Origin: a virus
Virus record (IMG/VR): IMGVR_UViG_3300038701_000196
Span: 1 to 30,918 of that record
Strand: one strand, 5' to 3'
Length of the DNA stretch: 30,918 bases
Notes under the pieces: model-generated
Told to the model about the DNA's origin: nothing
Seen by the model: the letters and a program-made list of their open reading frames with translations, nothing else
Database searches by the model: none
Shown: one piece after another, positions 1 to 30,918 of the stretch
Layout of the letters: every line of letters starts with the position of its first letter
Position numbering within the stretch: position 1 is the stretch's first letter
Program-made: the position numbers and the translations under genes

Positions 1-155
1 GTCTCGCCCTTCGGTCTCGCCCTTCGGTCTCGCCCTTCGGTCTCGCCCTTCGGTCTCGCCCTTCGGTCTCGCCCTTCGGTCTCGCCCTTCGGTCTCGCCC
101 TTCGGTCTCGCCCTTCGGTCTCGCCCTCGCCCTTCGGTCTCGCCCTCGCCCTTCG
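1..155. repeat. 13-bp tandem repeat array at window edge
   Basis: Nine exact head-to-tail copies of GTCTCGCCCTTCG fill positions 1-117. Two 19-base variants follow (118-136 and 137-155), each carrying an extra CTCGCC inside the unit. The array ends in the 12-bp palindrome CTCGAGCTCGAG at 158-169. The array may continue beyond the window, since copy one begins at base 1. No reading frame of interest crosses it. It could be a real iterated binding site or terminal repeat, or an assembly artefact at a contig end. Confidence 0.9.
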
Positions 156-221
156 GTCTCGAGCTCGAGGACGTGACCAGGAAACGAATCGCTCTGGCGT
201 TCACATGTTGTTACATTCTAC

Positions 222-237
222 CGTCAAGGCCTTGACG
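222..237. promoter_or_regulatory. 16-bp perfect palindrome, possible operator
   Basis: CGTCAAGG is followed directly by its reverse complement CCTTGACG. It lies in the otherwise featureless leader (170-419) about 180 bases before the RNA ligase gene. The size and symmetry fit a dimeric repressor or activator site. No partner protein is identified, and the operator role is inferred from symmetry only. Confidence 0.4.
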
Positions 238-307
238 CATGTTTTTTGAGTTTGCCGACGTGATCGGTGATTCGGGCTGCCTAACCCCAACCCAAATTCC
301 CTATAGA

Positions 308-336
308 TTCCAGCATTGCCCTTTACCCCATATATT
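308..336 (+). promoter_or_regulatory. weak candidate promoter before RNA ligase gene
   Basis: TTCCAG (308-313) and TATATT (331-336) are separated by 17 bases. The -10 is good and the -35 poor. The site would give a leader of about 75 bases before the ATG at 420. The region is A/T-richer than the rest of the window. Confidence 0.25.
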
Positions 337-419
337 TTTCACAACATCCGCAAATTTCTCTTTACCTCACCACCATCTTCCGCTACCCCTGTCTCCACCT
401 GACACCAAGAGGTATTCGC

Positions 420-1682
420 ATGACATACACAGGAAAAGATATCCTCGCACTGGGTATTCAACCTGGGCCGCACATCCGCGACATGCTTGCTCGCGCAAAC
501 GCAACTGGCATCTGCACCTACGATGCGCTGTCCGATCTCCTCCCCCCACCGACAATTTCGCTTCAACCTGCAATGGGCTTCAGTGTGAACATTCACGCCG
601 AAACGGATGATGAGCGCGCCAATCTCAACGCTGTTCTGGAGACGATGCGTGAATTGACCAAGACGCCGGTTGTGGAGGCTGCGGCTGTGATGCCTGACGC
701 CTGCCCTGCTGGGCCTGTCGGGACGATCCCCGTGGGAGGGGTTGTGGCGTCCAAGCACGTTCATCCGGGTATGCACTCCGCGGATGTGTGCTGCTCGGTC
801 ATGGTGTCCACCTATGATGGTATCGGGCCGGACGAGTTGATGGAGCGTATTGCGGCGAACACGCACTTTGGTCCCGGAGGCAGGCCCGAGCACAAGATGC
901 GCGACGGGCTGCGTCGATTGGTTCTGGAAAACCCGTTCACCGAAGCGCACGAGGGTATCGCAGACTGGCATATGGGGACGCAGGGGGATGGTAATCACTT
1001 CTCTTTCATCGGAACTCTCAAATCTACGGGTCAGACAACGCTTGTGACGCACCACGGGTCGCGCGGTTTTGGGGCGCGGGTCTACAAGCACGGCATGAAG
1101 GTTGCGGAAAAATATCGACAGAAACTCTCGCCTGATACGCTCAAGCAGAACGCATGGATTCCCAACGATACGCAGGACTTCGCGGACTACATGGCCGCGC
1201 TCGACATTGTGGCGCGGTGGACGCAGGACAACCATGCGGTGATTCACGAGGCGGCTGGAGCGCAGCCACATTGCTTGATGTGGACAAAACACAACTTCGT
1301 GTTTGAGCGCGACGGGCTGCTCTACCATGCGAAAGGCTCAACGCCAGCATGGGGGGAGCGTGAGGCTATTCCGCTCAACATGGCTGAACCTGTGTTGATT
1401 GTGGAGGGGTGCGATAACCCAAATGCGCTTGGGTTCTGTCCTCATGGGGCTGGTCGCAACTATTCTAGGTCGGAGCACAAGCGGCGTGGTGGTGCGGACA
1501 TCGAGTCTGAGACGGTTGGGCTGGACGTGCGGTTCTGGTGTGGAAAGCCTGACGAGAGCGAGTTGCCGAGCGCCTACAAGAACGCTGCGTCAGTTCGCCG
1601 CGATATTGAGGCGTATGGTCTTGCAAAAGTTGTTGACGAGGTTCTGCCGTATGGTGCAATCATGGCAGGGGAATGGCGCTGA
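420..1682 (+). CDS. rtcB: RtcB-type RNA-splicing ligase
   Basis: A 420-residue protein of the RtcB family, which joins RNA 2',3'-cyclic phosphate or 3'-phosphate ends to 5'-hydroxyl ends using GTP and Mn2+. The family signatures appear in order: ADVCC with metal ligands D122 and C125 (about 119-126), GDGNHF with H193 (189-194), HHGSRGFG (211-218), HN at 291-292, the KGS motif (305-307), and CPHGAGR with H342, the expected guanylylated histidine. All key residues are present and the length is normal. The ATG at 420 follows AGAGG at good spacing. It stands alone before a tRNA gene, so repair of tRNAs cut by host anticodon nucleases is the likely role. That role is inferred; the ligase call is firm. 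Confidence 0.9.
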   Translation: MTYTGKDILALGIQPGPHIRDMLARANATGICTYDALSDLLPPPTISLQPAMGFSVNIHAETDDERANLNAVLETMRELTKTPVVEAAAVMPDACPAGPVGTIPVGGVVASKHVHPGMHSADVCCSVMVSTYDGIGPDELMERIAANTHFGPGGRPEHKMRDGLRRLVLENPFTEAHEGIADWHMGTQGDGNHFSFIGTLKSTGQTTLVTHHGSRGFGARVYKHGMKVAEKYRQKLSPDTLKQNAWIPNDTQDFADYMAALDIVARWTQDNHAVIHEAAGAQPHCLMWTKHNFVFERDGLLYHAKGSTPAWGEREAIPLNMAEPVLIVEGCDNPNALGFCPHGAGRNYSRSEHKRRGGADIESETVGLDVRFWCGKPDESELPSAYKNAASVRRDIEAYGLAKVVDEVLPYGAIMAGEWR

Positions 1683-1687
1683 TGGAA

Positions 1688-1706
1688 TCAGCAGAAGGTC
1701 TGCTGA
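1688..1706 (+). other. short perfect hairpin after RNA ligase gene
   Basis: TCAGCAGA, loop AGG, TCTGCTGA make an 8-bp perfect stem 6 bases after the ligase stop codon and 64 bases before the tRNA. There is no T-run, so it is not a standard rho-independent terminator. It could mark RNA processing or mRNA 3'-end protection. Confidence 0.45.
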
Positions 1707-1769
1707 CTCACAGCCGGAGTCGAGAAGTCAGCCGCCGTGGGGAGGGCGTTCCGGTATCCCCAACACTAC

Positions 1770-1847
1770 CTAGGTGTAGCTCAGTTTGCGTAGAGTGCTC
1801 GCCTTGGAAGGGAGAGGCCGCAGGTTCGAATCCTGCCACCCAGACCA
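1770..1847 (+). tRNA. tRNA, probably Pro (anticodon TGG), CCA encoded
   Basis: A 78-base cloverleaf with encoded CCA (1845-1847). The acceptor is CTAGGTG with CACCCAG (6 of 7 pairs, one A-C mismatch). The D-arm is GCTC/GAGT. The anticodon arm is CTCGC, loop CTTGGAA, GGGAG (4 of 5 pairs). The variable loop has 5 bases. The T-arm is GCAGG, loop TTCGAAT, CCTGC (perfect). Canonical numbering puts the anticodon at 1805-1807 = TGG (Pro). A one-base shift of the loop would read GGA (Ser), but Ser tRNAs need a long variable arm that is absent here. A37 is atypical for Pro, so the identity is less sure than the tRNA call. It lies downstream of rtcB. Confidence 0.75.
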
Positions 1848-1872
1848 AACCCCGACAACGAGGAGATTCGCC

Positions 1873-2046
1873 ATGCCCAAGATCGTGAGGGTGTATGGTT
1901 ACGACGACAGTGTGACGGAGTATGCGGTTTATGACAGTTGGCCCGGACCTACGGTCACCTTCCTGCGTGGCTTCGTGGAGATTGAGGAGGGTGTGTTCTT
2001 GAACGCCAATGACATCAAGCGCATCGAGATTGTGGAGGAGGAATGA
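1873..2046 (+). CDS. small acidic protein of unknown function
   Basis: A 57-residue product, not recognised. It starts MPKIVRVYGYDD and is strongly acidic at the C-terminus (KRIEIVEEE). The ATG at 1873 has GAGGAG just upstream, which decides the start over the longer frame that runs back through the tRNA. Its stop overlaps the next start by 4 bases (ATGA). It is the first gene of the small-gene array after the tRNA. No transmembrane segment or motif is visible. Confidence 0.65.
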   Translation: MPKIVRVYGYDDSVTEYAVYDSWPGPTVTFLRGFVEIEEGVFLNANDIKRIEIVEEE

Positions 2047-2249
2047 GTTTCCTTGACGAATTGTCCTTGTGTGAGACTGGCGACGAGATCGTCTACCACA
2101 CGGGGTATCACTGCATCGACGTTTTGACGGAGCGGAAGGTTCCTGCTGCCAGAGAGGCGTGGGATGCGTATCTGCGGGGTGATGTGGTGCTGTATCAGCG
2201 CCGCGTCGGCCCTGCTCAACTCAACTACTGTGCGAAGGTGCTACGATGA
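2043..2249 (+). CDS. small protein of unknown function
   Basis: A 68-residue protein starting MSFLDELSLCETGDE, soluble in appearance, with two cysteines (C10, C24) and another near the end. The family is not recognised. It overlaps both neighbours by ATGA, which implies translational coupling, and GGAGGA lies just before its ATG. It is likely an early accessory gene by position only. Confidence 0.65.
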   Translation: MSFLDELSLCETGDEIVYHTGYHCIDVLTERKVPAAREAWDAYLRGDVVLYQRRVGPAQLNYCAKVLR

Positions 2250-2392
2250 CCAAAGACAAAATCAAACTCGCCCGTGAGGCAATCGAGACGGCAAAGCAGT
2301 TCATCCCTGTGCGCTTTGTGCAGGTCCACGACAGGCTGGCCTACGCGCTGGAGCAACTGGCCGAGCCGAAGAAGGACGCCAGCAATGACTGA
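2246..2392 (+). CDS. small helical protein of unknown function
   Basis: A 48-residue protein starting MTKDKIKLAREAIETAK. It is rich in Lys, Ala and Glu and probably forms two helices. It is coupled to the preceding gene by ATGA. The next gene starts inside it at 2385, in another frame. Codon use matches its neighbours. No function can be assigned. Confidence 0.6.
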   Translation: MTKDKIKLAREAIETAKQFIPVRFVQVHDRLAYALEQLAEPKKDASND

Positions 2393-2504
2393 GCACCTCA
2401 AACGCCTGTGGCTGTGGTTCTACACCGAGTTGCCTGCGTATTACTCGATCCCGTTCATCGGGTTCGTGGTGGTGCTGTTGGTGGGGGCTGTGGTCAATGG
2501 ATGA
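2385..2504 (+). CDS. one-pass membrane peptide
   Basis: A 39-residue peptide. A basic, aromatic N-terminus (MTEHLKRLWLWFYTE) is followed by a hydrophobic segment at about residues 21-37 (IPFIGFVVVLLVGAV). It is a small inner-membrane protein by composition. The ATG at 2385 overlaps the previous gene by 8 bases, and the next gene starts inside its end. The function is unknown. A lysis role is possible but unlikely, since the lysis genes sit at the other end of the window. Confidence 0.55.
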   Translation: MTEHLKRLWLWFYTELPAYYSIPFIGFVVVLLVGAVVNG

Positions 2505-2640
2505 GCGGCAACGCGACCAGCGTGATCTGAACATTCTGCTGGCCTATGAGCATGGCGCGACGAAGGCGTCGTTGCTGCGATCCTACGGTGTGACGCGCCA
2601 CTATCTCGACAAGCTGCTCAAGGAGGCGAACGATGAATGA
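2497..2640 (+). CDS. small helix-turn-helix-like protein
   Basis: A 47-residue protein. The stretch at residues 21-42 (ATKASLLRSYGVTRHYLDKL) reads as a helix-turn-helix: a helix, a turn at YGVT, then a recognition helix. It may bind DNA, or be a truncated resolvase/Trp-repressor-like fold. It overlaps its neighbours by 8 bases at each side. It could regulate the surrounding genes, but nothing in the sequence shows the target. Confidence 0.55.
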   Translation: MDERQRDQRDLNILLAYEHGATKASLLRSYGVTRHYLDKLLKEANDE

Positions 2641-2746
2641 AGTGAAAACAGGACTGTTGGTGATTGCGCTGGGTGCGCTGTTCGTGTCGGCCTTGGCGTT
2701 CGGCACGGGGGTGCTGACCGGCTTTGTGATCTGGGGTGTCCAATGA
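2633..2746 (+). CDS. one-pass membrane peptide
   Basis: A 37-residue peptide (MNEVKTGLLVIALG...) that is almost entirely one hydrophobic helix with small residues (Gly, Ala) spread through it. GGAGG lies before its ATG. It overlaps the deaminase gene by ATGA, so it is translated in the same series. The function is unknown. Confidence 0.5.
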   Translation: MNEVKTGLLVIALGALFVSALAFGTGVLTGFVIWGVQ

Positions 2747-3177
2747 CCAAGTGGGACACCCGATTCCTTGATCTGGCCGCGCACATTGCCGGTTGGTCAA
2801 AAGACCCGTCCAGCCAAGTCGGCGCTGTGCTGGTGAACCCGGACAGGCAGGTTGTGGGCATGGGCTACAACGGCTTTCCGCGTGGCACGAGCGACGACCC
2901 TGCGCTCTACGCGGATCGACCGACCAAGTATCTGCGCGTGGTCCATGCGGAGGTGAACGCGGTGTTGAACGCCACGGGGGCAACCCGTGGCGCGACGGCC
3001 TATGTGACGCATCCGTGCTGTGCGCAGTGCATGGCGCTGCTGATCCAGGCGGGTGTGTCCCGTATCGTGTGGAACGCCCCGGATGCGGGGATTGCAGATC
3101 GGCTGAGGGAGAGTTTCCAAGCTGCAAGTCTTATGGCCGCTGAGGCCGGTGTTGTTGTGGAGGAGAACCATGCCTAA
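2743..3177 (+). CDS. dCMP deaminase-like zinc enzyme
   Basis: A 144-residue member of the cytidine/deoxycytidylate deaminase superfamily, which converts dCMP to dUMP to feed dTMP synthesis. H68 and E70 (HAE) give one zinc ligand and the catalytic glutamate. C93 and C96 in HPCCAQC give the other ligands. The usual motif is HPPCxxC, so C92 replaces the second proline. The length is normal for the short phage and ComEB-type enzymes. It is coupled by ATGA to the membrane peptide before it and overlaps the next gene by 8 bases. Together with the P-loop kinase at 4432 it suggests a partial nucleotide-supply set. A deaminase acting on another base or nucleotide cannot be excluded. Confidence 0.85.
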   Translation: MTKWDTRFLDLAAHIAGWSKDPSSQVGAVLVNPDRQVVGMGYNGFPRGTSDDPALYADRPTKYLRVVHAEVNAVLNATGATRGATAYVTHPCCAQCMALLIQAGVSRIVWNAPDAGIADRLRESFQAASLMAAEAGVVVEENHA

Positions 3178-3343
3178 GATCGACATTGACTACGAGACGC
3201 TGGACGGCATCGTCAAAGCGGGCCTGAAGGACATGCTCAACACGATGATCGAGGGCTACCGCGAGGCGAAGCACGAGGTGGATCGAGAGGGCTACGCCAA
3301 AGACATCGCGGCGTTGGAGCATGTGTTGAGGCTTTACGAATGA
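3170..3343 (+). CDS. small helical protein of unknown function
   Basis: A 57-residue protein starting MPKIDIDYETLDGIVKAG. It is charged and predicted mostly helical. GGAGGAG precedes the ATG at 3170, which supports this start over an upstream one. It overlaps the deaminase end by 8 bases and couples to the next gene by ATGA. The family is not recognised. Confidence 0.6.
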   Translation: MPKIDIDYETLDGIVKAGLKDMLNTMIEGYREAKHEVDREGYAKDIAALEHVLRLYE

Positions 3344-3492
3344 TCGGCAAACGCACAGGCAACCGGGAGCGCGTCTACGAGATGACGATGCAGAACATCA
3401 GCCCGAAGATGATCGCCAAGAAGCTGGGCATCGCCCTGAACACGGTCTACGTCCATCAGCACCATCTGCGATTGCAGGGGCGCATCAAATGA
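3340..3492 (+). CDS. small helix-turn-helix protein
   Basis: A 50-residue basic protein. Residues 15-45 (SPKMIAKKLGIALNTVYVHQ and its flanks) form a clear helix-turn-helix of the sigma-70 region 4/LuxR type, with IAKKLG as the first helix and NTVYVHQHHLR as the recognition helix. It is probably a DNA-binding regulator or a minimal small-terminase-like protein. It is coupled by ATGA on both sides. It lies 1.5 kb upstream of the large terminase, which has no obvious small-subunit partner nearby. Confidence 0.65.
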   Translation: MIGKRTGNRERVYEMTMQNISPKMIAKKLGIALNTVYVHQHHLRLQGRIK

Positions 3493-3929
3493 CCCGCAAG
3501 CTATACGCATGGGATCGACAATCATTGCCCGTCGCTCTCCCCAGTAATCGACTACGAGGAAAATTTATCGCGGCTGATCGGTTGCCGGTTGAGGTCAGGG
3601 GAATTGCTGAGCGAGAACTTGATCGCGCGGCGAAAGCACCGGGGTGGAACCCAAAGATCATCCGACTGCGCCACGCGCTGCACATGATAGATGTTTGCGC
3701 AGACGGTCGCACGGGTGAACTGCACTCAGTCCGCGTGGTGCTTCTACAAGACCATCCGTTTCTGCGGGTTTTGGAGAGCCTCGGGAACGCGCCGAGGATT
3801 GTGAAGACGTTATACCGGAAAGAGACCAGAATGGCGCACGAACGTGCGCTGGAGGTGTGGGACGGCCTGCGCGCGTGGGAACGCGCGTGGGAATCATGGG
3901 CTAAATATATGGGCGCGCGCATCAAATGA
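3489..3929 (+). CDS. phage protein of unknown function
   Basis: A 146-residue basic protein starting MTRKLYAWDRQSLPVALPSN, with many Arg and Trp residues in the last third. No motif is recognised. Codon use at the start (CTATACGCA, AATTTATCG) is a little A/T-richer than its neighbours, so it may be a later arrival. Overlaps with both neighbours (ATGA) support it as a real gene. By position a small terminase subunit is conceivable, but I see no helix-turn-helix to back this. Confidence 0.6.
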   Translation: MTRKLYAWDRQSLPVALPSNRLRGKFIAADRLPVEVRGIAERELDRAAKAPGWNPKIIRLRHALHMIDVCADGRTGELHSVRVVLLQDHPFLRVLESLGNAPRIVKTLYRKETRMAHERALEVWDGLRAWERAWESWAKYMGARIK

Positions 3930-4105
3930 CCCTCGACGACAAGGACTGGTGTTCTGCTGCCTGCGTGGACGCGCTGGTGGAGAACCTGACCCTGAGCGCG
4001 CTGCAAGCGGCGCACGACGTGGCACAGACGCCCGAGGAGTTCTATTGGGCGGTGCAGGCCAGTATCATGTTGAAGGAGATGGCAAATGACATGGCAACCG
4101 ATTGA
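3926..4105 (+). CDS. small acidic protein of unknown function
   Basis: A 59-residue acidic, mostly helical protein starting MTLDDKDWCSAACVDALVEN. It has two cysteines (C9, C13), not enough for a zinc site alone. It starts by ATGA overlap with the gene before and overlaps the DUF551-like gene by 20 bases in another frame. It is not recognised. Confidence 0.55.
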   Translation: MTLDDKDWCSAACVDALVENLTLSALQAAHDVAQTPEEFYWAVQASIMLKEMANDMATD

Positions 4106-4457
4106 GACGGCCCCGAAGGACGGGACGAGTATCATGGTGTATGTGGGCACGCTGGAACCCGACTACGCCGTGGCGCACTGGAACGGCGACTTCTGGGACA
4201 TGTTGCCGGAAGAACTGGAGGCCGACGACTTCACACGAGCGTTCGGTCAGCCGACGCACTGGATGGCACTACCGAAGCCGCCTGTGGAGCACGACACTCG
4301 GCTGCACCCTGACGATGTGATTAGCATACTGTGCGATGCTGTTGCACCACACGGCTACGGCATTGAGTCGATCACGCTGACATGGCTGTCACCTCTGGTC
4401 AACAGCGGACCTATCAAGGTGACATATTCGAGTGAGCACCATGATCTCCCAGACTGA
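4086..4457 (+). CDS. DUF551-like phage protein
   Basis: A 123-residue protein whose first 65 residues match the DUF551 pattern common in phages: WQPIETAPKDGT near the N-terminus (3-14) and THWMALPKPP (57-66), with tryptophans and acidic residues between. The molecular function of the family is unknown. The second half (about 70-123) is not part of that pattern and starts at HDTRLHPDDV, so this looks like a DUF551 unit with an extra C-terminal segment. It overlaps the next gene by 26 bases. Confidence 0.7.
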   Translation: MTWQPIETAPKDGTSIMVYVGTLEPDYAVAHWNGDFWDMLPEELEADDFTRAFGQPTHWMALPKPPVEHDTRLHPDDVISILCDAVAPHGYGIESITLTWLSPLVNSGPIKVTYSSEHHDLPD

Positions 4458-4965
4458 CATCGACGCCTTTGCGCGGCCCAAGATTCTCATTCTCGGCTAC
4501 GGGCGGCACGGCAAGGATACAGTTGCCGAGATGCTGCACCGCAGTCACGGCTATCGGTTCATCTCGTCCAGCGAGTTCGTTGGGCGAGAGGTCATCTGGG
4601 AGAACTGGGGTAGGCTGCGCTATCCGACGTTCGAGGCCATGTTCGAGGACCGCCACAACTGGCGCAAACAGTGGATGGAGATGATCGCGCTTTACAACAC
4701 GCCCGACAAGACCCGCACAGCGCGCACCATGCTGGAGCGGGGCTATGACCTCTACGTCGGGATGCGGCGCATGGACGAGTTTCTGGCCTCTCGGCACCTG
4801 TTCGACCACATCGTCTGGGTGGACCGGTCCCAGCACCTGCCGCCCGAGACCGGCTCAATGGACATCACGCGCGAGAACGCCAAGCCAGACCGCATCATCG
4901 ACAACAACGGGACGTTGGCCGATCTGGAGCAAAACGTCATGGACTTCGCCCGCGCTATCGCGTAG
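4432..4965 (+). CDS. P-loop kinase, deoxynucleoside monophosphate kinase-like
   Basis: A 177-residue protein with a Walker A loop GYGRHGKDT (22-30, K28). The GKDT form is typical of phage dNMP kinases, which make dNDPs for DNA synthesis. R58, R96-R97 and the segment HIVWVDRS (124-131) fit the LID and core strands of that fold. It is shorter than the T4 enzyme (about 240 residues). The GTG at 4432 has AAGG 12 bases upstream. The ATG at 4441 gives a product three residues shorter and is an equally possible start. It overlaps the DUF551 gene, and a terminator follows at 4993. An adenylate kinase or other NMP kinase is the alternative. Confidence 0.75.
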   Translation: MSTMISQTDIDAFARPKILILGYGRHGKDTVAEMLHRSHGYRFISSSEFVGREVIWENWGRLRYPTFEAMFEDRHNWRKQWMEMIALYNTPDKTRTARTMLERGYDLYVGMRRMDEFLASRHLFDHIVWVDRSQHLPPETGSMDITRENAKPDRIIDNNGTLADLEQNVMDFARAIA

Positions 4966-4992
4966 GCTCCCCGCAGTCTTGCTCCTCAGACT

Positions 4993-5020
4993 GACCCCGC
5001 CTTTGCGCGGGGTCTTTTTT
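4993..5020 (+). terminator. rho-independent terminator
   Basis: GACCCCGC, loop CTTTGC, GCGGGGTC, then six T. The 8-bp GC-rich stem and T-run are textbook. It separates the small-gene/nucleotide module from the packaging module. The large terminase starts only 16 bases later. Confidence 0.85.
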
Positions 5021-5036
5021 CGTCTAGATTGGTCGC

Positions 5037-6527
5037 ATGTTACTGACACCCGAACAAATCCGCGAAGTTGGCCCCGAGGCCCTTCAGAAAATCCGCGCCG
5101 AACTGGCCAAGCGGAGTCTGAAGGAGTTTGTGCATCAGGCGTGGCCCATAGTGGAGCCGGGAACCCCGCTCGTCTGGGGCTGGCCGATGGATGCGATCTG
5201 CGAACATCTTGAGGCGGTTTCCAACGGAGAGATCAAGCGTCTACTCATCACGGTGCCGCCCGGCACTTCCAAGAGTCGATTGACTCGCGTTTTTTACCCG
5301 TGCTTCCAATGGGTTAGGGAGCCTCATCACAGGTTCATCAGCGCATCCTATCAGCTTGATCTCACGGTGCGGGACAATCTCGACGCGCGACGCATCGTGT
5401 CGTCTTCTTGGTATGGCGAGAACTTCGGAATTTCGTTGGCCGAGGACGACGGAGGCAAGGTTGGGTTCAGCTTGAATACCCTCGGGTCGCTCAAGGCTCT
5501 TACCGTTGGCGGCAAGACAACGGGCTTCCGTGGTGATACGTTCCTCGTTGATGACCCCTTGAACGTGCAAGACGGCAACTCCGATCTGCGTAGGTCTGAG
5601 GCGAACGAATGGTTCCGAGAAGCCGCCCAGTCGCGCCTGAATGATGTCAACAAATCGTCCATAATTGTCATCATGCAGCGCATCCACCAAGAGGATGTGG
5701 CGGCTGTGGCTATGGAGATGGGATATGAACACTTAAACATTCCAATGCGTTGGGATGAAACCATGCGCAAGACCACTTCGATTGGCTGGACGGACCCGCG
5801 CGCCAAAGAAGGTGAACTGATGTGGCCTGAGAGGTTCCCGAAGTGGTGGGTTGACCAGCAGGAAGACCCGGAAACCGGAATGGGGCCTTATGCGTTCGCA
5901 GCACAGATGCAGCAGACTCCGGTGCCGCGCAAGGGTGGACTGATTCAGGTCGAGAGTCTGAAATACGTTGATGAACTGCCACAAGAGCCGTTCATCAAGG
6001 TGCGAGCGTGGGACTTGGCGGGCAGCGAAGGCAAAGGAGCATATACCGTCGGCGTCCTTATGTGCTACGGGCAAGAGAGCAGACAGTTCTACATCGCAGA
6101 CGTGATCCGAAAACAGGTTGGCAGCGCGCGGGAACTCATTGAGCGCACGGCGGAGGCCGACGGTATCACCACCAAGATTGTGTTGCCACAAGACCCTGGA
6201 GCCGCAGGTAAAGTGGTGGTCAACGAGTTGCGCGCCATGTTGGCTGGGTTCAACACCAGAGCAGAAGCGCAGTCTGGCGACAAGGCAACCCGAGCGCGCC
6301 CCTTTGCAGACCAAGTGGAGATTGGGCGCGTCACTGTGGTCAAATCTGGCTGGACTAAGGACTACGTTGAGGAACTCAGGTTCTTCCCGCGCGGCAAATT
6401 CAAGGATCAGGTTGACGCCACAGCGTCGGCCTTCAACGAACTCGCGCCCCTCACGAGGAAGAACTCCAAAGCACCCATGCTGTCGGTCGTTGGCGAGCGA
6501 CACGAGAATGTTCACAAAGTTGCGTGA
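5037..6527 (+). CDS. terL: terminase large subunit
   Basis: A 496-residue packaging motor with an N-terminal ATPase and a C-terminal RNase H-like nuclease. The Walker A variant is VPPGTSKS (73-80), Walker B is FLVDDPL (169-175), preceded by GGKTTGFRGD (158-167). Nuclease-domain signatures are WDLAGS (325-330, D326), QDPGAAGK (385-392) and the C-terminal KDQVDATASAF (456-466, D457/D460). The length is normal for full TerL proteins. It pumps DNA through the portal encoded next. No small subunit is adjacent: the gene before it is a kinase and a terminator intervenes. The ATG at 5037 has only a weak ribosome site. The call is firm. Confidence 0.92.
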   Translation: MLLTPEQIREVGPEALQKIRAELAKRSLKEFVHQAWPIVEPGTPLVWGWPMDAICEHLEAVSNGEIKRLLITVPPGTSKSRLTRVFYPCFQWVREPHHRFISASYQLDLTVRDNLDARRIVSSSWYGENFGISLAEDDGGKVGFSLNTLGSLKALTVGGKTTGFRGDTFLVDDPLNVQDGNSDLRRSEANEWFREAAQSRLNDVNKSSIIVIMQRIHQEDVAAVAMEMGYEHLNIPMRWDETMRKTTSIGWTDPRAKEGELMWPERFPKWWVDQQEDPETGMGPYAFAAQMQQTPVPRKGGLIQVESLKYVDELPQEPFIKVRAWDLAGSEGKGAYTVGVLMCYGQESRQFYIADVIRKQVGSARELIERTAEADGITTKIVLPQDPGAAGKVVVNELRAMLAGFNTRAEAQSGDKATRARPFADQVEIGRVTVVKSGWTKDYVEELRFFPRGKFKDQVDATASAFNELAPLTRKNSKAPMLSVVGERHENVHKVA

Positions 6528-6539
6528 ACCCCCTATACT
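6511..6539 (+). promoter_or_regulatory. sigma-70-like promoter before portal gene
   Basis: TTCACA (6511-6516), a 17-base spacer and TATACT (6534-6539). It overlaps the last codons of the terminase gene and lies 26 bases before the portal ATG. It would drive the portal and following genes. Confidence 0.6.
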
Positions 6540-6565
6540 ACGCCAAACTCGCATAGGATTCACAC

Positions 6566-7831
6566 ATGGCCCGCCCCTACACAGAACTTGGTGTCTCGTC
6601 CGACAGCCGCCCGGATTGGGGCATCCGGCAGGATGAGTTCGTTGTCCAGCTTCGTGGGCGACAGGGCATAAAGAAATACAGGGAAATGGCCGAGAATGAC
6701 CCGGTCATCGGGGCCATCCTGCAATCCATGACCATGATGCTTCGCTCGATTGAGTGGCGCGTCGAGAGTGGGTCCGAGGACGCCAACACCTTCGTGCGGT
6801 CCGTCATGCACAGCATGGACGACAAGTCGTGGGAAGAGTTCATCGCTGACGTGCTGACCATGCTCCCCTATGGGTTCAGCCTGTTCGAGATGGTGCCGCG
6901 CCGGGACGACGACGGCCTGATCCGCATGAAGAAACTGGCGGGACGCGCCCAATACACAATCGACCGCTTTGAGACCCGCGAAAACGGCGACATCCTTGGC
7001 GTCTGGCAGGTTGCGGCGCAAAAGAACGTCTACATCCCCTATTCCAAGCTGTTGCATTTCCGCACCACTTCGATTGCGTCTGAGCCGAGCGGGCGGTCTG
7101 TGCTGCGCTCGGCCTACACCTCGTGGCGGGCAGCGAACAACATCAAGTATTTCGAGGGTGTGGGGATCGAGCGCGAACTGAACGGCTTGCCGATTGTGCG
7201 CATCCCGTCGGAATACATGAGCGCAGATGCGTCTGACGCGCAAAAAGCCCTGTTCAACCAGATGAAAACCATCGCCCGCGACGTGAAGCGGAACGAGCAG
7301 GGCTACATCATCCTGCCGTCCGACCGATATGCTGACGACGATGGCAAACTCACCAACAACCTGATGGTGGAGTTCGACCTGATCGCCTCGCGCGGCACAC
7401 GCGACATCGACACGGGCAAGGTGATCTCTAGATACCACCAAGAAATGGCGATCACGGCGATGGCCGACTTCGTTCTGCTCGGCATGAACGAGCGCGGCAG
7501 TTTTGCCCTGTCGCAGTCCAAGTCGCAACTGTTCCTGAAGGCGCTTGAGGGCTACGCCGACACCATCGCTGCGCAACTGAACCGCAAGTTGATCCCCTAC
7601 CTGTGGGAGTTGAACGGCATGGACAAGGCTGACATGCCGAAGATCGTGCGGGGCCGGATCGCGCCTGTGGACCTCGAAGAACTCGGCCAGTTCATCCAGC
7701 GCCTGACCCTGAGCGGCGCGGACCTGTTCCCTGACGAGGGACTGGAGAAGCACCTGCGCGACGTGGCGGGTCTGCCAGAAGGCGATCCCAACCGTCCGAG
7801 ACCCAACGCTGAGGCGATGGGCGAGGAATGA
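6566..7831 (+). CDS. portal protein (Mu gp29/DUF935-like)
   Basis: A 421-residue portal, the dodecameric DNA gate at the head vertex. It follows TerL and matches the Mu gp29/DUF935 style: IKKYREMAENDPVIGAIL (31-48), an early SMTMMLRSIEWRVE strand, PYGFSLFEMVP, and the LHFRTTS region followed by a ring of helices (SGRSVLRSAYTSWRAANN). The C-terminal tail is proline-rich and acidic. The length is in the normal range. It is coupled to the next gene by ATGA and has its own promoter at 6511. High confidence from context plus pattern; no single catalytic motif exists in this family. Confidence 0.87.
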   Translation: MARPYTELGVSSDSRPDWGIRQDEFVVQLRGRQGIKKYREMAENDPVIGAILQSMTMMLRSIEWRVESGSEDANTFVRSVMHSMDDKSWEEFIADVLTMLPYGFSLFEMVPRRDDDGLIRMKKLAGRAQYTIDRFETRENGDILGVWQVAAQKNVYIPYSKLLHFRTTSIASEPSGRSVLRSAYTSWRAANNIKYFEGVGIERELNGLPIVRIPSEYMSADASDAQKALFNQMKTIARDVKRNEQGYIILPSDRYADDDGKLTNNLMVEFDLIASRGTRDIDTGKVISRYHQEMAITAMADFVLLGMNERGSFALSQSKSQLFLKALEGYADTIAAQLNRKLIPYLWELNGMDKADMPKIVRGRIAPVDLEELGQFIQRLTLSGADLFPDEGLEKHLRDVAGLPEGDPNRPRPNAEAMGEE

Positions 7832-8580
7832 CCTACTCCTTCAAGACCTCCGGCTGGCCTGAGCGCCTGTGGCGCACGAACAACGACGCCGACATCGCGC
7901 GGGGCAACGTGCCGGGGTCAACGCCGTTTGCGGCCTTTGGTGAGAAGGTTGTCACGGGGTCTGGCACGAGCATCCTGTGGTCAACCGGGATGCCCACCAC
8001 GCTGACGGTGCCGGACTCCATCCAACTCACCGTCGTGTCCACCTCGGCCAGCGACACCGGAAGCATCGGTATCCGCTATCTGGACGGAGACTTGCTTGAG
8101 CGCACCGAGACCGTGATGCTCAACGGCACAACGCCTGTCACGACGCTGGCGACGGACGTGCGGGCCATCAATAACATCTACTCCAAGTCTGGACCTGTTG
8201 TCGGCAACGTGACGCTGACCAACGGCGGTGTCACCTACGCGCGGATCAACGCTGGGCGGCTGGAGCACACGACATCCCTACAGCGCGTTCCGGCGAACAA
8301 GCGCCTGATGATCGGCTCGCTCTATGCGGGGTCGTCGTCTGGCACGTCGGCAAGCAAGGTTGTGGTGCGGCTTGTCACGTCTTTTATCAACGGCGACAGC
8401 TTCGCGGAGCAAGGCTACCTGCACACGGCTGGTGCTGTGGCGTTGCAGGACTCGTCCACTACGCTGGCGGGGTTCGGGCCGTTTCCCATTCCGCCTGGTG
8501 AGTGGGTTGGCCTACAGGCGACATGGGACAAGTCTGCGGACATCACTGGCGGGTTTTTCGGCTACCTTGAGAACGCTTGA
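7828..8580 (+). CDS. virion-like beta-rich protein of unknown function
   Basis: A 250-residue protein, very rich in Thr, Ser, Val and Gly, with no charged clusters, no cysteine and no membrane segment. It looks like a beta-sandwich structural protein. The segments SIQLTVVSTSASDTGSIGIR and VTLTNGGVTYARINAG are typical of virion surface proteins. It is coupled to the portal gene by ATGA, and the next gene is 100-357 bases away. A decoration, head-fibre or portal-vertex protein would fit the position. The family is not recognised. Confidence 0.7.
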   Translation: MTYSFKTSGWPERLWRTNNDADIARGNVPGSTPFAAFGEKVVTGSGTSILWSTGMPTTLTVPDSIQLTVVSTSASDTGSIGIRYLDGDLLERTETVMLNGTTPVTTLATDVRAINNIYSKSGPVVGNVTLTNGGVTYARINAGRLEHTTSLQRVPANKRLMIGSLYAGSSSGTSASKVVVRLVTSFINGDSFAEQGYLHTAGAVALQDSSTTLAGFGPFPIPPGEWVGLQATWDKSADITGGFFGYLENA

Positions 8581-8609
8581 CGAATCGGTTTGCAGGCGAC
8601 TAAATGTTG

Positions 8610-8715
8610 GTGTTGAGCGCGGAGCGCCTGCACGCTTCTGGATTGGGATATCCCGGTCGAGCGCACCCCGCAGGAATGCCGTGGTGGTTCTGATCAAGCC
8701 CGCCGCGCTCAACAC
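8610..8715 (+). other. inverted-repeat region in a 357-base interval without a clear gene
   Basis: The interval 8581-8937 has no confident gene. A 13-bp perfect inverted repeat GTGTTGAGCGCGG (8610-8622) and CCGCGCTCAACAC (8703-8715) encloses 80 bases, which contain the 10-bp palindrome GGGATATCCC (8645-8654). Further possible hairpins follow, for example GCAC...GTGC around 8779-8807. This could be a structured RNA, a recombination site, or the remains of a gene. Confidence 0.5.
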
Positions 8716-8941
8716 GTCGCAGGGCACTGCCAATGAGTGTGTCCGTTGCGCCATGCGCCAAGCCGGGGACGAAACGCCCGGCACCCTTGCCGCTTTCTGG
8801 CGGTGTGCTGATAAGCCGATATGTCAGCGGGACGCCTCGGCATGTTGCACGGCACCCGCCCCGAGTGCGGCACACATCTACATTGAAAGTAGAGCGAGGA
8901 CATGCGACCTTGAGCCTGCGCCAAGCAGGAGGCACAGGTGA
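8681..8941 (+). CDS. possible small cysteine-rich protein
   Basis: An open frame of 86 codons from GTG 8681, starting VVLIKPAALNTSQG, with CVRC at about residues 19-22 and six more cysteines by residue 60. AGGAA lies before the GTG. Its stop overlaps the PhoH start as GTGA, the coupling style used throughout this window. Against it: the last 30 codons include rare AGA/AGG codons, the frame also stays open upstream through the previous gene by chance, and no family is recognised. Treat as a candidate only. Confidence 0.25.
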   Translation: MVVLIKPAALNTSQGTANECVRCAMRQAGDETPGTLAAFWRCADKPICQRDASACCTAPAPSAAHIYIESRARTCDLEPAPSRRHR

Positions 8942-9627
8942 CTGAAAAGCGCACACGCCGCAAAACCACCTACAAAAACGCTGACTTGAAGGAGCCAATC
9001 GCGCTCACACCCCGCAACGACAAACAAGCTGAATACATCAGCGCCCTCAAGGGGTCCGAGCAGGTCATCGTGACCGGCCCAGCAGGCACCGGCAAGACGT
9101 ATATCTCCGCGTCATGGGCCGCGAGCCAATACAACATCAAAGCCATCGACAAGATCATCATCACCCGCCCGCATGTGCCGGTGGGCAAGGACATTGGCTA
9201 TCTGCCCGGAACGCTGGAGGAGAAGGTGTTGCCGTGGGCCATGCCGGTGATCGACGTGCTGATCCTGCATCTCGGCAAAGGGGCTGTGGAGACTGCGATC
9301 AAGAACGGCAACATTGAGATCGTCCCGCTGGCGCTGATCCGAGGTCGCAGCTTCGACAACGCCACCATCCTTGTTGATGAGGCCCAAGACCTCACTGTCC
9401 ATGAGATGAAGGCCATGCTGACGCGCGTGGGCGAGGGGAGCCAGATCATTCTGGACGGTGATGTTGAGCAGGTTGACATCAAAGAGCAAAGCGGATTAGC
9501 GAAGATCGTTCACCTTGCCAAGAAGCACCACATGGATGTGCCGGTGATCGAGTTCGCCGTTGAGGACGTGGTGCGGTCGGGCATCTGCAAGGCTTGGCTA
9601 AAGGTCTTTAGGGACGAGGGCCTCTAA
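8938..9627 (+). CDS. phoH: PhoH-like P-loop ATPase
   Basis: A 229-residue PhoH-family ATPase with Walker A GPAGTGKT (47-54), Walker B ILVDEAQD (144-151), the conserved TRPHVPVGKDIGYLPG segment (76-91) and a sensor-like LDGDVEQ. The basic N-terminus (EKRTRRKTTYK) resembles that of other phage PhoH proteins. The GTG start at 8938 has a strong AGGAGG, which decides it. PhoH genes are common in marine phages. Their exact role (RNA/DNA helicase-like, phosphate stress) is unsettled. The gene sits unusually between virion genes and is followed by a terminator and a promoter. Confidence 0.9.
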   Translation: MTEKRTRRKTTYKNADLKEPIALTPRNDKQAEYISALKGSEQVIVTGPAGTGKTYISASWAASQYNIKAIDKIIITRPHVPVGKDIGYLPGTLEEKVLPWAMPVIDVLILHLGKGAVETAIKNGNIEIVPLALIRGRSFDNATILVDEAQDLTVHEMKAMLTRVGEGSQIILDGDVEQVDIKEQSGLAKIVHLAKKHHMDVPVIEFAVEDVVRSGICKAWLKVFRDEGL

Positions 9628-9628
9628 C

Positions 9629-9658
9629 TTGTGATTTGAAGGGGCGCTGTGGTATCAT
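9629..9658 (+). promoter_or_regulatory. promoter interleaved with terminator, before protease gene
   Basis: TTGTGA (9629-9634), an 18-base spacer and TATCAT (9653-9658). The -10 lies in the loop of the terminator at 9644-9679, so this is a composite end-of-gene/start-of-gene element ahead of the ATG at 9691. Confidence 0.45.
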
Positions 9659-9679
9659 TGCCACAGCGTCTTTCTTTTT
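9644..9679 (+). terminator. rho-independent terminator after phoH
   Basis: CGCTGTGG (9645-9652), loop TATCATTG, CCACAGCG (9661-9668), then TCTTTCTTTTT. The 8-bp perfect stem plus T-rich tail lies 17 bases after the phoH stop codon. Confidence 0.75.
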
Positions 9680-9690
9680 GCAGGTAAGCG

Positions 9691-11214
9691 ATGCCCTACG
9701 ACCGCCTCCCGGCCCGTCTGCGTCAACTGATTCCGTCTGAGCGCGGACAGGAGATTTTCCGCAACACGGTCAACTCGCAGCTTGAGAACGGGCGCTCGGA
9801 GTCCGTTGCCTTCGCGTCGGCATGGGCGCAACTGCGTCGGGCCGGGTTCGAGCGCGACAACGCGACGGGTAAGTGGGAGCGGGTGGAGAAGTCCCGCGAC
9901 TCGACGCTCGAAGACAAGGTCCGCGAACACAACGCGGAGCACGGCGACAAGGGCCGCGTGACGCTCTCCATGCTGGAGCAGGTCTACGACAGGGGTGTGG
10001 GGGCCTACAGGACCAACCCCTCCAGCGTTCGGCCCAACGTCACGTCGCCTGAGCAGTGGGCGATGGCGCGGGTCAACGTATTCCTCCGCGCCATCCGCAC
10101 CGGCAAGTTTCCATCGGGCAAGTTCGACACGGACTTGCTGCCGTCCAAGCACCCGCTGTCCACGCGCAAATCCCAGCCCACCGCGTCTGCTGTGCATGTG
10201 CCCTCTACCGATTGGGAAAAGGCGGAGACGTATCGGCCACCGGCGGGAGCGCGGGCGGCTGCGCGAAGGGCTATTCGCTGGAAAGAGAAATACGGCGACA
10301 AGGTTCGTGGTGGAACCCAAGTCGGATGGACGCGGGCAGGTCAGTTGGCGCGAGGCGAGAACCTAAGCCGAGAAACCGTTGCGCGTATGGCTTCGTTCTT
10401 TGCTCGGCATCGCGGCAACGAGAAGGTTGATCCGAAGTTCAAGGATGAGCCTTGGCGGGATGCAGGATTCACAAGTTTTTTGTTGTGGGGCGGGTCCGCT
10501 GGTCGCGAGTGGTCTCGCAACATCATGGACCGCCTCGAAAAGCGCCAGATTGACGACGACAGCTTCACGACACCGGCTGAGGCTGTTGTCCGCTCAATGG
10601 ACCTCGGGCTTGAGGGCGAAATCCACGTCCACGACCGCGACGGGCAGGCCGTCTACATGCCGGGCGAAAGCCACGAGCAATACCTCAATCAAATCCGCCG
10701 GATGGCAAATCTGGATCAGGAAGCGGACGCTGATTCGGACGACCCCAAGGAGGGGTTGCTTGAGCGCGCCATTTCCGCGATAATTGGTGCCATTATGCAA
10801 CAGGTGCCTGTGAACAAATCCGCTGTCCAAGCGCAAGTCCTGAAAATGGACGATGAGCAGCGCATTGTTTACGGCTGGGCCTACGTCTCGACCGAAGATG
10901 GCAAACTCCTTGTGGACACGCAGGGCGATTCCATTGAGCCGGTCGAGATGGAAAAAATGGCGACCGAGTTCATGGCGAACTCCCGAAACGCCAAGGTGAT
11001 GCACAAGGGCGAAGTTGTCGGCCAGTTCGTCCACTCTCTTCCGCTCACAAACGAACTGATGAAGGCGTTTGACATCTATTCCGACCGCGAAGGCTGGATT
11101 GTTGGGATGCGCCCGAACAGTGAGGAACTGTGGAAAGCCTACAAGTCTGGCGAATACACCGGGTTCTCAATCGGCGGAAAAGCCGGAGACGTGGAGGACT
11201 ACGATGCCGCGTAA
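9691..11214 (+). CDS. ChaB/DUF5824/XkdF-type prohead protease fusion
   Basis: A 507-residue multidomain head protein. Residues 1-55 look like a ChaB domain (LPARLRQLIP...). Residues about 70-165 carry a conserved phage unit with YDRGVGAY, NPSSVRP, MARVNVFLRAIR and DTDLLPSKHP. About 181-287 is DUF5824-like (GGTQVGWTRAGQLARGENLS, ASFFARHR, LLWGGSAG). About 391-507 is an XkdF-type serine protease with YGWAYVS, H438 in VMHKG and S493 in YTGFSIGG. The protease should cleave scaffold and capsid during prohead maturation. The ORF ends shortly after the GFSIGG motif, and the rest of the usual XkdF ending (ILDEVSGVDVPADP) begins the next gene. GTAAGCG precedes the ATG. Confidence 0.85.
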   Translation: MPYDRLPARLRQLIPSERGQEIFRNTVNSQLENGRSESVAFASAWAQLRRAGFERDNATGKWERVEKSRDSTLEDKVREHNAEHGDKGRVTLSMLEQVYDRGVGAYRTNPSSVRPNVTSPEQWAMARVNVFLRAIRTGKFPSGKFDTDLLPSKHPLSTRKSQPTASAVHVPSTDWEKAETYRPPAGARAAARRAIRWKEKYGDKVRGGTQVGWTRAGQLARGENLSRETVARMASFFARHRGNEKVDPKFKDEPWRDAGFTSFLLWGGSAGREWSRNIMDRLEKRQIDDDSFTTPAEAVVRSMDLGLEGEIHVHDRDGQAVYMPGESHEQYLNQIRRMANLDQEADADSDDPKEGLLERAISAIIGAIMQQVPVNKSAVQAQVLKMDDEQRIVYGWAYVSTEDGKLLVDTQGDSIEPVEMEKMATEFMANSRNAKVMHKGEVVGQFVHSLPLTNELMKAFDIYSDREGWIVGMRPNSEELWKAYKSGEYTGFSIGGKAGDVEDYDAA

Positions 11215-12031
11215 ACTCAAGAACATCATTCTCGATGAGGTCAGCGGTGTCGATGTGCCCGCCGACCCCAACGCCAAGATCACCCTTTTCAAGCGTGGAG
11301 ACACTATGGACGACATGGACGACGCCATGAAGGCCAAGATGAAGGAATACATGGACAAAGGTTATTCCGAGAAGGAAGCCCGCGACATGTGTATGCGAGA
11401 AACCAAGAAAGGAGGTCACGACATGGACCCTCAAGAACTCGCTGAGAAGCTGGAGGCTCTGGAGGGCCAGGTCGCGGACCTGACCAAGCGAGCCGAAGGT
11501 GCGGAGGCCGATCTGGACGCTCTGCAAAAAGCAGCCGACGAGGCTGGCTTTGACGTTGAGGAAGGCAAGCTGACCAAGCGCGCTGATCCCGAATACGTTG
11601 AAATCGAAGGTGAGCGTTTCGAGAAGGCTGCCATTCCGGCAACCATCCTCAAGGCACTGGAAGCCAAGGAAGCCGAACTCGCCAAAGCCAAGGCCGAGCA
11701 GGAAGAAGTCACGCTCGCCAAGCGCGGCGCGGCTGAACTGCCTCACCTCGCTGGCTCCGATCTCGCCAAGGGCAAACTGCTCGCGGCTGTCGGTGACGAC
11801 GAGGACGTGCTGAAAGCCCTGAAGGCGGCTGACGCGGCCCTCAAGAAGCAGATGGAAGAGATCGGGTCGAACCCGGCTCAGGACGAGGCTTCGGCCACGT
11901 TCCGTCTGAACAAGATGGCAACCGACTATGCGACTGAGCATAAGGTGCCGTTCGAGACCGCTTTTGCGGAAGTCACCAAATCCGGCGAGGGCAAGCAGCT
12001 TATGGCTGACGCCCGCGCAGAAGCCAAGTAA
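11204..12031 (+). CDS. capsid scaffold with XkdF-type N-terminal segment
   Basis: A 275-residue acidic, Lys/Glu/Ala-rich helical protein. The start MPRKLKNIILDEVSGVDVPA is the segment that normally ends XkdF-type proteases (LDEVS.VDVPADP.AKITLFKR). Residues about 74-170 are coiled-coil-like (MDPQELAEKLEALEGQVADL), and the C-terminal part is helical and charged. This is typical of an internal scaffold removed from the prohead. GGAGG sits 5 bases before the ATG at 11204, inside the end of the protease gene (11-base overlap, other frame). A second strong start signal lies inside the gene at 11423 and would give a 202-residue scaffold-only product. Confidence 0.8.
   Translation: MPRKLKNIILDEVSGVDVPADPNAKITLFKRGDTMDDMDDAMKAKMKEYMDKGYSEKEARDMCMRETKKGGHDMDPQELAEKLEALEGQVADLTKRAEGAEADLDALQKAADEAGFDVEEGKLTKRADPEYVEIEGERFEKAAIPATILKALEAKEAELAKAKAEQEEVTLAKRGAAELPHLAGSDLAKGKLLAAVGDDEDVLKALKAADAALKKQMEEIGSNPAQDEASATFRLNKMATDYATEHKVPFETAFAEVTKSGEGKQLMADARAEAK
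11408..11425 (+). promoter_or_regulatory. strong internal ribosome binding site and in-frame ATG
   Basis: AAAGGAGGT (11408-11416) is followed 7 bases after GGAGG by ATG at 11423, in frame with the scaffold gene. It is the best Shine-Dalgarno match in this module, better than that of the annotated start. It predicts a nested 202-residue product (MDPQELAEKLEALEG...). Confidence 0.6.
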
Positions 12032-12044
12032 GGAGGGCGCATAG

Positions 12045-12413
12045 ATGGCCTACAAGAACTCCCAAACTAGCGTCACCCTTGAGGCTGGCGCGGACCTGAG
12101 CGCGAAGCAGTTTTTCTTCGTCGCCATGTCGTCGGACGGCCAGGTCGATCCTGCCGGTGACGGCGCAAACGCAATCGGCGTTCTCCTGAACGACCCCTCG
12201 GCTGCTGGTCGCGCTGCTGAGGTCTGCATCGGTGGCCTGACCCGCGTTTCGGCAGGTGGCACCATCGCGGCTGGCGCAGCCGTCGCATCGGACGCTGCCG
12301 GTGAAGCAGTGACCGCCGCAACCGGAGATGTGATCCTTGGGACCGCCGTAACGGGTGGTGCTGATGGTGAGATCATCTCCATCATCTTCCAGCCGCGCGG
12401 CGCGTTCGCGTAA
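12045..12413 (+). CDS. capsid cement/decoration protein (DUF2190-like)
   Basis: A 122-residue Gly/Ala/Val-rich beta protein starting MAYKNSQTSVTLEAGADLSAKQ. The repeated AAGAAVASDAAGEAVTA and GTAVTGGADGEI segments resemble DUF2190-type decoration proteins that bind the outside of HK97-fold capsids. The place between scaffold and capsid genes is the usual one for lambda gpD-like cement proteins. GGAGG lies before the ATG. Stabilising the packaged head is the expected role. Confidence 0.8.
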   Translation: MAYKNSQTSVTLEAGADLSAKQFFFVAMSSDGQVDPAGDGANAIGVLLNDPSAAGRAAEVCIGGLTRVSAGGTIAAGAAVASDAAGEAVTAATGDVILGTAVTGGADGEIISIIFQPRGAFA

Positions 12414-12429
12414 GAAAGGAGCCTGAACA

Positions 12430-13428
12430 ATGGCACAACCTACCAACAGCGCCGTTCATGTTGACGCGGCACTTACGAACATCTCGGTTGCGTTCCTCCA
12501 GAACGCTGACCACTTTGCCGCTGGCAAGGTGTTCCCGAATGTTCCGGTCTCGAAGCAGTCGGACCGCTACTTCGTGTTCGACCGTGGCGACTTCAACCGC
12601 GACGAGGCGCAGGTCCGGGCACCCGGCACCGAGTCCGCTGGCGGCGGCTACGAACTGGACAACACGCCGACGTATTTCGCTAACGTGTTCGCATATCACC
12701 ACGATGTGCCGGATCAGGTTCGCGCCAATGCGGACCCGGCTGTCGATGTGGAGCGCGCAGCGGCTGAGTTCACGACTCACAAGATGCTGATCCAGCGCGA
12801 GAAGCTCTGGGCCACCAACTTCTTCTCTGCGGGCAAGTGGACCAATGACTACGACGGTGTTGCCTCCTCGGCTGGCACCAACGAAGTCATCCAGTGGTCG
12901 GACCAGACCTCGGGCGACCCGATTGGCGACATCCGCTTTGCCAAGACGGCTATCCTAGAGACCACCGGCTTCATGCCGAACAAGCTGGTCCTGAGCCAGC
13001 CGACGCTGGACGCTCTGGTGGATCACCCGGACATCGTGGACCGCGTGAAGTATGCGACTTCGACCACCGCCTCCCCGGCGATGGTGAACGAGCAGACCCT
13101 CGCAGCCCTGTTCGGTCTGGACCAGATCGTTGTGACCCGCGCCATCGAGAACACTGCGAACCAAGGTGCAACCGCCTCGCACTCGTTCATCGGCGGCAAG
13201 AAGGCTCTGCTCTGCTACGCGGCTCCCACGCCGTCGCTGATGACGCCTTCGGCTGGCTACCAGTTCTCGTGGAACGGCTTCATGGGTCAGACCAACGCGT
13301 TTGGCTTTGCCGTGAAGCGGTTCTACATGGATCACCTCGAAAGCACCCGCGTCGAAGCCCAAGCCGCTTACGACATGAAGCTGGTCAGCGCGGACCTTGG
13401 CTTCTTCTGGGATTCGATTGTAAGTTAA
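12430..13428 (+). CDS. major capsid protein
   Basis: A 332-residue HK97-fold type capsid subunit by position (after scaffold and cement genes) and by style: an N-terminal extended arm, PVSKQSDRYFVFDRGDF (39-55), an acidic loop region, and a C-terminal GFAVKRFYMDHLESTRVEAQ segment with AAYDMKLVSADLGFF close to the end. AAAGGAG precedes the ATG. Codon use is the most GC-ending in the window (mostly GCC, ACC, AAG, CTG), as expected for the most abundant product. The stop codon lies inside a 26-bp palindrome and a terminator follows. Confidence 0.88.
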   Translation: MAQPTNSAVHVDAALTNISVAFLQNADHFAAGKVFPNVPVSKQSDRYFVFDRGDFNRDEAQVRAPGTESAGGGYELDNTPTYFANVFAYHHDVPDQVRANADPAVDVERAAAEFTTHKMLIQREKLWATNFFSAGKWTNDYDGVASSAGTNEVIQWSDQTSGDPIGDIRFAKTAILETTGFMPNKLVLSQPTLDALVDHPDIVDRVKYATSTTASPAMVNEQTLAALFGLDQIVVTRAIENTANQGATASHSFIGGKKALLCYAAPTPSLMTPSAGYQFSWNGFMGQTNAFGFAVKRFYMDHLESTRVEAQAAYDMKLVSADLGFFWDSIVS

Positions 13429-13449
13429 GCAACTATATAGTTGCTTAAC
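13424..13449. repeat. 26-bp perfect palindrome spanning the capsid stop codon
   Basis: GTTAAGCAACTAT (13424-13436) is followed directly by its exact reverse complement (13437-13449). It is A/T-rich unlike its surroundings and contains the capsid TAA (13426-13428). As RNA it forms an 11-bp stem with an ATAT loop. It lies 13 bases before the terminator stem. It could protect the mRNA end, bind a dimeric protein, or be a recombination or nicking site. Confidence 0.85.
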
Positions 13450-13461
13450 GCGATAAGAATT

Positions 13462-13487
13462 AGGGCGGCTAGAAAGCCGCCCTTTTT
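13462..13487 (+). terminator. rho-independent terminator after capsid gene
   Basis: AGGGCGGCT, loop AGAA, AGCCGCCCT, followed by TTTT. The 9-bp GC-rich perfect stem with T-run is a strong call. Confidence 0.88.
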
Positions 13488-13498
13488 CGTTGTATAGT
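13470..13498 (+). promoter_or_regulatory. candidate promoter overlapping terminator
   Basis: TAGAAA (13470-13475) in the terminator loop, a 17-base spacer and TATAGT (13493-13498), 26 bases before the ATG at 13524. The -10 is good and the -35 fair (4 of 6). It would restart transcription after the capsid terminator. Confidence 0.45.
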
Positions 13499-13523
13499 GC
13501 CTGAAAACAATGGAGACCCGCAC

Positions 13524-13901
13524 ATGGCTCGTATCCCCGAACGCAAGTTTGACCCCGCGCGTCCCGTCTACGCGCGCAAGTATTTTATCGCTGCTGGACG
13601 CAAGTATGTGCCGGGAGACGTGTTCGACTGGAAGGCCGCAATGGTGACGCCGCGTCGTGCCTTGCAGATGTTCGACGCGGGCAAGCTGACGCACGAAGGT
13701 TTTACTGTTGAGGATAAGCCCGAGCCGATTGCACCCCCTGTGGAGGCGGAAGTTATCGTTGAGGATAAGGACGACCTTGACGAGATCGAGGACATGAAGG
13801 AATTGCGGCGCATTGCCGATGAGATTGGCGCGCCGTATAAGGTAAGCAAGGTGGATCAGCGAGAAGTGATCCGCGCGCATCGCAAGGAGATTGGCGAATG
13901 A
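13524..13901 (+). CDS. head-associated protein with C-terminal SAP/Rho-N-like helices
   Basis: A 125-residue protein. The N-terminal half is basic (MARIPERKFDPARPVYARKY). The middle is acidic (VEAEVIVEDKDDLDEIED). The last 35 residues (ELRRIADEIGAPYKVSKVDQ onward) look like a small SAP or Rho N-terminal helix-extended-helix domain, a fold that can touch nucleic acid. The ATG at 13524 follows GGAGA; a GTG at 13497 is a poorer start because it overlaps the promoter -10. It couples by ATGA to the next gene. It is the first gene after the capsid. Confidence 0.65.
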   Translation: MARIPERKFDPARPVYARKYFIAAGRKYVPGDVFDWKAAMVTPRRALQMFDAGKLTHEGFTVEDKPEPIAPPVEAEVIVEDKDDLDEIEDMKELRRIADEIGAPYKVSKVDQREVIRAHRKEIGE

Positions 13902-14152
13902 GCGGCAAGTCCAACGGAACCTTCACGCGGCAGATTGCCTTCACCAAGGCGGTGGCGCCTTCGGACAGCGCGGACCTGCCTGGAGGTGTGACGCGGGGTC
14001 TGTTGGTGGGCGCTGACGGCGATGTGGCGGTTGTCTACGCCAACGGGCTGGAGGACACGCTGTTCTTGGCTGCCGGTATCGTGCATCCGATTCAGGTGGT
14101 TCGCATCAAGTCCACCGGCACCACGGCGACGGACATCAAGGCGGGGTATTGA
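13898..14152 (+). CDS. head-spike base-like protein (RcGTA rcc01079 type)
   Basis: An 84-residue beta protein. GGVTRGLLVGADGDVAVVYANG followed by LFLAAGIVHPIQVVRIKSTG and TTATDIKAGY at the end is the pattern of the small spike-base proteins first named from the Rhodobacter capsulatus gene transfer agent, where they anchor head spikes. The length fits. It lies between the capsid gene and two fibre-like genes, as expected for such a cassette. The family name is from memory of the pattern, so confidence is moderate. A generic short virion beta protein is the alternative. Confidence 0.6.
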   Translation: MSGKSNGTFTRQIAFTKAVAPSDSADLPGGVTRGLLVGADGDVAVVYANGLEDTLFLAAGIVHPIQVVRIKSTGTTATDIKAGY

Positions 14153-14155
14153 TCC

Positions 14156-14539
14156 ATGAGCAACGCAAGCAACTATCTTGAAGACGCGATCTGCAACGTG
14201 TTCCGAGGGACGAGCATCACGGGCGTGACGCCATATGTTGCGCTCTTTGACGGAGACCCCGGCGAGGCGGGCACGGGCGCGACTGAGGTGACGACGACAA
14301 TCCGCCCTGCTGGGCGTGTGTCGGCTACGTTCGGGGCACCAAGCGACGGGGTGATTTCCAACAGCGCAGACGTGGACTTCGGAAACGCGGATGCGGGTGC
14401 GACTGTTGCCGGGTTCGGTATCTACGACGCCGCGTCGTCTGGTAATCTTCTCGCCTACGGCACGTTGACTTCGCAGTCTGTGACGGCGGGCAATCCGGTC
14501 AAGTTCTCGACGGGGAACCTCACGATCACGGTGACGTAA
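14156..14539 (+). CDS. phage fibre/spike family protein
   Basis: A 127-residue beta-rich protein of a widespread phage family often annotated as tail fibre: SNYLEDAICNVFRGT at the start, TPYVALFDGDPGEAGTG, a TFGAPSDGVISNSADVDF strand, GFGIYDAASSGNLLAYGTL, and a closing KFSTGNLTITVT. It is complete by comparison with that layout. It follows the spike-base-like gene by 3 bases, and its stop overlaps the next ATG (TAATG). A spike or fibre subunit on the head is as likely as one on the tail, given the position. Confidence 0.65.
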   Translation: MSNASNYLEDAICNVFRGTSITGVTPYVALFDGDPGEAGTGATEVTTTIRPAGRVSATFGAPSDGVISNSADVDFGNADAGATVAGFGIYDAASSGNLLAYGTLTSQSVTAGNPVKFSTGNLTITVT

Positions 14540-15639
14540 TGCTCGGCCTTTCGCTCAGGGTAAACCGCGCCGCAGCCAAAGCCGGGCTTGAGCCGGGAGA
14601 CTTGCGTAGGGTTCTTCGCGTGTCGCTCTCGGCTACGGGCGCGCTGGACGTTGAGCGGTTTTTGTCGGCGTCTGAGTCTATCGGCCTGACCACCAGCGCG
14701 GCACTTATCGTTTTGCGCGAACTCTCGGGAAGCCCATCGTTCTCGCTGGCGACTTCTGGAACACTTGACTCGTTGGCCTTCGACCCCGTGTCCCTCTTTG
14801 CCTCTGGCGAGGAAGGCGCTCTGTTCCTTCCGGGGCCGACGACCTCTTTCCTGTCCACGACTGACCTCACGCCCGCAGGTGCTGGGGATACTGTCGGGTT
14901 CCAAATGGATACAAGCCAAGGGGCTGGGTATTCGGGTGGCTTTACGGGGCTGGGGAGTGAACTGGTTACTAATGGAACGTTTGATACTGATACGAATTGG
15001 ACGAAGGGCGCAAACTGGACTATTTCGGGGGGTGTTGCCACCACTACTGCTGCCAATTCTTCGGGTCGTGCGATTACGCAGAGTGGGATTTTGACGGCGG
15101 GCAAAACCTATTATGTGTCTTTTACAATTACGGCTGGAGACCCAAGAACAGGACTCACCGCAGTTCGCCTTGATGATGGAGGTATCAATCTTCACTTTCT
15201 CGATGGCTCAAGCACTTACCCCATTCAGGTGGATGCTGTATATACTGCAACAAGCGCAGATTTTGGCCTCAGTACAAGCGCAGGGTCTGGTGGCGCAGAA
15301 AGTTTTTCCATCGACAACATCTCCGTCCGCGAACTCCCCGGCAGGATGCAGACGCAAATCACGACTGCTGCTAGACCCACATTGCAGGATAGCCCAGACC
15401 AGATTGACTTTGACGGCGTAGATGATTTCCACAGGGTCGTATTACCTGCGATGAGCAACGCAACCGTGGCTTATGCCTCTCCGGGGGTCGGTGCTGTAAT
15501 TCTAACAGGTCAGACCATTACGGCTGGCAATTATGACTGGGATACTGACCACGCAGGGCTTATAATTCTGGATAGGCCTTTGACCGCATCCGAAACAACC
15601 GGCCTCACTGCGTTTCTAAATGCGAGGGCTGGGGTATGA
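14539..15639 (+). CDS. large virion fibre/adhesin-like protein
   Basis: A 366-residue protein in three parts. Residues 1-140 are a Leu/Ser/Thr-rich stalk-like region. About 141-265 form a carbohydrate-binding-like beta sandwich (ELVTNGTFDTDTNWTKGA, GILTAGKTYYVSFTITAG, SFSIDNISVRE). About 266-366 contain a DFDGVDDFHRVVLP laminin/LamG-like start and a closing helix ending in TGLTAFLNARAGV. DNA from about 14960 to 15480 is visibly A/T-richer than the rest, so the middle domain looks imported. A role in surface glycan binding is inferred. The stop overlaps the HNH gene by ATGA. Confidence 0.65.
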   Translation: MLGLSLRVNRAAAKAGLEPGDLRRVLRVSLSATGALDVERFLSASESIGLTTSAALIVLRELSGSPSFSLATSGTLDSLAFDPVSLFASGEEGALFLPGPTTSFLSTTDLTPAGAGDTVGFQMDTSQGAGYSGGFTGLGSELVTNGTFDTDTNWTKGANWTISGGVATTTAANSSGRAITQSGILTAGKTYYVSFTITAGDPRTGLTAVRLDDGGINLHFLDGSSTYPIQVDAVYTATSADFGLSTSAGSGGAESFSIDNISVRELPGRMQTQITTAARPTLQDSPDQIDFDGVDDFHRVVLPAMSNATVAYASPGVGAVILTGQTITAGNYDWDTDHAGLIILDRPLTASETTGLTAFLNARAGV

Positions 15640-16211
15640 AGACATGCTCTAAGTGTGGAGTGGAAAAGCCTTTTGAGGCTTACAGCCCCGACAAGACAGG
15701 GCGTGACGGATTTCGCGCTCGTTGCAAAAAATGTTGCGTTGAAGATGTTATGGAGCGCAGGGCAAAAGACCCGAACAAATACCGAGAGCGCAGCAAAAAA
15801 TGGCGTGAGGGCAACGCCGAATATCTCAAGGTTTCCAAGGCAAAATACAACGCCGAAACAGGTTATGAGAGGGCGCGATACCAGAAAGACAAGCAGGGTG
15901 CAAAAACCCGCGCAATGAAGTGGCGGCAAGAAAATCGGGCGTTGACTGCTATGCGCGAGGCAGAAAGGCGGGCCGCGATAAAGATGCAAACGCCTGTCTG
16001 GGCTGACGAAACGGAAACGTTGGCAATTTATGAAGAGTGCGCAGAACGCCGCAAAGCCGGTGAAGATGTGCAGGTGGACCATATTGTCCCGATAAACTCG
16101 GACCGCGTGAGCGGCCTGCACTGGTCGGGAAACCTTCGCATTATTCCGGCATCAAAAAATTCCAGCAAACGTAACCGCTTTTGGCCCGATATGTTTGAGG
16201 TCACGCTATGA
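15636..16211 (+). CDS. HNH endonuclease with N-terminal zinc finger
   Basis: A 191-residue protein. An N-terminal zinc ribbon (C4, C7, C30, C33) is followed by a long basic helical linker (about 40-120). The HNH nuclease site follows: VDHIVPIN (147-154, H149), N166 in GNLRI and KNSSK (174-178). This layout is typical of free-standing phage HNH enzymes that may act in homing or DNA packaging. Codon use is more A/T-rich than in the neighbours, which suggests transfer. It overlaps both neighbours by ATGA, so insertion kept the operon frame. It is not adjacent to the terminase, so homing is more likely than a packaging role. Confidence 0.85.
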   Translation: MKTCSKCGVEKPFEAYSPDKTGRDGFRARCKKCCVEDVMERRAKDPNKYRERSKKWREGNAEYLKVSKAKYNAETGYERARYQKDKQGAKTRAMKWRQENRALTAMREAERRAAIKMQTPVWADETETLAIYEECAERRKAGEDVQVDHIVPINSDRVSGLHWSGNLRIIPASKNSSKRNRFWPDMFEVTL

Positions 16212-16684
16212 GCACTGTCATCCTCACCGTAGCCTGCCCCGAAGCCGCGCGCCCTGACGCCACGCACATGGGCATCGTTCATGGCTGGCTCCAAGGTCAG
16301 ACCCCAGCCGAGTGGCAAGGGGCCTTCAGCGCTCAGTATCAGGACTCCCAAGGCAACCTCTACCGCGTGTTCTCCCTGCCTGTAGGCCAAGCGGCTATCG
16401 ACGGTATGCTCCAGCTTCTGCAACTGGCCGACCTTCAGCGCCCCCCGATGGACGTGCCTGACGAGAACGGCGACTACCTCATCAACATGGCCGCAGTCAA
16501 CCGAGCCCACGACATGCTGAGGGGCAACGTCTGGATGCCTGCCACGCCTGACCCCGAGACGGGCGAGATGCCCGACAACCCCGTGCCGCAGATAGACGGA
16601 ACCAAGATCGTCGCCGTGGTGGGCATGAAGGGGACTGATGCCCTCGCAGCTATGGGTTTGCAAGCGATACCGATGGAGTTGTAA
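16208..16684 (+). CDS. virion-associated protein of unknown function
   Basis: A 158-residue protein starting MSTVILTVACPEAARPDATH. The region HMGIVHGWLQGQTPAEWQGA is distinctive but I do not recognise the family. No membrane or metal motif. It couples to the HNH gene by ATGA. Its end (IPMEL) is repeated in the DNA 157 bases downstream, where a copy lies just before the next gene (see repeat at 16666-16846). By position it is a head or connector accessory protein. Confidence 0.6.
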   Translation: MSTVILTVACPEAARPDATHMGIVHGWLQGQTPAEWQGAFSAQYQDSQGNLYRVFSLPVGQAAIDGMLQLLQLADLQRPPMDVPDENGDYLINMAAVNRAHDMLRGNVWMPATPDPETGEMPDNPVPQIDGTKIVAVVGMKGTDALAAMGLQAIPMEL

Positions 16685-16846
16685 GATGGACGTATCGGTT
16701 AAGCGGGTTCGACTCCCGCGCGCTGGCGGGCGAGTGGCCTCGGTCTCACGGGGAATTGGGCGGACGGCTTCGGAAAGCGCGCCCCGCATTGAGAGCAGCA
16801 AACCCGCCAGCATTTACCCGTTGATACCGATGGAGATTTGAATGGC
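16666..16846 (+). repeat. direct repeats flanking a 157-base non-coding element
   Basis: GATACCGATGGAG occurs at 16666-16678 (end of one gene) and again at 16823-16835 (just before the next start codon). The similarity extends imperfectly to ATGG a few bases on, at 16686-16689 and 16842-16845. The downstream copy supplies the ribosome site GGAG for the gene at 16842. The pattern fits insertion with a target duplication, or a tandem duplication whose middle has diverged. Confidence 0.75.
16685..16841 (+). ncRNA. candidate structured RNA with tRNA T-arm-like hairpin
   Basis: No convincing gene lies here. Visible structure: a T-arm look-alike GCGGG, TTCGACT, CCCGC (16703-16719); then GCTGGCGGG (16722-16730) pairing perfectly with CCCGCCAGC (16803-16811). 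Inside these are a small CGAG/CTCG hairpin and a long arm TCTCA-CGGGG with CCCCG-(CAT)-TGAGA. Together they would fold as a branched structure. No full tRNA can be built: there is no matching acceptor strand and no CCA. Confidence 0.4.
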
Positions 16847-17291
16847 GTGGACCTACACCAACGACCCAGCCAACGTCCCGCGCGATGCGGTGCGACTCTT
16901 GGTGGGCGACACGGACACCAACGACCAGAAGATCACGGACGAGGCCGTTGCGTTCTTCCTGACGCAAGCGGGTGACGACACCTATCTCGCAGCGGCACTG
17001 AGCGCGCGGTCTATCGCCGCGTCCTTCGCCGTCGAGGTGGACACCAAGTTCGAGTCCGTCTCCAGCGACTACAGCCAACTGTCCGAGAACTACTACAAAC
17101 TCGCCACCAAACTGGAGGCGCAGTCCAAAAAGTTCGGCTCGCGCGGGCTTGGTCTGCCCGACGCTGGTGGCCTTACTTACTCTGGCATCCGGGCCAACGA
17201 CCAGAACGACGATCGTGTTCAGCCGAAGTTCAAGCAGGATCAGTTCGCCAACCCGCCGCGAGGCTACGAGGGCGACAAGTATGGATACTGA
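16842..17291 (+). CDS. head-tail connector/adaptor protein
   Basis: A 149-residue protein starting with WTYTNDPANVPRDAVRLLVG and DTDTNDQKITDEAV. This is the signature of a phage head-tail adaptor family, in which a helical bundle docks under the portal. Residues 40-110 are helical (AALSARSIAASFAVEVDTKF). The tail ends in PPRGYEGDKYGY. The ribosome site comes from the second copy of the direct repeat. It overlaps the methyltransferase gene by 11 bases. Confidence 0.75.
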   Translation: MAWTYTNDPANVPRDAVRLLVGDTDTNDQKITDEAVAFFLTQAGDDTYLAAALSARSIAASFAVEVDTKFESVSSDYSQLSENYYKLATKLEAQSKKFGSRGLGLPDAGGLTYSGIRANDQNDDRVQPKFKQDQFANPPRGYEGDKYGY

Positions 17292-17832
17292 TCGGCAGTC
17301 TGAACTCACAAAATACGAAGCGGCCTACACTCACGACAACTACCGGCTCGGAGACCGCCGCAAGGCGCACATCGACAAGCACCTGAACCGCATCGAGCGA
17401 GGGAGCCTGCTGGACGTGTCTACAGGGCGCGGAGAGGTGCTAGGCATGGCCGAGGCGCACGGACACTACCCCGTGCAAGGCACAGAGGCTGTGGCCTATC
17501 TCTGCGACGGTGAGCGAGTGGTCCATGCGCTTGGACACGACCTGCCGTTCGAGACCGGCTCCTTCGACACCGTGACGATGTTCGACGTGATGGAGCATCT
17601 GCTCCGGTCCGACACCGGGCCTGTGTGCAAGGAACTCAAGCGCGTTGCCGCCAAGCGGGTTCTGCTGACCGTCCACAACGGCCCGTCGCGGTTCGCAGGC
17701 ATGGACCTGCACATCAACCGGCGTGACTCCTACGAAACATGGCACGAAGAACTGGCCGATCACTTCGGGTGTTCGGTGATCCGCTGGGGCCGCGAAGGGT
17801 CGATCAGCGAGATGTTCGAGATCGTTCTTTAG
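17281..17832 (+). CDS. class I SAM-dependent methyltransferase
   Basis: A 183-residue Rossmann methyltransferase with motif I LLDVSTGRGEVL (43-54), an acidic strand end TEA (68-70) and LPFETGSFDTVTMFDVMEHL (88-107), the usual motifs for SAM binding. No DPPY/NPPY motif is present, so a base-amino DNA methyltransferase is unlikely. A small-molecule, sugar or protein target is more likely. The ATG at 17281 gives 11 bases of overlap with the adaptor gene. It is the first gene of a cassette with two glycosyltransferase-like genes, inserted among connector genes. Confidence 0.8.
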   Translation: MDTDRQSELTKYEAAYTHDNYRLGDRRKAHIDKHLNRIERGSLLDVSTGRGEVLGMAEAHGHYPVQGTEAVAYLCDGERVVHALGHDLPFETGSFDTVTMFDVMEHLLRSDTGPVCKELKRVAAKRVLLTVHNGPSRFAGMDLHINRRDSYETWHEELADHFGCSVIRWGREGSISEMFEIVL

Positions 17833-17842
17833 GGCGCGGAAC

Positions 17843-18421
17843 ATGTCCGTCTGCTACGTCATCGCATCCGGCCCGTCGCTCGCTGGCTTTGACTTCAGCC
17901 GTCTGCCCGAAGGCTATCGCATCGGGGCGAACAAATCCGCATGGCTGGCCGACTGCGATGCGCTGGTGACGTTGGACGGTCGGTTCTGGCGCGGACACCA
18001 ACGCGAGATCGCCGCGTTCAACGGTGACAAATATGTCACAGAAAAGGTTGTCGAGAACCAGCCGACGCATGGAGCGCATGTTGCCAAGCGGATGCGGTTC
18101 AATGGCATGAGCGAGTCGCTGGACGAACTCACCGGCACGAACTCGGGGTTTGCCGCCCTGAACGTGGCATATCTTCTGGGCTACACCGAGATTGCAATGC
18201 TGGGCTTTGATTTCAGGTGGGACAGTGGCAAGTCGCACTTCCACGACGGCTATACATGGCAGAACCGGCAAGCGCACCACCAGCTTCAGCGATGGGCGCG
18301 GGAGTTCGACCACACGCCGGGTCAGTTCCGCGCGAAGGGTGTCAGCGTAACGAACTTCATCGGCCCGAACGGGTCGAGCGTAACGGCGTTCCCGACGCGG
18401 CCTTTGAGTGATCTGATATGA
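17843..18421 (+). CDS. MptE/GT42-like Rossmann protein, possible glycosyltransferase
   Basis: A 192-residue protein. It has an N-terminal nucleotide-binding-type motif VIASGPSLAGFDF (6-18), IGANKSAW, LVTLDGRFW (41-49), and GTNSGFAALN with LGYTEIAMLGFDF (98-124). This pattern is shared by DUF115/MptE-like and GT42 sialyltransferase-like proteins, many of which sit in phage and surface-sugar loci. The activity is not certain. It starts 10 bases after the methyltransferase and couples by ATGA to the next glycosyltransferase, so joint action on a glycan is likely. Confidence 0.65.
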   Translation: MSVCYVIASGPSLAGFDFSRLPEGYRIGANKSAWLADCDALVTLDGRFWRGHQREIAAFNGDKYVTEKVVENQPTHGAHVAKRMRFNGMSESLDELTGTNSGFAALNVAYLLGYTEIAMLGFDFRWDSGKSHFHDGYTWQNRQAHHQLQRWAREFDHTPGQFRAKGVSVTNFIGPNGSSVTAFPTRPLSDLI

Positions 18422-18987
18422 CAACGGTTCTGACTGTTTTGCGGCGTGGCGGCGAATACAAGGATGAACACGTCGAGCGTCTGCGCAAACAGATCGCGCC
18501 CTACACGGACAACTTCGTCTGTCTGGACGACGAGGCTCTGGTCCACGATTGGCCTAAGTGGTGGCCCAAAATCGAGTTGCTCAAGATACATGGCCCGTGC
18601 CTGTATTTTGACTTGGACACGACAATCGTGGGCGACATCACGCCGATGCTGGAGGCCGCAAAGGAGCATCCGTTCATCGCCTTGCGCAACCCGATGCGGG
18701 GTGTGCCGATGGGGTCGGGCATCATGGCATGGAGCGGCGACATGCGGTATCTGTATGATGCCTTCGCGCTCAAGCCAGACGCCTACATGGAGCGGTTCAG
18801 GCAACTACCCAACCTTGGGGATCAGGCGTTCATCCACAAGTTCAAGCGCCAACCCACGACGTTCTGGCAAGACCTCTTTCCGGAGCAAATCCTCAGTTAC
18901 AAGGTGGAGTGCCGCGAGTCTGTTCCCGAGGACGCAATGGTGGTATATTTCCACGGTAAGCCGCGACCTTGGGATGTGGGCCAGTGA
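18418..18987 (+). CDS. GT-A fold glycosyltransferase
   Basis: A 189-residue glycosyltransferase with a DxD metal/nucleotide-sugar motif in YFDLDTTIVGD (63-73, D65 and D67), acceptor-side GSGIMAWSGD (99-108) and the closing YFHGKPRPWDV (177-187), which is typical of small phage and bacterial GT8-like enzymes. It would move a sugar from a nucleotide donor to an unknown acceptor. The short length points to a single catalytic domain. The stop overlaps the next start as GTGA. Confidence 0.8.
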   Translation: MTTVLTVLRRGGEYKDEHVERLRKQIAPYTDNFVCLDDEALVHDWPKWWPKIELLKIHGPCLYFDLDTTIVGDITPMLEAAKEHPFIALRNPMRGVPMGSGIMAWSGDMRYLYDAFALKPDAYMERFRQLPNLGDQAFIHKFKRQPTTFWQDLFPEQILSYKVECRESVPEDAMVVYFHGKPRPWDVGQ

Positions 18988-19328
18988 GACTGCACAAAGA
19001 CGTTCAGCGTTTGCTCAACACACACGGTTACGCCGTGTCGTTCAGCCGTGCGCAGTCGGGCGGCACCTACGATCCGGCGACGGGTGATGTGACAGGCGGC
19101 TCTACGCTGACGTGGACCGGGCGTGGTGTGTTCATCAACTACATGGACGAGGACGTGAACGGCACGTCGATCACCACCGACGACCGCAAGTTGCTGCTCC
19201 AGGCTATCGGGCTGGATCGCGCGCCGGAGGTGGGGGACATAGTTACCGGCGTCGGACAGGTTCTGGATGTGCGGACTCTGTTGTCCAGCACAACCGTCAT
19301 CGCCTACATCTGCCAAGTGAGGGGCTGA
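18984..19328 (+). CDS. head closure/head-tail joining protein
   Basis: A 114-residue protein starting at GTG 18984 (MRLHKDVQRLLNTHGYAVSF), with a beta-rich middle (STLTWTGRGVFINYM, TDDRKLLLQAIGL) and PEVGDIVTGVGQVLDVRTL. This is the shape of head-tail stopper proteins found between the adaptor and tail completion genes in siphoviruses. The GTGA overlap sets the start; a TTG 15 bases upstream is less likely. The call rests on position and length as much as sequence. Confidence 0.65.
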   Translation: MRLHKDVQRLLNTHGYAVSFSRAQSGGTYDPATGDVTGGSTLTWTGRGVFINYMDEDVNGTSITTDDRKLLLQAIGLDRAPEVGDIVTGVGQVLDVRTLLSSTTVIAYICQVRG

Positions 19329-19332
19329 CGAC

Positions 19333-19821
19333 ATGGTGCAGATGAAAGTGTTCACCAAGGGTATGAGCATCGAGGAGCAGGCGAAGGAACTGGCCCAGCA
19401 AGTCGGTGCGCTCAAATACCGGACATTGGTGAGCATGGCTGAGACCATCGCCCAGACCAGCCCGGTGGACAGCGGCACATACGCCCGGAACCACGAGGTT
19501 GCGTTGCGGAGCGGGAGTTTCACGGCGAACGTGATGCGAGACCCGGACGCGCCGAGGCGCAGTAAGGGCGACCCTGTCAATGTGCAGGCAGCACGAGACG
19601 CTGGTCTTCAGGGCATGATGGACGACATCAACGGCTTTGGCTTGCTCAACGCCGCTGGTGGCATCCGCAGTCTCGCTGACCCGGATCAGAACAATTTCGT
19701 GTTTCGCAACCCGGTGGAATACGCGAGTGCGGTGGAGGCGAGAGACGCCGTATACGCCCGCACACGGCGGGAAGTCGGCAACGCAATCTCGGATGCAGTG
19801 TCCGCAGTTCGGAGGCGCTAA
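19333..19821 (+). CDS. HK97 gp10-like tail completion protein
   Basis: A 162-residue protein. SPVDSGTYARNHEVAL (43-58) is the SPVDTGxxR signature of the HK97 gp10/tail-completion family. FRNPVEYASAVEARDAVYAR near the C-terminus is the conserved closing segment. The N-terminal helix is as expected. It sits between the head-closure and tail-terminator genes, the standard place. The ATG at 19333 is set by position after the previous stop. Confidence 0.8.
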   Translation: MVQMKVFTKGMSIEEQAKELAQQVGALKYRTLVSMAETIAQTSPVDSGTYARNHEVALRSGSFTANVMRDPDAPRRSKGDPVNVQAARDAGLQGMMDDINGFGLLNAAGGIRSLADPDQNNFVFRNPVEYASAVEARDAVYARTRREVGNAISDAVSAVRRR

Positions 19822-20229
19822 ATGCCCATCCTCAACGACATTCGCGCCACACTTGATACAGCCCTCGCCAATTTGTCCGGTTTGCCAGACATCGCCTTCG
19901 AGAACGCGCCGTTCGACCAAGTTGCCGGTCAACCGCACCTGCGCACGTCGCTGTTCCTAACCTCACGTCGCCCTGCTGTGCGCGGACCCAATCCGCAGAT
20001 GCGCTATCAGGGTCTCTACCAGATTACCATTGCCGTGCCGACGGACAGAGGCACAGGCGATGCGTTCGACTACGCCGACCTCATCATGACCGAGTTCGAT
20101 GGCTCGACGGATGTAGCCGGGAGCGACGTGACGGTCTCCATCGAATACGCCGAACTCGGTGGGCAGGTGTTCGACGAACCGTTCTACCTGCTGCCCGTGC
20201 AGATCGCGTGGTATGTCTACGCCGACTGA
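19822..20229 (+). CDS. tail terminator protein (DUF4128-like)
   Basis: A 135-residue protein. RRPAVRGPNPQMRYQGLYQI (49-68) and IAVPTDRGTGDAFDYADLIM match the DUF4128/lambda gpU-like tail terminator pattern, which caps the tail tube at the head-proximal end. It starts directly after the tail completion stop codon. Its own stop is followed by the promoter for the tail tube gene. Confidence 0.78.
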   Translation: MPILNDIRATLDTALANLSGLPDIAFENAPFDQVAGQPHLRTSLFLTSRRPAVRGPNPQMRYQGLYQITIAVPTDRGTGDAFDYADLIMTEFDGSTDVAGSDVTVSIEYAELGGQVFDEPFYLLPVQIAWYVYAD

Positions 20230-20239
20230 TTCGGTGTTG

Positions 20240-20268
20240 TTGCTTGGCCACAGGCAATAGGGTATTAT
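20240..20268 (+). promoter_or_regulatory. sigma-70-like promoter before tail tube gene
   Basis: TTGCTT (20240-20245), a 17-base spacer and TATTAT (20263-20268), with a 34-base leader containing TTGGAGG before the ATG at 20303. It is the clearest promoter in the window, placed to boost the abundant tail tube protein. Confidence 0.65.
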
Positions 20269-20302
20269 TCTCCGAGAAACGAAATCCTCTTGGAGGCCAA
20301 AA

Positions 20303-21214
20303 ATGAGCTTTGCCCAGGGAAGTCGCAGTTCGCTCGCGATTGGCGTTCAAGCCGACTTCGACACCACCGCCACTGTTTTCACCAATCTGCCCATCAAGAC
20401 GCACTCGCTTGATCTGACGAAAGAGCGTCTTCAGGGTCAGGACATTCAGGCAGACCGGATGCCGCGTGTTGACCGCCACGGCAACCGCAGCGCAGCCGGG
20501 TCGATTGAGATCGACCTGCGGAAAGGCAACTACGACGATCTGCTCGAAGCGGCGATGTTGTCGTCCTTCGACTCGTCCGACGAGATGACCATCGGCACCA
20601 CGCCGAAGTTCCTCACCCTTGAGGATCGGATGGAGGACATCGCGCAATACCGTCTGTTCACCGGTATGACGGTCAGCACTGCGACGTTCTCGATTGCACC
20701 GAACCAGATGGTCGAGACCTCGTTCGAGATGGTTGGCCGCGACATGACGATCAGCGGAACGCCCAAGACGGTTGGTGCCTCCACGATCAACCCGCCCTTC
20801 GACAGCTACAACGGCGCGATCTACGAGGGGGGCGTTGCCACGTCCGACCTCATCAATGTTGTGACCTCGATTGAGTTCAGCATCACCAACTCCTTTGCGC
20901 CCACCTTCGTGGTTGGTGCCGACACCACGCCGCATCTTGAGTTCGGTCGGTCGATCATTGAGGGAACGCTGACGACCTACGTTGAGGATGCGACTCTTAT
21001 CAACCGCTTCCTATCTGAACAGGAAACGGAGTTGCAAGTTTCGGTGGACGATCCCACCGGCACGAACGCCTATACCTTCTACTTCCCCCGCATCAAGTTC
21101 AACGGCGGCTCGGTCCCGCTCGCCAACGAGCAGTCCCGCCTGCTCGAAATCCCGTTTGTTGCGCTTTACGACACCACCGAGGCAACTCAGTTGGTGTTGA
21201 CGCGCTCCAGCTAA
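20303..21214 (+). CDS. major tail tube protein
   Basis: A 303-residue protein of the phage tube type. An N-terminal extended arm (SFAQGSRSSLAIGVQADFDT) precedes two similar beta domains: residues about 55-170 with RSAAGSIEIDLRKGNYDDLL, and about 185-300 with TSIEFSITNSFAPTF, EFGRSIIEGTLTTYV and a closing NEQSRLLEIPFVALYD. It forms the stacked rings of the tail tube. It has its own promoter and a strong TTGGAGG. The size is usual for two-domain tube proteins. Confidence 0.85.
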   Translation: MSFAQGSRSSLAIGVQADFDTTATVFTNLPIKTHSLDLTKERLQGQDIQADRMPRVDRHGNRSAAGSIEIDLRKGNYDDLLEAAMLSSFDSSDEMTIGTTPKFLTLEDRMEDIAQYRLFTGMTVSTATFSIAPNQMVETSFEMVGRDMTISGTPKTVGASTINPPFDSYNGAIYEGGVATSDLINVVTSIEFSITNSFAPTFVVGADTTPHLEFGRSIIEGTLTTYVEDATLINRFLSEQETELQVSVDDPTGTNAYTFYFPRIKFNGGSVPLANEQSRLLEIPFVALYDTTEATQLVLTRSS

Positions 21215-21232
21215 TCCCGGCGCTGGGATACC

Positions 21233-21287
21233 GGGCAGGCAGTGAATGTCGGGGTCACTGCCTGCCCACCCTGACCAACCCCGACAT
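21233..21287 (+). promoter_or_regulatory. paired RNA structures before tail chaperone gene
   Basis: GGGCAGGCAGTGA (21233-21245) and TCACTGCCTGCCC (21255-21267) form a perfect 13-bp stem. Its 9-base loop ATGTCGGGG (21246-21254) is exactly complementary to CCCCGACAT at 21279-21287, next to the GGAG ribosome site (21288-21291) of the gene at 21299. No T-run follows, so it is not a standard terminator. It suggests a switch or a partial pseudoknot that limits readthrough or translation after the abundant tube gene. Confidence 0.65.
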
Positions 21288-21298
21288 GGAGACCCCCG

Positions 21299-21697
21299 AT
21301 GGGCCTTAACAGCATCGGTGTCGTGAAGGACACCACGGACGTTGAACTCGTCCATCCCAAGACCGGCGAAACCCTCACCAACGACGACGGCACTCCCATG
21401 ACCATCACGGTGCATGGGCCGTATTCGTCCACCTACAAGGCTGTCAGCCACGCCCAGCAGAACAGTCGTCTGATGAAGGCGCAGCGCATGGGCGGCAAGA
21501 TGAGCCTGACCGCCGAGGAACTGGAGGCGTCCGCGCTTGACCTGCTCGTCAAATGCACAGCGGGTTGGAACATCACGCTGGACGATGAGCCGGAAGAGTT
21601 TTCTCAGGACAAGGCGCGCGAGGTCTACACCAAGCACCCGTGGGTGCGTGACCAGATCGACGCTGTGTTCGGAGACACCCGCGCTTTTTTGGACTGA
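21299..21697 (+). CDS. tail assembly chaperone G
   Basis: A 132-residue tail assembly chaperone, the lambda gpG equivalent, which coats the tape measure protein before tube polymerisation. It starts MGLNSIGVVKDTTDVELVHP, is acidic and helical in the second half (MSLTAEELEASALDLLVK), and lies between tail tube and tape measure genes, the standard place. The frame ends two codons after a slippery T_TTT_TTG (21685-21691), which lets part of the ribosomes shift -1 and make the longer GT form. The ribosome site GGAG lies against an RNA hairpin region. Confidence 0.82.
   Translation: MGLNSIGVVKDTTDVELVHPKTGETLTNDDGTPMTITVHGPYSSTYKAVSHAQQNSRLMKAQRMGGKMSLTAEELEASALDLLVKCTAGWNITLDDEPEEFSQDKAREVYTKHPWVRDQIDAVFGDTRAFLD
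21685..21691 (+). promoter_or_regulatory. -1 programmed ribosomal frameshift slippery site
   Basis: The heptamer T TTT TTG lies in the zero frame as GCT TTT TTG, fitting X_XXY_YYZ. The zero-frame stop TGA is at 21695-21697. The -1 frame stays open to 22047. A weak CAGC/GCTG hairpin follows. It matches the tail chaperone G/GT system of lambda-like phages. Confidence 0.8.
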
Positions 21698-22047
21698 TCC
21701 AGGCGCAGCTTCTCGAATACGCTGAACACTCGTTCGCGCTGAACAAGACCGACAAGAAAGGTGTGTCTCAGCGCGAACACCTTGAGCAAGTTGCGAAGAT
21801 GACGGGCAAGACGCCCGACGAACTTGTTGCGCCTGACTTTCCTGATATCCTGAGCCATGTGTGGGAGGCGTTCCTTGATCTGCACAAGGGGCGCTCCTAT
21901 GGCATGAACGGCGGCAATCCACTTACTTGGTCCGACATCGCGGCATGGTGTAACCTCACCGGAATTGTGTTATCTTCGTGGGAAGTCACGACGATAAAGG
22001 CGCTGGACATGGCTTGGGTTGCTGCGATGAACGGGAGTGAAGGCTGA
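21688..22047 (+). CDS. tail chaperone GT extension (by -1 frameshift)
   Basis: The T part of the fused GT chaperone, read after a -1 shift. From 21688 the frame reads FGLIQAQLLEYAEHSFALNK and goes on about 118 codons, helical and charged, with a closing TTIKALDMAWVAAMNG typical of T domains (residues contacting tail tube and tape measure). An ATG inside it at 21763 has no good ribosome site, so independent start is unlikely. The full GT protein is about 249 residues (21299-22047). The stop overlaps the tape measure ATG (TGATG). Confidence 0.8.
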   Translation, partial: FGLIQAQLLEYAEHSFALNKTDKKGVSQREHLEQVAKMTGKTPDELVAPDFPDILSHVWEAFLDLHKGRSYGMNGGNPLTWSDIAAWCNLTGIVLSSWEVTTIKALDMAWVAAMNGSEG

Positions 22048-24929
22048 TGGCTTCGATCAATCAGATCAGCATTGATCTGACCTTCACTGGGCTGGACAAG
22101 ATTGAGCAGGCCACGAAAGCCTCGCGCCAGTTTCAGCGCGAAATCAGGAGCCTGATCCGAGAAGAAAAGGACGGTGCGCTCACGACTGCGCAATTTGCAA
22201 GTCGCGTCGGCGATCTCGCTGGTCGATTGCAAAAGACCACGGGGAGTTACGCAAAAGCTGCCAATGCGGTTTTCGAATACAAGAACCGCGTCCAGGAGGC
22301 TATTGCACAGGAAAACGCAATCCGCGAAGCGCGCGCTCAGGCCGCCGCAAACAAGGCTCTTGAAAAACAATACGCCAGAGAAGCGGCTGAACTGTTAAAG
22401 GCCCAGAAAGCATCGCAACAATACATCAACTCGATCACTATGTTGGAGCGAGCCAACAAGTCGGCTGAGGCGAGTGCGGACCTGTTTGTCCAACAACTTG
22501 ACCGAGTGGACGCCGCCAACCTGAAGGTTGCGCAGTCCTTTGGTGATGCCGTCCGCGCAGCGAACACCTATGAGACAGCCAACAAGTCGGCTGAGGCGAG
22601 TGCGGACCTGTTTGTCCAACAACTTGACCGAGTGGACGCCGCCAACCTGAAGGTTGCGCAGTCCTTTGGTGATGCCGTCCGCGCAGCGAACACCTATGAG
22701 ACAGCCAACAAGTCGGCCGAGGCGAGCGCAGAGATTTTCACTCGGGAACTCGCCAAGCAAGAGCAGCAGGCGATGGAGACGGCGCGCGCTCATCAGCAAG
22801 CCCTTCTCGCCTTGAGGGAAACCGCCCTTGCGAACAAATCTGCCGAGACCAGCGCGGAAGCATTTTCGCGCGAGATGGATCGGCTCCAAGCCAAGTTCAA
22901 TCCACTCTACGCCGCGTCCCAACGCTACGAGGCAGCACTTAATGAACTCAATCGCGCCAAGCAGTTGGGTGTTCTGAACGCTCGGCAATACGACGCCGCG
23001 CTGGAAGACCTGAACGCTCAACTTGCGATGGGCATGACGGGAATGAGCGGGTTCGGCGGGGCGGCGAACGCATCGTCTCGGGCGCTCAATCGATCCGGCG
23101 TCGTGATGCAGCAGACGGGCTATCAAGTCGGTGACTTCTTGGTGCAGGTGCAGAGCGGCACCAATGCTTTTGTTGCTTTCGGGCAACAGGCAACTCAGTT
23201 GGCCGGTCTGCTTACCCTGAGCATGAACCCGAAACTCGTGGCGCTCGGTGCTGCGCTCAGTATCGTCATCCCGCTGACGACTGCTATCGCTGCTGGCTTC
23301 ATGCGGACGAGGCAGGACTCTGACGCAGCAGCGGGGGGTGTTGAGAGTTTTGAAGATCGACTTCGTTCGGCTCGACAGACGATTGCAGACACAGCGCGCG
23401 AAATTGAGCGCATGAACCAAGGCTTTGCTACGACCGCAGAGCAGACTCTTGCGGAAAACGTCAGGCGCGCTCAAGACGAGGTTCGCCAAGCCGAATTGGC
23501 ACTGCAAGGTGCTACGCTTCGTGGAGATCGGGGTCGTGGTATCACCACTGCACAGGCGGAACGTGACCTTGAAGCCGCGAGAGAGTCCCTTCGCCTGAGC
23601 GAAGAGGAACTTCGAGTTGCGCGCGAGCGGACGCGAGAACAAGAGCGTCTCAACGCACTGCAAGACCGTCGCGCCTTCGTTGCCGAGCAAACGATGGAGT
23701 TGCAAAATCAAGTTAACCTGTATCGGGTAATCGCTCAGTTCGGTGAAGACTCGTCGCAGGCTGAAGCAGAACGCGCTCGCCAAGCGCGTGAAGCGTTCCA
23801 ACTTGAAGTGATGCGTGAGGGTATCTACGGCCAGCAACTCGCTGACCTCATGGCGCAATACGATGCGATGGAGGACGCAAGGCGAGAAGCCGAAGCGTTC
23901 GCCGCCGTGGACATGGCCGCAGGTGTCAATGCCGCTGCTGACGCCGCAGCGCGTCTTGCGGACAACCTTGCATTTGCCCGTAGCCTGTCCCCTGAGTTTC
24001 AGGCAAATGCAGTGCGCGCAGGTGTTGCGTCCGGTGCAATACCTCCGCAAGCACTACAAGACCTTCCGCAGACAGATGCGGAGCGAGCCTATCAAAGCCT
24101 TCTGGAAAACCGCAGAAGAGAAGCGGCGCGTGTTTCTTCCGGTTCTGGTGGTGGGCGCGGCGGAGCGGGTGGCCCTGACGCCTTCACCCAAGCCCAAGAG
24201 GCCATCAACCGCTTGCGGGCCAGTTACGATGAGCAGTTCGCGGCGGCGCAGCGTGTTGCGCAGGCTCAAGAGCAGGTCAACGAGGCGCTGCGTCTTGGTG
24301 TGATCGACGGCGATATGGCGATTCAGATCATGCGGGACTACGAAGCGTCCCTGCAAGATGTGCAGAATCCGATGCTCGACTTTGCCCAGAACGCCGCAAG
24401 GCAAATGGCAGACGCCTTCGTGTCTATCATTGACGGGAGCAAGTCCGCCTCTGACGCCTTCAAGGACATGGCGCGCGCCATCTTGGAGCAGGCGCTTCGC
24501 ATGGCGGTCATCAATCCGATCATGAACAGCATTTTCGGTGGGGTTGGCGGGTTCTCTCCGCTGCCATCCTTCTTCGCCAACGGCGCAGCCTTCAGCGGTG
24601 GGCGGGTTGTGCCGTTCGCCAGCGGGGGCGTCGTCACTGGACCCACCACCTTCCCGATGGCGGGCAACCAGACCGGCCTCATGGGCGAGGCTGGTCCAGA
24701 GGCCATCATGCCGCTCACACGCACCAAGGGCGGCAAACTGGGCGTTGTGGCCGAGGGTGGTGGGGGAGATAACATCACTGTTGAGAACCACTTCCATATC
24801 GCCGCCAACGGAGACGACAGCGTGAAGCGCATCATCGCCCAAGAGGCACCGAAAATCGCTGCACTCACGCAGCGGCAAATCGTGGATCAACGCCGTCGCG
24901 GCGGCGCAATGAAGGGTGCATTTGGATGA
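22047..24929 (+). CDS. tape measure protein
   Basis: A 960-residue tail length ruler. The N-terminal half is a long Ala/Gln/Glu-rich coiled coil with tandem repeats (see 22452-22703). About 350-420 holds the conserved segment VMQQTGYQVGDFLVQVQSG and a hydrophobic helix pair (MNPKLVALGAALSIVIPLTT). About 430-680 is a second charged coiled coil. The C-terminus has a glycine-rich GGRVVPFASGGVV, GEAGPEAIMPL and a closing basic tail. This is the normal order. About 1.5 angstrom per residue gives a tail of roughly 1.4 x 10^3 angstrom, a family rule of thumb. The start overlaps the chaperone stop. Confidence 0.9.
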   Translation: MASINQISIDLTFTGLDKIEQATKASRQFQREIRSLIREEKDGALTTAQFASRVGDLAGRLQKTTGSYAKAANAVFEYKNRVQEAIAQENAIREARAQAAANKALEKQYAREAAELLKAQKASQQYINSITMLERANKSAEASADLFVQQLDRVDAANLKVAQSFGDAVRAANTYETANKSAEASADLFVQQLDRVDAANLKVAQSFGDAVRAANTYETANKSAEASAEIFTRELAKQEQQAMETARAHQQALLALRETALANKSAETSAEAFSREMDRLQAKFNPLYAASQRYEAALNELNRAKQLGVLNARQYDAALEDLNAQLAMGMTGMSGFGGAANASSRALNRSGVVMQQTGYQVGDFLVQVQSGTNAFVAFGQQATQLAGLLTLSMNPKLVALGAALSIVIPLTTAIAAGFMRTRQDSDAAAGGVESFEDRLRSARQTIADTAREIERMNQGFATTAEQTLAENVRRAQDEVRQAELALQGATLRGDRGRGITTAQAERDLEAARESLRLSEEELRVARERTREQERLNALQDRRAFVAEQTMELQNQVNLYRVIAQFGEDSSQAEAERARQAREAFQLEVMREGIYGQQLADLMAQYDAMEDARREAEAFAAVDMAAGVNAAADAAARLADNLAFARSLSPEFQANAVRAGVASGAIPPQALQDLPQTDAERAYQSLLENRRREAARVSSGSGGGRGGAGGPDAFTQAQEAINRLRASYDEQFAAAQRVAQAQEQVNEALRLGVIDGDMAIQIMRDYEASLQDVQNPMLDFAQNAARQMADAFVSIIDGSKSASDAFKDMARAILEQALRMAVINPIMNSIFGGVGGFSPLPSFFANGAAFSGGRVVPFASGGVVTGPTTFPMAGNQTGLMGEAGPEAIMPLTRTKGGKLGVVAEGGGGDNITVENHFHIAANGDDSVKRIIAQEAPKIAALTQRQIVDQRRRGGAMKGAFG
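22452..22703 (+). repeat. exact 126-bp tandem duplication in tape measure gene
   Basis: Two adjacent copies (22452-22577 and 22578-22703) look identical at every base and encode the same 42-residue unit starting ANKSAEASADLFVQ. A third, diverged start (ANKSAEASAEIF) follows at 22704, and a fourth echo (ANKSAETSAEAF) occurs near 22832. The exact pair must be recent or kept by recombination. Confidence 0.9.
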
Positions 24930-25570
24930 GCATCGTCTATCCCCTCTCCCTGCCCACCTCCATCGGCATCGAGTCCATCGAACTTCGTGCCGTCAATGCC
25001 GTGGCGACCAGTCAGTCGCCGTTCACCTACAAGCAGCAGATCGTGTCGCACCAAGGGCAGCGGTGGGAGGCGAGCGTGTCTGTGGCGTCGAACATCCGGC
25101 GCGACCTCGCAGCCCCGTGGAAGGCGTTTCTGACGGCGCTGAAGGGACAGACAGGCACATTCCTGTTGGGCGACCCGGACTACGCAACTCCGCAGGGTGT
25201 CGTGAGCGGAGACACGGTGCTGGCCGACAACGGAGCCGTCACAGGCGCCAACGTGAGCGGCGAAAGCACCATCCACGTCGATGGGTTCACAGCCAACACC
25301 GACAACCTACTCCTGCCTGGGGATTACATCCAACTCGGCTCGGGTGCTACGGCGACGCTCCACCAAGTCTTGACGGCGGTGGACTCAGACACGGGCGGAG
25401 CGGCGACCATCGACATCTGGCCTCATCTGCGGCGCGACCTCACTGACAACGAGGCTGTCACCTACACCGCGCCCAAGGGGCTGTTCCGGCTCTCGTCCAA
25501 CGTCTCGTCTTGGTCTATCAACAACTCAAGCGCATACGGCATCAGCTTCGAGGCGGTGGAGGCACTATGA
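24926..25570 (+). CDS. distal tail/minor tail protein
   Basis: A 214-residue beta-rich protein starting MSIVYPLSLPTSIGIESIEL. QRWEASVSVASNIRRDLAAP and TGTFLLGDPDYATPQG are typical of the distal tail proteins that follow the tape measure gene and join tube to tip. The last part (GLFRLSSNVSSWSINNSSAY) ends in the common ISFEAVEAL form. ATGA overlaps at both ends place it in the tail-tip operon. Confidence 0.78.
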   Translation: MSIVYPLSLPTSIGIESIELRAVNAVATSQSPFTYKQQIVSHQGQRWEASVSVASNIRRDLAAPWKAFLTALKGQTGTFLLGDPDYATPQGVVSGDTVLADNGAVTGANVSGESTIHVDGFTANTDNLLLPGDYIQLGSGATATLHQVLTAVDSDTGGAATIDIWPHLRRDLTDNEAVTYTAPKGLFRLSSNVSSWSINNSSAYGISFEAVEAL

Positions 25571-26127
25571 GCCGTGACCTGACAACCACGCTGTTGAACG
25601 CGCTCGACGACGATGTGGTGCAGCCGTTCTTCGCGGTGGAATTGTTGTTCGACACTGCGCCCATCCGCATGTGGACGGGTTTGGGTGAGGCTACGATTGA
25701 TGGCAACACTTACCTCGGGACCGGCAACCTGCTGGACATCTCTTCGGTTGAGGAAACCAGCGAGATCGCGGTCAGGGGTGCAACGATCACCCTGAGCGGC
25801 ATGAATAGCGAGGTCATCAGCCTTGCGCTCCAGTCCGCCTACCAAGGACGTGTGTGCAACCTGTATTTCGGCGTTGTCAGCGGCACCACCTATTCGGGCC
25901 TCACGCAAATCTTCTCGGGCTACATGGACGAGATGAACATTGACGAGGGGGCAGAGTTCGGGACCATCGAACTCAAGGTGGAGAACAAACTGATCGACCT
26001 TGAGCGCGCGCGGGTGCGGCGCTTTTCGAGCGGCTACCAAAAGTCGGTCTATCCGGGCGACAAGGGCTTGGATTTCGTGGAGGACTTGCAGGACAAGGAG
26101 ATCGTTTGGGGGCGGAAGGTCGAATGA
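25567..26127 (+). CDS. tail-tip protein (DUF2163-like)
   Basis: A 186-residue protein starting MSRDLTTTLLNALDDDVVQP, with a beta-sheet core (ATITLSGMNSEVISLALQ) and the closing segment KVENKLIDLERARVRRFSSG followed by YQKSVYPGDKGLDFVEDLQD and KEIVWGRK. This ending is a strong mark of the tail-tip family between distal tail and J-like genes (lambda L/DUF2163 position). The ATG is set by the ATGA overlap, as is the next gene's. Confidence 0.78.
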   Translation: MSRDLTTTLLNALDDDVVQPFFAVELLFDTAPIRMWTGLGEATIDGNTYLGTGNLLDISSVEETSEIAVRGATITLSGMNSEVISLALQSAYQGRVCNLYFGVVSGTTYSGLTQIFSGYMDEMNIDEGAEFGTIELKVENKLIDLERARVRRFSSGYQKSVYPGDKGLDFVEDLQDKEIVWGRKVE

Positions 26128-26561
26128 TTATCTACACCCAAGAGTTCCTGTGCATGTGCCAATCCGAGGTCGCGCCATTGGCGGCTTTGGAGTGGGAGGA
26201 GTCCGGGCATCCCACTGATGACCTCAACGTGGATTGGGATCGGTATTACGACCTAGAGGAAAACGGTCTGCTCAAGTTCTTCACCGCGCGGGACGGCGAG
26301 AAGTTGGTAGGCTATGCCGTGATGATCCTGTTTGAGCCGCTCACCATCAAGGGTCGCAAGAGCGCGATCTATGACGCGGTTTACGTCGCCAAAGACTATC
26401 GCGGTATCGGGCGCGGCCTGTTCAATTTCGTAGAGGACTGCCTTGGCGCAGACGGCGTTGAGCGAATCGTTGCGTCGTCGTCGGTGAAAAACCCTATTGG
26501 TGCGTTCCTTGAGCGTATGGGTTATCAAGAGATTGAGACCAAATACGAGAAGGCGCTCTGA
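26124..26561 (+). CDS. GNAT-family acetyltransferase
   Basis: A 145-residue N-acetyltransferase. Motif A for acetyl-CoA pyrophosphate binding is YRGIGRG (92-98) after the strand AIYDAVYVAKD. The closing ASSSVKNPIGAFLERMGYQE (117-136) is the common GNAT N..A..F..R.GF ending. The N-terminal region (WDRYYDLEENGLLKFF) is phage-like. It lies where siphoviruses usually carry an NlpC/P60 peptidase and lambda K/I-like genes. It is coupled on both sides (ATGA, TGATG), so it is made with tail-tip proteins. The substrate is unknown. Confidence 0.82.
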   Translation: MIIYTQEFLCMCQSEVAPLAALEWEESGHPTDDLNVDWDRYYDLEENGLLKFFTARDGEKLVGYAVMILFEPLTIKGRKSAIYDAVYVAKDYRGIGRGLFNFVEDCLGADGVERIVASSSVKNPIGAFLERMGYQEIETKYEKAL

Positions 26562-29095
26562 TGGCGATTATCACGGCAGCGGCCACAATCGGATCAGCGA
26601 TTTTAGGGATCGGCGCAGCCACTGTCACCTTTGCTACGGTGGCCGTCGGCTTTGCTGCGCAATTCGCCATTGGTGCTGCGCTTCGTGCGCTTGCTCCCAA
26701 GCCGACTTTCCCCTCGGCCACACCGCGCGGCTACACGGTCAACCAGCGCGGCTCGGCACTGGATCATCAGATCATCTACGGCAAGGCTCGGGCTGGCGGG
26801 GTCGTGGTCTTCAACGGCACGACCGGCACGAACAACAAGTTCCTGCACCAAGTGATCGCCTACACCGGACATGAGATTGAATCCTTCGACGAAATCTACA
26901 TCAACGACGCAAGGGTGACGGGCCTGTCGAGTGGGAACGTGACCCAGATCACCTTGCCCGACGGCTCTACGTCTGACCGTTACGACGGCTTCATCCGCAT
27001 CAACCAGCATCTTGGCGCGCCCGATCAAGCCGCTGACAGCGACCTTGTGTCTGAGGTCGCGGAGTGGACCAGCAACCACCGGCTGCGCGGCATTTCCTAT
27101 CTCTACATCCGCTACGCCTTCGACGCTGACGTGTTCCCGAACGGGGTGCCGCAGGTCACGGCAACGATCAAAGGCAAGAAGGTCTACGATCCGCGCACCG
27201 ACACGACCGCGTGGAGCGACAACCCTGCGCTCTGCATCCGAGACTACCTGACAAGCGGCTATGGCTTGGGTGAGAACGAAGCCAACGTGGATGACGCCTT
27301 GGTTGAGGCGGCGGCAGATGTGTGTGACGAGACCGACACTGACGCCGGGACAACGCGCTACACCTGCAACGGCAACTTCACCACGTCTCAGACGCCTTAC
27401 GACATCCTTGGAGACCTGCTGACCAGCATGGGCGGTCTGCTGTGGTATGCACAGGGCGAGTGGCGGATGAAGCCCGCCTATTGGACCGCACCGACGATCA
27501 CGTTTACCGAGGACGATCTGCGATCCAGCGTTCAAGTCAAGACGCGTCACTCCCGGCGCGACAACTTCAACACGGTGCGCGGGACGTTCCGTGGCGCTGA
27601 GTCCGACTGGCAGGTGACGGACTACCCCGAGGTGACGAACTCGGCTTTTGTCGCGGCTGACAACGGCCAAGAGAGCGTCGTGGACATTGATCTGCCGTTC
27701 ACCGACAACTCCATTGAGGCTCGCCGCTTGGCGCGCATCATCTTGGAGCGCAACCGGCAGCAGTTGACCGTCAGCGCATCGTTCGGCCTGCGCGCGTTTC
27801 AGGTGCAGATCGGTGACGTGGTGAACCTGAGCGTTGATCGGTTCGGCTGGACTGACAAGGCGTTCGAGGTGGTCGCGTGGACGTTCGGCCTGACAGACGG
27901 GCAAGACCTTCAGGTGCAGATGACCCTGCGCGAAATCAGCGAGAGCGTCTTCGACGAGGTGGACGATGGTGTCGTCTACGAGCGGGACAACACCACGCTG
28001 TTGTCGCCGTTCGAGGTGCCGAACGTTGGCGTGAGCGCGGTCGCCCGGACGCAGGTTCTGCGCGAGAAGCTGACCAACATCATTGCGGTGACAGTAACGT
28101 CCGGTCGGCCAGAGGGCGTTGATCTGGTCGAGGTGCAGTTCAAGGAAAGCAGCGAAAGCACATGGCGCAACCTTGGGACGGGTGAACTCGGCACGTTCGA
28201 GGCGATTGACCTTGAGACGGGCAACTACGACTTCCGTGCGCGAGCGGTCAACTCGTTTGGCGTCAAGGGCGAATGGGTTTTCTTGTTTGGCGTCCAAGCG
28301 AACGGCTTGCTCGGCCCTCCTGCTGACGTGACTGGCCTGACGGCTGAGGTCAACGGTGCGACGATCCATCTTGAGTGGGAAGCCGTGCCTGACTTGGACC
28401 TGTCGTATTACCGCGTCCGTCACGCGATTGAAGAGACAGGCGCGACATGGGCGAACGCCACCACGGCGGTAGACAAGGTGCCGCGCCCCGCAACCGCGGT
28501 GTCTCTACCCACAAGGCCGGGGACGTATCTGATCCGCGCCGTGGACAAGTCTGGGGTGGCGTCCACCAACTACACGTCCGTAGTGGTGCCTGCTGCGAAC
28601 CTACAGGCGTTCGCCAACACGGACACGCAGACAGAAGACCCGACCTTCGGCGGCACCAAGACGGGTTGTTCGGTGGTCAGCAGTGCGCTTGAGATCACGG
28701 ACGTGTCGAGTGCGCCGTCTACGGCAACCTACGACTTCAGCGCCTACATCGACACGGGCGCTGTTCGGCGCGTGCGCTCGCGTATTGAGACGAATGTAGA
28801 ACGGCGGGATTTGTCGGCTGGTCTGTGGGATGACCTTCCGGGCCTGTTTGATGACTTGCCGGGCCTGTTTGACGACTTCACTGGCGCTGCGCAGTTCGCT
28901 GACATCAACGTGCAGGCATATATCTCGATCACTCAGGACGACCCGGCGGGAAGCCCGACGTGGACGGATTACCAGCTTTTCCGCGCCGGGGACTATTCTG
29001 GACGGGCTTTCCGCTTCCGTGTTATTCTGACCTCAACCTCGGCTGACGTGACGCCCTCTATCACTGGGCTGAAAGCCCTCGTGGAGTATGACTAA
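26561..29095 (+). CDS. J-like tail tip/host specificity protein
   Basis: An 844-residue central tip protein. The N-terminal hydrophobic segment (1-44, AATIGSAILGIGAATVTFAT and on) is typical of this subfamily. About 55-480 is the conserved tip core (QRGSALDHQIIYGKARAGGV, YLYIRYAFDADVFPNGVPQV, LCIRDYLTSGYGLG, MTLREISESVFD). About 488-580 and 585-676 are fibronectin III-like domains. The rest is beta-rich and probably contacts the host receptor. A DDLPGLF heptapeptide is repeated near 757-770. It receives its start by TGATG overlap with the GNAT gene. J-like proteins decide host range. Confidence 0.88.
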   Translation: MAIITAAATIGSAILGIGAATVTFATVAVGFAAQFAIGAALRALAPKPTFPSATPRGYTVNQRGSALDHQIIYGKARAGGVVVFNGTTGTNNKFLHQVIAYTGHEIESFDEIYINDARVTGLSSGNVTQITLPDGSTSDRYDGFIRINQHLGAPDQAADSDLVSEVAEWTSNHRLRGISYLYIRYAFDADVFPNGVPQVTATIKGKKVYDPRTDTTAWSDNPALCIRDYLTSGYGLGENEANVDDALVEAAADVCDETDTDAGTTRYTCNGNFTTSQTPYDILGDLLTSMGGLLWYAQGEWRMKPAYWTAPTITFTEDDLRSSVQVKTRHSRRDNFNTVRGTFRGAESDWQVTDYPEVTNSAFVAADNGQESVVDIDLPFTDNSIEARRLARIILERNRQQLTVSASFGLRAFQVQIGDVVNLSVDRFGWTDKAFEVVAWTFGLTDGQDLQVQMTLREISESVFDEVDDGVVYERDNTTLLSPFEVPNVGVSAVARTQVLREKLTNIIAVTVTSGRPEGVDLVEVQFKESSESTWRNLGTGELGTFEAIDLETGNYDFRARAVNSFGVKGEWVFLFGVQANGLLGPPADVTGLTAEVNGATIHLEWEAVPDLDLSYYRVRHAIEETGATWANATTAVDKVPRPATAVSLPTRPGTYLIRAVDKSGVASTNYTSVVVPAANLQAFANTDTQTEDPTFGGTKTGCSVVSSALEITDVSSAPSTATYDFSAYIDTGAVRRVRSRIETNVERRDLSAGLWDDLPGLFDDLPGLFDDFTGAAQFADINVQAYISITQDDPAGSPTWTDYQLFRAGDYSGRAFRFRVILTSTSADVTPSITGLKALVEYD
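28829..28870 (+). repeat. 21-bp tandem repeat in tail tip gene
   Basis: Two adjacent 21-base units (differing at two bases) encode DDLPGLF twice; a third partial copy starts DDF. It sits in the distal part of the J-like protein in an acidic/hydrophobic stretch. It looks like a slippage duplication. Confidence 0.75.
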
Positions 29096-29754
29096 TGTCG
29101 CAAAACGACTTCGTGATTGCCAATCAGTCCGCGCCGGATTTCCGGTCTGACTTAAGCAACGCGCTTCAGGCGCTGGCCACCCTGTCGTCCGGGGCAACTG
29201 CGCCTGCGACGACCTACTCGAACATGCTGTGGTATGACACGGCGAACAACATCCTGAAGATGCGGTCTGAGGCGGATGATGCGTGGATCAGCATCGGCTA
29301 TCTAGACCAGACAGCTAACGCCTTCCGCGTTCTTGACGATACGCAGGTGGTCAACACCAGTGGAACGCAGACCGGTTTGCTCGGGGATCAGTCAACCGCG
29401 ACGTGGGAGGCGGGTACTGGGACGACTGAAAGCCTTGTCAGCCCTGCGAAGGTGAAGGCTGGATTTGATGCCTTTGAGCAGCAGCTAGGTGTCGGGCAAA
29501 CTTGGCAAGATGTGACGGCCTCTAGGTCAAGCGGAACCACTTACACAAACTCTACAGGCAAGCCGATTTCTGTCCATGTTAGCTCTTCGTCTAGTGCAGG
29601 ATCGACCGACGTCGATGTTTTTGTAGGCGGCGTTAAGATAATTGATTACAGCGTGAGTGGCGGGCGGGGGACTGCATCATTTACCGTTCCAAACGCAGAA
29701 ACTTATCGTGTTGTCCTGAATACAAGCCTTACTCTTTGGGCGGAACTGAGATGA
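29095..29754 (+). CDS. tail fibre with common N-terminal attachment domain
   Basis: A 219-residue fibre. Residues 1-85 (FVIANQSAPDFRSDLSNALQ, ATTYSNMLWYDTANNILK, WISIGYLDQTANAFRVLDD) are a conserved attachment domain found on many phage fibres. The rest is Ser/Thr/Gly-rich beta, with a small jelly-roll-like end (GKPISVHVSSSSSAGSTDVD). DNA of the C-terminal third (from about 29500) is more A/T-rich than the N-terminal part, a sign of domain exchange. It starts by a 1-base overlap with the J-like gene and stops with ATGA. Confidence 0.8.
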   Translation: MSQNDFVIANQSAPDFRSDLSNALQALATLSSGATAPATTYSNMLWYDTANNILKMRSEADDAWISIGYLDQTANAFRVLDDTQVVNTSGTQTGLLGDQSTATWEAGTGTTESLVSPAKVKAGFDAFEQQLGVGQTWQDVTASRSSGTTYTNSTGKPISVHVSSSSSAGSTDVDVFVGGVKIIDYSVSGGRGTASFTVPNAETYRVVLNTSLTLWAELR

Positions 29755-29834
29755 CCTACCGCCAAGCCCTGCGCGACATCCCGCAGCAAGCGGGCTTTCC
29801 TGCAAGTGTGGATTGGCCGAAGGAGCCTGACTGA
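29751..29834 (+). CDS. 27-residue fibre-linked peptide
   Basis: A tiny gene starting MTYRQALRDIPQQAGFPASV and ending DWPKEPD. It is coupled by ATGA to the fibre gene and by TGATG to the next, which argues that it is translated. Similar short peptides follow fibre genes in some phages. The function is unknown. Confidence 0.6.
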   Translation: MTYRQALRDIPQQAGFPASVDWPKEPD

Positions 29835-30064
29835 TGCAAGACTACCTTGACCTCTGGCCCATCGTCGTTGGCCTTGTCGCCGCCCTATTCTGGCTGTCTC
29901 GGCTTGAATGGCGCGGGCTTCAAAACTCGGCCGAGATCAAGCGGCTGTGGAGCCAGCGCAAGGAGGACTTGGAGTCGGCCCAACGCGCCCGCGACGAGAC
30001 GAACAAGATTCTGGACGAGATCAGGAAAGACATCAAGGAACTTCTCAAGAAGGGGGCGATGTGA
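29834..30064 (+). CDS. small membrane/coiled-coil protein, holin-like by position
   Basis: A 76-residue protein. An N-terminal membrane segment at residues 9-22 (PIVVGLVAALFWLSR) is followed by a charged coiled coil (AEIKRLWSQRKEDLESAQRA to the end). It is just before the lysin gene, so a holin or membrane partner of lysis is the first guess. The single segment plus coiled coil is also spanin-like. Coupled by TGATG to both neighbours. The call is moderate. Confidence 0.6.
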   Translation: MQDYLDLWPIVVGLVAALFWLSRLEWRGLQNSAEIKRLWSQRKEDLESAQRARDETNKILDEIRKDIKELLKKGAM

Positions 30065-30696
30065 TGCAGAACGTATACGACGCAGCCAACGGCTACCTCG
30101 GCCTTGAGGAGTGGCCTGGCGCTCGACACAACCCGCAAGTTGTCGGCTTCGCTGAGGCGGTCGGTCACGCATGGGTGCAAGACGACGAGACCCCGTGGTG
30201 TGCCTCCTTCGTTGGTGCGGTCTTGGCGCAAGTCGGGCTTCCCCACACCGGCAAACTCAATGCCCGCTCCTACCTCGATTGGGGCGTTCCTGTTGATATT
30301 GCCGACGCCGAGCAGGGCGACGTGGTGATCTTCTCGCGTGGTGATCCGAACGGCTGGCAGGGGCATGTCGCGTTCTTCCACGGCATCGACGGTAGTGGCA
30401 ACATCCTCGTGCTGGGCGGCAATCAAGGCAATCGCGTCTCCATTGCCCCATACCCGCGTTCGCGCCTGCTGGGTGTCCGTCGTGCCCGTGCCGCCCGTCA
30501 GTCGGTTGCGCAGTCCACCACGGTGCAGGCTTCTGTGGCCCAGATCGGCACGGCGGGGGCGGGGGCGGCGTCAGCGGTTGCGGCATTGGACGGGCAGGCC
30601 CAGATCGTCGCTCTGGTGGTCTTCGGCGTCATCGCCGTTGCGGCTCTGTGGATCATGCGTGAGCGCATCAAGAAGTGGTCGCGGGGCGACAGATGA
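30064..30696 (+). CDS. cell wall lysin (TIGR02594/CHAP-like) with C-terminal membrane anchor
   Basis: A 210-residue lysin of the TIGR02594 type. Visible catalytic features are PWCASFVG (44-51, C46) and GHVAFF (100-105, H101), then LGGNQG (117-122). It should hydrolyse peptidoglycan peptides. The unusual part is the end: an Ala/Val-rich linker (about 150-178), then a hydrophobic segment IVALVVFGVIAVAALWIM (about 180-198) and a basic tail RERIKKWSRGDR. The ATG at 30064 overlaps the previous stop; a GTG 3 bases upstream is also possible. A tail-tip lysozyme role is less likely than lysis. Confidence 0.8.
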   Translation: MQNVYDAANGYLGLEEWPGARHNPQVVGFAEAVGHAWVQDDETPWCASFVGAVLAQVGLPHTGKLNARSYLDWGVPVDIADAEQGDVVIFSRGDPNGWQGHVAFFHGIDGSGNILVLGGNQGNRVSIAPYPRSRLLGVRRARAARQSVAQSTTVQASVAQIGTAGAGAASAVAALDGQAQIVALVVFGVIAVAALWIMRERIKKWSRGDR

Positions 30697-30902
30697 CCCG
30701 GCTAAGGCTCTGGCTTGCCACCCTCGGGGCGCTCCTGACCGCGCTCGTGGTTGCGTGGTTCAAGGGGCGGCAAGACGCCGACAATGCCCACACACGTCGC
30801 CGCGTAGAGGCGATGAAAGAGGCCAACGAGGCACGAGATGAGATCAACGACATGGGCGCTGATGAGCGCCGCGATGCTCTTGCTCGCTGGATGCGGGATT
30901 AA
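30693..30902 (+). CDS. Rz-like inner-membrane spanin
   Basis: A 69-residue protein with one N-terminal membrane segment (residues 4-22, LRLWLATLGALLTALVVAWF), then a fully charged coiled coil (KGRQDADNAHTRRRVEAM, NEARDEINDMGADERRD). It ends in ARWMRD, the form seen in short Rz-like spanins. It would join the outer membrane after lysin action. No outer-membrane partner (lipoprotein) is visible in the remaining 16 bases or nested inside. ATGA couples it to the lysin gene. Confidence 0.75.
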   Translation: MTRLRLWLATLGALLTALVVAWFKGRQDADNAHTRRRVEAMKEANEARDEINDMGADERRDALARWMRD

Positions 30903-30918
30903 TCAGTCTTGCGATTGG

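Follow-up and report, generated by a model that had tools for sequence, protein, structure and literature searches.

Organization of the rtcB-tRNA locus

The DNA analysed is the 30,918-base viral record IMGVR_UViG_3300038701_000196, whose whole length we call the window; the contig is probably a fragment of a phage genome. The locus under study comprises the following features:

230..414, plus strand: leader before rtcB, aligned by blastn with the phage contig G005 (186 columns, E 3.9e-8)
420..1682, plus strand: rtcB, a predicted RNA 3'-phosphate/2',3'-cyclic phosphate : 5'-OH ligase of 420 aa
1683..1769, plus strand: gap between rtcB and the tRNA, 87 bases from stop codon to tRNA
1770..1847, plus strand: tRNA-Pro(UGG) with encoded CCA, assigned from ARAGORN, Rfam RF00005, geometry and relatives
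1873..2046, plus strand: small hypothetical gene after the tRNA, similar by eye to an open reading frame of the phage contig G028 (L157 6703-6936)
2043..2249, plus strand: first gene beyond the rtcB-tRNA slot that is kept in both syntenic relatives (56-59% identity)

The rtcB reading frame opens with an ATG at 420, and its stop codon ends at 1682. Its product matches the Pfam RtcB family (E 3.2e-29; PF01139 at 102.9 bits, above the curated cut-off of 27) and, over residues 4-419, the PHROG tRNA splicing ligase family (E 7.7e-78). The six catalytic residues D122, C125, H193, H211, H291 and H342 correspond to D95, C98, H203, H234, H329 and H404, respectively, which bind metal and nucleotide in Pyrococcus horikoshii RtcB (PMC10630183). 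Across 49 sequences the cysteine and the four histidines are invariant, and D122 is present in 90% or more. The AlphaFold model, built from an alignment of the window and collection loci only, with three rows from annotated records left out, has a pLDDT of 93.1 and superposes on the GMP/Mn form of the P. horikoshii enzyme (4dwq) with a Z score of 36.6 and an rmsd of 2.8 over 363 residues. Profile score, metal- and nucleotide-binding residues and fold all place the protein in the RtcB 3'-5' RNA ligase family, confirming the complete RtcB-type ligase that a sequence-only reading had proposed here. That reading also held that RtcB is not rare in phages, and indeed 490 of 50,697 phage records matched. 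It is fairly probable, at the same confidence as the overall explanation given below, that the enzyme seals RNA breaks with 2',3'-cyclic phosphate and 5'-OH ends. A foreign character of the gene by composition was rejected (GC 58.2% versus 59.5% for the window).

The tRNA gene carries features of decay

The sequence-only reading placed a tRNA with encoded CCA less than 90 bases after the ligase, which agrees with the 87-base gap and the CCA at 1845-1847. This is the single tRNA in the whole window, and it is no chance match, since it scores 52.7 bits against RF00005 with a gathering score of 29 (E 8.9e-9). No terminator-like site was found on the plus strand of the gap, and a promoter scan found none. 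The isotype Ser(GGA) called by ARAGORN was rejected as a register error. A tRNA-Ser is expected to have a long variable arm; here the variable loop has 5 bases. When the anticodon stem is shifted by one base, the geometry becomes canonical, with one base at position 26 and the 7-base loop CTTGGAA at 1803-1809, and the anticodon is TGG at 1805-1807. The pair C1-G72 and A73 are typical for bacterial tRNA-Pro. We therefore assign the gene to Pro(UGG) on its canonical geometry, these identity elements and its best database matches, all phage tRNA-Pro genes, the nearest being those of Microbacterium phage Big4 (86%) and Rhodobacter phage RcXuper (83%).

Three deviations separate the gene from a canonical tRNA-Pro(UGG) with fully paired stems and an intact D-loop GG. 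An A3-C70 mismatch (A1772-C1841) leaves six of seven acceptor pairs; C1789 is inserted between G18 and G19 of the D-loop, where GG is kept in 24 of 25 tRNA-Pro genes compared; and a G30xG40 mismatch (G1801xG1811) interrupts the anticodon stem. The cloverleaf also differs from the predicted minimum-energy fold. To judge from its sequence, the gene is probably decaying and losing function. tRNAs with mismatches can still function, and the gene stays well above the Rfam cut-off despite its defects. CCA, the codon best read by tRNA-Pro(UGG), is the rarest proline codon in the other genes of the window (29 of 319), so that no clear benefit to translation is apparent.

rtcB and the tRNA occupy a variable slot

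Two phage contigs, G028 (55.8 kb) and G005 (13.3 kb), have a gene order in common with the window, with identities of 81-90% for the portal and 75-77% for PhoH in both and 89% for the capsid in G028. Neither RtcB nor any tRNA was found in these two contigs. The leader at 230..414 is ~70% identical to a stretch of G005 that lies directly before an unrelated gene, which is in turn followed by a homologue of the window gene at 2043-2249. We conclude that the stretch holding rtcB, the tRNA and the small gene that begins at 1873 is a variable slot.

In a rival reading, the tRNA would be a copy of the integration site (attP) or its trace, and rtcB adjoining cargo. Some rtcB-tRNA neighbours in other phages do look like integration sites: in Mesorhizobium phage Lo5R7ANS and in G053, G056 and G058, the tRNA next to rtcB, or the 3' fragment of one, has a tyrosine integrase no more than ~1.5 kb away, and it is this closeness of integrase and tRNA that makes them resemble attachment sites. 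For the window, however, we regard this origin as very unlikely, because its tRNA is complete at both ends, the scan of window genes showed no integrase, and the tyrosine integrase PF00589 is absent from G028 and G005. In G053 (3113-5132; L037) and G056 (851-2870; L040) the order is integrase, tRNA 3' fragment and rtcB, a likely attP. The annotation of Lo5R7ANS divides rtcB (L011 3016-4211) into two overlapping genes, and the ligase may be split or broken.

Cellular relatives and probable origin of the ligase

Members of the subfamily to which the window RtcB belongs are encoded on chromosomes of Rhizobium, Bosea, Mesorhizobium, Rhodobacteraceae, Aquimarina and other Bacteroidota. The tree places the window protein and its nearest relative (L002, 72% identity) with two alphaproteobacterial metagenome bins (support 0.998), and this group nests inside the alphaproteobacterial chromosomal set (support 0.862). 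Among 128 chromosomal loci of the subfamily, the neighbours of rtcB include RtcR (83 loci), TROVE/Ro60 (68), a WYL regulator (24), PrfH (9; for example in Flavobacteriaceae) and KptA (5), and the space between Ro60 and rtcB is taken up by arrays of Y RNAs, several of them scoring above the Rfam YrlA cut-off. Judged by this placement and context, the phage gene was probably acquired from an alphaproteobacterial RNA-repair operon. The two nearest relatives labelled chromosomal (L239 and L240) have neither RtcR nor Ro60 beside rtcB and may themselves be phage DNA. In another locus (L285 7179-9242), an RNA 2'-phosphotransferase (KptA/Tpt1) and RtcB lie within one open frame of 687 codons.

The window itself holds no RtcR-regulated RNA-repair operon with rtcR, rsr/Ro60 and Y RNA beside rtcB: no RtcR, no Ro60/TROVE and no YrlA above cut-off were found in it, 419 bases upstream of rtcB being covered, and the window genes scanned showed no RtcA. 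As the 30.9 kb contig is probably a fragment, RtcA, Rnl, Pnkp or further tRNAs may lie beyond its ends. The presence of YrlA in rtcB phages in general was rejected: in 93 records nothing scored above cut-off, and most of the weak matches fell among tRNA genes.

The same neighbourhoods bear on the substrate. RtcB2, which is also a 3'-5' RNA ligase, works with PrfH against a ribotoxin: the two protect Escherichia coli from colicin E3, a 16S rRNA cutter (PMC9223846). The nine PrfH neighbours in the subfamily would fit a window enzyme that mainly mends rRNA rather than tRNA. We think this quite unlikely, given that no PrfH was found in the window and that its RtcB branches among alphaproteobacterial relatives adjoining RtcR, Ro60 and Y RNAs instead of PrfH. 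Nor is the protein of the RtcB2 subfamily, scoring 42.8 bits against an NCBIfam cut-off of 271.8.

Pairing of rtcB with tRNA genes

We then asked whether rtcB and tRNA genes travel together in phages. The closest relative, L002, has no tRNA within 10 kb of rtcB, and the two tRNAs on its contig are about 23 kb away. No tRNA lies within 1 kb of rtcB in 69 of 75 distinct phage loci, and the remaining 6 compare with the 5.8 that the number of tRNAs in these loci would predict; in 500-base bins the excess is weak (6/144 versus 39/2213, p 0.053), and some of its cases are the attachment-site look-alikes described above. Among the rtcB contigs of 20-60 kb searched, a size band picked after the data were seen, 0 of 16 have a tRNA above cut-off, as against 5 of 10 PhoH-bearing contigs without RtcB, and a general rule that rtcB phages require their own tRNAs was rejected on this count. 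The two genes are thus not neighbours conserved in relatives, and these comparisons of sequence do not support ligase and tRNA as a fixed unit in phages. They largely show what the sequence-only reading had named as counter-evidence, namely that rtcB in related phages has no tRNA gene or only a distant one. Since the window tRNA has defects and most phage rtcB genes have no tRNA beside them, rtcB most likely does not need it: the tRNA is optional, though it may once have been useful.

Some phages nevertheless have tRNAs close to rtcB. In phage L082, the gene is flanked by Gln(UUG), 216 bases upstream, and Pro(UGG), 576 bases downstream, and in another viral contig (L223 1302-1455) two tRNA-Phe(GAA) genes directly precede it. 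The Cellulophaga phages phi38:1 and Calle_1 (L008 2828-2967 and L014 2828-2967) have a 140-base tRNA-like element whose end is 27 bases upstream of where rtcB starts. It comprises acceptor, D- and T-arms together with a 7-bp hairpin that bears GCCGAAG, and a long extra arm in which differences between the two phages mostly preserve pairing. It gives no Rfam YrlA match, and a TROVE gene is absent from both phages.

Of 124 distinct chromosomal loci, 21 have tRNA genes on the same strand as rtcB and no more than 1.5 kb from it. Asn(GUU), Gln(UUG), Pro(UGG) and Lys(UUU) together account for 30 of these 42 near tRNAs, compared with 18 of 74 tRNAs that are farther away or on the opposite strand (Fisher p 1.4e-6, uncorrected for shared ancestry and tested after the pattern was seen). 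The tRNA-bearing operons occur in Rhodobacteraceae and some Bacteroidota, and loci with this narrow set include L274, L303, L383, L384, L386, L392, L401, L404, L418 and L425; L274 has tRNA-Pro, -Asn and -Gln scattered among the YrlA copies that separate Ro60 from rtcB. No earlier report of such a set in rtc operons was found in the literature searched, which subscription papers mostly fall outside. The set lends weight to a role of the subfamily in tRNA repair and makes the Pro(UGG) of the window less arbitrary; if real, it indicates which tRNAs natural ribotoxins attack.

These operons, together with the flanking tRNAs of L082, speak for a dedicated pair in the window, in which RtcB mends cut tRNAs and tRNA-Pro(UGG) replaces, or serves as decoy for, the isoacceptor hit by an anticodon nuclease, the whole being a pared-down form of rtc operons in which RtcB is grouped with selected tRNAs. 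The window tRNA, however, has its three deviations and resembles phage tRNA-Pro genes (up to 86%) more than it does the operon copies (72-81%); the phage loci show no clear excess of adjacency, and the isotype contrast is post hoc. We therefore judge a dedicated pair unlikely. A small chance, lower again, goes to a stripped mobile RNA-repair operon, of which the ligase and a single replacement tRNA would be left in the phage; if such an operon with Y RNAs and Asn(GUU), Gln(UUG), Pro(UGG) and Lys(UUU) were real, ribotoxin-cut tRNAs would be both mended and replaced. Of the repair pair first suggested from the sequence, the repair half stands up better, with an intact RtcB whose cellular relatives lie in RtcR-regulated RNA-repair operons, some with Pro(UGG) tRNAs; the pairing is undercut by the phage loci, the degenerate tRNA and the syntenic relatives that have neither gene.

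Proposed role and comparison with known systems

The explanation we favour, and hold to be rather more probable than its negation, is an accessory rtcB in a variable slot, of alphaproteobacterial operon origin, that reseals cut translation RNAs, with the tRNA a separate, optional and decaying gene. It builds on the gene, its fold and catalytic residues, the slot, the subfamily, the operon context in cells and the tRNA defects; from these we infer RtcB activity, expression during infection, the substrate and a benefit to the phage. The accessory gene, probably taken up as described, sits behind the conserved leader at the start of a rightward gene run. Ribonucleases of the host or of rivals would cut translation RNAs during infection, leaving 2',3'-cyclic phosphate and 5'-OH ends, and the phage RtcB would reseal these host RNAs, tRNA first and 16S rRNA second. 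tRNA-Pro(UGG) would be no required partner. In T4, Pnkp and Rnl1 repair tRNA against PrrC by 5'-3' ATP-dependent sealing after end healing; the proposed end, phage-borne tRNA mending, is the same as for the window RtcB, but enzyme and chemistry are unrelated.

The tRNA-repair idea for phage RtcB is not new. In 2011 it was reported that, among Cluster K mycobacteriophages, RtcB is encoded only in the subcluster with a tRNA, and protection from host tRNA cleavage was proposed (PMC3203893). Like the window, Cluster K1 genomes combine rtcB with one tRNA, but theirs is a Trp near the left genome end, away from rtcB (PMC3203893). In our comparison, mycobacteriophage RtcBs are only ~26% identical to that of the window. 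A survey of 224 jumbo phages likewise described RtcB and other ligases as joining cleaved tRNAs (PMC7824862). The Salmonella rsr-yrlBA-rtcBA operon is switched on by tRNA fragments ending in cyclic phosphate (PMC7790460); it shares the ligase family with the window, and in the subfamily of the window RtcB many cellular loci likewise have Ro60, Y RNAs and RtcR next to rtcB, but the phage sequence covered by the contig shows only the ligase. A counter-argument to our explanation comes from Pseudomonas phage PAK_P3, whose plating is unchanged on deletion of host rtcB, a result that concerns the host gene and does not cover a phage-borne one (PMC4933390).

The role of RtcB in phages is little tested though the gene is common. 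Because the window RtcB belongs to a cellular subfamily whose gene neighbourhoods clearly point to RNA repair, the counter-defence idea can be tested with the ligase alone.

Two repeats were also observed in the window. Positions 1-161, at the extreme contig end, hold 12.5 copies of the 13-base unit GTCTCGCCCTTCG, either a real repeat or an end effect of assembly, and at 22451-22726, within the tape-measure gene, a 126-base unit is repeated 2.2 times with 99% identity.
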